The notes under the pieces: model-generated
What the model was told of the DNA's origin: nothing
The model's input: the letters and a program-made list of their open reading frames with translations, nothing else
Database searches by the model: none
Program-made: the position numbers and the translations under genes
In this document: positions 1 through 64,000 of the stretch, piece after piece
Numbering within the stretch: the first letter of the stretch is position 1
Layout: each line of letters opens with the position of its first letter
Origin: Thermoplasmata archaeon
GTDB taxonomy: Archaea; Thermoplasmatota; Thermoplasmata; Thermoplasmatales; Thermoplasmataceae
Reading direction: 5' to 3'
NCBI GenBank assembly: GCA_021797735.1
Contig: JAJZZE010000001.1
Coordinates: forward strand, 45,053 to 109,052
DNA: 64,000 nucleotides

Positions 1-48
1 CTTAACACATTAATTATGCTGTTACCGATTTAAAATTGGTGATAAAAA

Positions 49-792
49 ATGAATAAAAAGCTAGCAGTATTATTGGTAGTTCCCTTACTTGTTTCACTGG
101 GAGGAGCGTTTGCTTTCTCAGCGTTTTCAGGTAGTTCGAGCGTAACTATCAATAACACAGCAAGTCATCTGACCTGGGAAAACCAGGCGACCCTAACAGC
201 AACAAATGCTAATAATACGCCTTTAACACTGGATGGTCCAAATGGGCATATATACGAAGTAGGAACAGGAATGGCATATTTCCAATCTAGTGGAATGTAC
301 AGACTTGGTTTTGGAGCACAGTACTACAACACAGCAACCAGTGGAAGAGAATACGTGATAAACGTAACGAACTTTGCACCCGGTGAATTCATAGAGCTCA
401 CTGATATTATAACAAACAACGGAACTGTAGGATTTATTGTAACTGCACCATATGCACAGATGAGTTTTAATACATCAGATCCACCCCTACCTCCACCCCC
501 GGGACCGAATCCTCCACCACCTCCACCATTACCACCAAGCCAACAAACATCAAATAAAATAAATGCAACATCTGTCCCATATGCATACTTCATGGACGAT
601 TTACAGAGCTCAACAGGATGGATATACAATGTAACTGAAGTTTCAGGCTTTGGGATATCACTTAGCCCGGAGGGAAGTGCAACAATGACAATAATGATAG
701 GACTTGGAAACAGCAATGGGAAGGACGTAAATTGCTACCAGGACTCGACCTTCAGTCTTAACATAGATCTGAATGTTGAATCAGACCCATAA
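49..792 (+). CDS. Secreted or surface protein with poly-proline linker
   Basis: The 247-residue product opens with a clear export signal (MNKKLAVLLVVPLLVSLGG, then AFAFSAFSG). Asn/Thr-rich sequence with several N-x-S/T sites follows, as is common in archaeal surface proteins. A proline-rich linker at about residues 143-163 separates an N-terminal beta-rich domain (about 30-140) from a C-terminal one (about 165-247). No transmembrane anchor is visible at the C-terminus, so it may be released or assembled outside the cell. The start is supported by a GGTGAT site just upstream. The signal region loosely recalls small secreted proteins of the TasA/camelysin type, but I do not recognise the family and assign no function. 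Confidence 0.75.
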   Translation: MNKKLAVLLVVPLLVSLGGAFAFSAFSGSSSVTINNTASHLTWENQATLTATNANNTPLTLDGPNGHIYEVGTGMAYFQSSGMYRLGFGAQYYNTATSGREYVINVTNFAPGEFIELTDIITNNGTVGFIVTAPYAQMSFNTSDPPLPPPPGPNPPPPPPLPPSQQTSNKINATSVPYAYFMDDLQSSTGWIYNVTEVSGFGISLSPEGSATMTIMIGLGNSNGKDVNCYQDSTFSLNIDLNVESDP

Positions 793-796
793 AAAT

Positions 797-822
797 AATT
801 TTTACAATTTATTTTTTTATTT
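797..822 (+). terminator. Oligo-T terminator after the secreted-protein gene
   Basis: Directly after the stop codon the plus strand carries runs of five and seven T residues, the usual form of archaeal intrinsic terminators. No strong hairpin precedes them. Confidence 0.4.
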
Positions 823-859
823 AGTATATATAGGAAATATTTATGGAACAATACATTTT

Positions 860-895
860 ATAAAATCTAATAATAATATAAAATCTAATAATAAT
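860..895. repeat. Two perfect tandem copies of an 18-base unit
   Basis: The unit ATAAAATCTAATAATAAT occurs twice head to tail without mismatch. It is too short and AT-rich to assign a role; a local slippage duplication is the simplest explanation. Confidence 0.7.
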
Positions 896-967
896 TATAC
901 TGTCAAATATATTACATTCCTGGTGAATACCCTGTGAAGCCATACAGATACAAAAATATATCAATAG

Positions 968-1014
968 TGCTCAATAACATTTTTATTAGTAATGAAAAAT
1001 ATTAATATTGAGCA
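968..1014. repeat. Long hairpin with 9-bp arms
   Basis: TGCTCAATA at 968-976 and its exact complement at 1006-1014 flank an inner ATTTTT/AAAAAT pair (979-984, 995-1000). It could be a small mobile-element end or a processing structure; no poly-T follows it, so a terminator role is less likely. Confidence 0.5.
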
Positions 1015-1149
1015 TTTCAGGTTTTTTCATTTCAGTGCTGTGGGTACACTATCAGGTTACATGGTCATCAGATATGAAATGATAGCAGGATATCACACAC
1101 AAATTATAAAATAACAAAAGCTATATATCATTATCACTTTTATTTAAAA

Positions 1150-2808
1150 ATGAAGAGATCAGATATAACTTACAGTGGACCGGAAAGGTCACCAAACAGA
1201 TCATATATGAAAGCTATGGGATTAACCGACGACGATTTAAGCAAATATGTTGTTGGAGTTGCAGCGGCATGGAATGAGGCGGGACCATGTAATATACATG
1301 CTTTATCTCTGGCAAATAATACAAAGGAGGGCATAAGGCATAATAATGGCACTCCAAGGCTATTTGCAACACCGGTTGTTATAGATGGTATAGCAATGGG
1401 AACCGAAGGAATGAAATATTCACTGGTAAGCAGGGAATTGATAGCCAATACAGTGGAATCAACAGTAAATGCACATAATTATGATGGTTTCGCTGCAATA
1501 TCGGGATGCGATAAAACATCTCCAGGTATGATGATGGCGATGGCAAGAATGAACCTGCCATCAATAGTTATGTACGGTGGAACAACATTGCCCGGTTATT
1601 TCCACGGAAAGGAAATAGCAGTAGGTGATTTATTCGAGGCTGTGGGTTCATATTTAAATGGAAATATGGCAATAGAAGAATTAAAATTAATGGAAGACCA
1701 TGCTATACCTACTGTCGGATCATGTGGGGGATTATACACTGCAAATACAATGGCAATGATGACAGAGACTCTTGGCCTGGCATTGCCCGGAAGTGCTTCT
1801 CCACCAGCAGTAGATGGTGCAAAGGTGAAATACGCATATGAAACAGGCAAAACTTTAATGGATTTGCTGGAAAACGATTTAAAACCCCGGGATATATTAA
1901 CGGAAGAATCTTTTTATAATGCAGTAACAGTTCTAATGGCTTCCGGCGGTTCAACAAATGCGGTTTTGCATCTCTTAGCAATAGCACATGAAGCTAATAT
2001 AAAATTGGATATGGATGATTTTGACAGGATATCAAAAAAGATACCGGAAATAGTTAATATGAAACCTTCTGGTGAATATGTCATGGCAGACCTTGATAAA
2101 ATCGGTGGCGTACCTGTTTTAATGAAAATACTGTTAGACCATAATTTACTGAATGGGGAGCAATTAACGGTAACAGGCAAAACAATACGTGAAAATCTAA
2201 AAGATATAAAAATAATGAATAAACAAAATGTAATATTTGATGTGGAAAAGCCGATAAATTCATCAGGTGGCATAAGAATATTGAAGGGCAACCTGGCAAC
2301 AGAGGGTTCTGTTTTTAAAATATCTGCTTCAAATGTAAAATACCACAAGGGTCCTGCCAGGGTTTTTGATTCGGAAGATGATACATTTAAAGCAATAAAG
2401 GATAAAAAAATAGCTCCCGGTGATGTTGTCGTAATAAGGTATGAAGGACCGAAGGGAGGGCCAGGAATGAGGGAAATGTTATCAGTTACTTCAGCACTTG
2501 TAGGAGCTGGACTCGGAGATAGTGTTGCTTTAATAACCGATGGAAGGTTCTCCGGTGCAACCAGGGGTATTATGATAGGTCATGTAGCACCAGAAGCAAT
2601 GGATGGTGGTGCAATAGCCGTTGTAAGGAATAATGATATTATAGAAATAGACGGCAATAATGGTAAAATAAACCTTTTAATCGATGAAAACGAATTAAAT
2701 AACAGATTAAAAAACTGGAAAAAACCGGAACCAAAACATAAAACAGGCTTACTGCACCAGTATTCAAGGTTAGTTTCATCATCATCAAAGGGTGCAGTTA
2801 TGGAATAA
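1150..2808 (+). CDS. ilvD: Dihydroxy-acid dehydratase (IlvD/Edd family)
   Basis: The 552-residue protein matches the dehydratase that converts 2,3-dihydroxy-isovalerate or -methylvalerate to the 2-keto acids of valine and isoleucine synthesis. The Fe-S and substrate motifs are all present: [10 protein letters not shown] near residue 118, [16 protein letters not shown] near 187, [10 protein letters not shown] near 260 and [11 protein letters not shown] near 463. Length is normal for the family. It appears monocistronic, with CTATATAT about 27 bases before the ATG indicating a leaderless mRNA. In some archaea this family also dehydrates gluconate in non-phosphorylated Entner-Doudoroff metabolism, so a dual role is possible but cannot be read from sequence. 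Confidence 0.95.
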
Positions 2809-2871
2809 AATAATTATATCCCAAAGCCATAATTATCAAAAATACTTTATATTTTGCTATGATTGGCTATA

Positions 2872-3123
2872 ATGGATAGTAAGGAAGAAATGGAAAAAAC
2901 CGGAGATGGTATTGAAAAAGAGCTTGACACTTTCAGGCAGAAAACCGAGAATAATTTCAATGAGATATATGATAAATTAAATAACAAAAAATTAAGTGAT
3001 GAAAATGAGGAGAATTTATCCCTTGCATTAACACTGATGGAATCAATCGGAATAGACATATTGCATTTATTAAGAGATTATGATGATTTAATAGATTATC
3101 TTGAAATATTAAAAAAATTATAA
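2872..3123 (+). CDS. Small acidic alpha-helical protein, unknown function
   Basis: An 83-codon frame begins at ATG 2872 (an upstream in-frame TTG at 2863 is a less likely start). The product is rich in Glu, Asp, Lys and Leu in heptad-like spacing, suggesting a short coiled coil or helical bundle, and has no signal peptide. It follows ilvD by about 60 bases on the same strand and converges with the ammonium transporter gene. I do not recognise the family; codon use matches neighbouring real genes, which supports translation. Confidence 0.55.
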   Translation: MDSKEEMEKTGDGIEKELDTFRQKTENNFNEIYDKLNNKKLSDENEENLSLALTLMESIGIDILHLLRDYDDLIDYLEILKKL

Positions 3124-3129
3124 ATTTAT

Positions 3130-4545
3130 TTATTCTTCATCCGTTTCCTTTGCTTTTTCATTATCAATATGTTCTATAGGTTCAGTTTGTTCCGGTTCAG
3201 TTCTAACTATATGTGATGGTGGATAACCGGTGATATCCAGTCCCGCTTCTCCATGAATTGCCATATCACCTATTCTTAATCTGGCCTCATCCTCTCTCAA
3301 CGGAATAAATTTGCCAATTAATTTTAGTAAACCAAAGGTTAATGCAAACACATAAAGAATTACTATAATAGCGGCAAATGCCTGTATGCCTAACTGATAG
3401 AAATTACCATACAATGCACCTTTCAATCCTGGATCAATATATTGAGTCACAACAGGGTCCGCTAAAATACCGGTTAATAAACCACCGACAACACCGGCAA
3501 CAGCATGCGATGAGAATACCCCTAAAGTATCATCTATCCTAAATTTCGGCTCGATTTTATATAAAAAGATCCATGGTATTATCCCGGTTGCTATGCCTAT
3601 TACCATTGCTCCATAAATATTTACATATCCAGCCGCGGGTGTTATGCCCACCAGACCCGCTATTGCACCTACAGATGCACCTATTAATGAGGGCTTTTTG
3701 AAAAATTTCATATCCATAAACATCCATGTTATCATGCTCACTGCAGTTGCCACATTTGTATTTATTATTGCTATTCCTGCATCTATTGTACTGCCATATG
3801 GATCTCCACCGTTAAATCCGTCCCAGCCCAACCATATTAAGCCTAAACCCAGCATTACCAGGGCAAGGTTATTTGCCTTCATTTTCATCTCTTCCTTTAG
3901 TCTGGGCCCTATTGCCAGAGCAGCTGCCACGGCACCAATACCAGCATCGAGATGTATTACATAGCCACCTGAAAAATCAACAGCGCCTAATTGATTTAAC
4001 CAGCCACCGGCAAATAGCCAGTATGCTACCGGGCTATAAACTATTAATGACCATACAGGTACAAAAACCATCCATGCCTTGAAGTTCATCCTTTCCAGCA
4101 CACCTCCCATTAGAAGCACCGGTGTTATTGCTGCAAAAACAAACTGGAAAAATATAATAGTAGCATTTGGTATGGTAAGCGCCTGTTTAAGCGGCCCAAC
4201 AATGGCCTGCCCGCTTATAAAAGAACCGGCACCTGCGGGGTATGGTACTCCAAATATATAATATCCACCAATATGCAGTGAACTGGATGTGCCAAACCCG
4301 AAATTATATCCCGCTATTACCCATATAATTAAAACTGCTGCAAAGGCGTAAAGTGCCATCATCATTGCATTAACCATATATTTTCTTTTTGTGAGTCCGG
4401 CATAATACAGTGCAAGCCCCGGGATGCTCATTAATCCAACAAGCGTGGATGCTGTCAACATCCATCCGTTATTGCCCGTATTTAACCACGAATCACTGGT
4501 AGCTGGCCTTATTAAATAATATAGTATCATGTTATCAAGTAACAT
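3130..4545 (-). CDS. amt: Ammonium transporter (Amt/MEP/Rh family)
   Basis: This 471-residue membrane protein has the Amt fold with about 11 membrane segments. The twin histidines of the pore are recognisable in [10 protein letters not shown] and in SSHAVAGV, and the family signature near the middle ([12 protein letters not shown]) is present. The hydrophilic C-terminal tail (about 50 residues, Glu-rich at the end) is the part that usually contacts GlnK, but no GlnK gene lies in the window. Start at 4545 is supported by an ACATATATTAG box about 25 bases upstream and a GGAAG site; a second Met five codons later is possible. It lies directly downstream of the glutamate synthase genes in the same orientation, fitting joint ammonium uptake and assimilation. 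Confidence 0.95.
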
Positions 4546-4693
4546 GGAACTTCCTATCTTTCGTTTACTAATATATGTTTTGGTAAATTTTTTGTCATTT
4601 TTTTTAAATTTAAAGCATTAATTGAACAAAATTATTACATAAAGATTAATCTCTTATCAATTTACAGAAACAGCGTTGTAATAAAATAAATTT

Positions 4694-6571
4694 TTATATC
4701 ATTCTCTCTATTACGGTAAATTTATTATTTAATTTTTTTATATTATTAGTTTTCATCTCACTATCGAAATCCTTAATTACCGGGTATAGTTCATCATATT
4801 CAATTTTATTCAAATGCCTGTAACTGTATGAAGGTATCTCATGTTTATTATAAAATTTCTCAGTGTACTTTTTTGCCTCTTCTGGCAGTAAACCTATAAT
4901 ATCAATGAAATTCTTATTTCTTAATGTTTCGTATAATTCATTATCTATCAGGGATTCCATTAACAGAGCTTTCAAAATATTATTTTTAAATCCGGGCTGT
5001 ATTCCTACTGCTCTGCTATTTATTTTGCCATATATGTATATTTTGCCGCCTATCATTCCGGATCCTATGTACCTGCCTGAATGCCCGTTGCCGGACAGTA
5101 CAATTATTGTTCCTCCAGACATATATTCCCCTAAATAGTTGTCAAATTCACCATTTATAACTATATACGGTTTATTGTCATATGACCTCATCTGGATCCC
5201 GCATCTATTGCCAACATCGCCCCTTATATATATTCTGCCATTATTCAATGCCTGGCCTAAAACATCACCTGCATTACCGAATATTTTTACCTTTCCTCCA
5301 GACATGGAGTCACAGCAGTCATCCGAGGCATTGCCATGGAGAGTTACATTATTGTTTTCATTTAAATTCATCAGGCAGTTGCCTGCATTGCCATACAGAT
5401 TTAAATTATAATTTTTATTAAATGTTTTAATTCCTATATACTTATGGCCCAGAACATTTTTTACCGTTATATCTCCTTGATTTAATTTTAATATTTCATT
5501 ATCAAGTTTGTTGTAATCTATACTGGATGCATCTATATCATAATTATCTATGTCATAATTTTCTGTATATTTTATTTTTTCTCTTCCGGAATTTATTAAC
5601 CCATTTTTCAATGATGCTATGAAGTATGAATCCGGTTTCATTGTCCACACCCTTGCATTTTTATTTATTAACTTTATTTCCTTTTCTTCACTGGCTATAT
5701 AATAGTTGTCCTGATCCTCACCTAGAATTATGGGCCTTAACTTTGTTTTATCGGTTAAGCCTATTAAATATAAATCATTGCCATCATCATAACCTATAAC
5801 AACAGTATATGGTCCATCCAGCACATAGCCTCTATTTATATATTTTGTATATTTATCCTCAATTTTATTGCCCATAATTTTTATTGTGGTTATCAGGTCA
5901 TATTTTTTTAATAATTCCCTGAATATATACGATATTACCTCGCTATCTGTGCCAACAAAACTTTTCATTCCATGGTTTTTTAAATATTCCCTGTTTGCAC
6001 CAAACGAACTTATATCACCGTTATGTATTATTGCAACATTAAATGTAGAAAATGGATGTGACCAGTACGGTTCATCCCCTGGAGAATTTGTTGGTTGCCT
6101 TGTATGTGCCAGCCATAAATCACCCCTCATATTATTTATATTGTATTCATCTGCAACATCATCTGGATAACCCACACCCTTAAAAACATCTAACGATGTT
6201 CCGGAACTGTAAATTCTCCCGGATTTATTTTCCCATAAAACATCATTAACAGTATTTATTGAATTTAGGTCAATAGTACCAAGATTATAGCAGTAACTCT
6301 TTACACTATTATTATTTTCAACATAATAATTATGTATATCAAAACTTTTTGATAGTATTTTATTTAATTTCTCCTCATTTCCATTATAGAATACCTTAAT
6401 TTTATAGGAATTATTATCGTTTAAATTAAATGTAGCATAACCCGATCCCTTATCACTGCCCCTGTACCTTATTGAATTTAATGAATTTGAAACCAATTTT
6501 CCATGTATTTTTTCCGAATTATTTTTCCTTAGAATAGCTAATAAGCCGCACGATGAGGGATAATAATTCAT
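4694..6571 (-). CDS. Glutamate synthase, glutaminase plus GXGXG subunit
   Basis: The 625-residue protein fuses a class II glutamine amidotransferase domain (about 1-330; SSCGLLAIL with Cys8 as the candidate nucleophile, plus NNMRGDLWLAHTRQPT and IIHNGDISSFGANREYL) to the beta-helical GXGXG domain of glutamate synthase alpha subunits (about 360-600). It would release ammonia from glutamine for the FMN subunit encoded immediately upstream. The two genes overlap by 4 bases (ATGA), implying translational coupling. The nucleophilic Cys lies seven residues inside the predicted start, so a short propeptide would have to be removed. Downstream is amt. Confidence 0.88.
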   Translation of the reverse strand: MNYYPSSCGLLAILRKNNSEKIHGKLVSNSLNSIRYRGSDKGSGYATFNLNDNNSYKIKVFYNGNEEKLNKILSKSFDIHNYYVENNNSVKSYCYNLGTIDLNSINTVNDVLWENKSGRIYSSGTSLDVFKGVGYPDDVADEYNINNMRGDLWLAHTRQPTNSPGDEPYWSHPFSTFNVAIIHNGDISSFGANREYLKNHGMKSFVGTDSEVISYIFRELLKKYDLITTIKIMGNKIEDKYTKYINRGYVLDGPYTVVIGYDDGNDLYLIGLTDKTKLRPIILGEDQDNYYIASEEKEIKLINKNARVWTMKPDSYFIASLKNGLINSGREKIKYTENYDIDNYDIDASSIDYNKLDNEILKLNQGDITVKNVLGHKYIGIKTFNKNYNLNLYGNAGNCLMNLNENNNVTLHGNASDDCCDSMSGGKVKIFGNAGDVLGQALNNGRIYIRGDVGNRCGIQMRSYDNKPYIVINGEFDNYLGEYMSGGTIIVLSGNGHSGRYIGSGMIGGKIYIYGKINSRAVGIQPGFKNNILKALLMESLIDNELYETLRNKNFIDIIGLLPEEAKKYTEKFYNKHEIPSYSYRHLNKIEYDELYPVIKDFDSEMKTNNIKKLNNKFTVIERMI

Positions 6572-8637
6572 TCTGAACCCGCCTCGCTCAGATTTAATAT
6601 TTTGGATATACTGTTATCCAGGTTTATTGACCTTAATAATTCTACGTTGCCTGTCAGTGAATTCTGCATGCTGGATATTCCCATAGCCCCACATAATAGC
6701 GATAGTTCCTTTTTTATTGCAATTATAAAATTCAGGGCCTTTTCATTCAGATCTGCCATATTGCTAATTCCGTATTCAAAAATTTTTGATGGCAAAATAA
6801 CCGTGTCCGCACCCAGTGCAATATATTTTGCTATATCGCCAGTATTTCTGAATTCATGTACATATAATAAAATATCGTGGTTTTCCCTTCTATTTTTTAA
6901 ATTCTTATTTAATCCTGCAATTTTTAATAAATTATTATCATCTATTACATAACCAGAAGCATTTTTGTTGCTGTAATCATATGTGTAAATATAATTTTTA
7001 TATTTATAATAATTATTATTTTTTCTTAATGTAATATTTTTATATTTATTTTTTATTTTATTATCTATAACCACTGTATTCATGAATAAGGATGCCCATG
7101 ATATTCCCTCTTTTATTTTATCACTGGAATCAGATACATCAAAAATAACAGGCAGTGATAAACTGATTTTACCTCCTGACAGGTTAGTGTTTAAGCTTAT
7201 ATCCTCCCTGTATGGGTCTATTGAAGGTCTTGTAACCTGTGCACCATCCAGTCTCAAAAAATCTACTATCCTTGATGGCCCTATAACATCAGGTGGTGCG
7301 TTGCTGCCCATGCTTGTTATAGGAGGTTCACCCTTATTTATTAAGCCATTTAAATATTTTTTATCGGGAATAAAATTTTCAAGGCTGTAACCTGTATTTT
7401 TTATATTTTCATAATCCACTCCCAGTACATTTAAAGTATTTTTTGATAGATTATCTGCTATTAATAAATCCTTATTGCCTGTTAATTCAGTTATATTTTT
7501 TAAATTTAAATGATCTAAAATATTTTCCAGTTCAATTCTAAACCCTTTTATGAAATTTATTATATTATTAACGCCGAAATCTATTTCAAATAATTTTTTA
7601 TTGTCTGTTTTATTTGTTAATGCTGCAGGGCAGTAACCAAGATTGCATTTTCTAACCATTACGCATCCCATTGCTATAAGCACAGATGTGCCCAAACTTA
7701 CAAAATCCGCACCCAGTGCATATAATTTTGCAGCATCGGTTGAATTTGATATTCTCCCGCCGGCGATAATTTTGAAGTTTTTCCTTAAATTCTCCTTTAC
7801 TAAAATATTATGTGATGATGCAACAGCCAGTTCTACTGGTATACCCAAATTATCCCTTATAACTACCGGAGTTGCGCCTGTTCCGGCCCCATGGCCATCT
7901 ATTATTACACCATCTGCACCTGATCTTGCAATGCCGGTTACTATGTAGGGTACATAATTTGTTGCGGCAACCTTAACGAACACAGGTTTATCTGTTAATA
8001 ATTTTAAGGCATCTATTCTCTGGGATAGATCCTCTATTGAATATATATCATGATGTGGTGCCGGTGAAATTGCATCTATATTTCCAGGTATTTTTCTTGC
8101 CCCAGAAATGTTATCAGTTACCTTATTTGCAGGTAAATGGCCACCTATTCCAGGTTTTGCACCCTGGCCAATTTTTATTACTATGCCAGATCCAGCATTT
8201 AGGGTTTCAGCCGTCACCCCAAATCTTGCGGAAGCCCACTGAATAAATATTCTTTTATATGATGCGATATCCCTATAAAGGCCTCCTTCTCCAGTTCCAG
8301 ACATTGTTTTTGTTATTTCAGCTGATTTTGCTATAGCCAGATTCGGATTGCCACTCAGTGCACCGTATGACATATCTCCCAAATATAATGGCACTGACAT
8401 CTCCATATCTGCTAAATCTGATCCGGTATTACCGTGTGTGTTTAATGTAATGTTATCATTATATGTTTTGAAATTTATATTATCCAGTATTCTTAAACTA
8501 TTATTATTTTTTACAAATATTCTGTATGGATTGCCTGTAACTGTAAGTTCTCTTATGTGGTTAATCTTATCAAATGACCAGAAATCAGGCTCCTTCTGCA
8601 GGGGTATATTTATAAAATTATTTACTATATTATCCAT
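6568..8637 (-). CDS. gltB: Glutamate synthase, FMN/Fe-S catalytic subunit
   Basis: The 689-residue product corresponds to the central and FMN-binding domains of the glutamate synthase large chain, which reductively aminates 2-oxoglutarate. Motifs include SYGALSGNPNLAIA, GGHLPANKV, the FMN barrel strand HGAGTGATP and the 3Fe-4S ligands in CVMVRKCNLGYC (C-x5-C-x4-C, near residue 325). An Asn/Lys-rich region around 540-590 is less conserved. Together with the downstream glutaminase/GXGXG gene it forms a split archaeal GOGAT; no NAD(P)H beta subunit is nearby, so the electron donor may be ferredoxin or an unlinked reductase. A TTATATATAG box about 30 bases before the start suggests a leaderless transcript covering both genes. 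Confidence 0.9.
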   Translation of the reverse strand: MDNIVNNFINIPLQKEPDFWSFDKINHIRELTVTGNPYRIFVKNNNSLRILDNINFKTYNDNITLNTHGNTGSDLADMEMSVPLYLGDMSYGALSGNPNLAIAKSAEITKTMSGTGEGGLYRDIASYKRIFIQWASARFGVTAETLNAGSGIVIKIGQGAKPGIGGHLPANKVTDNISGARKIPGNIDAISPAPHHDIYSIEDLSQRIDALKLLTDKPVFVKVAATNYVPYIVTGIARSGADGVIIDGHGAGTGATPVVIRDNLGIPVELAVASSHNILVKENLRKNFKIIAGGRISNSTDAAKLYALGADFVSLGTSVLIAMGCVMVRKCNLGYCPAALTNKTDNKKLFEIDFGVNNIINFIKGFRIELENILDHLNLKNITELTGNKDLLIADNLSKNTLNVLGVDYENIKNTGYSLENFIPDKKYLNGLINKGEPPITSMGSNAPPDVIGPSRIVDFLRLDGAQVTRPSIDPYREDISLNTNLSGGKISLSLPVIFDVSDSSDKIKEGISWASLFMNTVVIDNKIKNKYKNITLRKNNNYYKYKNYIYTYDYSNKNASGYVIDDNNLLKIAGLNKNLKNRRENHDILLYVHEFRNTGDIAKYIALGADTVILPSKIFEYGISNMADLNEKALNFIIAIKKELSLLCGAMGISSMQNSLTGNVELLRSINLDNSISKILNLSEAGSE

Positions 8638-9263
8638 GTTTATATGAATGATAATATCTATCTATATATAATTTTTTATTGATTGAATATTAATTATTTT
8701 TAATAAATAATTATGAGCATAAATCATATGTGGTTATATAATGATACCATAGCAAAATAGATTAAGTTGAGATTTTATGTGGTTTCTATCCTGATAACTA
8801 CTGAATTTATATGAACATTTTTCTTCGCCTGTGATACGGAGTTTTAACAGTGCAGAGCTATATGGCTCTCGATGTTATTCATTGCATTTATGGATTTGTT
8901 ATGTTATAATGTGCCGGTCCTTCAGAGTCGATAGCTATGTTCCTAACCTTTATTAATAGCTTAATCTATATTATTATACATCTCACAGAAATGTTAGGTC
9001 TATAATTCTAAAAGAAAGAATAGAAAATTAATTATAGAGTAATTATAATAATGGATAAATGAAAGCAGGGGCAAATACCGTATATAAAAAACATTATAAA
9101 AATCAAATTAAAAAATTATATAACAACTTGAATAAAATTTATAAATATAAGTTATCATACATATCATTTAAATTTTTAATACACGCTGAAAAATTGATAA
9201 TAAAACAGCACGCTATTTTATATTTACTTTTAAACATGTTTAATATACAAATGAGGTTTTCCT
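8638..9263. other. 626-base intergenic region
   Basis: It contains the gltB promoter (near 8664-8673), a short hairpin AGAGC/GCTCT at 8854-8869, and the esterase promoter region at its right end. A 73-codon frame at 9059-9280 is rich in Lys, Tyr and Asn, overlaps the esterase start, and looks like chance reading of AT-rich DNA. Nothing else is supported. Confidence 0.5.
9216..9257 (+). promoter_or_regulatory. Esterase promoter: TATA box, 14-bp palindrome and SD
   Basis: TTTTATATTT (9216-9225) is followed by the perfect palindrome TTAAACATGTTTAA (9230-9243) and then a GAGGT ribosome site (9253-9257) six bases before ATG 9264. The palindrome sits just downstream of the TATA box, over or next to the expected transcription start, which is where a repressor would bind. 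Confidence 0.5.
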
Positions 9264-9905
9264 ATGATCCTGGGCAATAAAGACACAGTGGTAATGATAG
9301 GTGATTCCGTTACAGACTGTAATCGTGCACGGTCTATTGGTAAATATCCGGGTGATTTGGGCAATGGATATGTTGCATATATAGATGCCCTTTTAGGTTA
9401 TTCATATCCAGAGATTGATCAGCAAATCATCAACGTAGGGGTAGCAGGTAACACAATTCGTGATTTGAAATACAGGTGGGATTCGGATGTTATGAACCAG
9501 AACCCGGACTGGGTATCAATTATGATTGGAATTAACGATGTATGGAGACACTTTGATCAACCGTTTAATGCCCCCTCACTGATATCACCGGTTGAATATA
9601 GGAGAACTTTAGATACCCTGGTTAAGATAACTATTCATCACGTTAAGGGTATTATATTAATGACCCCTTTTTATATTACCACATCTTTAGACAATGCAAT
9701 GCGTCAGGAAACACTGCACTATGCTTATATAATGGAATCAATTAGCAGGCAATATAAAACTAAACTAGTGCATACACAGGCATGGATTGATCCATTCTTG
9801 AAAAGGACACACGTTAAACGGTTATCAGATGATGGGGTGCATCCAAACCCTATTACACACATGATTTTAGCCAAAGCGTGGATTCATGAAGGAATAGAAG
9901 GATAA
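9264..9905 (+). CDS. GDSL/SGNH-family esterase, probably acquired from bacteria
   Basis: A 213-residue SGNH hydrolase. Block I is IGDSVTDCNRA (Ser about residue 16), block II GVAGNT, block III GIND, and block V DGVHPN with the catalytic Asp/His pair near 190-194. It resembles bacterial GDSL acetyl-esterases that remove acyl groups from carbohydrates. No signal peptide is visible, so action would be cytosolic. Codon use departs from its neighbours (CGT and CGG arginines, balanced third positions) and it has its own Shine-Dalgarno and palindrome, which together point to lateral acquisition. Substrate is unknown; deacetylation of imported oligosaccharides is an inference. Confidence 0.85.
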   Translation: MILGNKDTVVMIGDSVTDCNRARSIGKYPGDLGNGYVAYIDALLGYSYPEIDQQIINVGVAGNTIRDLKYRWDSDVMNQNPDWVSIMIGINDVWRHFDQPFNAPSLISPVEYRRTLDTLVKITIHHVKGIILMTPFYITTSLDNAMRQETLHYAYIMESISRQYKTKLVHTQAWIDPFLKRTHVKRLSDDGVHPNPITHMILAKAWIHEGIEG

Positions 9906-10051
9906 ACTTATTTTTGAAATAGTTCGTAATCCAGTGATATGCTGTCTGCCCGACATGTAGAAAATCACGGGTTAAGTTCATACATATTAACACAATACAG
10001 CACTATCAATTAAACATACTGCTTTATTAACAATACACATTAACTATATCA

Positions 10052-10594
10052 TTATGACATAATGTGTTTAAAATAGTTATCCATTTTATAATTTTCATTA
10101 GCAATAAATTTATTTTTCAGTTTGGTAATATCTATATTTTCTATTTTATTAATAGTATCTATTTTCATAGCACGTGAAATAACATTTTTATACGTTTTGA
10201 TGTGCCCCCTCTGTTTATGAATATTTGCAACGCATAATAATATTATAAATTGGTAAGTTTTCTTCATTATGCCATATTGTTCATGCCAGATATTCTCCAG
10301 AACATCATGTGCTTCCCAGTATCTCTGTTCCGAAATCAGATAAATAGCATAATCCAAAGATTTTATATTATTTGAATTTACATTAATTTTATAATATTTT
10401 TCTTTAAACAACAACATGATTCTATTGTTTATCTCATTATATGCTGCTATTTCTATATGGTTGTCTGCTATTCTCAAATCATATATGCTGGCATCAAGAG
10501 TTTTAATAAATTTTAATTCTCTGTCTCTACATAAATTTTTCATTTTTATGTTGTAGATATAAATGTACCTATTTTTTATTAAAACATTAACCAT
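10052..10594 (-). CDS. DUF309 domain protein
   Basis: The 180-residue product carries the DUF309 signature YWEAHDVLENIWHEQYG at about residues 90-106, followed by a helical segment with IILLCVANIHKQRGH, as in TTHA0068-like small helical proteins. The N-terminal 85 residues are an additional beta-rich part without recognised family. Function of the family is not established. An internal Met at codon 18 is an alternative start, but an AATAATATAA box about 30 bases before 10594 favours the longer form. It stands alone on the minus strand. Confidence 0.75.
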   Translation of the reverse strand: MVNVLIKNRYIYIYNIKMKNLCRDRELKFIKTLDASIYDLRIADNHIEIAAYNEINNRIMLLFKEKYYKINVNSNNIKSLDYAIYLISEQRYWEAHDVLENIWHEQYGIMKKTYQFIILLCVANIHKQRGHIKTYKNVISRAMKIDTINKIENIDITKLKNKFIANENYKMDNYFKHIMS

Positions 10595-11427
10595 TATAAT
10601 TCACTAAAGTATTTCAATTATATTATTTATTGTTTCTATGTCTTTTTTTAACGGTATTATGAATTAAACCACTATTTAAGTATTACCTAAATGTATATAT
10701 ACCAATTATCCGCCATTATCTCTCCAGTAGGAAATTGCCAGATACCTCAAATTCCTAAGTTCTCATGGGGATTTGTATGATGAGGCATACATAATGCACA
10801 AATTCATTCTGAAATGGGATTAATTTAAGAACTTACATTATAGAAAGATGTGAAATTTCTAACTGTTAATAACTGTTATGATTAAATATAGTGGTAATAT
10901 TAAAGCGAGAATAAAATTAAGCAGTAAAAAGATAAATACCTTATAGATGAAAAAATGGAAAAGATCAGAAAATTATCAATAATGTGGGTTTTAGTATAGC
11001 TAAAACTAAATAGAAAGGTATTCATTATTTTCATACATTGGAAATATTAACCGGAATAGCAAAGATCTGTTTCTAACCACGAATGAGAACATTGATGCAA
11101 CTATTAACATGATACCACGCATGCCGATATCTTGAAATATTTTCCATTATATAAACAGTATGATATATGATTAATGACAAACCTGCAATGGTGATGTCCC
11201 CACACAGCTTGAAAAGTAATCCGAACAAGTTCCACCACGATATCAGGCGTAAAATGAAAAACTTTCACAGTGTGCTATGAAGGTATATCAGTTAAGTAAT
11301 GTTAAAGTTTTTATAGATAAAGTTATAATTATAAACTATAAGTAAATAACATAAAAACATTTAAAATAGTATATATAATCTCAATATTAATGATAAAAAT
11401 TTAAATTACATTGTTTTAAAAATTATT

Positions 11428-11444
11428 TACTAACCAAATAAGTA
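11428..11444 (+). promoter_or_regulatory. TACT-N9-AGTA operator upstream of the ABC transporter
   Basis: TACT and AGTA half-sites are separated by nine bases, ending about 10 bases before the TATA box CATATAAATA (11454-11463). The same element with identical spacing occurs before the glycosidase gene at 18079-18095. Half-sites TACT/AGTA are those of known TrmB motifs (there with a shorter spacer). The TrmB gene between the two sites is the candidate regulator. Confidence 0.6.
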
Positions 11445-11473
11445 AGAAATAAACATATAAATACATGGTTAGT
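11429..11473. promoter_or_regulatory. Inverted repeat ACTAACCA/TGGTTAGT flanking the TATA box
   Basis: Perfect 8-base arms at 11429-11436 and 11466-11473 bracket the TATA box of the binding-protein gene. The left arm overlaps the TACT-N9-AGTA element. A dimeric regulator could bridge the promoter; a GAGGT ribosome site (11489-11493) then precedes ATG 11501. Confidence 0.45.
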
Positions 11474-11500
11474 TATATTTAAAATAATGAGGTACATAAT

Positions 11501-13303
11501 ATGAAAAATAAAAAGTTGTTAATTGCAATAGTAATATTAACTGTTTTTATAATGATAGCTATAAATTTTAATGTTTTTTACTCTAATAGCAGTAACAGTT
11601 CGACTAAACCTGACAGCACAGGCAATGCTCCTACTGGAACACTATATTTATCACCAGGACCATCACCGGCATTTACAGATAATTTTAATCCATTCAACAT
11701 ATGGAGCTCACCTGCCGGTATAATGTCATTGCTTTATGAGCCACTTTTCCAGATAAATACATACAATGGCACAACGATACCATGGTTAGCAACAAATTAC
11801 ACATGGTCACACAATAATACATTGTTAACGTTAAATTTAAGACATAATGTGCAATTCAGCAATGGTATGCCATTTAATTCATCAGACGTTGTATTTACAT
11901 TTAACACACAGAAAAACGTGAGTGGTCAGTGGAGCAATATAAATCACATATCAGCAGTAAATAAGTATACAGTTAATTTTAACTTTTCCAAACCTGATGT
12001 ACAGTGTTTATTCTATTTAGGTTCTAATTTTATGCTTCCAGAACCGTTATGGAAGGGCGTATCAAACCCGGCAAGCAAGGTTATTAAAACGCCTGTAGGT
12101 ACCGGCCCATATACATTAAGTAGTTTCAGTGGTCAGAAAATAGTATTAACTGCAAATCCAAATTACTGGCAGCCAAATGAACCGCACATAAAAAACGTTG
12201 TTTATATAGATTACACAAGCAGCAGTGCATTAACTCTGGCACTTGCGGAGGGGAAAATACAATGGACATCTGCATTTGCACCAAATGTAACGCAGTTATT
12301 TGTACAAAATAACCCAAAAGCCAATCATTATTGGTTCCCACCAGGGCAACCGGTTACATTAATAACAAACGATGCCATATACCCATTTAACCTGAGCTAT
12401 TTCAGGCAGGCAATAAGTTTATCAATAAACAGAACAAAAATATGCAATGTAGGAGAATATGGATATGAAAAACCTGCAAACGCAGCAAATATACTGCAAC
12501 AGCAATTATTCTGGTTAAATTCTACCAATGCAAATCTGGCAAAGGAACTTGCAGCTTACAACACAACAAAGGCATTAAAATTACTTACGAGTCATGGGTT
12601 TACAATGACAAAGGGGAGATTATACGAACCGAATGGAACAAAGTTACCGGGAATAACATTAATGTCTGTTGCTGGATATACCGATTGGGATGCTGATATA
12701 TCAATTATTGCATCAGAATTAGCACATATAGGCATTAAAGTTACTACAGAAACACCAACTCAAAGTGGTCTTTCATCGGATATAGCAACAGGCAACTTCC
12801 AGATGGCACAGGATACAGTGACTGGAATAGGGCCAAATCCATGGTACGATTACACCGGTCTTATAGGGCCGGTAACGCCTATAGATAAAACGACAGGTGT
12901 AAATGAGGAAAGATGGAACTATACAAATACCAATTTCATGAGCTCATATAATAATTTCACAAAAACAAGCAATACCACAGAACAGAAAACTTTGATAAAT
13001 AACATGGCAAGCATAATGCTAAATCAGATGCCAATGATACCCCTAGTGTACTCTGCCGACTTTTATGAATATGTAAATAGCTCAATAGGAGGGTTCCCAA
13101 ATCAGAGTAACCATTACTGGATACCCATGCCATGGTATCCCGGTCCTATGGAAGTTGTAGAATTACATTTATATGCTAAAAGCAATAGTGCAGCAACGAC
13201 CAATTATAGTGATTACTATATTGTGGGTGGATTGATAGCAATAGCTGCAGTAGCAGGTATATCATCAATATACATTAAAAGGAGGAGAGCAAAAGATAAT
13301 TAA
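11501..13303 (+). CDS. ABC transporter substrate-binding protein (Opp/Dpp class)
   Basis: The 600-residue lipid-independent binding protein belongs to the family 5 solute-binding proteins. It has an N-terminal membrane segment (about 5-27), a Ser/Thr/Asn-rich spacer, the family 5 core (for example ATNYTWSHNNTLLTLNLR and HNVQFSNGMPFNSSDVVFTF) and a C-terminal membrane helix with a basic end (about 570-600). Such double anchoring with an S/T-rich linker is known in archaeal sugar-binding proteins of this class. It heads an operon of two permeases and two ATPases followed by TrmB and a GH1 enzyme, so a di- or oligosaccharide ligand is more likely than a peptide. Confidence 0.9.
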   Translation: MKNKKLLIAIVILTVFIMIAINFNVFYSNSSNSSTKPDSTGNAPTGTLYLSPGPSPAFTDNFNPFNIWSSPAGIMSLLYEPLFQINTYNGTTIPWLATNYTWSHNNTLLTLNLRHNVQFSNGMPFNSSDVVFTFNTQKNVSGQWSNINHISAVNKYTVNFNFSKPDVQCLFYLGSNFMLPEPLWKGVSNPASKVIKTPVGTGPYTLSSFSGQKIVLTANPNYWQPNEPHIKNVVYIDYTSSSALTLALAEGKIQWTSAFAPNVTQLFVQNNPKANHYWFPPGQPVTLITNDAIYPFNLSYFRQAISLSINRTKICNVGEYGYEKPANAANILQQQLFWLNSTNANLAKELAAYNTTKALKLLTSHGFTMTKGRLYEPNGTKLPGITLMSVAGYTDWDADISIIASELAHIGIKVTTETPTQSGLSSDIATGNFQMAQDTVTGIGPNPWYDYTGLIGPVTPIDKTTGVNEERWNYTNTNFMSSYNNFTKTSNTTEQKTLINNMASIMLNQMPMIPLVYSADFYEYVNSSIGGFPNQSNHYWIPMPWYPGPMEVVELHLYAKSNSAATTNYSDYYIVGGLIAIAAVAGISSIYIKRRRAKDN

Positions 13304-13313
13304 AGTGAAATAA

Positions 13314-14315
13314 ATGATACCTTATAAATATATTTTTAAAAAAAGCATTGCGTTTCTTGTAGTTCTATACGGAGCAATAACTTTAAATTTTTTATTACCA
13401 AGATTACTCCCCGGAAATCCTGCGGAAATAGTGTATTTAGCAATAATAAAGCAGGGGGGTGGATCTATAAATCCAATATACGTACATCAGCTGGAATCAG
13501 AATACGGTATATCAAATGCACCCATGTATTCTCAGTATTTCCAGTATTTAATTGACCTGTTGCACGGGAACCTTGGAGTTTCTATAGCATTTTTCCCTGA
13601 CCCGGTTAGTTCTATATTGGCAGGGGCGTTACCATGGACATTATACCTTGTAATCACTTCAATCGTAATCTCATTTTTTATCGGCAATAGGTTGGGAAGA
13701 TATGCTGGTATAAACAGAAACACATTTAAGGATTTATTCGTGGATTTATTTTCAATGTTTATGGCATCATTTCCGGCGTTTGTACTTGCATTTATCATGC
13801 TTGATATATTTTCCGTAGATTCCGGTATATTTCCCTTAGGGGGTGCATACAGTTCAAGTGTAAACATAGGATTTAATTTACCTTTTATAATAAGTGCAGT
13901 TTATCATTCATTTTTACCGATATTAACTATAATATTAACATCAATAGGTGGCTGGGTCTTAGGTATGAGAAATAATATTATACCAAATGTAAACAGTGAT
14001 TTTATAACCTTTTCCCAGAATCTTGGCCTCAAAAAAGAACAGATAAACAGGATAGCGTATAGAAATGCAATACTGCCAAATTTAACTGGTTTTTCTATGT
14101 CCATAGGTCTGTCTGTAAGTGGAGTCATAATAGAAGAGTCAATTTTTTCATATCCAGGTGTAGGTCTATATATGATTACTGCAATTGGCTCCCTTGACTA
14201 TCCATTACTCCAGGGTATATTTTTAATGGTAATTATATCTGTACTGGTAGGTAATTTAATAGTGGATATATTATATGGGTTTTTTGATCCAAGAATAAAA
14301 CAGGAGGGAGAATAA
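13314..14315 (+). CDS. ABC transporter permease (DppB-like)
   Basis: This 333-residue inner-membrane protein has about six membrane helices and the DppB N-terminal pattern (LLPGNPAE, then a long extracytoplasmic loop). The EAA-type loop that docks the ATPase is around 245-265 (SQNLGLKKEQINRIAYRNAI), and the ending LVDILYGFFDPRIK type (here IVDILYGFFDPRIK) is typical. It starts 10 bases after the binding-protein gene and its stop overlaps the next start (TAATG), so translation is coupled. Confidence 0.92.
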   Translation: MIPYKYIFKKSIAFLVVLYGAITLNFLLPRLLPGNPAEIVYLAIIKQGGGSINPIYVHQLESEYGISNAPMYSQYFQYLIDLLHGNLGVSIAFFPDPVSSILAGALPWTLYLVITSIVISFFIGNRLGRYAGINRNTFKDLFVDLFSMFMASFPAFVLAFIMLDIFSVDSGIFPLGGAYSSSVNIGFNLPFIISAVYHSFLPILTIILTSIGGWVLGMRNNIIPNVNSDFITFSQNLGLKKEQINRIAYRNAILPNLTGFSMSIGLSVSGVIIEESIFSYPGVGLYMITAIGSLDYPLLQGIFLMVIISVLVGNLIVDILYGFFDPRIKQEGE

Positions 14316-15274
14316 TGAACCATGATTTATTTAAAAACAGTACTGTAAATGGGGTTTCATTTAAATTTAATAAAATAATAAAGCCATTGAAAATACTGTT
14401 AACAAACAATAAGGCAAAGGTAGGTTTTATAATACTTGCCGGTATGATAATTTTCGGTGTTTTAGGTCAGTTTTTTGCACCATATAATCCAAATAGATAT
14501 GAATTTGTAAGATCTATGCCACCCTCATACAGTCACCTACTTGGAACAACTGTGTATGGGCAGGATGTTTTTTCGCAGCTATTCTATGGCGCAGCACCGA
14601 CATTGCTTGTTGGATTTTCCGTCGGTATTATTGGAACATTTATATCGATTTTTGTGGGCATAAGTGCAGGTTTTGCATCTGAAAGAATAAATAATATTGT
14701 TACGGGAATAATAAATATATTTTTGATAATACCGGGTGTATTGTTAATCATGTTATTCGGTTCATATTTTCTCGGGATACATCAATCTCTCGGCTATTTG
14801 CCAACTATACTGATACTTGTAATAACTGGCTGGGCTTTCGGCGCCAGAACATTCAGGTCAATAACATTATCAATTGCCAAGAGGGATTTTATATTATCGT
14901 CAATGCTAATCGGGGAATCCAGGTTAGGTATAATATTCAGGCAGATTATAAGAGCTATATTTCCTGTTATAATATCAAATTTCTTTTTTACAGCCATGTA
15001 CGGTACAATGGGCTTAACATTTGTAGAATATTTAGGCGTTGGGAATCTTTTACAGGTAAACTGGGGGACAATGCTATACTGGGCAATAAACAATGAGGCG
15101 TATTTAACGGGATTATGGTGGTGGATTTTACCGCCCAGCTTCATGATTTCAATACTGATGTTTTCATTTATACTGTTAAATTTCGGTATGGATGAAATAG
15201 GAAATCCCTCATTGAGAAGATTTAACAGCAAAAAAAATAAAAAAGGTGATTTAAATGAGCATCCTGAGAACTGA
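14315..15274 (+). CDS. ABC transporter permease (DppC-like)
   Basis: The 319-residue partner permease has a cytoplasmic N-terminus of about 35 residues, then six membrane helices. Typical DppC features include the segment ending HLLGTTVYGQDVFSQLFYGA and the EAA-like loop near 205-225 (SSMLIGESRLGIIFRQIIRA). The start is well defined: GGAGGGAG lies just upstream and the ATG overlaps the preceding stop by one base. Its 3' end overlaps the first ATPase gene by 20 bases. It would pair with the DppB-like protein to form the membrane channel. Confidence 0.92.
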   Translation: MNHDLFKNSTVNGVSFKFNKIIKPLKILLTNNKAKVGFIILAGMIIFGVLGQFFAPYNPNRYEFVRSMPPSYSHLLGTTVYGQDVFSQLFYGAAPTLLVGFSVGIIGTFISIFVGISAGFASERINNIVTGIINIFLIIPGVLLIMLFGSYFLGIHQSLGYLPTILILVITGWAFGARTFRSITLSIAKRDFILSSMLIGESRLGIIFRQIIRAIFPVIISNFFFTAMYGTMGLTFVEYLGVGNLLQVNWGTMLYWAINNEAYLTGLWWWILPPSFMISILMFSFILLNFGMDEIGNPSLRRFNSKKNKKGDLNEHPEN

Positions 15275-16043
15275 AAATTTATCAAAAGTATTTATCTCAA
15301 GAAAAGGCATTGTAAAGAGTGAAAATGTTGTTGCCCTTGATAATGTTAATATAGAGTTAAATGAAAGGGAATTAATAGGAGTTGTGGGTGCAAGTGGAAG
15401 TGGCAAAAGTACACTGGCAAAAACCCTTGTTTTTCTGTATAAACCAACAACAGGAAATATATATTTCAGGGATGAAAATATCACAAAATACAAATCAGGA
15501 AAAATCAAAAAATACAGGAAAAATATACAGATGGTATTTCAGGACCCATATGCATCTCTGGATCCAAATCACACGGTTGAATGGCATGTCAAAAGGCCTT
15601 TGATATTAATAAAATATAAGGGTGATATAAACGAAAGGATAAATGAATTACTGAATATGGTAACATTGAATCCACCTGAATATTATAGAAATAAATTTCC
15701 ACACCAGTTATCCGGTGGCCAGAGGCAGAGGGTTTATCTCGCAAGGGCCCTAGCCGTTGAGCCCAGCATACTGATTGCGGATGAACCGGTTTCAATGCTC
15801 GATGTTTCTGTAAGAATTGGGATATTAAATTTATTAAAAAACATAAGGGATATGTTAGATTTAAGTATAATATATATTACGCATGATCTGAATACTGTAA
15901 GTATGATTACCGATAGAATATACGTTATGCATGATGGAAAAATAGTTGAAGAGGGTAATACGGACAGTATAATAAAAAATCCCATGAATTCATATACACG
16001 GGAATTAATAGAGGCTGCACCAAATCCATACAAGAGGATATAA
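15255..16043 (+). CDS. ABC transporter ATP-binding protein (Opp/Dpp class)
   Basis: A 262-residue ATPase with Walker A GASGSGKST (about 46-54), Q-loop MVFQDPYASLDP, signature LSGGQRQR (about 153) and Walker B ILIADEPVSMLD, followed by the switch HD in ITHDLN. It is shorter than many Opp ATPases because the C-terminal oligopeptide-transporter extension is almost absent. An AAGGTGAT ribosome site lies inside the end of the permease gene. It works with the next ATPase as an asymmetric pair. Confidence 0.93.
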   Translation: MSILRTENLSKVFISRKGIVKSENVVALDNVNIELNERELIGVVGASGSGKSTLAKTLVFLYKPTTGNIYFRDENITKYKSGKIKKYRKNIQMVFQDPYASLDPNHTVEWHVKRPLILIKYKGDINERINELLNMVTLNPPEYYRNKFPHQLSGGQRQRVYLARALAVEPSILIADEPVSMLDVSVRIGILNLLKNIRDMLDLSIIYITHDLNTVSMITDRIYVMHDGKIVEEGNTDSIIKNPMNSYTRELIEAAPNPYKRI

Positions 16044-16044
16044 A

Positions 16045-17028
16045 ATGTATAATTACATTCTTGAAGTTAAAAATTTAAATGCCGGTTATTACACGGAAGC
16101 TGGTTTCACAGAGGTTTTAAGAAATATAGATTTCAGTGTAAAGAGAAATATTATACTTGGCATAGCCGGAGAATCAGGTTCCGGCAAAAGTACCCTGGCA
16201 TCATCATTATATAATTCGTTGAAATATCCTGGCAAGATTACGGGGGGCAGTATAATACTTAATGGAATAGATATATTAAGTACAAAGCCAAACGATCTGA
16301 GAAAACTCAGGGGGGTAAAATATTCATTTATACCACAGGCAGCAATGAACGCATTAAACCCTGTTAAAAAAATAAGATTTCAATTTTATGATGTTATGAT
16401 GGCACATAATATAAACAATGAAAATGAACAGGATAAAAAAATAGATGAAATATTAAAACTCGTAAGGCTTAATAACAATGTTCTTAATAATTACCCGCAT
16501 GAATTATCGGGTGGTATGCGCCAGAGGGTCGTAATAGCAATGGCATTAGTTCTATCTCCTGAACTCGTAATACTTGATGAGCCAACAACAGGCCTCGATG
16601 TTCTGGTTGAGCATAATATACTGGTTGATATTAAAAAAATTCAAAGGAATTTAGGAATAACAATGATATTTATCTCCCATGATTTATCTATATTATTTGA
16701 GATAACAGACGAAATGATAATGATGTATGGTGGTGAAATAGTTGAGTCCGGTTCATATGATAATTTATTAACTCATCCTGCGAATCCATATACATATTTA
16801 CTGGAAAAGAGTATACCCAGAATCGGAATAAAAATAGATGATAATCTGTTAATAAAAGGACCACCCATGAATTTTTCAAGCATGGGTAAGGGTTGCTATT
16901 TTTATGAGAGGTGCATATACTCACAAAAACAATGCTCAGTTAATCATCCAGACCTTAAAGCAATGAAAGGTGAAAACCATTCATATCGCTGTTTCAGATA
17001 TCCTGAATGGGAAAAAAATACAGTATAA
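16045..17028 (+). CDS. ABC transporter ATP-binding protein with C-terminal Cys-rich extension
   Basis: The 327-residue ATPase shows Walker A GESGSGKST (about 44-52), Q-loop IPQAAMNALNP, signature LSGGMRQR and Walker B LVILDEPTTGLD. Its last 60 residues form the oligo_HPY extension, with four spaced cysteines (GCYFYERCIYSQKQC and a later RCF) that in related ATPases bind an Fe-S cluster. It begins one base after the first ATPase and ends the transporter part of the operon; the TrmB gene follows 33 bases on. Confidence 0.93.
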   Translation: MYNYILEVKNLNAGYYTEAGFTEVLRNIDFSVKRNIILGIAGESGSGKSTLASSLYNSLKYPGKITGGSIILNGIDILSTKPNDLRKLRGVKYSFIPQAAMNALNPVKKIRFQFYDVMMAHNINNENEQDKKIDEILKLVRLNNNVLNNYPHELSGGMRQRVVIAMALVLSPELVILDEPTTGLDVLVEHNILVDIKKIQRNLGITMIFISHDLSILFEITDEMIMMYGGEIVESGSYDNLLTHPANPYTYLLEKSIPRIGIKIDDNLLIKGPPMNFSSMGKGCYFYERCIYSQKQCSVNHPDLKAMKGENHSYRCFRYPEWEKNTV

Positions 17029-17061
17029 AAATATTATATATAAAAACGATATAGGATATGA

Positions 17062-18078
17062 ATGGATGATGATTTATTTTCTGAATTAACAAAATTCGGT
17101 TTATCAAACTATGAAATAAAAATTTATAAAACATTATTACTGAAGGGTCCAAATACACCCACAGGAACCGTTAAAATAGCGGGCATACCCCAGCCAAGAA
17201 TATATGACCTGTTTTCATCGCTGGAGAAAAAGGGCTTTGTTGACACAGTAACAGGCAAAAAACACTTATACCGTGCTGTTCCTGTTTCCCAGGTATTGCG
17301 GCACGAAGTTCTCTGGCTTGACAATTATGTGAATGAACTTGAAAGTTATGTTGAAAAATACAGGGAAACCGAAGATTTAAAGGAACCGTATATATGGTTT
17401 GTTAAGGGAAATAAAAATGTAAATGACAGGATAATATCAATGATTTACTCTGCAAGGAATGAGATTATAATGGCATTATCACATGAATCATACATTAACG
17501 TAAAAAAATTTATAAACCAGGCATTAAAAAAGGGCATTACAGTTGCGCTCGTTCTCTTCAAAGATACAAATGATAATGAACTGAAAACCGTACCCTCTGG
17601 AGTAATATTAAAAAAACGCTGTGAGAAACCATTAGAAATGGTTCTTGTAGACCGTAGTTCCGTTCTATCAAATTTAAAAAGTGGAATAGAGAATATGGAT
17701 TATTCGATATATCTTGAAGAGGACCAGTTACTGCATGTTTTAAGTTATTACTTTTTTTATGATATATGGCTTCCATCAGAGTATGTAATCTATCCAGAAA
17801 ATGTCATTCACTATAAATTAAATAATATATGGTTAATATGCGATATCATAGATTATTATCTGGCTAAAAAAATAAGGCTTAAGGGAGAGTTAAATGGTAT
17901 AATGAATAATAAAAGCATTTCAATGAAATGTGAAATAATTAAAACAGATAGAATAAACGGTGTAAGGCAAACATTTTTTGTCACAGATGGCAAAAACACA
18001 TACTCTGTTGGGGGCAAATCAGCCTTCAGGGAGGATATAAAGCTCGTAGATATTACAGTATCGAGACTATTAAATTAA
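17062..18078 (+). CDS. TrmB-family transcriptional regulator
   Basis: The 338-residue protein begins with the TrmB winged helix-turn-helix (about 1-75: FGLSNYEIKIYKTLLLKGP, then IAGIPQPRIYDLFSSLEKKGFV) and continues with a TrmB-type sensor region (about 105-335) that binds sugars in characterised relatives. It sits between an Opp-type transporter and a GH1 glycosidase, so it most likely controls both. The conserved TACT-N9-AGTA elements upstream of 11501 and 18135 are candidate sites. No copy is seen before its own gene, which probably reads through from the operon. Confidence 0.9.
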   Translation: MDDDLFSELTKFGLSNYEIKIYKTLLLKGPNTPTGTVKIAGIPQPRIYDLFSSLEKKGFVDTVTGKKHLYRAVPVSQVLRHEVLWLDNYVNELESYVEKYRETEDLKEPYIWFVKGNKNVNDRIISMIYSARNEIIMALSHESYINVKKFINQALKKGITVALVLFKDTNDNELKTVPSGVILKKRCEKPLEMVLVDRSSVLSNLKSGIENMDYSIYLEEDQLLHVLSYYFFYDIWLPSEYVIYPENVIHYKLNNIWLICDIIDYYLAKKIRLKGELNGIMNNKSISMKCEIIKTDRINGVRQTFFVTDGKNTYSVGGKSAFREDIKLVDITVSRLLN

Positions 18079-18095
18079 TACTATTAATAAAAGTA
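18079..18095 (+). promoter_or_regulatory. TACT-N9-AGTA operator upstream of the glycosidase
   Basis: TACT at 18079-18082 and AGTA at 18092-18095 are separated by nine bases, as at 11428-11444. A CTTTAATAA box follows at 18107-18115, about 20-28 bases before ATG 18135, so the element lies immediately upstream of the TATA box. That position usually means activation. Confidence 0.6.
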
Positions 18096-18134
18096 ATTTG
18101 CAAATGCTTTAATAACAAAAATTAATAAAATATT

Positions 18135-19574
18135 ATGGTTTCAGACAATTTTAAATTTGGTTTTTCTGAATGTGGATTTCAATCGGAAATGGGTTTATCA
18201 GGTACAGATTGTAACTCTGACTGGTTTATATGGTCAAATGATAAAAGGAATATTGAAAAACATTACGTTTCAGGTGATCTGCCACAAAACGGTGTGGCAT
18301 ACTGGGATTTATATAAGCAGGATCATGACAATGCAGATAAATTAAATATGAATGCAGCAAGATTAGGAATAGAATGGTCCAGAATATTTCCGGAATCAAC
18401 AGAAAATATAAAGGTTGATGTAAGATATGATAACGACGATATATTATACATAGGAATTGATGACGAAGCAATAAAAAAAATGGATGAAATTTCGGATAAG
18501 AATGCAATAAAACATTATAGTGATATATTCAATGATTTTAAATCAAGAAATAAATTTTTGATAGTAAACCTTTATCACTGGGTAATACCAAAATGGCTAA
18601 ATGACCCATCAGGTTTTACCGATAATGATAAGCAGAGGGCAATAGGTGGCTGTTTCAATAACCATATAATTATAGAATTTGCGAAATACTGTGCATACAT
18701 ATCCAGTAAATTTGATTATATGGCCGACCGCTGGTCAACAATGAATGAACCAAACATGGTTTATCAGGGTTGCAGTGCCGACAGCTCATATAACGGCATA
18801 GCCATGAGAAAAAAGAAATTTGCAGAGGCACATGCAAGGGCATATGACGCAATAAAACTGTACTCTAAAAAACCTGTGGGTGTAATATTTGCAAACGGTG
18901 ATATTCAATCCATAGATAATGATACTGATATATTAAACAAAGCAAAATTTTTCAACAGATATTCATTTTTTGACCCGATAATAAATGGCGATTTATCATG
19001 GTACTATGAATTAATAAATGATGGAAAATCAATAAAAATAAGGAATGATATGAAAAATAGGGTTGACTGGCTTGGTTTAAATTATTATAGCAGAGACGTT
19101 ATAAAAAGGAATGATTCAGGCTGGGAAATACTGAAGGGCTATGGCCATTACTGTGGTGATATGAAAAAATCTCTGGATGGCAGATCCGTTAGCGACACTG
19201 GCTGGGAAATATACCCTGATGGCATATATAATATAATAATGGATTATTATAATAGATATAAAATACCCATAACAATTACAGAAAATGGCATGGCAGATGA
19301 TATGGATAGATATAGATCGGATTATATTATATCGCATTTTTATAATATAGAAAAAGCAGTAAATGATGGTGCCGAAGTTGATGGATACTATCACTGGTCA
19401 TTAACAGATAATTATGAATGGGCATCAGGTTTTTCAAAAAAATTTGGTCTGTTTAAGGTAAATATGGAAACAAAGGAGAGGTTTATGAGGCCAAGCGCCT
19501 TAATTTATAAGGAGATAATAGACAACCATGGCGTTCCAGATGACCTTAAATGGATAGCGGAATGTAAAATATAA
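18135..19574 (+). CDS. Family 1 beta-glycosidase (beta-galactosidase/glucosidase)
   Basis: The 479-residue enzyme matches archaeal GH1 glycosidases of the LacS type (about 490 residues). The acid/base Glu is in TMNEPN (Glu205) and the nucleophile in ITENGMAD (Glu383). WSRIFPE, LYHWVIPKWL and DGYYHWSLTDNYEWA are further GH1 signatures. It has no signal peptide and would hydrolyse imported beta-linked oligosaccharides such as cellobiose or lactose in the cytoplasm. It follows the ABC-transporter/TrmB operon but has its own promoter with the shared TACT-N9-AGTA element. Confidence 0.95.
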   Translation: MVSDNFKFGFSECGFQSEMGLSGTDCNSDWFIWSNDKRNIEKHYVSGDLPQNGVAYWDLYKQDHDNADKLNMNAARLGIEWSRIFPESTENIKVDVRYDNDDILYIGIDDEAIKKMDEISDKNAIKHYSDIFNDFKSRNKFLIVNLYHWVIPKWLNDPSGFTDNDKQRAIGGCFNNHIIIEFAKYCAYISSKFDYMADRWSTMNEPNMVYQGCSADSSYNGIAMRKKKFAEAHARAYDAIKLYSKKPVGVIFANGDIQSIDNDTDILNKAKFFNRYSFFDPIINGDLSWYYELINDGKSIKIRNDMKNRVDWLGLNYYSRDVIKRNDSGWEILKGYGHYCGDMKKSLDGRSVSDTGWEIYPDGIYNIIMDYYNRYKIPITITENGMADDMDRYRSDYIISHFYNIEKAVNDGAEVDGYYHWSLTDNYEWASGFSKKFGLFKVNMETKERFMRPSALIYKEIIDNHGVPDDLKWIAECKI

Positions 19575-19769
19575 GTAACACATATTTTCCGAATTTTATT
19601 AGTAATGTTATAATTTTCTATAAATAACCGTGATAAAATATCTATTAATATTTTGGAAAATCCGGCATTGCAGATAACAACAATGGCTTCCGTTATAGAT
19701 CTGGCAATAGAAATATTGAGAGGTGGTTTATATACATATATTTTTATATATTAATGATATGAAGAGTTA

Positions 19770-20696
19770 ATGTTGGTAAACCAGATAGGTAATAAACTTG
19801 ATATGAAATGTAAGCTATCTATAAATAGTGGGTCATATCTTTTCAGAGTTTCGGCGATTCATAATATGGTGATGCCCGTATTTTTAAAGCAAACAAATGA
19901 TGGATTATATTTAAAAGCGTTTATTGAAAAAGGCAATATGGACCCTGTTCTTAAAAATGTTATGTATTCTGTGGAATCAGAGGAAAGAAATAATTATTAT
20001 ATAATAACGGAAAAAGCATTTGATGACAATGTTAAGGAGCTTCTTGATAAATTATGTGAGATACCAGGCCTTATTCTGGGTGAGCCAGCTATTGAAAGCG
20101 GCAAATTGGTTATACGGTTCAGGTTCCATCATAATTACAACAAGGCTGTAAGTGATGTATTATCATTAAAAATAATGAAATCATTATTTATCGATAAAAT
20201 AGAATACCGGCCAGCAGAAGATATTCTAACCATGTTAATGAAAAAAAATCAAAGAACACCCATATCAGTAATAAAATATAAAATCCCCGTTGAGGCATAT
20301 GAGGATAAGAACATTCTGGACATTATAAAAAAGCACAATGCAATGGTTGAGATAATAGATTCATACAAAAATCTGGATTATTTTAATGCCGTACTTTTTT
20401 CCAGTGATAAAATTGATGGGCTGCAGGAAATAGCTGATAACATGTATGCAGTCAAACTTAAAACCGTCATACTCGAAAAACTCAGAGAAAAAGCCAATAA
20501 TACAGGCGTTTACAGGGACAACATATTTGGAACCGTGGAGGGGAATTATATAGTAATGACAGCATTTTTATCATCATTTCGTGCCCTTGATTATACAAGA
20601 ATGTTATTTTCTAACTCCTATGAACTTACCGGTAAAAACACTGTCTCACTTGATATTGTAAGGCAACTGGGCGATGATCTTCTTAAATATCTCTGA
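19770..20696 (+). CDS. Uncharacterised 308-residue protein
   Basis: I do not recognise this family. The protein is soluble, without signal or membrane segments, and appears to be built of alternating beta/alpha units (for example KLVIRFRFHH and MVEIIDSYKNLDYFNAVLF). It has the general look of the ligand- or sensor-type N-terminal regions of archaeal Bat-like regulators, but I cannot find a convincing helix-turn-helix. An alternative start is Met12 (19803). A small TTTTTATATATTA box lies about 20-30 bases before the first ATG. It is followed by a decayed stretch, so it is not obviously part of an operon. Confidence 0.7.
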   Translation: MLVNQIGNKLDMKCKLSINSGSYLFRVSAIHNMVMPVFLKQTNDGLYLKAFIEKGNMDPVLKNVMYSVESEERNNYYIITEKAFDDNVKELLDKLCEIPGLILGEPAIESGKLVIRFRFHHNYNKAVSDVLSLKIMKSLFIDKIEYRPAEDILTMLMKKNQRTPISVIKYKIPVEAYEDKNILDIIKKHNAMVEIIDSYKNLDYFNAVLFSSDKIDGLQEIADNMYAVKLKTVILEKLREKANNTGVYRDNIFGTVEGNYIVMTAFLSSFRALDYTRMLFSNSYELTGKNTVSLDIVRQLGDDLLKYL

Positions 20697-21251
20697 TTGA
20701 TGTTATTTAATTTCTGGAATAAAAAATTAGTCCTGTATAGACTTGCTGCGATATTCATGAAAATCGTCATTAGGCATGGTTGGAAAAGCTGTATTGAATT
20801 TCTTCACCCCAATAATTTTTAATGCTGGATCTATTATAAATAACTGTAAATCTATTAATTCACCGGTGTGGAATGTATTAACAGGCACCATCTCCATATT
20901 CATCAGAATGTTATTTAATCATCCATTAGGTGCGGTAACAATATTCTGGAAATGGTTGTTTCGTGGGTTCTGAGTAAATGCCTCATGAAGCTATACAGAT
21001 ACAGAAATTAAATGTTTTTATATAACAGTAAAATTATTTCTCATTATTAAAAGACCAGATCAGCAACCGTATTTATGCTACATTTATTTTTAATCTGGTT
21101 ATCATAAAACTGGCCAGAGAGGAGTAATTCGCCAATACTGTAATATTAACTATATAAACCATATAATAAACATATATTAAAGATATGAACAACAAGTATT
21201 AAACACACTTTAGAAACTATTATATCACTGTATAAAATATAGGCTTATACT
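20697..21251. other. 555-base intergenic region with a minus-strand gene relic
   Basis: No intact gene is supported. The minus strand reads as a protein-like fragment with two stops (see the separate relic entry), and 20977-21008 resembles 926-957. The plus-strand 65-codon frame (20776-20973) is the shadow of that relic. The right end carries the promoter of the KaiC-like gene. Confidence 0.5.
20729..21008 (-). pseudogene. Decayed gene fragment of unknown family
   Basis: Reading the minus strand from 21008 to 20729 gives one continuous frame broken by only two stops: LHEAFTQNPRNNHF, then NIVTAPNG, stop, NNILMNMEMVPVNTFHTGEL, then IDLQLFIIDPALKIIGVKKF and FPTMPNDDFHEYRSKS. The composition is that of a real protein rather than AT-rich noise. 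A related fragment (VSVWLHRVFTRN) is readable on the minus strand at 895-954. The family is not recognised. A 58-codon ATG-initiated remnant (20903 to 20727) could still be expressed. Confidence 0.4.
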
Positions 21252-22382
21252 ATGGCATTGAACATAAACATTAATCAGATTAAAAAAATGATTTCGGACA
21301 AATTTTCTATCAATGCAAGCGATATAAATAAGGATGTAGAGATCCAGGGAAATATAATGAAACATAAATTTGATTATATAGTTTCAAATGGCGAAAAAAT
21401 AGCCATTAAAATCGTTGATGCCACAGATGCTACATCGGAAATAATAATATTTCATTCTGGGTTAGAAGACTGTAATATTAATAATAGTATGATAATAGCA
21501 GATAGGGAACTGAACGATAATGATGTAAAACTTTTAAAGGCATATAATATTAAAGTAGCGGATTATAGAAGTTATTTGAATTTTGATGTTAAATATGGAT
21601 TCGGCATAAAAGACCTTGATATGGCACTTTACAACGGTTTGCGGCCTGGATTTGTTTATTTAATATCAGGCAAATCTGGTGCAGGCAAAACAACACTGTC
21701 AAGTACATTTCTTTCAGAGGGTGCAAAAAATGGCCAGAAAGGGATGATGATTTTAACCGATACATTTCCAGAAGAATATATAAACAATATAAAAACAATG
21801 GATATAGGTTTTTATGAAAATTATAAAAATGGCATGATAGATGTTATAGAGATTTCCGATCAGATCCGGTCAATGAAAATAGATGTATTAAATCAAAAAA
21901 CGGATTTCAGAAAATTTATAACAAAAATAGTTTCAGAGTTAAAAAAATTTATAATGTCAAAGGAAATTAAACGCGTAGTTATAGACCCTGTAACACTATT
22001 ATTAATGCCAAGTGATGATTACATTAATCTGTTTATAAACAGCCTGGGAATGAAAGATGTAACAACAGTTATAACAAGTAGTTTACGTGCTTCTGATTTC
22101 AGCGTTTTTGGCGTTGAAGAAAATTATGTAACCGGCATAATAAAACTGGAATATAAATTAACCGATACCGGCATAGAAAGAACCATGAGAATACCAAAAA
22201 TGCGTGGGTCACCATTCAATTCAGTGCCGATGAAATTTAATATAACTTCAGGTGGCATAGAAATAATATCGGGCAATTTAAATGTAAATAAAGATTTATC
22301 CAAGCCGAATTTATACGAAAACAATACTGTGAATCATAATTTGGTGGATAATAATAGCCTGTTCAAGGAATTTAAGGGATGA
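21252..22382 (+). CDS. KaiC-like RecA-superfamily ATPase
   Basis: The 376-residue protein has a RecA/KaiC core: GFGIKDLDMAL, Walker A GKSGAGKTT (about 142-150), a GMMILTDTFPEE strand and Walker B RVVIDPVTLLL (about 240-250). The first 115 residues look like a degenerate restriction-endonuclease-like fold (FDYIVSNGEKIAIKIVD and NNSMIIADRELNDNDVKLL), a combination seen in archaeal KaiC-like proteins that act in signalling or DNA transactions. Its stop is one base before the glycosyltransferase gene, so the two are co-translated; control or assembly of a polysaccharide machine is inferred. Confidence 0.82.
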   Translation: MALNININQIKKMISDKFSINASDINKDVEIQGNIMKHKFDYIVSNGEKIAIKIVDATDATSEIIIFHSGLEDCNINNSMIIADRELNDNDVKLLKAYNIKVADYRSYLNFDVKYGFGIKDLDMALYNGLRPGFVYLISGKSGAGKTTLSSTFLSEGAKNGQKGMMILTDTFPEEYINNIKTMDIGFYENYKNGMIDVIEISDQIRSMKIDVLNQKTDFRKFITKIVSELKKFIMSKEIKRVVIDPVTLLLMPSDDYINLFINSLGMKDVTTVITSSLRASDFSVFGVEENYVTGIIKLEYKLTDTGIERTMRIPKMRGSPFNSVPMKFNITSGGIEIISGNLNVNKDLSKPNLYENNTVNHNLVDNNSLFKEFKG

Positions 22383-22383
22383 T

Positions 22384-23910
22384 ATGAGAAAATATTTCTA
22401 TATTATGAATATACTTACGGGTTCAACAATGGTTTTTATATTTATAGGCATATTCTCATCATTTTATGCCGTTATGATATTGCATCACGGAACTGTAGTC
22501 GATGATATATTTTCATTATTCTTCTGGTCAGCAACATTATTCTTCGGCATACAGAGTTTATCCTTTATGCTTGCATTCAGGAGGAGCAAATATAAATACG
22601 GCACAACAACATCTAATAGCTTTATAAAATCATACAGGGAGAAAATCGCCATTCTGGTTCCAATATACAATGAAGACCCTGATATGGCAATGACAAATTT
22701 AATGGCAATATACAGCAATACCGATTCACTGGCAACCCTGTATATACTGGATGATTCCACAAATGATAGTTCAGTAAAAATAAAGGAAATATCGGATAAA
22801 ATGAATGCAACCTATATTCATAGAATAGATAGAACAGGATATAAGGCCGGCGCATTAAACAATGCATTAAAAAATTTTGTTAAGGAAGAGTACGTCACAG
22901 TACTGGATATAGATCAGATGCCATCGCCAGATTTTGTCCGTGAAACAGTCGGTCTTCTGGATAATAATCCCGGTGTTGCCTTTGTGCAGGTTCCACAGTA
23001 TTATACAAATACCGATGCAAGTGCTTTAGCAGAAATGGCAGAGGCACAGCAGTTTATTTTTTATGAAATATTGACAGAGGGAAAAAGCGTGCTTGGTTCA
23101 TTATTTTCATGCGGTACCAATGTTATATACAGAAAATCTGCCCTGGAAAAGGTCGGATATTTTGATGAAACAAATCTGGTTGAGGATATTACAACATCTG
23201 TTAATCTGGTGTCAAAGGGTTACAAGGGTTTATATTATAATAAAAAACTTGTGTTTGGAAGGGCACCGACAACAATGGAGGGCTATATTAACCAGCAATG
23301 GAGGTGGTCAGCCGGATCCCTGGCATTGATGCCCAGAATTTTTAAGAGAATTCTCCTCCAAAGGAAATACAGTTTAAAAATGAAAATTGACTGGCTGGCA
23401 ACATCAACATGGTATCTTTTTGGGTGGTTCTATTTAATGTTTTTACTGGCACCAATACTTGATATTTTTCATGTAAGGATACTGGTAATGAACCCATATG
23501 TATACCTGGTGGCATGGGTTCCATATACAATAATTCTGATGTTTACATTTATAATGACACATGTAGACAAGGGTGCTCCATTAAAATATGTTTTCTATAA
23601 TATGGCTGCAAATCTGGTTTTATTCCCGCTGAGCATATCTGTTACATTAAGTGTTATATTAAAAAAGAAAAAACCATTTACAACAGCAAGAACCGGTGGA
23701 AAATTGCCATGGTATAAGTTTCTTCCACAGATGGTAATCATGGCAGCAATATTAACAGCATCATCAATATTAACATATGAGGGCGGTTTTTATAATTATG
23801 TAACGGCATTCTGGGGATATTTCCAGTTCCTGCTTTTAACACCAGTATTTATATTAAACAGAACTCCAAGGGAATCCTCAATGGATTACCCTGTTTTTAA
23901 GGATTACTGA
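22384..23910 (+). CDS. Processive family 2 glycosyltransferase, cellulose-synthase-like
   Basis: The 508-residue membrane enzyme has two N-terminal helices (about 8-60), a GT-A domain and five C-terminal helices (about 330-490). Catalytic motifs are VPIYNEDP, the DDS near 122, DIDQMP near 174, the acid-base VEDI and the processive signature QQWRW at about 304-308. Such enzymes polymerise a beta-linked glycan while moving it through the membrane. The gene follows the KaiC-like ATPase by one base. Its 3' end overlaps the convergent beta-helix gene by 14 bases. Cellulose, chitin or another exopolysaccharide are all possible products. Confidence 0.9.
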   Translation: MRKYFYIMNILTGSTMVFIFIGIFSSFYAVMILHHGTVVDDIFSLFFWSATLFFGIQSLSFMLAFRRSKYKYGTTTSNSFIKSYREKIAILVPIYNEDPDMAMTNLMAIYSNTDSLATLYILDDSTNDSSVKIKEISDKMNATYIHRIDRTGYKAGALNNALKNFVKEEYVTVLDIDQMPSPDFVRETVGLLDNNPGVAFVQVPQYYTNTDASALAEMAEAQQFIFYEILTEGKSVLGSLFSCGTNVIYRKSALEKVGYFDETNLVEDITTSVNLVSKGYKGLYYNKKLVFGRAPTTMEGYINQQWRWSAGSLALMPRIFKRILLQRKYSLKMKIDWLATSTWYLFGWFYLMFLLAPILDIFHVRILVMNPYVYLVAWVPYTIILMFTFIMTHVDKGAPLKYVFYNMAANLVLFPLSISVTLSVILKKKKPFTTARTGGKLPWYKFLPQMVIMAAILTASSILTYEGGFYNYVTAFWGYFQFLLLTPVFILNRTPRESSMDYPVFKDY

Positions 23911-24817
23911 TTAAAATATTATTTTTTCCTGTAATTTTCCCGCTGTATAAATTTTTAACATTGTTGATTATTCCATTTATGTTTATATTTTTTATATTTT
24001 TTCCATATATTATTCCATTTTCTATCTTGTTTTTGTTATCTATTATTGAAGTTATATACAGATTATGTGCATTTGATAAATAAATAGCATTCCTGCCTGT
24101 GTTTACTATTCTTAAATTAAAATTTATGGTACTGTTTAAGCCATCAGTATATTTTCCAACCAGTAATGAATAATTATTATTGTTATCTAAATAATCATCA
24201 TCATTATTCCATATAATACCCTTGAAATATGAATTTGTTGTTGAATCCACCTGAAAGCCAGTATAATAGCATGAATCCACTGAAAAATTATCTATATTGA
24301 TATTATTTGCATTGAATATCCTTATTCCGGTTGAACAGTTAACTATCTGTGCCTCCTTTATTCTTATATCCGATGAATTTTCCAGGCTTAAGCCCACATT
24401 GCCGAGAAATATATCAAGATTATTTATTATAATATTATAACCATTTATCTCAAGTGCTTTCATAGGTTTCTTATCATATCCATCCCCGGTATTGTATATT
24501 TTTATGTAATCAATATTTATAGTATTATTGCTATTACTTTTGCCTATTTTCACTCCACCCTTATTATTTGAGTTTGCTATCAAATATTTTATATCTGTAT
24601 ATTCCTCAATTACAATAAATGGCTGGTAATCATCATTTAAATTATTTATTAATATGGCTTTATTATTTGACAAAAGCATTATGCCCTTTCTGATTACCAG
24701 TGGCTCTCTTATATGGTATTTTCCGGGGTATAACAGCAAATAACCTGTTTTGTTTGAATCTATGGCTTCCTGCAAACCGGAAGTTAATGAATTTTTATTT
24801 GGCTTTACAGATTCCAT
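23897..24817 (-). CDS. Right-handed parallel beta-helix protein
   Basis: The 306 residues form short repeated strands with Asn ladders (for example NNINIDNFSVDSCYYTGFQV and KNININGIINNVKN), the pattern of pectin-lyase-like beta-helices. The N-terminus resembles the start of pectate-lyase superfamily domains (LQEAIDSNKTGYLLLYPGKY). No signal peptide is apparent. Convergent overlap with the cellulose-synthase-like gene suggests a carbohydrate-related job, such as a polysaccharide lyase, epimerase or binding protein, but no catalytic residues could be assigned. Confidence 0.75.
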   Translation of the reverse strand: MESVKPNKNSLTSGLQEAIDSNKTGYLLLYPGKYHIREPLVIRKGIMLLSNNKAILINNLNDDYQPFIVIEEYTDIKYLIANSNNKGGVKIGKSNSNNTINIDYIKIYNTGDGYDKKPMKALEINGYNIIINNLDIFLGNVGLSLENSSDIRIKEAQIVNCSTGIRIFNANNINIDNFSVDSCYYTGFQVDSTTNSYFKGIIWNNDDDYLDNNNNYSLLVGKYTDGLNSTINFNLRIVNTGRNAIYLSNAHNLYITSIIDNKNKIENGIIYGKNIKNININGIINNVKNLYSGKITGKNNILISNP

Positions 24818-24850
24818 TAAAATGTATCTATTTTTGAATTATAATATTTT

Positions 24851-25666
24851 CTATACATTTATTCTTTCAGGTTTTGTATATATATTAAATCTATTATTTC
24901 TGACAAAGGAAATTAATGTTATATTGAATGTTTCTGCCAGTTCAATTGCCAGGGATGATGGTGCAGAAACCGAGCTTATAACAGATACGCCAAACATTGC
25001 GGCTTTCTGTACTATTTCAAAACCTGCCCTGCCACTTACCTGCATGATAGTATCCTCCTTACGGCCAACACCATTCAATAGAAACTTACCTATAGACTTG
25101 TCAACGGCATTATGCCTGCCAATATCCTCTGAAATATTTAATAAATTGCCGGAATAATCAAATATAGCTGCAGCATGTATTCCACCGGTATATTTGAATA
25201 TTTTCTGGTTATCTTTCATTTTATCGGGAAGGGATAAAATTAGATCCGGTTCTATCATTTCTCTTATTCTGATTATTTCCGGGTTCCTTATAAAAACACT
25301 ATCTATATTTGTTTTACCGCATACACCACAGCTTGAGTTAACATAAAAGTTTCTCTCATTGATTAACTCTTTATTTATATTTTTAACACTGACATTTATT
25401 ATATTATTCCTTTCATTTACTTTTGCATTTTTATCATAGTCCATGGCTATGTAATCATTCAGTTTTACTGTCCCCTCATTAAATAAAAATCCTAATGCAA
25501 GGGGAAAATCATCTACTGGTGTCCTCATTATCACCGATACCGGATAAACTTTACCATCATTTACTAGTCTTATTTCCAGCGGCTCTTCACTGGTAATATA
25601 ATCATTATAACTGTTAACATTTCCAGAAAAAAATCTGATATTTTTTTTACTGATATACGGTTTCAT
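24851..25666 (-). CDS. fdhD: FdhD sulfurtransferase for formate dehydrogenase
   Basis: The 271-residue protein matches FdhD, which transfers sulfur from cysteine desulfurase to the molybdenum cofactor before insertion in formate dehydrogenase. The CGVCG motif with the two essential cysteines is near residue 112, and SEDIGRHNAVDK, VSGRAGFEIVQKA and SAPSSLAIELA are classical FdhD segments. Length is normal. Its start overlaps the DUF1641 gene by 4 bases, making a three-gene unit with fdhA. Confidence 0.95.
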   Translation of the reverse strand: MKPYISKKNIRFFSGNVNSYNDYITSEEPLEIRLVNDGKVYPVSVIMRTPVDDFPLALGFLFNEGTVKLNDYIAMDYDKNAKVNERNNIINVSVKNINKELINERNFYVNSSCGVCGKTNIDSVFIRNPEIIRIREMIEPDLILSLPDKMKDNQKIFKYTGGIHAAAIFDYSGNLLNISEDIGRHNAVDKSIGKFLLNGVGRKEDTIMQVSGRAGFEIVQKAAMFGVSVISSVSAPSSLAIELAETFNITLISFVRNNRFNIYTKPERINV

Positions 25667-26106
25667 TTTTCTTCAGACAGGCCAGATAATATTTTTAAGA
25701 ATAACATTATTGTTTTAGCAGTGTCCTTATTATTCATTAGCCTTACTATTTCTGTTATTCCATATCCTCCCTCTTTTATTTCTGCATTATTTATTGAATC
25801 CCCAAGTTTCGACATATAATCATATGTTTTGTCTGTGTCTATTTTAGATAGCAGTGCAAAAACATTAAAAATATTTGTAGCCGCCTTTTTTGTATCATTA
25901 GAATTTAACTGATCAGATATGGATTCAATTATATATTTATAATTTTTAGCCACTGCATTAATAAGTGTTAATAATCCCGAATCATTCAACGATTTTACTG
26001 TTTTAAATAAATTATCAAAACTTTCCCTATATTCTTCGGGTATCAGTGTGTTATCCTTCTCTTCAACATTTTCAGTATATTCTATAGGTTTTGCCATTTT
26101 AATCAT
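25663..26106 (-). CDS. DUF1641 protein, partner of formate dehydrogenase
   Basis: A 147-residue helical protein with the DUF1641 pattern (LLTLINAVAKNYKYIIESI, and GYGITEIVRLMNNKDTAKTI near the end). In Bacillus the DUF1641 proteins YjgD/YrhD are encoded with formate dehydrogenases YjgC/YrhE and form the ForCE-type complex; the same neighbourhood is found here. It may mediate electron transfer contacts or membrane attachment. It overlaps fdhA by 8 bases and fdhD by 4. Met1 or Met4 could be the start. Confidence 0.85.
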   Translation of the reverse strand: MIKMAKPIEYTENVEEKDNTLIPEEYRESFDNLFKTVKSLNDSGLLTLINAVAKNYKYIIESISDQLNSNDTKKAATNIFNVFALLSKIDTDKTYDYMSKLGDSINNAEIKEGGYGITEIVRLMNNKDTAKTIMLFLKILSGLSEEK

Positions 26107-29035
26107 CCGTCAGTTTTATATAATCACTTCTATTCCATTTCTCCTCTATATTTATTCCATTCTGTGGGAAACGTTTATAATATCTTGGATTTGTTTTAGG
26201 TAATGGGGAGTCGCCCTTTTCCTTTAATTTTGTTATTTTTACCGGCAGTTCTTTGTATGCAGGGGTATCTGAATCAGGATCAACTGTATATGATGTCAGC
26301 ATATTAATCCCATTGTTTTCCTCTATGGAATTCATTGGCATATATAATTCATTGCGGCTTACCCTGTCCGTTATCAGTGCCTTTACCTTTACACTGCCCC
26401 ATCTGGATGTTACCCTTACATAATCTCCGGTCTGTATGTTATATTCCTTTGCGAGTTCTGGAGAGATCTCAAGAAATGAATCCGGAACCTTTTCCCTTAT
26501 GCCCGCAGTTTTGAATGTTTCATTTCCCACGTGGAAATGTTCCAGCATCCTGCCATTATTTAAATGCAGGGGATATTCTTCGTTTTCAATCAAGGATGGC
26601 CTGTATTTTAATGAGTATAATCTGGCTTTTCCATCGGGGAAATAAAACTCCTTTTCGTATAAATACTCTGTTCCTTCTCCATTTTCCTTCACCGGCCACT
26701 GTAAACTCCCGAATCCCTCAAGCCTTTTGTAATTAACACCCCTAAACATTGGGGATAATTCAGCAGCCTCATCCATTATCTCAGAAGGATTGCTGTAATT
26801 CCAGTTTGCGCCAAGATTGTTTGCTATTCCCTGTATTATTTCCCAGTCCGGTTTTGTGTCTGCATATGGCTCCATTACCCTATATATTCTCTGTATTCTC
26901 CTCTCGGTGTTTACAAACGTCCCCTCCTTTTCAAGGCTTACAGCCGAAGGGAGAACAGCATCCGCAAATTTTGCGGTTTCAGAGAAGAATACATCCTCCA
27001 CTACAAGGAAATCAAGTTTTTCCAGCGATTCCCTTACCATATTGGAATCCGGCCCGGCACTGGCAATTTCCTGTCCAACGACGTACATTGCCTTTATTTT
27101 ATCACTGTCTATATTTTCTATACATGATACATTATCTATCCCGGGTTTATCTGATAATTTTGTATTCCATGCCCTCTCAAATTTATCTACCGCTTTTTTA
27201 TCATTTATTGCCTGGTATCCAGGCAGGTATGTGGGCATTGATCCAAAATCACTTGCCCCCTGAACATTATTATGCCCCCTTAATGGATACGCACCTGTTC
27301 CTGGCTTCCCATAATTTCCGGTTATCAGCAACAGGTTTGAAATTGCTGTGGAAACATCAGAACCCGCTGAATGCTGGGTAACTCCCATTGCCCAGAGTAT
27401 ACACATGCTCTTTACACTGTGAATCATTTCGGCTGTTTTTATTATTTCGTTCCTGCTTATTCCAGTTATTTTCACAGCATTTTCCAGCGTGAACGGTTCT
27501 AAACTTTTATAGTATTCATCGAAACTGTTTACCCTTTTATTTATAAAATCCCTATCATGCCAGTTTTTGTCTATTATATACTTTGTAATAGAGGATAATA
27601 ATACAAGGTCAGTTCCGGATGCAGAATGCAGATATATATCCGCCCTTTCCGCCATTTCATTTTTCCTTAAATCTGAAACTATTAATTTCTGGCCATTTAA
27701 TTTATGTGCCCTTTTAACCCTTGTCGCCAGAACAGGATGGGATTCAGCTGTATTTGATCCAACAATCATTACAAGTTCTGATTTATAAATATCCTGTATT
27801 GATCCGGCATCGCCGCCATAACCAACGGTTCTCCACAGTCCGGTGGTGGCAGGGGCCTGGCAGAATCTTGATGAATTATCAATGTTATTGTTGTGGAATA
27901 CCTGCCTGGCAAGCTTCTGCATTAAATAGGATTCCTCATCTGTTCCCTTTGATGATGCTATAAACATTAAAGACCCATTTCCATATTTTTCAGAAGCCCT
28001 TTTTAAACCTGATGCTACAAATTTAAGTGCCTCATCCCACGATGTTTCCACAAACTTTCCATTTTTCCTTATTAATGGTTTTTTTAATCTCTCCTCGCTG
28101 TTAACAAATTCCCAGCCAAATTTTCCCTTTATGCATGTGGATATCCCATTTGCCGGTGATTCAACCTCGGGCTGTACTTTCAATATTTTTCTGCCCTTAG
28201 TCCACATTGTGAATGAACAGCCAACACCGCAGTATGTACATACAGTTTTTGTCTTCTTTATCTGGTCATTCCTCATTTTAGATTCTATATTACTTATTCT
28301 CATTACAGGCCCAATGCCAGTGGGTTTTTCTAATCCCTTTCCGAAATCTACCAGATTATCCTTTGTTTTTTCTGTTAATGATGTGAAATAACCAGCCTCT
28401 CCTAACATGGGTTTCTCCATTAATGCATTTACCGGGCACACGGTTACGCAGTGACCGCAGGAAACACACGATGATTCATTTATGGGCCTGTTATCATCCC
28501 ATATAACCCTGGGTTTTTCCAGAGACCAGTCAATACTTAATGTCTCATTAACCTCAATATCCTGGCATGCCTCAACACATCTACCGCATAATATACACTT
28601 ATCGGGGTCATATCTGTAGAATGGGTTTGAATAATCAGGTTCATAACCCTTTTTCTCGAAAGGTTTTTCCTGTCTTTTGACCTCCAACTGGCCAACAGCA
28701 TTATGCAGTGCACAGTCACCGTTATTATTCTCACAGACAGTACATTGAAGGTCATGCCTGGTCAATAATCTGTTCACAGCCTCTAACTGCCTTGAATGTA
28801 CATCTTCTGATTCATAGGATATATTCATGTTATCTTCTATTTTTGTTGAACATGACCTGACAAATTTGCCATTTGCCCTAACAATGCATGTATCACACGA
28901 CTCTATGGGACCAAGGGCGGGATTATAACATACATGCGGTATATCTATATTATTTTCAGTCACGACTTCAAGAATTGTTTTACCTGTTTCGGCATTAAAT
29001 GCTTTTTTATCTATAAAAATTTTGAATTCAGACAT
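26099..29035 (-). CDS. fdhA: Formate dehydrogenase alpha subunit, Cys-type
   Basis: The 978-residue enzyme would oxidise formate to CO2. Domains in order: a 2Fe-2S ferredoxin domain (CYNPALGPIESCDTC), a NuoG-type His/Cys3 cluster (HDLQCTVCENNNGDC), two 4Fe-4S motifs (CILCGRCVEAC, CVSCGHCVTVC), a 4Fe-4S motif before the catalytic part (CTYCGVGC), then the bis-MGD domains. Cys392 in SSRFCQAPATTG replaces selenocysteine as molybdenum ligand, and it is followed by Gln where E. coli FdhF has catalytic His. GGTGG precedes the ATG, with an ATTTATAA box about 28 bases upstream. DUF1641 and fdhD genes overlap downstream; the molybdenum-cofactor operon is adjacent. Confidence 0.93.
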   Translation of the reverse strand: MSEFKIFIDKKAFNAETGKTILEVVTENNIDIPHVCYNPALGPIESCDTCIVRANGKFVRSCSTKIEDNMNISYESEDVHSRQLEAVNRLLTRHDLQCTVCENNNGDCALHNAVGQLEVKRQEKPFEKKGYEPDYSNPFYRYDPDKCILCGRCVEACQDIEVNETLSIDWSLEKPRVIWDDNRPINESSCVSCGHCVTVCPVNALMEKPMLGEAGYFTSLTEKTKDNLVDFGKGLEKPTGIGPVMRISNIESKMRNDQIKKTKTVCTYCGVGCSFTMWTKGRKILKVQPEVESPANGISTCIKGKFGWEFVNSEERLKKPLIRKNGKFVETSWDEALKFVASGLKRASEKYGNGSLMFIASSKGTDEESYLMQKLARQVFHNNNIDNSSRFCQAPATTGLWRTVGYGGDAGSIQDIYKSELVMIVGSNTAESHPVLATRVKRAHKLNGQKLIVSDLRKNEMAERADIYLHSASGTDLVLLSSITKYIIDKNWHDRDFINKRVNSFDEYYKSLEPFTLENAVKITGISRNEIIKTAEMIHSVKSMCILWAMGVTQHSAGSDVSTAISNLLLITGNYGKPGTGAYPLRGHNNVQGASDFGSMPTYLPGYQAINDKKAVDKFERAWNTKLSDKPGIDNVSCIENIDSDKIKAMYVVGQEIASAGPDSNMVRESLEKLDFLVVEDVFFSETAKFADAVLPSAVSLEKEGTFVNTERRIQRIYRVMEPYADTKPDWEIIQGIANNLGANWNYSNPSEIMDEAAELSPMFRGVNYKRLEGFGSLQWPVKENGEGTEYLYEKEFYFPDGKARLYSLKYRPSLIENEEYPLHLNNGRMLEHFHVGNETFKTAGIREKVPDSFLEISPELAKEYNIQTGDYVRVTSRWGSVKVKALITDRVSRNELYMPMNSIEENNGINMLTSYTVDPDSDTPAYKELPVKITKLKEKGDSPLPKTNPRYYKRFPQNGINIEEKWNRSDYIKLTDD

Positions 29036-29163
29036 ATGGCCACCTATTTTGTTATAAATTACTGTTATTTATGCATTTAGTTTACAAAAGTACACTTAAC
29101 GTTTAAATATCTGGTTAAAAAGTCCTGTAAATAAATTTTAATATTTTTCTTTAATATATTATT

Positions 29164-29622
29164 ATGAAAGTCATATCATTTTTTGGTTCTTCCTCATCTG
29201 GAAAAACAACCATAATAGAAAATGTGATTAAAACCTTAAGTTCAGAATATAAAATAATGTATATAAAGGGAATACCACATGAAAATATATCACTGGATAC
29301 CGAAAATAAGGATACATGGAGAATGGAAAATGCCGGTGCATATATAACTTATGGCCTGACTCCATCAAGAACCTATAAAATGACCAGGGAAAAGTCGTAC
29401 ATTGATGATATAATGGATGAAAATTCTGATATTGTAATAATTGAAAGTTTTAAAAGCTATAAGAATGCCATAAAATTCCTGGTTATTGGTGATGAGGAAT
29501 ATATTAAAAACTATGAATATAATTATATAATAAGGGCAAATAATGAAACATATAATGGGGAATGCATAAAATATCCCGTGGAATTCAATAAAATAATTAA
29601 AATAATATCAGGTGCAGTTTAG
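29164..29622 (+). CDS. mobB: MobB-like GTPase for molybdopterin dinucleotide synthesis
   Basis: The 152-residue protein starts with the MobB P-loop (FFGSSSSGKTTIIENVI) and keeps a Walker B-like IVIIESFKSY. It assists MobA in attaching nucleotides to molybdopterin, which formate dehydrogenase requires as bis-MGD. It is divergent from fdhA, sharing a 128-base promoter region. Its 3' end overlaps convergent mobA by 15 bases. A TCTTTAATATATT box lies very close to the ATG. Confidence 0.88.
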   Translation: MKVISFFGSSSSGKTTIIENVIKTLSSEYKIMYIKGIPHENISLDTENKDTWRMENAGAYITYGLTPSRTYKMTREKSYIDDIMDENSDIVIIESFKSYKNAIKFLVIGDEEYIKNYEYNYIIRANNETYNGECIKYPVEFNKIIKIISGAV

Positions 29623-30153
29623 ATATTTTCTTACCATTAATAAATCATCATAATAATTAACACTTTTTAATTTTAATGTATTTACTTCGATATAATCTGT
29701 ATTATATAACGACATAAATTTACTTATGCTTTCATTTCCAGAATCCCTGTAGTTTTTTAAACTACTGTATACAGACATGTTATATATTGAAAATAAAGTT
29801 TCATAGTAATTACCATTCTTATATGCAATCATTTTTTTATTATATGATTTAATTAAATTATCTATAATATTATAATCAATTAGTGGCATATCACCACCCA
29901 CTGCAAGAAATTCATTATAGGTTTTTATGCAGTGTAATATGGAATCTATCAGTATTCCACCGGTATCGTCATATATAATACTGCAGTAACTGCACTTCAA
30001 TGAATGATTTTTTGTAAACAGTATTATTCTATCAAAAATTTTTGATTCATATAAAATTCCTGATATTCTGTTTATCATGGTTTCTCCGCATATTTCCATA
30101 TTATGTTTATCTTTCAATCTTTCGCTGTTTTTAGCGAATATTATTGCTATCAT
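29608..30153 (-). CDS. mobA: MobA-like molybdenum cofactor nucleotidyltransferase
   Basis: This 181-residue protein has the nucleotidyltransferase fold of MobA: an N-terminal nucleotide loop (IIFAKNSERLKDKHNMEICG), and a metal site in AVGGDMPLID. The usual MobA glycine-rich loop (GG-x-S-x-R-M-G) is replaced by a sequence closer to NeuA/CMP-sugar transferases. Context strongly supports a Moco role: it overlaps the MoeA-PBP gene by 23 bases and lies next to mobB and fdhA. A different NMP specificity (for example CTP) is a possible alternative. Confidence 0.75.
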   Translation of the reverse strand: MIAIIFAKNSERLKDKHNMEICGETMINRISGILYESKIFDRIILFTKNHSLKCSYCSIIYDDTGGILIDSILHCIKTYNEFLAVGGDMPLIDYNIIDNLIKSYNKKMIAYKNGNYYETLFSIYNMSVYSSLKNYRDSGNESISKFMSLYNTDYIEVNTLKLKSVNYYDDLLMVRKYLNCT

Positions 30154-31882
30154 TTATATCATCAAAAAATAATTTAATTTCATTAAAGTATTTACTCTGT
30201 TTATACAGGTAAAAATAAAATGGTATATTATCAACGGCATCATAATTCATAGAATACTTCAGGGCATCACTTAAATAGACTATGCCGGCATCACATCTGT
30301 TATTTCTAACGTAATCACATATTACATCTGTATTGTCCAGGTATGTTATATTATCACTTTTTATATTTTTTATGGAGTAATTATATAATCCAGTTCCCTT
30401 ATATAAAACCGCTACTGATCTGTAATCCTTCCTGTTAAATATCAGTACAAGTGGGATATTAAATTTAAATTCCAGGTAATCATCATTTTTTATCTCACTG
30501 TTTGTTATGTATAAATCCCCCTCGTTTTTTTCCATGGACACGGAAATATTACTGTAATTTGATTCAACAAATATGGCTTTATTCATTATATTGTATGGTA
30601 TTTTCTCCATCAACGGCGAATATTCACCGTAAATTAAAATTTCCGGGATAGTATATGAAAAGATGTTAACATTTATTTTTTCTCCCTCCTTCAGATAATC
30701 CGATTTTGAATCTATAATGGAAAATCCTGTTGCCTTCATTATTCTTGATATGGAACCGGAATTGCCATGAACCTGGTATGCATAGTAATTATTATTTCTA
30801 TTTAAAAGCTTTATTAATAATAAATCTGTACTGCCACTGTGTAGTTTGAATCTCTCTCCCGTTGTTGCGTTTACATTAAAAGTATTGTACTCATAATTTA
30901 ACATATTAAATAAATTTGGTATAACCAGTGAATACAGAATCATCATGGATGATACCGGAAATCCGGGCAGGCCAAAGAGAATTTTATCATTATTTTTTGC
31001 AAAAACAAAGGGTTTGCCAGGCTTTACCCTTACACCGTGAAATATTATGCCCGGTTCATAGCCATCAAAAATTTTATAGACCATATCATGGTCTCCAGCA
31101 GATGTACTACCTACCGTTACCGTTATATCATTTTCATTTACTGACCTGTCTATAATATTTTTTATTGAATTATAATCATCTTTTATAATGCCATAGCTTT
31201 TAACACTTAATGCACTGTATTTTGACATTTCTGCTTTTATGGCCATGCTGTTTGATTCATATATTTTTCCATCTGTATAAGGGTCACCGGGGTTTAACAG
31301 CTCATTGCCTGTTGATATTACCCCTATTCTTATTTTCCTGAAAACTCTTATTTTTTTTATGCCTACGGACGATAAAACCGATATATGGCCTGTATTTATC
31401 ACTGTATACCTGTTTATTATCCTTTCCCCCTTTACTACATCTATTCCCGGGTTTGAAATCTCATTGAATTTTGGAACGGATTTAAAAAATATTATTTTTC
31501 CGCCATCTTCCTTCGTATCCTCAAACGGAACCATTGCATCGGCGCCTACAGGTATAACACCACCGGTTGGGACTTTAATGCACCTTCCATTTCCCGGATG
31601 TTTCACACCACTTTCACCTATGTATGTTTCCCCTGACATAATAAGTTTTACAGGATTGTTATAATCTGCAGTTTTAATATCATCTGAAATTACCGCATAG
31701 CCATCAACCTGTGACCTTGAGAACAGCGGCAGGTTATTGGTGCTGTAGATATCATCAACGGTAATTCTTCCTGTAGAATCAGATACATCTATATCTTCAT
31801 AATCATCTATTTTTTTTATATTGTTTTTAATGGTATCAAATGCATCATCGAAACTTATTAAATTATGAAATATTAATCCCAC
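30131..31882 (-). CDS. moeA: MoeA molybdopterin molybdotransferase fused to periplasmic-binding-like domain
   Basis: The 583-residue protein has a MoeA part (about 1-405; SRSQVDGYAVISDD, GGVIPVGADAMVPFED, VISTGNELLNPG, VTVGSTSAGDHD, VRVKPGKPF, GLPGFPVS) and a C-terminal region (about 415-575) that resembles a substrate-binding-protein-like (LysR/PBP) domain found in one of the two archaeal MoeA types. It inserts molybdate or tungstate into adenylylated molybdopterin; the PBP domain may bind the oxyanion. It overlaps the other MoeA gene by 10 bases and mobA by 23. Confidence 0.9.
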   Translation of the reverse strand: MGLIFHNLISFDDAFDTIKNNIKKIDDYEDIDVSDSTGRITVDDIYSTNNLPLFSRSQVDGYAVISDDIKTADYNNPVKLIMSGETYIGESGVKHPGNGRCIKVPTGGVIPVGADAMVPFEDTKEDGGKIIFFKSVPKFNEISNPGIDVVKGERIINRYTVINTGHISVLSSVGIKKIRVFRKIRIGVISTGNELLNPGDPYTDGKIYESNSMAIKAEMSKYSALSVKSYGIIKDDYNSIKNIIDRSVNENDITVTVGSTSAGDHDMVYKIFDGYEPGIIFHGVRVKPGKPFVFAKNNDKILFGLPGFPVSSMMILYSLVIPNLFNMLNYEYNTFNVNATTGERFKLHSGSTDLLLIKLLNRNNNYYAYQVHGNSGSISRIMKATGFSIIDSKSDYLKEGEKINVNIFSYTIPEILIYGEYSPLMEKIPYNIMNKAIFVESNYSNISVSMEKNEGDLYITNSEIKNDDYLEFKFNIPLVLIFNRKDYRSVAVLYKGTGLYNYSIKNIKSDNITYLDNTDVICDYVRNNRCDAGIVYLSDALKYSMNYDAVDNIPFYFYLYKQSKYFNEIKLFFDDINDSNNIR

Positions 31883-33108
31883 TTTATATCACCCAGCATA
31901 TAAACTGTTACATCCTTATTATTCTCTATTCCCTCAAGATTTTCCGGGACCATTGCAATGGAATTTCCGTAAATTATCGTTGATAGGATTCCTGAACCCG
32001 TTGTTTTTAATGGCAGTATATGCACTTTATTGCCCTTTACATATGTCCTGCATATTTGAAACAGGGTAAATCCTATTTTATTGTGGATATTTTCATCCAG
32101 TATGCCGGTAATTTTACTGTAATAATCAAAACTGTATAAATTTTTTATATACCTGTTTATAAAAATTAGTGATGAGATCAGTGCAGCTACCGGTAAACCC
32201 GAAACGGAGATAACGGGTTTGCTATTTACATCGAATAGTGCCGCTGTCCTTCCGGGTTTTATCGCTATTCCTGAAAATAGCATCTCACCGGTTGATGAGA
32301 TTGCATCTGTTGTTTTATCTTTCCTGCCAAGGCTTGTACCTCCGGTTACTATTATTATATCACATGCATCAATTATATTTTTTATTCCGGTTATTATATC
32401 ATCTGTATTATCACCATATATGCCACCATCCATGGTTTCAGTAAAATGATTGTTATAATAATTTTTCAGCAGTATACCCGTTGAATTGGCTATTTTTTTG
32501 TTTGCCAGTTCATTGCCTGTTGATATTATTCCTATCATTATTTTTTTATATACATATATATTATTTATTCCTGCAGATGCCATTGCAGCAATATGCTGAG
32601 GTGATATCTTCTCATTTCTGCCCACAATCTTATAGCCGGCATATATGTCCTCACCTTTTTTAAAAACATTATCACGTTTTACCGGTGAATAAACATGGAT
32701 ACAGTTACCATGTTTTTCTGTATCTTCAACCTTAACAACAGCATCAGCACCATCAGGTATTTCTGAACCGGTATATACTTCAATACACTCATTTCTACCT
32801 ATTTTTCCTGAAAATTTTTCACCAGCCTCTGAGCAACCCCTGATTTTTAACACCGCAGGATTATTTATTGAGGCACTGATTATATCCCCAGAAATCACCG
32901 CATAGCCATCAACAGCACTCTTATTAAATTCAGGTATATCATAATCAGAATAGACATCAGTATATGATATCCTGTTTAATGATGAATTTATGCCAGTATC
33001 TTCACTATTGGGATATCTCCATTTTATGGAATCAAAAATATGTATGGCATCATTATACGGTAAAAATCTGTCAAAACCCTCCATTATATGCTTTGCCATA
33101 CTATCCAC
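31873..33108 (-). CDS. moeA: MoeA molybdopterin molybdotransferase, short form
   Basis: A 411-residue MoeA paralogue without the extra domain. Motifs include NKSAVDGYAVISGD, GSEIPDGADAVVKVED, GIISTGNELANK, IIVTGGTSLGRKD, IKPGRTAALF and SGLPVAALIS. Two MoeA paralogues are usual in archaea, and one may serve tungsten and the other molybdenum. It overlaps moaD by 8 bases; internal Met4 or Met9 could be the true start. Part of a minus-strand operon moaA-moaD-moeA-moeA-mobA. Confidence 0.92.
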   Translation of the reverse strand: MDSMAKHIMEGFDRFLPYNDAIHIFDSIKWRYPNSEDTGINSSLNRISYTDVYSDYDIPEFNKSAVDGYAVISGDIISASINNPAVLKIRGCSEAGEKFSGKIGRNECIEVYTGSEIPDGADAVVKVEDTEKHGNCIHVYSPVKRDNVFKKGEDIYAGYKIVGRNEKISPQHIAAMASAGINNIYVYKKIMIGIISTGNELANKKIANSTGILLKNYYNNHFTETMDGGIYGDNTDDIITGIKNIIDACDIIIVTGGTSLGRKDKTTDAISSTGEMLFSGIAIKPGRTAALFDVNSKPVISVSGLPVAALISSLIFINRYIKNLYSFDYYSKITGILDENIHNKIGFTLFQICRTYVKGNKVHILPLKTTGSGILSTIIYGNSIAMVPENLEGIENNKDVTVYMLGDIKWD

Positions 33109-33337
33109 CGCTTACCGGGGGGAAAAACGCTATAACATCATTTTCATTTATTTCCTGGTTGCTGTAATAATCATCATTTATAGCTATTAATAAATTTATT
33201 TCATTTTTTATTTCGGGATATTTACCGAATACAGCTCCTTTTACTGCGTCCATGCTATTTGAATTTACATCTATAATTTCGGAATTCTTTCCCGTTATAT
33301 CCATTATATGGGCAAAATACAGTATTTTTATTTTCAT
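33101..33337 (-). CDS. moaD: MoaD molybdopterin synthase small subunit
   Basis: The 78-residue ubiquitin-fold protein begins MKIKILYFAHIMDITGK and ends with the required Gly-Gly (AFFPPVSGG), which is thiocarboxylated to deliver sulfur to precursor Z. Length is typical. It starts three bases after moaA and overlaps the MoeA gene. The large subunit MoaE is not in the window. Confidence 0.93.
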   Translation of the reverse strand: MKIKILYFAHIMDITGKNSEIIDVNSNSMDAVKGAVFGKYPEIKNEINLLIAINDDYYSNQEINENDVIAFFPPVSGG

Positions 33338-33340
33338 TTT

Positions 33341-34291
33341 TCACCTCCAGTACGGTACTCTTGACCTTACAGCCTGAATAAATTCATTATCCAGAAGTTT
33401 AATGTCGTTTAGACTATCCTTTATATTAAAATAGTCATTTTCCCTTAATAAGCATGTTTTCAGGTTGCCATCGGCGGTTACCCTTAACCTTGTGCAGTTC
33501 CTGCAGAAATCTGTATTGTGCATTGGTTTTACAAATTCTATCTTTACATCACCATAATCTGTATTTATTAAATACCTTTCCCTGTTATGCAGGTCGTTGT
33601 GTTCCACACGCAGTGCTTTTTTCTTTATTTTATCCTCCACAGGGCGTATATCAACATGATATTTTAAATATTCATAACTTTTCTCTTTTTCCCTGTTTGC
33701 CTCAAATTCTATTAGCTGTAAAATACATTGATTTTCGGCACAGAAGTTTATCATATTATCTATTTCATTTTCATTTATATTTTTCATAACAACGAAGTTT
33801 ATTTTCACGGGTCCAAGTCCAGCATTCTGTGCAGCCTTTATACCTTCTCCAACAACGGGCAAAAAATCCTTTTTTTCAGTATTTGTTATAAATTTAAAAT
33901 TATATTCATCTATTGCATGCATTGATATATTTACCCTGTCCAGACCTGCTTTCTTTAATTTATTCGCCAGTTTTGGCAGCATAACCCCATTTGTTGTCAG
34001 CGATATATTTCCATCTATATGATTTCTTACTCTTCCTATGATTTCTTCAATATCCTCCCTTAACAGGGGTTCACCACCGGTAAATTTTATTCTATTTACG
34101 CCATGGTTTGCTGCTACCTCAACAATTTTTTCTATTTCATCTGGGCTCATATAGGTCATACTCCTGTCAGTGCCCTCCATATGGCAGAATATGCAGTCAA
34201 AGTTACATATGGCATTTAACTGTATTCTCAAACTTTTAACAGGCCTCCCAGAATTATCATATATATATTCGGTGGAAACGCTATTTATCAT
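33341..34291 (-). CDS. moaA: MoaA GTP 3',8-cyclase (radical SAM)
   Basis: The 316-residue enzyme carries out the first step of molybdopterin synthesis from GTP. The radical-SAM cluster CNFDCIFC is at about residues 29-36 and the second, substrate-side cluster is CRNCTRLRVTADGNLKTC near 263-280. FTGGEPLLREDIEEII is the SAM-binding GGE region. The usual C-terminal GG is absent (it ends in VPYWR), as in a number of archaeal MoaA. It heads the cofactor operon. Confidence 0.95.
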   Translation of the reverse strand: MINSVSTEYIYDNSGRPVKSLRIQLNAICNFDCIFCHMEGTDRSMTYMSPDEIEKIVEVAANHGVNRIKFTGGEPLLREDIEEIIGRVRNHIDGNISLTTNGVMLPKLANKLKKAGLDRVNISMHAIDEYNFKFITNTEKKDFLPVVGEGIKAAQNAGLGPVKINFVVMKNINENEIDNMINFCAENQCILQLIEFEANREKEKSYEYLKYHVDIRPVEDKIKKKALRVEHNDLHNRERYLINTDYGDVKIEFVKPMHNTDFCRNCTRLRVTADGNLKTCLLRENDYFNIKDSLNDIKLLDNEFIQAVRSRVPYWR

Positions 34292-34421
34292 TAATATGAT
34301 ATTGCAGTAGGGATATTTAACTGTTTTTAATAAACTGTTTTTAAAAAATATATAAATAATAAATAAATTTTAAAATTCCAGTTAAGAATATCCTACTTTA
34401 ATATATGTATCAGACATTTTC

Positions 34422-34430
34422 TTTATATAC
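34422..34430 (+). promoter_or_regulatory. TATA box of the CBS-domain gene
   Basis: TTTATATAC lies 22-30 bases before ATG 34452, with no Shine-Dalgarno site between, indicating a leaderless transcript. Confidence 0.55.
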
Positions 34431-34451
34431 AAATTAAAGATATATATAATC

Positions 34452-34874
34452 ATGGTACTGTATGCAGAGGATATAATGAGGAAAAACAAAGAAATACTTG
34501 ATGGAAATACAAGCGCTTTACAGGCTTCTATTATAATGTCGGAAAAACACAATGGCTATGTAATAGTTGGCAAGGATAATGTACCTGAAGGGATAGTAAC
34601 TGAATGGGATTTCATAAACAAGGTCGTATCAAAAAAGATTGACCCTGAAAAAATAAAATTGAAGGATATAATGACCTCACCATTAACATATGTTAAACCA
34701 GATACGCCCATGGATAAGGTTGCAGATTTAATGGCAAATAATGGAATAAGGAGATTACTTGTAGTGAATAATGATAAATTAGTAGGTATAATAACATCAA
34801 GAGACATATTAAAATACTTCAGGGATTATGTTATGGATGTCGTTGACATAGCCTCTAAATTTGGCATAAGATAA
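34452..34874 (+). CDS. Two-CBS-domain protein
   Basis: The 140-residue protein is a pair of CBS domains (about 8-62 and 72-130), each with a typical ending of the form GIVTEWDF and GIITSRDIL. Stand-alone CBS pairs bind adenosine nucleotides or SAM and regulate partners. It is monocistronic and convergent with pdxA, so the partner is not indicated by context. Confidence 0.9.
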   Translation: MVLYAEDIMRKNKEILDGNTSALQASIIMSEKHNGYVIVGKDNVPEGIVTEWDFINKVVSKKIDPEKIKLKDIMTSPLTYVKPDTPMDKVADLMANNGIRRLLVVNNDKLVGIITSRDILKYFRDYVMDVVDIASKFGIR

Positions 34875-34875
34875 T

Positions 34876-35835
34876 CTATAAATTTATATAATTCTTCCTG
34901 TACTGGTTTCCATATTTATCAGCTTTTAACATCGCCTCTAACATACTTTTATTCTCTGTTATGCCCCTACCCGCAATATCAAATGCTGTTCCATGGTCAA
35001 CGGACGTTCTTAAAAATGGCAGGCCTATGTTCATGCTAACGGTATTATTAAAATCATATGTTTTAGCAGCTATATGTCCCTGGTCATGGTATAACGATAA
35101 AACAATATCATATTTTCCCTGCGAGGCATAATAGAATACAGAATCTGCCGGTATGGGACCATAAACATTTATTTTATTCTTTAACGAATCTATTGCGGGT
35201 TTTATTTCATTAATTTCCTCACTGCCGAATAAACCGTTTTCGCCACCATGTGGATTCAGGGCAGCTACTGCAATTCTCCCATTTTTTATTCCCAGCAGTT
35301 TTAAACTTTTATCCGCCAGAACTATTGCATTGAATACATTTTCTTTTGTAACATATTTTATTGCATTATATAATGATAAATGCTTTGATAGAAACGTTAT
35401 CCTTAAATCATTTACCTCGAAAATAGTTGTTGTAAACTTTGATTTTGTTAATTCCTTTAACATTGATGTATGGTCTATATATTTAGATCCTGCCATTATT
35501 ATTGCCTCCTTATTTATCGGTGCAGTTGCAATTGCATCTATTTTATTATTTAAGGCATATTCAACAGCTTTTTCTATGCTTTTTATAGCTATTGAACCAG
35601 AATTTTTATTAATTTTGCCATATTCTATCTTTTCATCGGACTGTATATTAATGAAATCCAATTTATCCAAAATATCATTATTAATATTTAATAAATTCAA
35701 CATTTCAACAAAATTATCCCTATTGCCGAACAATGTTAGTTTTATGTTTCTTTTAATTAATTCCGGCAATGATTTTGCTGTTATTTCAGGGCCTATGCCT
35801 GATGGGTCTCCTAAGGTTACACCTATCATAAACAT
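34876..35835 (-). CDS. PdxA-family 4-phosphohydroxythreonine dehydrogenase
   Basis: The 319-residue protein matches PdxA: GDPSGIGPEI at the start, a metal-binding HTSMLKEL, ALNPHGGENGLFG, LYHDQGHIA and the ending DHGTAFDIAGRG. Two PdxA subfamilies exist; those encoded with DUF1537 kinases (PdxA2) oxidise 4-phospho-D-threonate or -erythronate in acid-sugar catabolism rather than vitamin B6 synthesis. A split DUF1537 gene lies just upstream in the same orientation, separated by a dead TnpB element, so the catabolic role is favoured. Confidence 0.9.
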   Translation of the reverse strand: MFMIGVTLGDPSGIGPEITAKSLPELIKRNIKLTLFGNRDNFVEMLNLLNINNDILDKLDFINIQSDEKIEYGKINKNSGSIAIKSIEKAVEYALNNKIDAIATAPINKEAIIMAGSKYIDHTSMLKELTKSKFTTTIFEVNDLRITFLSKHLSLYNAIKYVTKENVFNAIVLADKSLKLLGIKNGRIAVAALNPHGGENGLFGSEEINEIKPAIDSLKNKINVYGPIPADSVFYYASQGKYDIVLSLYHDQGHIAAKTYDFNNTVSMNIGLPFLRTSVDHGTAFDIAGRGITENKSMLEAMLKADKYGNQYRKNYINL

Positions 35836-36555
35836 GTATTGTTAAAAACTATTTATTTTTATACAATCTGGCTTCGGAATATAATTATTTTATCCACTTT
35901 CAGTTAACGGTATGCAAAACCTTTATTTTAGCTTTCCTTACATAAATTTATATAATATTCTTATATTTTCCAGTATATGACTGCCTATAAAACTTGTTAC
36001 ACAGAAATATACACCATCACAGACCATTACTGAACTACAGAAACAACTACAGAAACAGTTTGTTGCAATGACAAATCTGTGCATAACCAGAGCTATAGAC
36101 AGTGATATTACATCCAGGAACAGCCTCTCAGAAGTTGTATACAGGGAGTTAAGTGAGAATTTTAACGTACCATCATATTACTACATAGCTGCAATAAACA
36201 GGGGTACTGGCATTGTTAAGAACTACCGCAAGGCATCCAGAAAAATGGATAAAAAGAAAATTCATAGGAATACAGGTTATTGAACTGACAAGGAAAGAAA
36301 CAGGAGGAACAAGCTCGTCGTGTACGGTATGTGGGTCATAGACCCAAGTAGTACTAGGACGCTTAGTCTACTGTAATTCCTGTGATTCCATATTCGACAG
36401 GGATGTTACTGCCTGTATTAATATTGCATTACGGGGTCGGATAAGGCTAGAATGATTCCAGCTATAGCTAAAAGGCTATTCAGGTGAAGTAATGATACTG
36501 GAATGTTCTGCCCCAGGCGGGTGAACTAATCCAGAAAGTCGATGGATAGAAGGGA
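35836..36555. other. 720-base region occupied by a dead IS200/IS605-type element
   Basis: Apart from the pdxA upstream region (35836-35950) the interval consists of tnpB remnants (35981-36455) and a 3' flank with GGGAC/GTCCC hairpin arms (36552-36556, 36561-36565). No TnpA transposase is recognisable. Confidence 0.6.
35981..36455 (+). pseudogene. tnpB: TnpB (IS200/IS605 family) relic with internal deletion
   Basis: The frame 35981-36283 encodes a TnpB N-terminal part (LPIKLVTQKYTPSQTITELQ through SSLAAI-type segment NVPSYYYIAAINRGTG and VKNYRKASRK). A second frame, 36297-36455, gives the C-terminal zinc ribbon: GGTSSSCTVCG, an in-frame stop, GRLVYCNSCDSIFDRDV and ACINIALRGR. The middle with the RuvC I and II acidic residues is missing, about 700 bases short of a normal gene, and the original start is lost. 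The element is inactive and ages the insertion between the DUF1537 genes and pdxA. Confidence 0.85.
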
Positions 36556-36966
36556 CTATTGTCCCACAACCATACAATCTATTATCTTCAGATATATATC
36601 ACTGTCCCCAATGTTTCCGCCCTTTAATACCAGTCTTTTATTATTTAATATTCCACCCTTTACTATTCCCTTTGATATTAATGGCATAATATTTTTTTTA
36701 TTTTCTATATAAACGAAATTTGCCTTATTTAAAATATAAAACGCCGTTTCTCCTCCACTTATAATAATATAATCATAATTTGATAATTTTTTTATAAATT
36801 TTTTATCAATTTTCTTATAATCCATATTCAATCTAAATGCATAAAGGTCAATATCATTTACCACATCTCCATCCAAATTTTTAGGTTTTATTCCACAGTC
36901 TGCTAAATAATCTAACTGCTTTAGGGTTTTATCCCTGTATGTTCCTATTACTATTGATATCTTCAT
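36556..36966 (-). CDS. DUF1537 kinase, C-terminal nucleotide-binding half
   Basis: The 136-residue product corresponds to the C-terminal domain of four-carbon acid-sugar kinases: DYIIISGGETAFYIL and the ending KGGNIGDSDIYLKII match the nucleotide-binding half. Its ATG overlaps the stop of the N-terminal-half gene by 4 bases (ATGA). In most organisms the two halves are one protein of about 420 residues; here the sum is only 308. It could be a functional two-subunit enzyme or the product of a frameshift. Confidence 0.75.
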   Translation of the reverse strand: MKISIVIGTYRDKTLKQLDYLADCGIKPKNLDGDVVNDIDLYAFRLNMDYKKIDKKFIKKLSNYDYIIISGGETAFYILNKANFVYIENKKNIMPLISKGIVKGGILNNKRLVLKGGNIGDSDIYLKIIDCMVVGQ

Positions 36967-37481
36967 AATTTCACCGAATACAGAGATATTAAAATCCCCG
37001 GATCTGCAGGGAAATAATTAAGATTTATACATTCTTCGGCTATATTTTTTAAATCATCCATATCACATGAGTCCATAATTTTCACATTACTGGCATGTAA
37101 AAGGGTTTTTATATCTATAATTTTATTATTGTGTACTGTTTTACTGTTAACTGTATACCTGTTATAATCTGGTATTGTATCTGTTAGGATAAAATTATAA
37201 TAATTTAAGGCATTAAAGTAACCATTTATATTCCCGCGCAATTCGCTGTCTATTCTAAAGGCTATTTTTACATCATTTAAGTTTTTTAATATATTATTAA
37301 TCCTGTTTTTTATTGTATCATCATCTGAAAATCTTGTTTCAAGGTCAATTGAAACATATGTAAAATTATTCAAATTTAATTTGTTTACATTATAGTATGG
37401 AATTGTTATACAATTGTTTATCATGGATGCAACTCCAGATGCTCCAGTTAAATCATCAGAGAATATAATTAATTTTAACAT
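36963..37481 (-). CDS. DUF1537 kinase, N-terminal substrate-binding half
   Basis: The 172-residue product starts MLKLIIFSDDLTGASGVASM, the DUF1537 N-terminal motif, and continues with RIDSELRGNINGYFNAL and PDYNRYTVNSKTVHN, both typical of the acid-sugar-binding domain. It ends at about the normal domain boundary. Translation is coupled by ATGA to the C-terminal half. With PdxA2 the kinase phosphorylates D-threonate/erythronate-like acids; that pathway is inferred from the gene pair. Confidence 0.78.
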   Translation of the reverse strand: MLKLIIFSDDLTGASGVASMINNCITIPYYNVNKLNLNNFTYVSIDLETRFSDDDTIKNRINNILKNLNDVKIAFRIDSELRGNINGYFNALNYYNFILTDTIPDYNRYTVNSKTVHNNKIIDIKTLLHASNVKIMDSCDMDDLKNIAEECINLNYFPADPGILISLYSVKL

Positions 37482-37709
37482 AAATTATCAGTATATTATA
37501 ATATAATAATTTTGATATTTTAGAATTAATTTTATTCATCCAGTTATGTAATATAATTTATTATCAGAAGGTTTAACCCCGATTCGAATCATTTTTTTCA
37601 TAACAGTTAACTTCTCTGATGTCCGGTATTGTTCTGTTAAAATTAAATATTAATAATAATTGTTCGGGGATATTAATAAATTTGATGCCATGGATTTATA
37701 TGATTATCT

Positions 37710-38006
37710 TTAAAGTTTGAAATGCCCCATTTCAATTTTCCTATTTTCTATGGTCTTTTTATGATCTAAAGTTTTGAACATTTTTATTACATTTTCATTC
37801 CTGTTTATCTCTATTATATTTTTTTTCAGTGTTCTCAGGTTAAGCCCGTAATGTGATGCAAAAGAGTGTGAAATTCTATCAATACCATAAAAGTCAATTT
37901 TTATATTTTCCTCATTTAAGCCCTTTATATACGCAAATAATACGTCAGCAGATTCTCTCGATACTGGGTATTTCGATATAAAATCTTTGATTTTGATTTC
38001 TATCAC
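37710..38006 (-). CDS. STAS-like protein (DUF4325)
   Basis: The 98-residue protein contains the DUF4325 pattern IKIDFYGIDRISHSFASHYG at about 34-53, followed by an amphipathic helix. DUF4325 domains are STAS-like and are often found with anti-sigma-type or histidine-kinase-like proteins, none of which is adjacent here. It is a stand-alone gene with an unassigned regulatory function. Confidence 0.7.
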   Translation of the reverse strand: MIEIKIKDFISKYPVSRESADVLFAYIKGLNEENIKIDFYGIDRISHSFASHYGLNLRTLKKNIIEINRNENVIKMFKTLDHKKTIENRKIEMGHFKL

Positions 38007-38132
38007 TGATTATTATATTAATTCTGCGTATATACAATTAACGACCCCGATCAATAGCAGATGATTGCCACAGTACTCCAAATAAATTTTATATATGGCA
38101 CAGTAACACCATTAATCAGGTATACAGTCCTT

Positions 38133-39062
38133 TTACAAACGTTTGAAATATTCGGGCATTGACATTGTGACAACAAAGTTTGGAACATCAACGATTTCAG
38201 ATATTTTTAAATTGCCGGTAATGCTGCATAATACATATGCCTCATCTTTTTTAAAACCTCTATTCTCTAAAGTTTTTATCATTTCTTTAACAGCTATTTT
38301 TGCGGCATCATAAATATTATTGTTTATACCCATTGTATTTACAAATTTACCGGCTCTATTTTCATTTTCATAACTTATTATTTTCGGGTATTCCGTTTTA
38401 ACGTTTTTAATAACCTCGATTTTAATTTCGGCCTCGCAGGATGTTTCAACCGCTGTTCCTGTTACCTCGCCATCTCCCTGCAGTGCATGTGGGTCTGCAA
38501 ATGATATCAGTGCACCCGGAACATTTACCGGTAAATATAAAATTGAATTCTTTTTTAAATATTTATTATCCATATTGCCCCCGAATTTCTGTGGTGGTAT
38601 CATGGGAAAGTTGCCGGATCCGGGTGCTGTGCCTATTATACCCAGAAATGGCTCTGCATCAAATGAAAAATTTTCAAGGAAGCCTTTTCTTCTGCTTTTT
38701 ATTTTATTATTATTTATTTCCCATATTATTAATTCATCCTGAAATTCCTCAGCAAGCAGGCCAAAATTGTGCAGTATCTGTGACCATCCGAAGTTCCCAA
38801 TATTTATGTCCTTTACCGTTATTTTCAGGGTATCACCAGGATCTGCATTATTAACATATACAGGTCCAATAGCAGCATCCAGCAACGACACATCTATGTT
38901 TTTGACATCCCCATCAGAGAAATTCTCCTTTATCTGGTTTGTTGAGGAATCTGGAATTTTTATCTTAAAGGTTTCATTATCATCTATGTACTCTACTGGC
39001 TTTAAATTTTTACTCCATTCCATCTGTATATTTGACCTGTTGAATCCATCTATAATTTTCAT
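38133..39062 (-). CDS. Acetamidase/formamidase family protein
   Basis: The 309-residue protein matches the FmdA/AmdA family: DAAIGPVYVNNADPGDTL near 62, PPQKFGGNMDNKYL near 175, ADPHALQGDGEVTGTAVE near 206. Such zinc-dependent enzymes hydrolyse short-chain amides to ammonia and the acid. Formamide as substrate would give formate for the formate dehydrogenase and ammonium for GOGAT, but the substrate cannot be read from sequence. It is divergent from the peptidase gene at 39153. Confidence 0.9.
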   Translation of the reverse strand: MKIIDGFNRSNIQMEWSKNLKPVEYIDDNETFKIKIPDSSTNQIKENFSDGDVKNIDVSLLDAAIGPVYVNNADPGDTLKITVKDINIGNFGWSQILHNFGLLAEEFQDELIIWEINNNKIKSRRKGFLENFSFDAEPFLGIIGTAPGSGNFPMIPPQKFGGNMDNKYLKKNSILYLPVNVPGALISFADPHALQGDGEVTGTAVETSCEAEIKIEVIKNVKTEYPKIISYENENRAGKFVNTMGINNNIYDAAKIAVKEMIKTLENRGFKKDEAYVLCSITGNLKISEIVDVPNFVVTMSMPEYFKRL

Positions 39063-39152
39063 TAAATAGCATTTAAAAGTAAAATATAATTTTTTGGTAA
39101 TGCAATATAATTTTATAAATAAAATTTTAATAGTAAAATTATATTATATACA

Positions 39153-40916
39153 ATGAACAGCGAAGAAGTCTATAATGTAAAATATGCCGGTGAAGTTTCT
39201 TTATCTGGCAATTCCCTATTTTTTACATTAAAATACATAAAAAATTCTGAATATCACTCGGCAATATACAGGATAGAAGATAAGAGGATGGTTCAAATAA
39301 CGCATAATGAAAATGAGAGGTCCCCGCAGTTTATAGACAATAAATTATATTATATAAAATACCTAAAGGAAAAAGAAACATTGATGGTTTTGAATAAACT
39401 ATCCGAACCTGAAGAACTTGCATCATTTTATAAAATAAAAACCTATAAAATATACAATGATAATATATTTATAATAGCCACTGAAAAATTCGATGATACC
39501 TTACCATTCGAGGCAGGGCAGATAAAATACAGGTTCAACGGCATGGGATTATTAAGGTCAAAATATTCATTATATAAAATCAATAATAAAATAGAAAAAA
39601 TATATTCCGGTGATTTTGATGTAACAGGAATTGATATAAATAACAATAGAATAATAATAGCAACAACACAGAATAATGATGATTATGGGTTATCTGATTT
39701 ATATGAAATAGATATGGATGGAAAAATAAAGAAAAGAATTACGGACGTATCATATCATATAAATGGCTTCGCGGTATCGGACAGTGGGAAAATTGCATTT
39801 TCAGGCCATAAAGGCAATACTCCATGGGAGATAAACAAAATAATATTCCCGGAAGAAAATGTGGAAATAATGGCAGGCAACGATTCAAACAATTCAGTAA
39901 TAGGTGATTCATTTTTATCATCAAATTACAGGCTCAAATTTGATAATAATGATTTATACTGTTTAGGCCAGGAAAAATCATCATCATTCATATATAAAAT
40001 AAATAAAAAATATGAAGTAGAAAAATTAACTGAGGATAACAGGAATATAATCGATTTTGATTTTAACCACAACCTATGTTACATATATTCAACCATGAAA
40101 TACCCATCAATAATAAAATATAAAGATAATATTTATAATGTCAATGATAGCATAACCGGTATAAAGGCCGAAAAAATAGAGTTAAATGGTGGTGAAGGGT
40201 TTATTATGTTTAACTCAAAGGATTCACCGTCAATACTGTTTATACATGGCGGTCCACAGACAGCATATGGCAGTACATATTTTATCGAATTAAATTATTT
40301 TTATAGCAATGGTTATAATATATTATTCTCAAATCCACCCGGAAGCACAGGTTACGGCGGTGATTATGAAAAAGCATGCGTTGGTGGCTGGGGTGGCTTC
40401 GATCTGGATTTCATAAAAAAGTTTATAGACATAGTTAAGGAAAAGTATGGAATAAATAACAGTATAGGCTTAACCGGTGGGTCATATGGTGGATTCATGG
40501 CAAACTGGATCGTCGGGCATACAGATATGTTTAGGGCTGCAGTTTCTGAAAGGTCCATATCAAATCTATTGAGTATGGTGGGTACAAGTGATATAGGTTT
40601 CTGGTTTAATACCATGCAGTTAAATGTAAACGACCCATATAGCCAGGAAGGCATCAAAACACTGATGGAGTTCTCTCCGATAAGCTATGTTAAGAATGTA
40701 AAAACACCAACACTGTTAATAACGGGTGAGGAGGATTACAGATGTCCTATAGAGCAGGCAGAACAATTCTTTGTTGCATTGAAATTAAATAATGTTGATA
40801 CGGAACTAATCAGGTATATAGGAGATAATCATGAACATGCAAGAGCAGGAATACCTAAAAATATGATAGACCGGTTAAAAAGAAAATTACAGTGGTTTGA
40901 TAAATATTTAAAATGA
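39153..40916 (+). CDS. Acylaminoacyl/prolyl-oligopeptidase family serine peptidase (S9)
   Basis: The 587-residue enzyme has a beta-propeller (about 1-340) and a C-terminal alpha/beta hydrolase domain. Catalytic Ser lies in GGSYGGFMANW (near 448), Asp in TGEEDYRCP and His in DNHEHARAG. HGGPQTAYG is the oxyanion-side motif. No signal peptide is seen, so it acts on imported peptides. It converges with and overlaps by 9 bases an MFS carrier gene. Confidence 0.93.
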   Translation: MNSEEVYNVKYAGEVSLSGNSLFFTLKYIKNSEYHSAIYRIEDKRMVQITHNENERSPQFIDNKLYYIKYLKEKETLMVLNKLSEPEELASFYKIKTYKIYNDNIFIIATEKFDDTLPFEAGQIKYRFNGMGLLRSKYSLYKINNKIEKIYSGDFDVTGIDINNNRIIIATTQNNDDYGLSDLYEIDMDGKIKKRITDVSYHINGFAVSDSGKIAFSGHKGNTPWEINKIIFPEENVEIMAGNDSNNSVIGDSFLSSNYRLKFDNNDLYCLGQEKSSSFIYKINKKYEVEKLTEDNRNIIDFDFNHNLCYIYSTMKYPSIIKYKDNIYNVNDSITGIKAEKIELNGGEGFIMFNSKDSPSILFIHGGPQTAYGSTYFIELNYFYSNGYNILFSNPPGSTGYGGDYEKACVGGWGGFDLDFIKKFIDIVKEKYGINNSIGLTGGSYGGFMANWIVGHTDMFRAAVSERSISNLLSMVGTSDIGFWFNTMQLNVNDPYSQEGIKTLMEFSPISYVKNVKTPTLLITGEEDYRCPIEQAEQFFVALKLNNVDTELIRYIGDNHEHARAGIPKNMIDRLKRKLQWFDKYLK

Positions 40917-42137
40917 TTTTTTCTGTGCCACAGGAGATTTTTTAATTGACCTGTTGTCCTTTATATTAAAGAATGCGGAGGTCAGTAGCAGTAATACCAT
41001 TGGTACTGCTGTTATATATATGGCTATTCTTATATTATATATTGTTGATATTACTCCAAGTGCAAACGGTATTAAAAATGCTATTAAATCCATGATCAGT
41101 ATAAATACTGAATATATTATATTAAGATCCTCTATATCCACACTTGATGCTATATAATAACTTGCTGTTGGGTATATAGACCCATGTGGGAATCCAAGTA
41201 TTAACAGTGATGCTATGAACATTATGATTCCTGCATCTATTCCGAGTAATAAATATCCCACAACGGTTGCGGCAAATGAAACATACATTAGAGCCTCATG
41301 GTTTCTCACCTTTTTGAATGATAATACCAACCTTGTGATAAAGGAAACACCAAAGAACAGTGTCAGTAAATAAAAGAATATATCAGGATTTATTCCGTTG
41401 TATTCTTTTCCAATTATTGAGCCATAGGTTATCAGTAAAATAAATGGAAATGCATATGCAATGTTACCGAACAGGGCAAATAAAACCTTGCCCTGCTTCA
41501 ATGAATACGATGCCTTATTTATTATCTCCCTGAATTTTATTTTATCCTTTTTCTTTACATTCATCTTTATTTTTGTTGATAACGAAAACATAAGTACTGT
41601 TGATGTCAGTGATATGAATAAAAATATTACAAATGCGTATCTTATACCTATTGATGATACTATTACGCCCTCCAGGATAATACCAAATATCAGGCTTAAG
41701 GATAATGATGCGGTATATGCCGCTATATACCTATCTCTCTTATCGGGAGGTGCTATGACATTTGTTATGGTCATTAACAGTGGCTGGATAACGCCCATCG
41801 ATAATCCTGTTACCATTGATAAAATTAAAACCTCATAAATATTACTGGATAATGTATAAAAGAATATTCCCACGGTCAGTATCAGAAGGAATAATGTTAC
41901 AATTCTGGGTGTTTTTTCTATATTTACCCTGCCGTTTATAACAACATTTGAGATCATTGCGCCTATGCCATACAGTGTTGCAGTTAAACCTACAAATAAA
42001 ACATTGGCATTTATAACATATTTTGTAAATACAGGCACAACTGTCATTAACATATTAGTTGATGCCCTCATTGTAAATGTAACGGATAGAAGCATTATTA
42101 AATTTATTAAAAGTAGTTTACCATTCGCATTATTCAT
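40908..42137 (-). CDS. Major facilitator superfamily transporter (paralogue 1)
   Basis: A 409-residue protein with about 12 membrane helices in two halves and a central basic loop (near 190-210). The N-terminal LLSVTFTMRASTNML resembles the same place in the MFS protein at 43396-44577, so the two are paralogues separated by one gene. The substrate is unknown; the overlapping convergent peptidase gene suggests, weakly, peptides or amino acids. Confidence 0.85.
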   Translation of the reverse strand: MNNANGKLLLINLIMLLSVTFTMRASTNMLMTVVPVFTKYVINANVLFVGLTATLYGIGAMISNVVINGRVNIEKTPRIVTLFLLILTVGIFFYTLSSNIYEVLILSMVTGLSMGVIQPLLMTITNVIAPPDKRDRYIAAYTASLSLSLIFGIILEGVIVSSIGIRYAFVIFLFISLTSTVLMFSLSTKIKMNVKKKDKIKFREIINKASYSLKQGKVLFALFGNIAYAFPFILLITYGSIIGKEYNGINPDIFFYLLTLFFGVSFITRLVLSFKKVRNHEALMYVSFAATVVGYLLLGIDAGIIMFIASLLILGFPHGSIYPTASYYIASSVDIEDLNIIYSVFILIMDLIAFLIPFALGVISTIYNIRIAIYITAVPMVLLLLTSAFFNIKDNRSIKKSPVAQKKSF

Positions 42138-42409
42138 TACTAAAGTAATTGCATCGTAATATATAATCTTTTCAAGAGTGAATTAAACAGGTATTATCAA
42201 CCCATTATACATAACTTTTAAAATCAGGTCATATAATTTATATACAGTTATTTCAGTAAATAGGTTGTGTGCATAATTTTGTGTACATATAAACCCCCAT
42301 GTTACAGATAGAATGATAGAATAAAAATATTAGAGATTATTAAGTGTGTATGGAATGCAGTGTATGAAAATATATCACCAGATACTTCGGTGTATGTGCT
42401 ACATAACAT

Positions 42410-43285
42410 TTATTTTTTTATATCGTGCCATCCGCCCTTACTGTTCATTTTAATATTTTTATTTCCCGTATAGCCAGAATAAACCATTTCTTTCAGTAGA
42501 TATGATGGCATATCTTTCTCATTTCCCGTTTCTGAATACAGGTATTCCCCTATATCCTTTACTGTATCAAGTCCAATTGTATCCATTAATTCAAAGGGCC
42601 CCATGGGAAAACCAAAACCGAGCCTGGCCATTTTATCTATATCATCAATGGAAGCAATTCCCTTTTCATACAGCCTTAATGATTCAGAGATCCACGATTG
42701 TACGAAATTTGTTGTGAAAAACCCAGGATAATCCTTAACAATTGCAGGGTCTTTTCCCAGTTTTTTTGATAATTCTATTATTAAATTTACGGTTTCGGCA
42801 GATGTAAAACTTGTTTTTACGAGCTCTATTAATTTCATGATAGGTGCAGGATTAAACCAGTGCATTCCTATTACCCTTGATTTATTTTTTACATTTCTTG
42901 ATATTTCAGAAATCATTATTCCCGATGTGTTGCTTGCGATTATTGTACTGTCATCTGTATTTTTTTCAATATTTTCAAACACCTTCATTTTCAGGCTTAA
43001 AATTTCTGGAACAGCCTCTATTACTAAATCGCATCTGTTTAAAGCTGAATAGTTTGTAGAGGTTTTCAGGTTTTTCATAAAACTATTTTCCTGTTCCTCT
43101 GTAATAACATTCTTTCTGACTAAATTAATAAATCCGTATTTCCCGGAATCTATATTTTTAACAGCATTTTCTAATATCTCCTCACTTATATCTATCATTG
43201 TTGTTTCATAATTATTTCTTATGAATACCTGGGCTATTCCCTGCCCCATTACACCAGAACCTATTATGCCCACTTTACTTATCAT
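42410..43285 (-). CDS. 3-hydroxyacyl-CoA dehydrogenase
   Basis: The 291-residue enzyme has the NAD-binding GSGVMGQGIAQVF at the N-terminus, the catalytic His region GMHWFNPAP near 141 and DYPGFFTTNF near 185, followed by the helical dimerisation domain. Length and lack of fusion match 3-hydroxybutyryl-CoA dehydrogenases. It would act in fatty-acid or 3-hydroxybutyryl-CoA metabolism. It sits alone between two MFS paralogues with no acyl-CoA genes nearby. Confidence 0.93.
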   Translation of the reverse strand: MISKVGIIGSGVMGQGIAQVFIRNNYETTMIDISEEILENAVKNIDSGKYGFINLVRKNVITEEQENSFMKNLKTSTNYSALNRCDLVIEAVPEILSLKMKVFENIEKNTDDSTIIASNTSGIMISEISRNVKNKSRVIGMHWFNPAPIMKLIELVKTSFTSAETVNLIIELSKKLGKDPAIVKDYPGFFTTNFVQSWISESLRLYEKGIASIDDIDKMARLGFGFPMGPFELMDTIGLDTVKDIGEYLYSETGNEKDMPSYLLKEMVYSGYTGNKNIKMNSKGGWHDIKK

Positions 43286-43395
43286 AGTTCTTTATGATTA
43301 ATAATAATAAAAACTTTAGTTTCAGGCATTAATGTGGGATTCACAACTTCAGATATACCTTAATTTTGCTGGTTATTATACATGAAACTAAAAAT

Positions 43396-44577
43396 TCATA
43401 GGTTAATTTCAGGCGTTTTTTTATATTCATATAGCATTATAAAAAATAGAATAATTACAGGTATAGAAAATAATAAAAATGTATCCCTTAAATTACTTAA
43501 ATAAACGGATAAACCTGCCATTGAAGGAACTATTACGGCTATAAACATCATTACTGCATAAAAATATGTATTTGCCACGGATATTTCACTGGAATTAAAT
43601 GACCTTGATAATGCTGTCAGGGATGTTGGAAAAGTAAGCCCGTGAGGTATTCCCAAAATTGATATTACTATAAAATAAAACATTAAACTGTTTGAAAAAT
43701 ATATTAATATTAAACCTGCAATTGTGGTAATTATTGATACGCTTGTTGTTATGTAAAGCCTTTTAACAGGTCTGTATGATAAATACCCCCTTGCCACAAA
43801 TGAAAAGCCAAAAAAGCCGGCAAATAATACCTCTATAAAATAGTACGGTGCATGAAACTCATCATTTGCAAATATTCCGCCAAAGGTTAAAATTAATGCA
43901 AATGGTATATCATAGGATATATTATTAAAAACGGATAGCCTGAATCCATGATTTTTAAAAACATTAATATTTTTATCTTTTTTATTTCTGGAATCTTCGG
44001 GAAATTTTATTTTTAGGCTTAATATTATAGATAAAATACCAAACGGTATAAAAAATAAAAATAACTGGTATAAATTATAATACCGTAAAATATAAGATTC
44101 TATTAGCGGTGCTATTACCAAGCTTGCACTTAATGATAATGTATATAATGTTAACACCCGTTCCCTGTATCTCCTATTTTTTATTACAGAGGCGGAGCTT
44201 ATTATATTGGGCATAACAGCGCCGAAGAAAAACCCTGAAAAAATTACAAGAAACCATATTGTATAATCACTGGAAAAATAGAAGAGTGGTTCTAAAATGG
44301 AATATACAATTATTGATGAAACAAAGAGTTTTTTCCTTTTTTTATAACACACTTTTGAGTTTAAAAAAGCGCTCATAATACCGGCAGAACCAACTATAAC
44401 AGCAGATATTGCACCTATTTCAATGCTATTGAAATTCAGGTAATATTTTGATATTAATGGTACATTTGTCTGTACCAAAATATTCTCTGCCCGCATTGAG
44501 AATGTTACAGACATTAATAATAATGCATATAATAAAATATTTCCATTATCTTCACTTTTTTCTAAAATTTTGGACAT
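43396..44577 (-). CDS. Major facilitator superfamily transporter (paralogue 2)
   Basis: A 393-residue, 12-helix MFS protein. LLMSVTFSMRAENILVQTNV near residue 17 aligns with the paralogue at 40908-42137, and both have a basic central loop. The pair flanks the 3-hydroxyacyl-CoA dehydrogenase gene, suggesting duplication around that locus. Substrate is unknown. Confidence 0.83.
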   Translation of the reverse strand: MSKILEKSEDNGNILLYALLLMSVTFSMRAENILVQTNVPLISKYYLNFNSIEIGAISAVIVGSAGIMSAFLNSKVCYKKRKKLFVSSIIVYSILEPLFYFSSDYTIWFLVIFSGFFFGAVMPNIISSASVIKNRRYRERVLTLYTLSLSASLVIAPLIESYILRYYNLYQLFLFFIPFGILSIILSLKIKFPEDSRNKKDKNINVFKNHGFRLSVFNNISYDIPFALILTFGGIFANDEFHAPYYFIEVLFAGFFGFSFVARGYLSYRPVKRLYITTSVSIITTIAGLILIYFSNSLMFYFIVISILGIPHGLTFPTSLTALSRSFNSSEISVANTYFYAVMMFIAVIVPSMAGLSVYLSNLRDTFLLFSIPVIILFFIMLYEYKKTPEINL

Positions 44578-44617
44578 TTATAGGTAATTAATGCATTATT
44601 AATAAAATTTAATTTTA

Positions 44618-44707
44618 TGCCAGAGATACCACCACTGCAAAGTAAACATACTGGATGAGGTAGGAAACAATACTTTAGCTAATATAGAAAATTGGGGATT
44701 ACGATAA
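44618..44707 (+). pseudogene. Short coding relic
   Basis: A 29-codon plus-strand frame ending in TAA reads CQRYHHCKVNILDE followed by GNNTLANIENWGLR. The Cys/His spacing and normal amino-acid mix look like the tail of a real protein, but no start is present. It may be the last trace of a decayed gene; chance cannot be excluded. Confidence 0.25.
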
Positions 44708-44714
44708 ATATTTT

Positions 44715-46313
44715 TTAAGATTTTACTAAGTTATTATCCTTCATTTTATATAAACTGCCATTATAATGGTATTTTAATACAGTTATATTATCCTCATTTA
44801 TATATAATCCATAATTCGCCTTTAAATTCATATTTATAAACTGTTTCATTGAAAATCCATACATTGTTGTAATATTATACCATATAGATGCATTATCGCT
44901 TATTATATATTCACATGTAATATTTGTATAATTGTTATTATTAAATTTACCAAACGTACCCAGTTCATAGGCATTTGTAAAATTTGAAAATGCAGGGTAA
45001 ACATTATTCTGCGTTATCAGTGTTGAATTGTAGTTCAGTTTATGGCTTAATAAAAATATCAATTTTGATGTTTTATTTATATGAAACTCATTTATATTTG
45101 CTTCTATTCCGGGGTTATGGTAATAATTGTCCGGGATTAATGGACTCAATCCTATATCCATTAAAAATATTAACACAATTATTAAGACTAAATATCTGGC
45201 ATATTTATTCAGAAATCTATGCCTTCCATTTTTAGTATTTATAGCATTTAATTTTTTAATGCCGACAACCATTGAAATAAATACCATGGGAGCCATCAAT
45301 GCTGTGTATTCATAGCCGATCTGTACATATGCGCCATAATTAGATGGTACTGCAAATATAATATAGGGTATTACCGGTATTAATGTAATGGGTGATAATA
45401 ATATCATAAATCCCGATGAATATAATGTAATGTATAACAATTCCAGCTTCAGGTTTAAATTTGACAGTACACCATGAATTAAAATTGCTGGATTCAGCAG
45501 TTCATATATGTAACCTGTTAATGATAAACTGTTAAAGCTGCCATTGCTTATTTCATCAGAGGGCAGTATCAGCACATATTTTCCTACCAGTGCATTTCTC
45601 ATAAAGCTTGCAAATAAAAAGTACGACAACAGTATAATGGATAATAAAATAAATACTGAAAATATTCTAAACATTTTTTTATAATTTATATTCCTGTAAT
45701 TTTTTAAAATATCCTTATTATAATATTTCAAAAGCATATTTGAGAACATAAAAAATATAACTATGACTACAAAGAATGAATGTAACGATACAAGAAATAT
45801 TAATGAAATTATCTCCATTAATTTATTATCCTTTAAAAAATAATAAAACGCCAAAAAATAAAAGAAGGGCAGTAATGCCATTAAATGGAAATCAAATGCT
45901 AGTGGTGCATAACCTATGGGTGACAGTTCATACAGTAATACAGGAATTATAAATTCAAATTTTATTCTGTCTGTTTTTACGTATAATCTATAAATTAAAT
46001 ACAGTATATATCCTGAATACGCTATAAAAAATGATTGTATGATTAATAAAATATATGTTTTCGGGAATATATAATATACACCGGCTAATATAAACATAAA
46101 CGGTGAAAAATGGTTGGACAAAAAACTTTCATTTAATAAATTTGTATAAAATAATCTGCCATGTAATGTATTGAATAATACCGATGAATATATACCCAGA
46201 TCATATGCACCTGCATTCAATGAGAAATATCTCAATAACGAATATGTAGAGTACAATATAAAAAACAATGTTACTATTGTTAATACAGCTATTTTTTCTC
46301 TATAGTTCTCCAT
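44715..46313 (-). CDS. DUF2079 polytopic membrane protein
   Basis: The 532-residue protein has about 12 membrane helices and the DUF2079 N-terminal pattern (AGAYDLGIYSSVLFNTLHGR and LSNHFSPFMFILAGVYYIFP), a family related to GT-C glycosyltransferases using lipid-linked sugars. The C-terminal 130 residues form an extracytoplasmic domain with several N-x-S/T sites. I start it at ATG 46313 because a TATATA box is centred about 25 bases upstream; an in-frame ATG 15 codons earlier would place that box inside the gene. Role in surface glycosylation is inferred. Confidence 0.82.
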   Translation of the reverse strand: MENYREKIAVLTIVTLFFILYSTYSLLRYFSLNAGAYDLGIYSSVLFNTLHGRLFYTNLLNESFLSNHFSPFMFILAGVYYIFPKTYILLIIQSFFIAYSGYILYLIYRLYVKTDRIKFEFIIPVLLYELSPIGYAPLAFDFHLMALLPFFYFLAFYYFLKDNKLMEIISLIFLVSLHSFFVVIVIFFMFSNMLLKYYNKDILKNYRNINYKKMFRIFSVFILLSIILLSYFLFASFMRNALVGKYVLILPSDEISNGSFNSLSLTGYIYELLNPAILIHGVLSNLNLKLELLYITLYSSGFMILLSPITLIPVIPYIIFAVPSNYGAYVQIGYEYTALMAPMVFISMVVGIKKLNAINTKNGRHRFLNKYARYLVLIIVLIFLMDIGLSPLIPDNYYHNPGIEANINEFHINKTSKLIFLLSHKLNYNSTLITQNNVYPAFSNFTNAYELGTFGKFNNNNYTNITCEYIISDNASIWYNITTMYGFSMKQFINMNLKANYGLYINEDNITVLKYHYNGSLYKMKDNNLVKS

Positions 46314-46416
46314 TAAAATTATAATTATTAAACGTATATAATTTTTACCATAATACATAAAATTATTTTATAAAAAAAATTCAAAAATAATATATATAAC
46401 TGTATAATTAAATTTA

Positions 46417-47691
46417 ATGGAATTAAATAAACCATTCAATATAAAAAATGGAGAATTATTTATTGATAATTACAGAATTTTAGATATAGTGAGTAAATAC
46501 AATACACCACTAATACTATATTCTGCGGATATAATCAGGGACAATTATGATAATTTATATAAAAATTTTAAGGAATATTATAAAAACTTCTCAATAAAAT
46601 ATGCAGTAAAAGCAAATAGCAATCTCGCAATCCTATCATTGCTGAATAAACTTGGGTCAGGCGTTGATGTTTCAAGCATCGGCGAAATTTATCTGGCAAA
46701 GAGTGCCGGAATTAATTATGATAAAATGTTGTTTTCACCGAATAATATAGATATAAATGAATTTAAATACGCAATAAAAAACAATATTGCAATAAATTTT
46801 GATGACATTAACCAGTTTACAATGCTAAAAAAATTCCCTGATAAAATCTCATTTAGAATAAATCCTGGAATCGGAAAAGGTGAATTTAAGGAGATAACAA
46901 CGGGTGGCAGAAAAAGCAAATTTGGCATAAATGTTGATACTGCAATAGATGCATATAAACTTGCAAAATCTAAGGGAATAAAACATTTTGGAATTCATAT
47001 GATGGCGGGTTCAAATTCCTTAAATAACGAATATTTCATATCAGTGGCCGATAAATTCTTTGACATTGCAGGAATAATTTCCAAAAAAGCGGAAATAACC
47101 TTTGATTTTATTGATATCGGCGGGGGTTTCGGTATACCGTATAGGGAAAATGACAAACCATTGAACATAAATCATATTTCAAAAAATATAATAAAAAATT
47201 TAAAAAGCAAATTAAATGATTATGATCTGGGAAATCCTGAATTAAATATTGAACCGGGGAGATATATTGCTGGCAATTCTGCAATCGCTCTTGGAAAAAT
47301 ATACAATATAAAAAGATATTATGATAATTTTGCTGGAACAGACCTGAATATGGATATATTTTTAAGGATACCCCTGTATAAAGCACACCATAATATAGAA
47401 ATAATCAACAAATTTAATATTGAAAAAAACTTTAAAGCGAATATTGTTGGCAATATATGTGAAAATACAGACAAGCTCGGTTCAAACATATATATTCCAG
47501 AACCCGAAATAAATGATATAATAGCAGTATACAATGCTGGCGCTTATGTTTCTTCTATGGGAAATAATTATAATGGCAGATTAAAACCATTGGAAGTACT
47601 ATATGATAATAACAATTTTTATGTAATAAGAAAAAGGGATAATTTGAAGGATCTGGCTATAAATATGAAAATACCGGATTATTTAAGATAA
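46417..47691 (+). CDS. lysA: Diaminopimelate decarboxylase
   Basis: The 424-residue PLP enzyme of the alanine-racemase-fold decarboxylases makes lysine from meso-diaminopimelate. The PLP Lys is in YAVKANSN (near 64), the phosphate loop in DIGGGFGIPY (near 235) and EPGRYIAGN (near 281), and the second-subunit Cys in GNICENTDKLG (near 348). GAYVSSMGNNYNGRLKP closes the active site. Length is normal. No other lysine genes are adjacent. Confidence 0.92.
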   Translation: MELNKPFNIKNGELFIDNYRILDIVSKYNTPLILYSADIIRDNYDNLYKNFKEYYKNFSIKYAVKANSNLAILSLLNKLGSGVDVSSIGEIYLAKSAGINYDKMLFSPNNIDINEFKYAIKNNIAINFDDINQFTMLKKFPDKISFRINPGIGKGEFKEITTGGRKSKFGINVDTAIDAYKLAKSKGIKHFGIHMMAGSNSLNNEYFISVADKFFDIAGIISKKAEITFDFIDIGGGFGIPYRENDKPLNINHISKNIIKNLKSKLNDYDLGNPELNIEPGRYIAGNSAIALGKIYNIKRYYDNFAGTDLNMDIFLRIPLYKAHHNIEIINKFNIEKNFKANIVGNICENTDKLGSNIYIPEPEINDIIAVYNAGAYVSSMGNNYNGRLKPLEVLYDNNNFYVIRKRDNLKDLAINMKIPDYLR

Positions 47692-47694
47692 TAA

Positions 47695-48576
47695 TTACAG
47701 ATTATCTTTTATTACCCTCAACGCATTGTTGTATAACACATCGTTGAAATGTATGCCAAGTAAATCCTTTAATTTACTTAGCATTGTTATATTTTCAATC
47801 CCATCCGGCGTTTGAGTTATTCCCAGAAAATCTGTGCCAATTGCTACGTATCTCCAGCCGTAACTGTCACCTAAATAGTTTATACTTTCCATTATTCCAT
47901 TGATATCTGGAGTTTTCAATGTATCCCTTATTAACGTTATTCCTATAACCCCATCAGTATCTGTTATAGCCCCTATGGATTCATCATCTATATTTCTTAT
48001 ATGGTTTTTTAATGCCTTAAAGTTTGTATGTGAGTCAATTAAAGGTTTTTTTGATATATTGCATGCATCTATTATTGTATTTTTGCTTGCATGTGCCAGA
48101 TCTACTATAATGTTATTTTTATTGCATAGCTCTATTAATTCTTCCCCATAACCTGTTAATCCATAATCCTTTTTTGAATGGCATGATGCTGCAAATTTTG
48201 TATCGTAATTCCACGTTAATCCAAGATTCCTCAATTTTAACTCCTTTAAAATGTATATATCTTCAGGATTATTTAATAGGTCAGTTCCCTCCATCGAAAT
48301 TAAAAAATTTAAATTATTCTTAATATCATCATATCTTTTTATTATATTTATATTGTAATCTCTGCCCAGGCCATAATAAAACTTGAACTGTTCATATAGC
48401 AATGAAAGTTCCGGTATTGTTTTATCGGTTATATGCACATGCGGGAAAATTACAGAAAATATAACAGATTTATCAAACGTTTTTAATAAATTTATATTTG
48501 ATTGCTTATTTTCATTTATGACATTACTATATAAAGATGAATATGCTATATCCTCATGCAAATCTACAAAATTCAT
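47695..48576 (-). CDS. Membrane-dipeptidase family (M19) dipeptidase
   Basis: The 293-residue protein has M19 features: [10 protein letters not shown] with the first metal pair, SMEGTDLL with the bridging Glu, [20 protein letters not shown] with metal His, DSHTNFKAL, and GTDFLGI near the end. It hydrolyses dipeptides in the cytoplasm; no signal peptide is present. It is shorter than renal dipeptidase (about 370). Its 3' end faces lysA with three bases between. Confidence 0.88.
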
Positions 48577-48809
48577 ACCACATTAGGTTAAGAATATATA
48601 ATAATATTATCGTGGCCTTACATCAATTTTATTTTTTCTGTTCAAATTTAAGGTTCCGTTATGGAATAGGCGATTTATCATTTGCTGTATGCACTACTAT
48701 GGTATAATAAAACCAATGATATAACAAACTTTATTATAAAAGTATGGAATTAAAATCCATATTTTCTATTGGGAAATATTTAATATTCATTTTCATTAAT
48801 GTTTATTAA

Positions 48810-49703
48810 ATGATTAGTGTTATTATTACCTCACACAATAGAAAAGAATATTTACTGGATGCAATTAAAAGTGTATTAAACCAGACTCTGGATAAAAAAT
48901 ATTATGAAATCATAGTTGTAAAAAATTTTGAGGATAGTATAATAGATAAATTTATAGAGGAAAATAACATTAAAAATATATTAACAGATAAAATAAGTTT
49001 ATCCAATAAAATAATTGAGGCATTGAAAATATGTAATAATGATATAATATCATTCTTAGATGATGATGATTTATTTTTTAATAATAAGTTGGAAACAGTA
49101 AATAAAATCTTCGAAAATAAAGATATTGTGTATTACCATAACAGTGAACAGAGCATTGATGATGATAATAAAAAATTAGATTTTGTTTATAATGGCCCAG
49201 ATTTTAATATGTCATCCATTTCCATTAGAAAAGAAATTATAAACAAAAACATTTTAAGCAAAGTTACACATAGCATAGATACCTTGATGTATCTTTTTTC
49301 CTTAAATTCAAATAAAAGGGTTTATCTGGATAAAGAAGTACTTACATACTATAGAATACACAACAGCATAACACACAATCTCAACGATTTAAATTCATAT
49401 ATCAATTTCAATATAAAATCATATAATAATGTTGTGGAGTCATATAAAACATTTTATGAAGTGTTTGACAATAAGGAAATAAAGGATTTATTATTGCATA
49501 AAATTGCATTTACACATTTTATGTTAAGAATTTTTAATAATGAAAAATTTGAGTTAAAAAATTATATTGATTTTATCAGGACAAAATCATACAATAATAA
49601 AAAATATGAGTATAAAATTATGTTATCTTCTATTTTTTTAAAAAAATATATTATAAGAAAATTGTACGATAACGAAATTAAAAAGATTACAAATAATAAT
49701 TAA
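48810..49703 (+). CDS. Family 2 glycosyltransferase (inverted duplicate A)
   Basis: The 297-residue GT-A enzyme starts ISVIITSHNRKEYLLDAI, has the metal-binding DDDD in FLDDDDLFFN near 89, and an Asn/Lys-rich C-terminal half without membrane helices. Its N-terminal 40 codons are about 90 percent identical in DNA to those of the convergent gene at 49721-50653, whereas the C-terminal halves have diverged. It belongs to a glycosyltransferase cluster likely acting on surface glycans. Confidence 0.85.
   Translation: MISVIITSHNRKEYLLDAIKSVLNQTLDKKYYEIIVVKNFEDSIIDKFIEENNIKNILTDKISLSNKIIEALKICNNDIISFLDDDDLFFNNKLETVNKIFENKDIVYYHNSEQSIDDDNKKLDFVYNGPDFNMSSISIRKEIINKNILSKVTHSIDTLMYLFSLNSNKRVYLDKEVLTYYRIHNSITHNLNDLNSYINFNIKSYNNVVESYKTFYEVFDNKEIKDLLLHKIAFTHFMLRIFNNEKFELKNYIDFIRTKSYNNKKYEYKIMLSSIFLKKYIIRKLYDNEIKKITNNN
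48842..48936 (+). repeat. Inverted repeat, left copy, in glycosyltransferase A
   Basis: A stretch of about 95 bases from the AATAGAAA codons matches the reverse complement of the segment near 50519-50613 with about nine, mostly third-position, differences. It covers the conserved nucleotide-binding N-terminus of two convergent glycosyltransferase genes. Confidence 0.7.
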
Positions 49704-49720
49704 TTAATAATATTATATCT

Positions 49721-50653
49721 TTATTGTTCCACAAACTTCTCCCTATAATTATTCCACACCTTTTTATAAAAATATTTTCTAAAATTCGGGTATATTTTAG
49801 TGAAGATATACAATGAAAATAATTTGGTCCTGTGTTTTAAACTAAATGTGTTATTTTTAATATAGTTTGTTAAGTTTTCAGGTTTTTCATTTAATCCATA
49901 TATGCATCTATCTATTTTTATATCTGTTATTCTTGTATTTAAATAATTTATGGCATTTTTTGAATTAAACATTTTTTTAAAAATTATAAGAGAATTTAAT
50001 GTTGTATTCATTGAATCAAAGTGATATTTTTTATACTCTTCAAAATTTTTGGCCACAATATGTGATATGCTATTATGGAACATATAATACGTCAGTTTGT
50101 CGTTTCCTTTTATAATATTATTGTTTGATTCTAATGCGCACAAATACATAAATGTATCAACCAGCATGTTAATTTTATTTAAATCCTCAATTTTTATTAT
50201 AGATTTTCTTATTGATATCGATGATAGGTTATAATCTATGCCATTATTTCTTTTTTTTGAATTCAGGATTTTTTTCTCTTCATTTATAGGTATATTATCA
50301 TTGTGGTAATACGTTATATTATTATTTTTAAATTTATTATAGACAATTTCCAATTTATTATTAGAAAATATATCATCATCATCTAAAAATGATATTATCT
50401 CCCCAGTTGTTATATATAATGCTTCATATATTTTACCTCTAAGTGTTGTGTCATCACTCAATATGTTTTTAATATTATTTTTATTTATAAAATCATCTAT
50501 TGTATCGCATCCAAAGTTCTTAACTACTATGATTTCATAATATTTTTTATCTAAGGTCTGGTTTAATACGCTTTTAATTGCATCCAGTAAATATTCCTTT
50601 CTATTATATGCTGTAATTATTACGCTTATATAAGGCAATTTATTTTCAGTCAT
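49721..50653 (-). CDS. Family 2 glycosyltransferase (inverted duplicate B)
   Basis: The 310-residue paralogue of the preceding gene, in opposite orientation. It shares ISVIITAYNRKEYLLDAI, the KKYYEIIVVKNF segment and FLDDDDIFSN (near 102). The acceptor-side C-terminal half is different, so the two enzymes probably transfer to different acceptors. Convergent stops are only 17 bases apart. Confidence 0.85.
   Translation of the reverse strand: MTENKLPYISVIITAYNRKEYLLDAIKSVLNQTLDKKYYEIIVVKNFGCDTIDDFINKNNIKNILSDDTTLRGKIYEALYITTGEIISFLDDDDIFSNNKLEIVYNKFKNNNITYYHNDNIPINEEKKILNSKKRNNGIDYNLSSISIRKSIIKIEDLNKINMLVDTFMYLCALESNNNIIKGNDKLTYYMFHNSISHIVAKNFEEYKKYHFDSMNTTLNSLIIFKKMFNSKNAINYLNTRITDIKIDRCIYGLNEKPENLTNYIKNNTFSLKHRTKLFSLYIFTKIYPNFRKYFYKKVWNNYREKFVEQ
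50519..50613 (-). repeat. Inverted repeat, right copy, in glycosyltransferase B
   Basis: Partner of the repeat at about 48842-48936. Recombination between the two would invert about 1.6 kb and exchange the C-terminal halves of the two glycosyltransferases. Confidence 0.7.
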
Positions 50654-50735
50654 TTGTTGTTTATTGCATTTATAATATAAATTTTATTGTTTCCTATTAC
50701 AAATATTTTATAATATATTATACTATAACCATTTA

Positions 50736-51890
50736 ATGAAATTAACATTTTTTATGCCTACAGATTTAAGGGTTGGCAGAGGTACTGAAAATGTATTATT
50801 CAATCTACTAAAATATAAACCTGATAATATTGATGTTACTATTATATCAACAGATTATGCAGGTAAAAATTCATTTATATTATCAGATTTAGAGGTAAAT
50901 GAATTAACAAAAAACTGTAAAATAATTAAAATCAATAAAGTAACATTAAAAGTAAAAAAATTAAATAAAATTACGAGGTTGTATAGAGATTTAATTTATA
51001 GACCTACAATAAAAACATTAAAATCCATACCTGAAAACAAATTGAATGAAATAAAGGATACCGATATAGTATATCTATTCTTTAATGAATATTCTATATT
51101 TTTCTATGACATGAACATACCTGTAATAGGTTCCAATCATACTGCTGGTTTAGAAACAGAAATATATAAGGAGAAAAACACGTTATATTATAGATTATAT
51201 TATAAATTATTGTATAAGCTTTATTTAAAAAACATAAATGGTTTCCACGTATTCCCATATAATAGTGATGTTTTACCAAAAATGAATTTGAGATATAATA
51301 TGGTTTTGCCCGTTGGTGTTAACACATCATTATTTTACCCGGATTACAACATAAATAATAAAAAAATAAAATTCCTATTTGTGGCGGCCCTAATATATGA
51401 AAAAGGTTTAGATATATTATTACCATTAATTGATAGGATAGATAATGATAATGTAGAATTCCATATTGCGGGCGGTGGATTATTATCCAATGAAATAAAA
51501 AATAATAAAAGGATAATATATCATGGCATATTAAATGATGACGAGCTTTCAAAGCTATATAGGCAGTGTGATATTTTTATTTATCCATCACATAGCAATA
51601 CATTCTCACTGGTAACTCTTCAAGCCTTATCATCCGGATTATATGCTTTATGCCCGGATTATTTAAGAGGCAATTTTGATTATTTTGAAAATAAATACTT
51701 AGAATATTTGCCATTAAATATTGATATCTGGTATAATAAAATTAATGAAATAATAAACAACAGAGATATAATAAAACATGATAAAAAAGAGGAATACAAT
51801 TATGTAAAAAATAACTATGATTGGTCAATTATATCCGAAAAATTCTATGATTATATGGTAAATTTTTATAATGAAAGTAAAAATAAATAG
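50736..51890 (+). CDS. Family 4 glycosyltransferase
   Basis: The 384-residue GT-B enzyme has the group 1 pattern: N-terminal RVGRGTENVLFNLL, inter-domain VLPVGVNTSLFYP, then FLFVAALIYEKGLDILL and the nucleotide-sugar EX7E region DIFIYPSHSNTFSLVTLQAL. It has no membrane segments and would add a sugar to a growing glycan on the cytoplasmic side. It is divergent from glycosyltransferase B. Confidence 0.9.
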   Translation: MKLTFFMPTDLRVGRGTENVLFNLLKYKPDNIDVTIISTDYAGKNSFILSDLEVNELTKNCKIIKINKVTLKVKKLNKITRLYRDLIYRPTIKTLKSIPENKLNEIKDTDIVYLFFNEYSIFFYDMNIPVIGSNHTAGLETEIYKEKNTLYYRLYYKLLYKLYLKNINGFHVFPYNSDVLPKMNLRYNMVLPVGVNTSLFYPDYNINNKKIKFLFVAALIYEKGLDILLPLIDRIDNDNVEFHIAGGGLLSNEIKNNKRIIYHGILNDDELSKLYRQCDIFIYPSHSNTFSLVTLQALSSGLYALCPDYLRGNFDYFENKYLEYLPLNIDIWYNKINEIINNRDIIKHDKKEEYNYVKNNYDWSIISEKFYDYMVNFYNESKNK

Positions 51891-52061
51891 TTTATAAATT
51901 GATTGTAATACACAATATTAAATCACACACTGTCAGCATAACGTTAAAAAAGCCTTTTGCAAATAAATTAATTCATATATGCTTATAATATATAAAACCG
52001 GCAGAGTGATATGGCGATTAAAATGTATTAGGTTAAATATTAGTTTTTAATAAGTATTATT

Positions 52062-52862
52062 ATGCTTTATATATATGGTACAGTTTATAATAATAAGAAT
52101 ATAGTTATAAATTCAATTGAATCCCTATCAAAGATCAATGTTGAAAAAACTTTCTTAATAGTTGATAATTATTCTAATGATGGTACATATGAAATATTAA
52201 ATGGTATAAAAGATCAATACAATATAAAATTAAAAAGGATTAAGTGTTCCAGAGGTTTTGGAAGGCAAAAATCAGTTGAAATGGTACTTAAAGAATCAAG
52301 CAATACCGATTTATTTATGGTTTTCGACCTTGATACAGTTTATACCGACGTATTCATAAAACTTATAGAATATGGGATACAAAATATTGATAAAAGAGGT
52401 GTTTTTTTAAATCAATTATGTTATAAAGAGGTGAATTTCAATACCCCCTGGAGGGATTTAAATTATGGGGAGGACTGGGAAAGAAAAGCACACTTTATAC
52501 ATTCGGGTTATACATTAATTAATGTAGATACTGCAAAATTCGGTAAATTAAATTATAATGAGAAATATGAGAAAAGAGAAAAAAGATATGCTAATGGTAT
52601 AACTTATTATAAAAGATTAATAAAAAACAATATAGATTTATTTCGTGCATGGAATATTAGCTCATATAAAAATTTAAAATTATACATGAAAATAGCCAAT
52701 GCAAAAAAATCATACTTTATTTTTTTACTGCTTATACTGGTTTACATAAAATTATTCAACAATGTTTATAAGTATTCGGATGATTTAAACATTATATATG
52801 TCAGGAAAAATCAGAAAATTATGGACATTCCCAAAGTTAAAATTAGAGAGGTTACTAAATAA
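52062..52862 (+). CDS. Family 2 glycosyltransferase-like protein with C-terminal membrane segment
   Basis: The 266 residues include a GT-A-like N-terminus (LSKINVEKTFLIVDNYSNDG, FMVFDLDTVYTDVF) and a hydrophobic helix near 220-240 (SYFIFLLLILVYIKLF). The canonical DxD is FDLDTVY near 89. It is shorter than most GT2 enzymes. Location after the GT4 gene supports a glycan-assembly role; substrate unknown. Confidence 0.75.
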   Translation: MLYIYGTVYNNKNIVINSIESLSKINVEKTFLIVDNYSNDGTYEILNGIKDQYNIKLKRIKCSRGFGRQKSVEMVLKESSNTDLFMVFDLDTVYTDVFIKLIEYGIQNIDKRGVFLNQLCYKEVNFNTPWRDLNYGEDWERKAHFIHSGYTLINVDTAKFGKLNYNEKYEKREKRYANGITYYKRLIKNNIDLFRAWNISSYKNLKLYMKIANAKKSYFIFLLLILVYIKLFNNVYKYSDDLNIIYVRKNQKIMDIPKVKIREVTK

Positions 52863-52863
52863 T

Positions 52864-53949
52864 TTATAAATTTTTTAAATAATAATTTAGCAACCCATCC
52901 ACTATAACATATTCATTCTGAGTCTTTATTAACATGCCTTTATTTATCAGTGATTTAATTATTCTGTATTTATTGGATATCTTTATTTCTTTAATTTTTT
53001 TATATGATAATTCTTTTAACAATAAAAGTTCATTTTTTGTCAGGGTATTCAGTTCATATTTTATTATATTTTTATAGGTATCATCATTTAAAAAAGACAA
53101 TATATTGCAATTGTTTTCAGCAAGGTCTAGGCCCGCAAGGTTTAACCACGCAGGTATTCCAGATGTCATTTCATAAACCTTTTCCAGAATTGCTTTATCG
53201 CATTTTATACTATAATTTTTTAATCCATCTTCCAAAAATCCTATAGATTCATTTCTATCGAATGGCAAAACTTTAATTATCCTGAAAAAAGCATAAAATG
53301 GCTCATTTTTATTGTTCAATAATTCATCGATAATTCCAATCTCAGATCCGGATATGATATACTGTACATCAGTATGTTCATTGAATTTTGACCTCATTAT
53401 TCTTAATATTTCAGGGAATGGCTGTTTTAAAAATCTTATGTACTGGAATTCATCGATAATTACCACTATTTTTTTGTGAATATTTTTAGCCATTTTTTCC
53501 GGCAGATTTATAATGTCTTCTATCATCTCTGATGCTTTTAATCTATTTTCTAAATAGTCACTGTATCTATTCAAAATAACTTCAACATCGTTTAATTTAA
53601 TGTTTACTTGATTAATGCTGCCGATAAATTTATTAATTAATTTTTTAATTTCCTCTTTATAGTATTTCAATCTGTATTTCTTTGACAATTCCACGATTAT
53701 TGATTCTATTAACCTGTTAGAGTAGTCATATAAATTATATATGCCTTCAATATTGAATTTTATGACAAAAACATTGTTTTCCTCAAGTATGGATTTAACG
53801 GCATTTAATATTGAGGATTTTCCCATACGCCGGAAACCTATAACTGCAACTGGCTGCCTCGTTTTGTATGAGTTTATAATTTTATTTATCTCATTATTCC
53901 TGTCGTACAGCTCCTTCCTATTCAACTCCCTACCAAAAATAAATTTCAT
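52864..53949 (-). CDS. Archaeal AAA ATPase with C-terminal winged helix
   Basis: The 361-residue protein has Walker A GFRRMGKSSILN (near 38-49) and Walker B KIVVIIDEFQYI (near 160), with sensor-1-like YIISGSEIGI. The last 65 residues (LLLKELSYKKIKEI, then KYRIIKSLINKGMLI) look like a winged helix. Such archaeal ATPases (PF01637 type) are widespread, often mobile, and of unknown role. Its promoter carries three palindromes between TATA box and start codon, suggesting autoregulation. Confidence 0.85.
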   Translation of the reverse strand: MKFIFGRELNRKELYDRNNEINKIINSYKTRQPVAVIGFRRMGKSSILNAVKSILEENNVFVIKFNIEGIYNLYDYSNRLIESIIVELSKKYRLKYYKEEIKKLINKFIGSINQVNIKLNDVEVILNRYSDYLENRLKASEMIEDIINLPEKMAKNIHKKIVVIIDEFQYIRFLKQPFPEILRIMRSKFNEHTDVQYIISGSEIGIIDELLNNKNEPFYAFFRIIKVLPFDRNESIGFLEDGLKNYSIKCDKAILEKVYEMTSGIPAWLNLAGLDLAENNCNILSFLNDDTYKNIIKYELNTLTKNELLLLKELSYKKIKEIKISNKYRIIKSLINKGMLIKTQNEYVIVDGLLNYYLKNL

Positions 53950-53988
53950 CGGTACCGATACAGTATCGCTACCGATAATATTAATATT
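53948..53988 (-). promoter_or_regulatory. Tandem palindromes at the start of the AAA ATPase gene
   Basis: ATCGGTACCGAT (53948-53959, a perfect 12-base palindrome overlapping the start codon) is repeated with one change as ATCGCTACCGAT (53965-53976), 17 bases away. AATATTAATATT (53977-53988), also palindromic, is at the TATA position. The arrangement covers the expected transcription start and would suit a repressor. Confidence 0.55.
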
Positions 53989-54047
53989 TGCATTTATTTA
54001 TGGCATTAAATTGCAATAATATTTATTTACAGTTATAATAGCCATAT

Positions 54048-55151
54048 ATGGACATAACAGAATTTATGGAAAAAAATAGGGAAAATATGCTGGAGGATTT
54101 AAAAACGATTATCGAAATGGAAACACCATCGTACAATAAAAAATTACTGGACAATTTTGCATCATATTTTTCATCGTATATATACAAAAATTTGGGCATG
54201 AAACCTGAAATAATTCAATCAAAAACCAATGGCAATGATATTAAGGTTGAATTCGGGGATGGTGAAAAAATTTTATTATTGAATCATTATGATACGGTTT
54301 TTGGAGAAAATACCATAGATAAAAGGCCGTTTAAAATTACAGATAACAAAATCTACGGTCCGGGAGTTTTTGATATGAAATCCGGCATTATAGAAACAAT
54401 ATACGCATTAAGGTATTTAATAAATTATTCAAAGTCCAGTAAAAAAATTGTATGGTTAATCACATCAGATGAGGAAATTGATAGCACCTTTTCCAGGGAT
54501 ATTATTATCAAAAATGCAGAGAATTCAAAATATGTGCTCGTAATGGAATCACCATTAAACGGAAAATTAAAGACAGAAAGAAAAGGCGTTGGCACCTTAA
54601 AAATTACAGTTCACGGGTTATCCTCACATGCCGGGCTTGACCCAGATAAGGGTGTGAATGCTATTACCGAGATGGTTAATATTATCACCGGTGTGAAGAA
54701 CTCAGGTATTAATGGGATTAATTTCGATGTAATCAATGGTGGAAGCCGCAGCAATGTTATACCGGATTTATGTGAGGTTGAAGCCGATTTAAGATTTAAA
54801 ACCGATGATGAATTAAATAATATTAAAAAATTGATCCAGTCGATAAAACCATTACATGATAAAACTAAAATAGATTATGAATACAGTGTAAGGCCACCCA
54901 TGATAAAAACTTCAAAAACTGTAGATCTATTTAACAATGCCAGAAAGATTGCATATGATAAATTACATATTAATATCGAGGAGGTTTCTGTTGCGGGGGG
55001 TAGCGATGGCAATTTCTGTTCATATTATGCGCCGGTTCTGGACGGTCTTGGGCCCAATGGCAGCGGCGCCCATTCATATAATGAGTTTATATACAGTGAG
55101 TCATTGCCTGAAAGGTCATCGCTTCTGTATTATCTCATATCCGATCTTTAA
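54048..55151 (+). CDS. M20-family metallopeptidase (carboxypeptidase G2-like)
   Basis: The 367-residue zinc peptidase has the M20 set: LLNHYDTVFGE with first His and Asp, GPGVFDMKSGI with bridging Asp, SDEEIDS with catalytic and bridging Glu, a dimerisation domain starting GLSSHAGLDPDKG, and AGGSDGNFCSY and GAHSYNEFIY near the end. It removes amino acids, often Glu-type, from peptides or conjugates in the cytoplasm. It is divergent from the AAA ATPase gene. Confidence 0.92.
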   Translation: MDITEFMEKNRENMLEDLKTIIEMETPSYNKKLLDNFASYFSSYIYKNLGMKPEIIQSKTNGNDIKVEFGDGEKILLLNHYDTVFGENTIDKRPFKITDNKIYGPGVFDMKSGIIETIYALRYLINYSKSSKKIVWLITSDEEIDSTFSRDIIIKNAENSKYVLVMESPLNGKLKTERKGVGTLKITVHGLSSHAGLDPDKGVNAITEMVNIITGVKNSGINGINFDVINGGSRSNVIPDLCEVEADLRFKTDDELNNIKKLIQSIKPLHDKTKIDYEYSVRPPMIKTSKTVDLFNNARKIAYDKLHINIEEVSVAGGSDGNFCSYYAPVLDGLGPNGSGAHSYNEFIYSESLPERSSLLYYLISDL

Positions 55152-55176
55152 AATTTATTTTTTAGCAATTTTTATC

Positions 55177-55623
55177 TTAAATACTATCTTTAATTTTAAG
55201 CATTGCCTCTTCTAATTCATTTATATTGCTATATGTTCCATAATTTATTGAATAATCTATCATTAGATTATTATGGTTGCTGGAAAATCTTCTCACATCT
55301 GTTTGAATGCCTATAATTATTTTACTGTACGCATATGCCATTCCCAGTTCAACACATGCCCCCTCATCAACCGTTCTGCCATCCAGAATTATTAACAAAA
55401 TTTTTGAGTTTTTTAATGCATCAACATCCCTTTTAAAAACTCTTTTTCCGGCTTCTGCATATAATTCGGGGTTCTTTAAAAGCAACTCATCCTCTCCACC
55501 ATCTCTCTGGGGTAGATATGTGGTCAATTCCATATTCTCAAGCATTTTATCGATTTTTTTATTGAACTCTATCTCCATTTCATTGAACAGTGGTGCCGAT
55601 ATATAAACGTCATAGCCTTTCAT
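55177..55623 (-). CDS. Nucleoside 2-deoxyribosyltransferase-like protein
   Basis: The 148-residue protein has the NDT fold: an N-terminal YDVYISAPLFNEMEIEFNKK and the catalytic-Glu segment DGRTVDEGACVELGMAYAYS near residue 88. It could transfer deoxyribose between bases or hydrolyse nucleotide N-glycosidic bonds, as related DNPH1-type proteins do. A nucleobase permease gene follows on the other strand, which supports a salvage role. Confidence 0.8.
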   Translation of the reverse strand: MKGYDVYISAPLFNEMEIEFNKKIDKMLENMELTTYLPQRDGGEDELLLKNPELYAEAGKRVFKRDVDALKNSKILLIILDGRTVDEGACVELGMAYAYSKIIIGIQTDVRRFSSNHNNLMIDYSINYGTYSNINELEEAMLKIKDSI

Positions 55624-55843
55624 AAGGTTATATGCTTTTATACTTAAATAATTTTCTACCTTTTAAATATACCGTATCAGTATATCTGAATTTAAATTGT
55701 TTGGGATAATTATATATACAATTATTTCAAGAATCAGCATAATATCAATTATTATTTAAATATTATGTGTTCAATATGAGATAAAATGGAATAATGCCGT
55801 GCAAAGATTTTTATTTGAATGCATATACCTGTTAATAATATAT

Positions 55844-57277
55844 ATGAAGAATGATAATTTTGACAATAAGGTTACGGAATATGGGGTAGAGGTTGTAGGA
55901 GTTAATCCAATACCTAAAAACGCGAGAAATATGTCATCAAGGAAAATATTCATTTTCTGGGCAATGGCAAGTGCATCGGCACTGACTCCACTGGTGGGTT
56001 TAGAACTTTATAATATGGGACTCATATATGCAATTATTGCCGTTTTAGTTGCATTATTAATTGGATTAATTCCTGCGGGGCTTGTATCGGAAATGGGAAG
56101 GCAGATACCTGTGCCATCACTAATTGTGTCCAGAAAAACTTATGGTTATGGGGCCTCAGGCATTTATTCATTGATTTTTACATTCCTGAATTTGGGATTT
56201 TTTGGGCTTAATGATACAGTAGGTGCAGATATTATAAGCAGCTTAACACATACCAATATAATTTTATGGTATATAATTATGGGAATCATACAGGTTGTCC
56301 TTGTACTGTTTGGGGCAAAATGGCTTGAATATTTCTTCAGATACAGTGCACCCGTACTGTTTGTGAGTTATGCCATTTTAACATATTTCCTTCTAACATC
56401 CTATAAAATTAATATATCAGGGTTACTGCATCCGGTAGGACCATTTACATGGGGTGCAGCACTTAATTTTGTTCTTGGCTTTTCAATATTAGCATGGTCT
56501 TATAAAATATCAACACAGACGAGATTTGGAGTACCATTTTCAAATACTGCTGGAAGGATAAAACGCATGGGCTATTTCTTCTCAAGCCCGATAGGTATAA
56601 TGCTACCTGTACTTTTAATGGGAATTATTGGATTACTGGGTAATAGTGTTAAACCGGGAGTTGGATGGAATATAGCGGTTTTATCATTTCCGGCATTGCA
56701 TGGCATTTTTGGCATTGTTGTATTTATAGCCGCTCTTGGTGTTTCACTGGCAATTATACATACGAACGCAATGAATTTATATCCTGCAACTGCTGATTTG
56801 CTTGCTTCTATACAGCCATTATTCAAGAAAAATGCCAGTGAAAAATTGGCACAACCTGTAACCACAGTACTTCTTGGTACAGGTGGTATAATTCTTGCAA
56901 TAGCAGGCATACTGTCATTTATATCGTCGTTTATTGACATACTTGCATCCATAATATTCCCATTTACGTTTATACTGATATTCGACTGGTTCATACATTT
57001 AAGGCATACAACTAAAATCAGTGATTATTATGTTATTCCAAAGAATATATTTAACAATATAAGGGTAGATGCCCTGATTCCGGCAATTATAGGCACTGTA
57101 ATAGCCATATTTGGCATAGGCCCCTATAGTTTTATATTCAATTACTTCCCTCAGGCACTGTTTGGGTCTCTTATCGGCTTAGTAATATATATCGGGATTT
57201 ATTATGGATTTACATCTAAGTATGTAAAGGAAAAATGGGAAAAGGCAAATGATTACAGGGAGTTTGATATGGAATAA
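55844..57277 (+). CDS. NCS1-family nucleobase permease
   Basis: The 477-residue membrane protein has about 12 helices and the NCS1 N-terminal pattern (GVEVVGVNPIPKNARN, then SSRKIFIFWAMASASALTPL). Family members import cytosine, purines, thiamine, allantoin or hydantoins with protons or sodium. I use ATG 55844; an in-frame GTG at 55799 would add 15 residues of unlike sequence. It stands next to a deoxyribosyltransferase-like gene. Confidence 0.87.
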   Translation: MKNDNFDNKVTEYGVEVVGVNPIPKNARNMSSRKIFIFWAMASASALTPLVGLELYNMGLIYAIIAVLVALLIGLIPAGLVSEMGRQIPVPSLIVSRKTYGYGASGIYSLIFTFLNLGFFGLNDTVGADIISSLTHTNIILWYIIMGIIQVVLVLFGAKWLEYFFRYSAPVLFVSYAILTYFLLTSYKINISGLLHPVGPFTWGAALNFVLGFSILAWSYKISTQTRFGVPFSNTAGRIKRMGYFFSSPIGIMLPVLLMGIIGLLGNSVKPGVGWNIAVLSFPALHGIFGIVVFIAALGVSLAIIHTNAMNLYPATADLLASIQPLFKKNASEKLAQPVTTVLLGTGGIILAIAGILSFISSFIDILASIIFPFTFILIFDWFIHLRHTTKISDYYVIPKNIFNNIRVDALIPAIIGTVIAIFGIGPYSFIFNYFPQALFGSLIGLVIYIGIYYGFTSKYVKEKWEKANDYREFDME

Positions 57278-57327
57278 AATAAATTTAATTTACTATATAT
57301 TGTTTTAATACCTCTAGAATTTCAACG

Positions 57328-58581
57328 TTATACATTAGCTATTTCATCCTTAATGTCCCCGGAATATCCATAGATTTCCTTAAATACGGTTTTTGATATT
57401 ATAATCCCGGCAAGTGAAGATAAAGAAATCACTATTGTGGAATATCCTATCCCTATTACTGCAAATAGAAATGGAAATATTGTTATTGAAAGAAATGCCG
57501 GCAACTGTAAAATAAAATTTGTAAATCCTGTAGCTTTACCTCTATAATTTATACTGGAAACAACTGCCTGTGATGTTATTATTGGCTGATTGTTCCAGTG
57601 ATTTCCCCAGACAAATAATAGCATAAATACCGGCACAAAAATAAACAATTTCATTACAAGGAATAAACCTGAAAAAACGAGTGCTATAAAAGACATTGAA
57701 AAACCAGAATAGCTTATTCTCCTTAACCCAAGCCTCGGTATTAATTTTGGTCCAAGGTAACCTGCGGGTACACCTATGGAGTATACAAGTATTATTATCA
57801 ATCTCGAGTATAGTATCCCAGATAAATGTAATAATGATATTATATACGGTATAAAAAATGCAAACGTACCGACCTCAATTCCACTGGCTATTCCACAAAT
57901 CCAGGCATATACAGTGGTATGCCATTTAATTCTGTCTTTTTTAAGTGATCTTATAAAACCGGCATATGTGTATTTTTTTCCTGAATAATCTTTCCATAAC
58001 TTTGATTCTTCCAATTTCTTAGAATATACTATCAATATTATAGCAGGCAATACTGGGAGACCCAGTGTTATAGCCCATATTAAATGATATGCAATATGCA
58101 GTACTAAAAGTATTATTATAGCAATATTAATTCCAAGTATTGCATAGCTTGCCATAAGTGTGTTTTTCGTTCCTATAACTTCCCTCTTCCTGGGTTTAAA
58201 CAGTTCCATTATATATGAATATGTATTGGAAATATCAGATCCCGTGGGTAAACCTGCAATAAATCTTGCTATTATGAAAAATACGATTGTCGGTGAAAAT
58301 ATTGAAAGTATTGAGGCAATTATAAATATAGATATATTAAGAAAAAATATTCTTTTTCTCCCAAATTTATCCGTGAGAACTCCCCCTATTAATGACCCTA
58401 TTGCAGCACCACCTGTTGTTGCACCGATAATCAGACCCGTATCTATAGTGGTAAAATGGAAATAACTGCTTAAAAAAATACTTAGCATTGTTACAGAGAA
58501 TACGTTCCATTCATCTATGAAAATGGAGATTAGCATGAAATTGGATAACAATTTTTCATCTATACCGGTATTTGTTGCCAT
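57328..58581 (-). CDS. Major facilitator superfamily transporter
   Basis: The 417-residue carrier has 12 helices and the MFS loop motif GGVLTDKFGRKRIFF between helices 2 and 3, with a second-half version (GYLGPKLIPRLGLRR). The segment after helix 4 (FIAGLPTGSDISNTYSY) resembles sugar and metabolite:H+ symporters. I choose ATG 58581 over an in-frame TTG three codons earlier. A weak CATG-centred match to the nearby TTACATGTAA motif lies about 40 bases upstream. It may belong to the sugar-acid region that follows. Confidence 0.85.
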   Translation of the reverse strand: MATNTGIDEKLLSNFMLISIFIDEWNVFSVTMLSIFLSSYFHFTTIDTGLIIGATTGGAAIGSLIGGVLTDKFGRKRIFFLNISIFIIASILSIFSPTIVFFIIARFIAGLPTGSDISNTYSYIMELFKPRKREVIGTKNTLMASYAILGINIAIIILLVLHIAYHLIWAITLGLPVLPAIILIVYSKKLEESKLWKDYSGKKYTYAGFIRSLKKDRIKWHTTVYAWICGIASGIEVGTFAFFIPYIISLLHLSGILYSRLIIILVYSIGVPAGYLGPKLIPRLGLRRISYSGFSMSFIALVFSGLFLVMKLFIFVPVFMLLFVWGNHWNNQPIITSQAVVSSINYRGKATGFTNFILQLPAFLSITIFPFLFAVIGIGYSTIVISLSSLAGIIISKTVFKEIYGYSGDIKDEIANV

Positions 58582-58784
58582 ATGATGCAATCACTACAAT
58601 TTATAAAAAATAACAGAAACATGCAATTACTGCACCTTTAGTAAAAATTTTATATAATAAATATTATTAAACGTCGAATAATTTAAATTAATTAACCTAT
58701 TGCACCGGAAAATTAGGATAATATGAACCATTTATAATATATTAATGGATAAAATATGTTATTCCATCGAGATATTTTATTATA

Positions 58785-59441
58785 TCAATTATACATTTTA
58801 TTTATTATTTTATTAACAGTTTTTCTGATTTCAAGATTGAATGCCATCCTGCTGATACTGAGCTGCTCTGCCATCAGTTCATTGGATGTTCCTCTAGGGA
58901 CATTGAAAAAATTATTATCTATCGACAGTTTTAAAATGTTTCTCTGCCTCTCTGTCAGAAAAATATCGATAACTGAATGGCTTAATTCTGATATCACTAT
59001 GTTATATTTTAGTTCCGCAATACTCATGATCTTAATATCCTTAAAACCTGATAATAATTTTTTAATATTAGTATTTGCCGTGAAGATATAGTTCTCATAA
59101 TTGTTTTCAACACTGGTTTTTAAAGGAAATATAGAATTTTTAATTAATTTATCAAGGAAGGCATTTTCATAATCAACATTCATTTCAATAATTGATGAGA
59201 TATTATCCATATTATATATTTTTACATTTTTAACAGATTTGTCCATTTTTATATCATTTTTCAATGATTGCATACAGTTTTTATTGAAATGTGTGGAAAC
59301 CCTTATGGCCCTAAGCATATCGTTTGAATAGAAATAACCGATCATAATGTCCCTGTAATCCTGTGGAATCAGAGATGTCCAGCAATTATCATGTCTGATT
59401 TTAATCCTAAAAAATAATGGATTATATCTATTGTCTTCCAT
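58785..59441 (-). CDS. HTH_10 (Bat-like) transcriptional regulator
   Basis: The 218-residue protein ends with the HTH_10 domain: FLTERQRNILKLSIDNNFFN at about 160-179, then NELMAEQLSISRMAFNLEIR (recognition helix). The N-terminal 150 residues are a Bat-like sensor region without recognised cofactor site. It lies between MFS and dehydratase genes of the putative sugar-acid region, so it is a candidate regulator of the TTACATGTAA sites. Its own upstream region has four TCACTAT-type motifs. Confidence 0.85.
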   Translation of the reverse strand: MEDNRYNPLFFRIKIRHDNCWTSLIPQDYRDIMIGYFYSNDMLRAIRVSTHFNKNCMQSLKNDIKMDKSVKNVKIYNMDNISSIIEMNVDYENAFLDKLIKNSIFPLKTSVENNYENYIFTANTNIKKLLSGFKDIKIMSIAELKYNIVISELSHSVIDIFLTERQRNILKLSIDNNFFNVPRGTSNELMAEQLSISRMAFNLEIRKTVNKIINKMYN

Positions 59442-59570
59442 AGTATAAATAATGGATAACTGTATATAATACTTTTTACAACTTATATTATAAAATAATT
59501 TTGTTATAATATATATTAATTTATAAAATATTTTTCATTTTTTTAAAATAGTTAGTGTTATAATGAATTA

Positions 59571-59687
59571 TCACTATATAATTTTTATAACCAGTGAATT
59601 ACGGTACATTACAACCATAGTGAAAATAAGTGAGCATTCATTTTTATACAAATCACTATTTTTCATGTTCTCATACTAATATAGTGT
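59571..59687. promoter_or_regulatory. Cluster of four TCACTAT-type motifs upstream of the HTH_10 gene
   Basis: The motif (T/A)CACTAT occurs at 59571-59577 (+), 59617-59623 (-), 59653-59659 (+) and 59681-59687 (-), alternating in orientation. The cluster lies between the HTH_10 start and the 3' end of the dehydratase gene, at 130-246 bases from the HTH_10 start codon. Confidence 0.4.
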
Positions 59688-59693
59688 ATTATA

Positions 59694-60800
59694 TTATTGT
59701 TTGGAATTAATATATTTTTCTATGGCATCGTCACGTACTTCTGTGCCGGCACCCCTAATCTTATTTAAATAGAAAAAGCCATTTTCTGGTTCAACCGGGT
59801 ATTTCCAGACATCAAGTAGCCATGGTACGTGCTCAACCATCATGCCGTTTTTAATTGATGCAACTAACTGTGTATGCAGTGGTTGCTGTATATTTGTATG
59901 TGGATATACATTTATGCCAAAATCATCTGCTAAATTCGCTATGTTTAACCATTCCGTTATGCCCTTAACCTTTGTTGAATCAACCTGTATGATATCAACT
60001 GCTTTATTGATTATATAATCCCGGAATTGGTATTTATTCGTTAAGGATTCTCCAAGAGCTATGGGTATATCTGTTTTTTCTCTGAGTATGCTATGTGACC
60101 TTATGTCCAGCGGGTTTAATGGCTCTTCTAACCAGTAAATATCAAATTCAGATAATCTTTTTGACATTTTAATGGCGGTTTCAAGGTCCCATTTTGTATT
60201 TGCGTCGATCATGATTCTAATATCATTGCCGATAGCTTCTCTTACAGATTTGATCCTGTAATAATCGTCATCGTTGTTTTCACTTCCAACCTTGATTTTT
60301 ATCGATTTATATCCCTGTTTTTTCAGTTCAATGGCATTTTCGGTTAATTTATGTACACTCCATGATAACCATCCGCCATGGGTATTGTATGCCTCAACTT
60401 TATCGGTTTTCGATCCTAAAACTTTATACAGTGGCAGATCTGAATATTTGCAAAAAATGTCCCATAAGGCCATGTCAACCATTGAAAATATGTAAATTTC
60501 AACACCGCTGCCCAATCTTGGGTCCCAGCCAAAGTTGTTTACTGAAGATAATTTATTATGGATTTTTAACCTCATAAATGGATCCTCGTTTACAAGCACA
60601 TTTTTTAAGTATTTATCGAACATCAACTGCGGTATATCCATTCCATATGATGTGTTCCAGTTAAAACCGTAACCCTCAATGCCATTATCCGTTGTTAACT
60701 TTAATACCAGTAAATTGATGCTATCAACAGTATACTGGGAATCTTTTATTTCACTTACCGGTATATTTAATAAATAGGTCTCTGCCGATTTAATTTTCAT
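59694..60800 (-). CDS. Enolase-superfamily sugar-acid dehydratase (MR/MLE type)
   Basis: The 368-residue enzyme belongs to the mandelate racemase/muconate lactonizing group. Key residues are the KxK in GYKSIKIKVGS (near 163), metal ligands Asp in IMIDANTKWD (near 196), Glu in WLEEPL and Glu in LGES, and a late His in YPHTNIQQP. These fit acid-sugar dehydratases such as gluconate or galactonate dehydratase, but the exact substrate is not evident. A TTACATGTAA-like site centred 42.5 bases before the start links it to the next three plus-strand genes. Confidence 0.85.
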   Translation of the reverse strand: MKIKSAETYLLNIPVSEIKDSQYTVDSINLLVLKLTTDNGIEGYGFNWNTSYGMDIPQLMFDKYLKNVLVNEDPFMRLKIHNKLSSVNNFGWDPRLGSGVEIYIFSMVDMALWDIFCKYSDLPLYKVLGSKTDKVEAYNTHGGWLSWSVHKLTENAIELKKQGYKSIKIKVGSENNDDDYYRIKSVREAIGNDIRIMIDANTKWDLETAIKMSKRLSEFDIYWLEEPLNPLDIRSHSILREKTDIPIALGESLTNKYQFRDYIINKAVDIIQVDSTKVKGITEWLNIANLADDFGINVYPHTNIQQPLHTQLVASIKNGMMVEHVPWLLDVWKYPVEPENGFFYLNKIRGAGTEVRDDAIEKYINSKQ

Positions 60801-60836
60801 AGATTGATTATGATTTAATACATATAAATCTTCTGT

Positions 60837-60848
60837 ATTACATATAAA
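60837..60848 (-). promoter_or_regulatory. TTACATGTAA-type operator, degenerate copy, dehydratase gene
   Basis: ATTACATATAAA differs from the consensus core by one base. Its centre is 42.5 bases upstream of the dehydratase start codon, exactly the spacing of the sites before 60939 and 61969. A GATTTATATG TATA-like box lies between it and the gene. Confidence 0.55.
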
Positions 60849-60890
60849 GAGGCTATGGCAATTATTTCTTATGCCTTAAATTAATATAGA

Positions 60891-60902
60891 TTTACATGTA
60901 AA
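60891..60902 (+). promoter_or_regulatory. TTACATGTAA operator, MBL-fold hydrolase gene
   Basis: TTTACATGTAAA is a perfect 12-base palindrome centred 42.5 bases before ATG 60939. The AT-rich TATA region TTATTAATTATAAA follows at 60911-60924. Confidence 0.65.
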
Positions 60903-60938
60903 ATTAATAGTTTATTAATTATAAAGCAATAAATTTTT

Positions 60939-61694
60939 ATGAATAATGGTTTCTCATTGCTGGATGTAGGCGAAAATTATCATGAAAAATCAATACTGAT
61001 TTATGGGGATTCAAACGATATTATAAAGGTACCTTTTATAAGTGTTATTTTCACTATAGAAAATAAAAATATATTATTTGATACAGGTCCAAATATAGAT
61101 GGAAACTATCCTATAATGAAAAGATTTTCAACAAAGCAGAATAAAGGCCAGAAACTTGAAGAACAGCTAAAATTAATTAATTTAAATATAACCGATATAG
61201 ACCTTGTAATAGTATCACATCTACATTTTGACCATGCTGGAGGATTAAAACTATTCAGAAAAACTGGAATACCTGTGTTAATTCAAAAAAATGAGATTAA
61301 TTATGCTTACAATCCTGATTTTTTTTATAAAGAGGTTTACTACAGGGAAGATTTTGATTATGAAGATATAAATTATGAAACTATAAATGGCGATTATGAG
61401 ATAAATGATAAACTAAAAGTGATTGCATTATACGGGCATACACCTGGAACGCAGGGGTTATTATATAAATATAATAACAATAAAATGATTTTTACAAGCG
61501 ATGCAGTATATACGATAAAAAATATAAAGCCAGAATTAAGAAGACAGGGTTTTGATTCATGTACATCAATGTGGGGTGAATCCGCAAAAAAGGTACTTTT
61601 AAAAAACAGAATAGAAAATTATGAGATATATCCAGGACATGACCCAGAATTTTATCTAAATAAAAAATTTGCACCATATATTTATAAATTATAA
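60939..61694 (+). CDS. Metallo-beta-lactamase-fold hydrolase, lactonase-like
   Basis: The 251-residue enzyme has the full zinc set: SHLHFDHAGGL (near 88-98), GHTPGTQGLL (near 166), TSDAVY (near 186) and GHDPEF (near 233). The arrangement resembles N-acyl-homoserine lactonases and 4-pyridoxolactonase. Given the adjacent sugar-acid dehydratase and sugar carrier with a shared operator, hydrolysis of a sugar lactone is a reasonable inference, not a demonstrated function. Confidence 0.85.
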   Translation: MNNGFSLLDVGENYHEKSILIYGDSNDIIKVPFISVIFTIENKNILFDTGPNIDGNYPIMKRFSTKQNKGQKLEEQLKLINLNITDIDLVIVSHLHFDHAGGLKLFRKTGIPVLIQKNEINYAYNPDFFYKEVYYREDFDYEDINYETINGDYEINDKLKVIALYGHTPGTQGLLYKYNNNKMIFTSDAVYTIKNIKPELRRQGFDSCTSMWGESAKKVLLKNRIENYEIYPGHDPEFYLNKKFAPYIYKL

Positions 61695-61920
61695 TTTTTA
61701 CAGATCCATATCTTTATTTTTCTGAATTCGTATGTTATTATAATAAATGAAATAATTGCAGGAATGTAAAGCAATAAAAATATAACTCTTAACAGGATAG
61801 TAAATATCAATATATCTTAATTATGTTCCCAGCCCTTCATATTAATTTTATAGTTATATACTATATATAATTTTCTCTGAAATTGTAGTAAAATCTTAGT
61901 TCCGGTATGTTTTAATCTAG

Positions 61921-61932
61921 ATTACATGTAAT
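61921..61932 (+). promoter_or_regulatory. TTACATGTAA operator, sugar-type MFS gene
   Basis: ATTACATGTAAT is a perfect 12-base palindrome centred 42.5 bases before ATG 61969. The TATA box TTTATATAAG (61941-61950) lies between, 19-28 bases before the start, indicating a leaderless transcript with the palindrome just upstream of the TATA box. Confidence 0.7.
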
Positions 61933-61968
61933 ATTTATAGTTTATATAAGACTTTTATTTATATATTT

Positions 61969-63294
61969 ATGGAAAAACAAAAAAATACTGTGTTTAGCGG
62001 TATGACACGCTATAAGTGGTTTCTTTTTGTAGTTGCATTGCTAGGCTGGTCAATGGCATCAATGGATTTAAACCTGTATTCAATAAGTTTGCCATTAATA
62101 ATGCAGACATATCACATATCTGTGGCATTAACAGGTATTCTAACGGCTTTAATATTCCTTGGGTCAACTGCAGTTGTTTGGATAGTAGGACCATTTCTTG
62201 ATACGTTTGGAAGAAAAACTGTCTGGCAGTACAGTCTGTTAACAATGGCAATATTCACAGGATTTACAATTTTCGCCACTACATTTGTTATTTTAGCTAT
62301 TGTAAGGGTACTCTCAGATGGGCCATCATACATAGAATTTCCAACAGGTATTACCATTGCAAATGAGGAAATGCCATCAAAACTTAGGGGTAGCTTATAT
62401 GGATGGATTCAGGCGGGCTTTCCATTGGGATATTTCCTTGCAACATTAATTGCCATAATTGTTATACCAAAATTTCCATTAACTCTAGGATGGAAAATTG
62501 CATTTTTAATTGGCGTTATACCAATAATACTTGTGGTTGTTATGCGACATTGGGTAAGAGAACCAGAAAGGTCAAAAATAGCAATAGAAGCAAAAAAATT
62601 GGTAAAGGCAGGAAAAATAGACGAGGCAAAGAAAATTACAGAAAAATACAAAATTGATTTAAATGAAGCACCACAGTTTACCTACAAACAAATGTTTTTG
62701 GACAAAAAACTAAAGAAACATACAATAATAAGCACAATTACTGAATTATCGCATGAATTTGCAACGCCTGCATTATTTTTCTTTACATCAATAGCACTGG
62801 TAGATTATAAACATTTACCTATAAGTGAAGCTTTTGTTATTATTTTGGTTGCTAATGCACTTGCCGTTTTCGGCTATGGAATAATGGGGCATGTTGGGCA
62901 GAGAATATCAAGAAAATGGGGCAGTACCCTTATAGGATTGCTTGGTGGTATTTCTGTAATATTTTTTGCATTTGCCAGAGGTACGGATGAAATTATAATA
63001 GCGACATTGTTATTTTATCCCATGGTTTTATCATGGAATGGTACATGGTGGGTATATATAGCGGAAACATATCCCACAAGGGTTAGAGGCACAGCAGATT
63101 CCTGGCAGGTTGGTCTGAACGACGCTGCGTGGGTACTTGGTTCCCTTGCTTATGGATTCGTACTTTCAAGCATTGGTTTTTTGTACACATACCTTCTAAT
63201 TGGTGCGTTTCCGGTTCTACTTGGGGCGGTACTCGTTGCTACAATGGGCATAAAGGTGAGGCCAGATGAAGAGCTTGAAAACATAATTACATAA
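61969..63294 (+). CDS. Sugar-type major facilitator transporter
   Basis: The 441-residue carrier has 12 helices and sugar-porter features: FLDTFGRKTVWQYS between helices 2 and 3, REPERSKIAIEAKKL at the central loop (with an added helical segment near 200-245), and AETYPTRVRGTADSWQVG in the second half. It is proton-linked by family analogy. A strong TTACATGTAA palindrome and TATA box precede it. Sugar acids or lactones are likely substrates by context. Confidence 0.88.
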   Translation: MEKQKNTVFSGMTRYKWFLFVVALLGWSMASMDLNLYSISLPLIMQTYHISVALTGILTALIFLGSTAVVWIVGPFLDTFGRKTVWQYSLLTMAIFTGFTIFATTFVILAIVRVLSDGPSYIEFPTGITIANEEMPSKLRGSLYGWIQAGFPLGYFLATLIAIIVIPKFPLTLGWKIAFLIGVIPIILVVVMRHWVREPERSKIAIEAKKLVKAGKIDEAKKITEKYKIDLNEAPQFTYKQMFLDKKLKKHTIISTITELSHEFATPALFFFTSIALVDYKHLPISEAFVIILVANALAVFGYGIMGHVGQRISRKWGSTLIGLLGGISVIFFAFARGTDEIIIATLLFYPMVLSWNGTWWVYIAETYPTRVRGTADSWQVGLNDAAWVLGSLAYGFVLSSIGFLYTYLLIGAFPVLLGAVLVATMGIKVRPDEELENIIT

Positions 63295-63679
63295 TTTTTA
63301 TAAATTCCCGTTTCGTCTGATGCACCCACTTAAACTTTAAACAATTTTAATAATGTTTTTTTAGTTTCTGTAATTCTTTAAAATGCTATGTTTTTTATTT
63401 ATTGACTTCCCGTTAACTATCATGGGTAGGTTAATATATTTTAGAATAGATATTCATAGAAATCCCTATAAAGAATGATTAGACCTCTTTCTTGAACAGA
63501 TTCATTCAGAAGCATAAAAAATATTAAACATTTCATTTATATTATTTTAATCTATGTAAATCAGAATAGGTAAGTGTAAATAGGTAATTTAATTTTTTTC
63601 CTTTTATACACTAAATTTATTAGTATTTATTTACATGTAATATATGCCATTTATTTATAGTTAATTTATTATTAATACT
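63295..63679. other. 385-base intergenic region
   Basis: AT-rich sequence without a credible gene. Its right end carries the TTACATGTAA site and a TTATTTATAG TATA-like stretch for the following MFS fragment. T-runs at 63356-63363 and 63594-63600 could act as terminators. Confidence 0.45.
63630..63641 (+). promoter_or_regulatory. TTACATGTAA operator, truncated MFS gene
   Basis: TTTACATGTAAT contains the perfect 10-base palindrome TTACATGTAA (63631-63640), centred 44.5 bases before ATG 63680. It shows that the truncated gene belonged to the same regulon. Confidence 0.6.
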
Positions 63680-63892
63680 ATGGATATTACAAAAACAAAT
63701 AGAGTTATAGAGAACTTGAATAAACCCACATCATTAAATAAATTTTACTGGACACTGGTATTAATGGCCACAATAGGTGGTTTTTTATACGGCTATGATC
63801 AATCGGATATAGGTTCGGTTTTAATATTTATACCGTATTATGCGCATGCAACTCCATTTGTTGTAGGTTATATCTTGACTTCGCCATTTTGA
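63680..63892 (+). pseudogene. MFS transporter, truncated after 70 codons
   Basis: The frame encodes an MFS N-terminus (FYWTLVLMATIGGFLYGYDQ, a typical sugar-porter helix 1) and then stops after VVGYILTSPF, where a full gene would have about 400 more codons. The sequence changes character there and a new frame starts 35 bases later (63927), as expected for an insertion-sequence end. The promoter with its palindrome is intact, so the stub may still be transcribed. Confidence 0.7.
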
Positions 63893-63926
63893 AAGAAAAT
63901 ATATAGATTAAAAGCCTTAATACACT

Positions 63927-64000
63927 ATGCCAAAGGAAAGTGTAACATATTCGTTGGGTGGGCTGGCACTTGTCGATCTTGTTGAGAGGGATTACAGTCT
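63927..64000 (+). CDS. Partial gene at window edge, possible transposase
   Basis: An ATG at 63927 opens a frame running off the window (MPKESVTYSLGGLALVDLVE...). It lies about 35-45 bases inside the point where the MFS gene is broken, the usual distance of a transposase start from an IS end. Only 24 codons are visible, so the family cannot be named. Confidence 0.45.
   Translation, partial: MPKESVTYSLGGLALVDLVERDYS

What the first reader, a model, noticed from the sequence alone, without database searches (positions are those of the whole stretch)
59694..63892. Candidate undescribed regulon: TTACATGTAA palindrome at fixed distance before four sugar-acid/lactone genes
Seen: TTTACATGTAAA, ATTACATGTAAT, TTTACATGTAAT and ATTACATATAAA lie before the MBL-fold hydrolase, sugar-type MFS, truncated MFS and enolase-superfamily dehydratase genes. 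Their centres are 42.5, 42.5, 44.5 and 42.5 bases from the start codons, on both strands. The site sits just upstream of the TATA region in each. Inference: one regulator (perhaps the neighbouring HTH_10 protein) controls import, lactone opening and dehydration of a sugar acid. A weak CATG-centred match also precedes the MFS gene at 58581.
Basis: partly seen in the sequence, partly recalled or inferred. Interest (0 to 1): 0.8.

Follow-up and report, generated by a model that had tools for sequence, protein, structure and literature searches.

The report
Ara-box-like sugar-acid regulon in archaeon
Five promoters of one archaeal gene cluster, which encodes predicted sugar-acid uptake and breakdown proteins, carry the same ten-base palindrome at the same distance from the TATA-like sequence; it is likely the switch through which a neighbouring regulator, which shares its DNA-binding domain with the probable arabinose activator of Sulfolobus, would turn the genes on.

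Summary
All four palindromes lie where stated. The genome holds a fifth, before an SDR/acyl-CoA-ligase/thiolase operon on contig C5, which continues the cluster behind an insertion element. All five read TTAYATGTAA, nine bases, TTTAT. This N9 form occurs five times in the 1.97 Mb genome, each time in this cluster. A sister species keeps all five. In the more distant G041 both promoters compared keep palindrome and TTTAT letter for letter, but not the spacer. So this is a real operator.

The adjacent HTH_10 gene is the likely regulator. A genome that appears to be Sulfolobus acidocaldarius suggests that XylR, the known activator acting through the Ara-box AACATGTT, is an HTH_10 protein with the same HxxCW start. 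A paralogous cluster in this genome, with its own HTH_10 gene, carries the Ara-box octamer at the same position. Best reading: an XylR/Ara-box-like regulon with a different operator. Binding, direction of control and substrate are untested. The weak match before the 58581 gene is not supported.

The parts
60824..60847 (-). Operator-TATA unit of the dehydratase promoter: TTATATGTAA-N9-TTTAT, centre 42.5 before the ATG
60892..60915 (+). Operator-TATA unit of the MBL promoter: TTACATGTAA-N9-TTTAT, centre 42.5 before the ATG
61922..61945 (+). Operator-TATA unit of the MFS1 promoter: TTACATGTAA-N9-TTTAT, centre 42.5 before the ATG
63631..63654 (+). Operator-TATA unit of the MFS2 promoter: TTACATGTAA-N9-TTTAT, centre 44.5 before the ATG
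58785..59441 (-). HTH_10 regulator (218 aa), candidate reader of the operator; no site in its own promoter
   Evidence: Pfam PF04967, 40.5 bits, cut-off 23.1; promoter read
59694..60800 (-). Enolase-superfamily (MR_MLE) dehydratase, 368 aa
60939..61694 (+). MBL-fold, lactonase-like hydrolase, 251 aa
61969..63294 (+). MFS1 transporter, 441 aa
63680..63892 (+). MFS2, first part only (sugar-porter type in G065, 496 aa); interrupted by an insertion element
63874..64000 (.). Start of the insertion element that interrupts MFS2; the contig ends in it
   Evidence: window tail and head of contig C5 compared by eye

Best explanation
The palindrome TTAYATGTAA, set exactly nine bases before TTTAT in five promoters of this cluster, is likely the operator of a local regulon, and the adjacent HTH_10 protein would likely bind it and activate the genes. 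Shown by sequence: the sites, their fixed spacing, their confinement to the cluster, and their conservation before orthologues. This would switch on uptake (MFS1, MFS2), lactone opening (MBL), dehydration (MR_MLE) and the SDR/CoA-ligase/thiolase operon together.
For: The N9 composite occurs 5 times in the genome, 5 of 5 in the cluster. Sister genome G065 keeps 5 of 5. In G041 the palindrome is 10 of 10 and TTTAT 5 of 5 before the dehydratase and MFS2, while only 3 and 2 of the 9 spacer bases are kept. HTH_10 gene adjacent to the dehydratase in G000 and G065 and 98 bases from MFS2 in G043. A paralogous dehydratase (67%) is also beside an HTH_10 gene and has AACATGTT 42.5 before its start in 3 of 3 genomes. 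The likely XylR is HTH_10 (4e-19) and aligns over most of its length with the window protein (20%, E 2e-7), and its transporter promoter has TTTAACATGTTAAA. Position upstream of the TATA region and the XylR precedent favour activation (PMC7264815, sections read).
Against: No binding or expression data. No site before the HTH_10 gene itself. The G042 HTH_10 orthologue (54%) has no close dehydratase or MFS2 orthologue in that genome. SDR operons of G060, G061 and G068, which have no close orthologue of this regulator, also carry ACATGT elements, so another protein can read similar sites. In Sulfolobales HTH_10 loci ACATGT is not enriched (5 of 170 promoters, rank 4 of 24). In G043 the site is 9 of 10 and TTTAT is not kept. 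More distant MFS2 relatives (for example 61% in this genome, C32) show no ACATGT in the 190 bases printed.
Confidence: 0.7

Rival explanations
1. The operator is real, but another regulator reads it, for example one of the other eight HTH_10 proteins of the genome; the adjacent gene serves something else.
For: Nine HTH_10 genes in the genome; genomes without a close orthologue carry ACATGT elements before SDR operons.
Against: Adjacency in G000, G065 and G043; the paralogous cluster has its own HTH_10 gene and a different operator.
Confidence: 0.17
2. The HTH_10 protein is a repressor that hinders TFB/TBP from the operator and is released by a sugar acid.
For: The operator ends only 9 bases before TTTAT, close to where BRE lies.
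Against: XylR, with the same kind of site and position, is an activator (PMC7264815).
Confidence: 0.1
3. The palindromes are chance, a general promoter element, or copies of one duplicated promoter.
For: The genome is AT-rich (window 31% GC), and the loose motif is as common as its control.
Against: N9 composite 5 of 5 in the cluster; outside G000, G065 and G041 the composite (N8-N10) is no commoner than its control (13 against 25 in 114 genomes, my sums of the table). Spacers and flanks differ between the promoters and between species, which speaks against recent copying.
Confidence: 0.03

Closest known systems
Ara-box / XylR (saci_2116) pentose regulon of Sulfolobales (PMC7264815)
   Same: CATG-centred palindrome upstream of the TATA region, before transporter and sugar-degradation genes; regulator gene near its targets; regulator very probably HTH_10 with an HxxCW start
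   Different: Operator TTAYATGTAA instead of AACATGTT; other target genes (MFS instead of CUT2 ABC transporter, lactonase-like, MR_MLE dehydratase); regulator only 20% identical; different archaeal group
Paralogous HTH_10 / dehydratase cluster on contig C35 of this genome and in G068 and G066
   Same: HTH_10 gene beside an MR_MLE dehydratase (67%); palindrome 42.5 before the dehydratase; a site before an MFS gene too
   Different: Operator AACATGTT; other partner genes; only distantly related HTH_10 protein
Deoxyribonate catabolic cluster of Klebsiella michiganensis (PMC6365646, passages seen)
   Same: CoA-synthetase, dehydrogenase, thiolase, lactonase and two MFS genes together
   Different: Here there are also an MR_MLE dehydratase and an HTH_10 regulator, an SDR-type dehydrogenase and a thiolase with a zf-ChsH2 partner; glycerate kinase was not looked for

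Membership tests
Ara-box / XylR regulon | Operator octamer AACATGTT | tested here: not met
   TTAYATGTAA in the five cluster promoters; the octamer is met in the paralogous C35 cluster
Ara-box / XylR regulon | Palindrome just upstream of the TATA region | tested here: met
   Nine bases before TTTAT, centre 42.5-44.5 before the start; 47.5 before the start at the likely saci_2122
Ara-box / XylR regulon | Regulator homologous to XylR | tested here: met
Ara-box / XylR regulon | Targets are pentose uptake and degradation genes | tested here: inconclusive
   Sugar-acid-type enzymes and MFS carriers; substrate unknown
Ara-box / XylR regulon | Expression depends on the regulator as activator | not testable with these tools
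   Needs experiments
HTH_10 (PF04967) regulators | HTH_10 domain over the curated cut-off | tested here: met
   40.5 bits against 23.1
Named MR_MLE dehydratases (talarate/galactarate, arabinonate, gluconate) | NCBIfam equivalog cut-off | tested here: not met
   Best 238.4 bits against 500; MR_MLE superfamily membership itself is met
AiiA / 4-pyridoxolactonase lactonases | NCBIfam equivalog cut-off | tested here: not met
   106 against 325 and 91.7 against 375; lactonase function is only suggested
Oxidative deoxyribonate pathway | CoA ligase, dehydrogenase, thiolase, lactonase and two MFS genes in one cluster | tested here: met
   Parts present as families; pathway parts in passages of PMC6365646
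Oxidative deoxyribonate pathway | Enzymes act on deoxyribonate | not testable with these tools
   Needs assays

The most novel reading that the evidence does not exclude
HxxCW-type HTH_10 proteins are a cross-phylum archaeal family of sugar-acid-sensing activators that read CATG-centred boxes at a fixed distance before the TATA box. After duplication each regulator and its operator flanks diverged together (AACATGTT in one cluster, TTACATGTAA in the next of the same genome), so the Ara-box is one version of a wider regulatory code.
Probability: 0.35. Interest if true: 0.75.

Novelty: new variant of a known kind. Interest (0 to 1): 0.55.

Why it matters
Operators are known for few archaeal catabolic regulators (general knowledge). 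A five-promoter regulon with strict operator-TATA spacing, a candidate regulator beside it and a paralogous regulon with a different operator in the same genome make it testable how HTH_10 proteins choose DNA and how they act on the archaeal transcription machinery. It also points to XylR being an HTH_10 protein, a family not named in the parts of its paper that I saw, which would place the Ara-box activator in a widespread family.

Tried and rejected
Loose motif scans (1-2 mismatches) carry no signal. The weak site before the 58581 gene was rejected. A CATG code for HTH_10 proteins in general was looked for in Sulfolobales loci and not seen (5 of 170 promoters, rank 4 of 24); it is kept only as the novel case for HxxCW-type proteins of sugar clusters. 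Other HTH_10 loci of this genome: in C47 and C31 the scan shows no ACATGT within 100 bases before a gene, nor in C27, C39, C11 and C3, apart from partial matches to the wider search pattern; C5 has AAAACATGTTTT 39.5 before an SDR, but inside the end of its HTH_10 gene. In one search a cupin ORF was taken by mistake for the C27 HTH_10 protein; it is not used. The first anchoring of the dehydratase promoter pair hit the neighbouring MBL site and was redone. MFS1 was not searched in relatives. Literature: no paper held both 'ara-box' and 'Thermoplasmat', and none held 4 of the 5 terms or; some searches were seen as listings (15 of 59, 10 of 23 and 10 of 18 papers) and none of the listed ones describes this regulon by title or abstract start. 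Subscription papers are mostly not in that library. The regulator's sequence profile found no close solved relative (one weak HTH match).
Full report
Observation. The four palindromes are at the stated places and distances. In gene direction they are TTATATGTAA (dehydratase) and TTACATGTAA (MBL, MFS1, MFS2). The loose motif is not enriched: 97 found against 98.4 expected with up to 2 mismatches in the window, 197 against 188 for the reversed control with up to 1 mismatch in the genome. The exact palindrome is: 10 places against 1, three of the ten within 2.8 kb here. The other seven are not comparable promoters: C12, C36, C37 and C48 lie inside open reading frames, C34 overlaps a stop codon, C22 and C45 are outside the frames listed but lack the spacing described next.

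Architecture. In each cluster promoter the palindrome is followed by exactly nine bases and TTTAT. A search for TTAYATGTAA-N(8-10)-TTTAT in 117 genomes of the order gives 7 places in this genome. The 5 with N9 all belong to the cluster; the 2 with N8 (C34:10166, C37:121687) lie within or opposite open reading frames. The fifth cluster site is C5:1451-1474, centre 43.5 before an SDR gene that heads an operon of SDR, acyl-CoA ligase, thiolase-like protein and a zf-ChsH2 protein. C5 continues the cluster: MFS2 is split by an insertion element at the end of contig C49, and its remainder, 98% identical to the sister protein, opens C5. Over the 117 genomes there are 32 matches against 29 for the reversed control. 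Twelve of the 32 are cluster promoters (G000 5, G065 5, G041 2). Without these three genomes it is 13 against 25 (my sums of the table). So the composite is no general promoter element.

Conservation. G065 (proteins 96-98% identical) has the uninterrupted cluster HTH_10, dehydratase, MBL, MFS1, MFS2, SDR, ligase with five sites, but is too close to be independent. G041 (dehydratase 75%, MFS2 84%) tells more: before both genes the palindrome is 10 of 10 and TTTAT 5 of 5, while the nine-base spacer keeps only 3 and 2 bases and the 30 bases upstream 6 and 16. G043 has TACATGTAA (9 of 10) 43.5 before MFS2, without the TTTAT match, and there the HTH_10 orthologue (54-55%) lies 98 bases from MFS2. 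Counts of orthologue promoters read that have TTAYATGTAA 42.5-44.5 before the start: dehydratase 3 of 3 (G000, G065, G041), MBL 2 of 2, MFS1 2 of 2 (relatives other than G065 not searched), MFS2 3 of 4, SDR 2 of 9. Of the other seven SDR operons, six carry an ACATGT element farther upstream (G041, G042, G043, G060, G061, G068) and G066 shows none in the stretch printed. More distant MFS2 relatives such as the 61% copy on C32 of this genome show no ACATGT in the 190 bases printed. The G041 regulator gene reads in two pieces.

Paralogous regulon. The genome has on C35 a dehydratase 67% identical, again beside an HTH_10 gene. Its promoter and those of G068 and G066 have AACATGTT 42.5 before the start (3 of 3); the MFS genes of these clusters have it at 43.5, 50.5 and 50.5. 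AACATGTT is the Sulfolobales Ara-box (PMC7264815: sections 'Identification of XylR' and Discussion read; passages). Four of the nine HTH_10 genes of the genome lie beside or within about 1.3 kb of an enolase-superfamily gene (C49, C35, C47, C5).

Link to XylR. The parts of the XylR paper that I saw do not name a protein family. In G140, a genome of the family of Metallosphaera javensis (reached from G121) whose single contig has 2,225,959 bases, the size I recall for S. acidocaldarius DSM 639, there is an HTH gene, three genes, then ATPase, permease and sugar-binding protein of an ABC transporter of the type described. That fits saci_2116 to saci_2122. TTTAACATGTTAAA lies 47.5 before the binding-protein gene. 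The HTH gene product is HTH_10 (E 4e-19), starts with a KHDACWT stretch like the window protein's RHDNCWT, and aligns with it over most of its length (20%, E 2e-7 for the single comparison). Among 46 aligned relatives E116 is invariant and H17, C20 and W21 nearly so. So XylR is very probably of this family. Against a blanket rule: Sulfolobales HTH_10 loci show no ACATGT excess (5 of 170 promoters, rank 4 of 24 palindromes; background 2 of 79), while loci of the order fetched here do (13 of 143, rank 1 of 24, next 5; background in the window 0 of 33). The latter loci were chosen by homology to this cluster or its HTH_10 genes and include related genomes (not G065 or the window's own sites), so the number is descriptive. 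M. javensis has an HTH_10 gene beside such an ABC transporter without AACATGTT before the binding-protein gene.

Function of the targets. Dehydratase: MR_MLE, best solved relatives 3tj4 and L-talarate/galactarate dehydratase, equivalog cut-offs not reached. MBL: AiiA/4-pyridoxolactonase-like, cut-offs not reached. MFS1: nearest to the aromatic-acid/H+ symport model, below its cut-off; MFS2: sugar-porter model, 236.5 against 237.8. Lactonase, dehydrogenase, CoA ligase, thiolase and two MFS genes are the parts reported for deoxyribonate use in Klebsiella michiganensis (PMC6365646, passages seen). The window has a nucleoside 2-deoxyribosyltransferase and a nucleobase permease upstream (55177-57277), and in G042, G061 and G068 the SDR operon lies next to a deoxyribosyltransferase (G042) or nucleoside hydrolase gene. 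A nucleoside-derived sugar acid is a guess worth testing.

Mechanism. The operator ends nine bases before TTTAT, about where BRE would lie, and the short distance from TTTAT to the ATG suggests short or absent leaders (inferred). An HTH_10 dimer there could recruit TBP/TFB; activation is preferred because XylR is an activator. My odds: operator real about 0.95; adjacent HTH_10 reads it about 0.8; activator if so about 0.9; overall 0.7.

Noticed in passing
L114:1-11313 (contig C35 of this genome), L120, L121: A paralogous cluster with its own HTH_10 gene and the Ara-box octamer AACATGTT before its dehydratase and MFS genes.
   Followed up: partly
window 63868-64000 and start of L173: An insertion element with CTTGACTTCGCC inverted ends and a 6-base target repeat (TTATAT) splits MFS2; the sister genome G065 has the gene uninterrupted.
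   Followed up: partly
window 9227-9246: A 14-base palindrome TTAAACATGTTTAA, containing the Ara-box octamer, with its centre about 27.5 bases before a GDSL-like hydrolase gene at 9264.
   Followed up: no
L173:1499-5243: SDR, acyl-CoA ligase, thiolase-like and zf-ChsH2 operon; in relatives next to nucleoside-degradation genes, so perhaps an oxidative deoxyribose or nucleoside pathway.
   Followed up: partly
window 55177-57277: Nucleoside 2-deoxyribosyltransferase and nucleobase permease genes upstream of the cluster.
   Followed up: partly
L118:18880-19000 and L185:5960-6080: A conserved small reading frame (ending ...SYCGDFIV) in the long leader before the SDR gene of G042 and G043, overlapping the SDR start: a possible leader peptide.
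   Followed up: no
window 59352-59441 (minus strand) and alignment A1: H17, C20, W21 (nearly invariant) and E116 (invariant) in the N-terminal part of 46 HTH_10 proteins: a possible ligand or metal site.
   Followed up: no
L220:13359-17618: Metallosphaera javensis: HTH_10 gene beside an ABC sugar transporter like that of S. acidocaldarius but without an Ara-box before the binding-protein gene.
   Followed up: partly
L117:4790-5444: The G041 HTH_10 orthologue reads in two pieces (residues 2-185 and 171-216): frameshift or assembly error.
   Followed up: no
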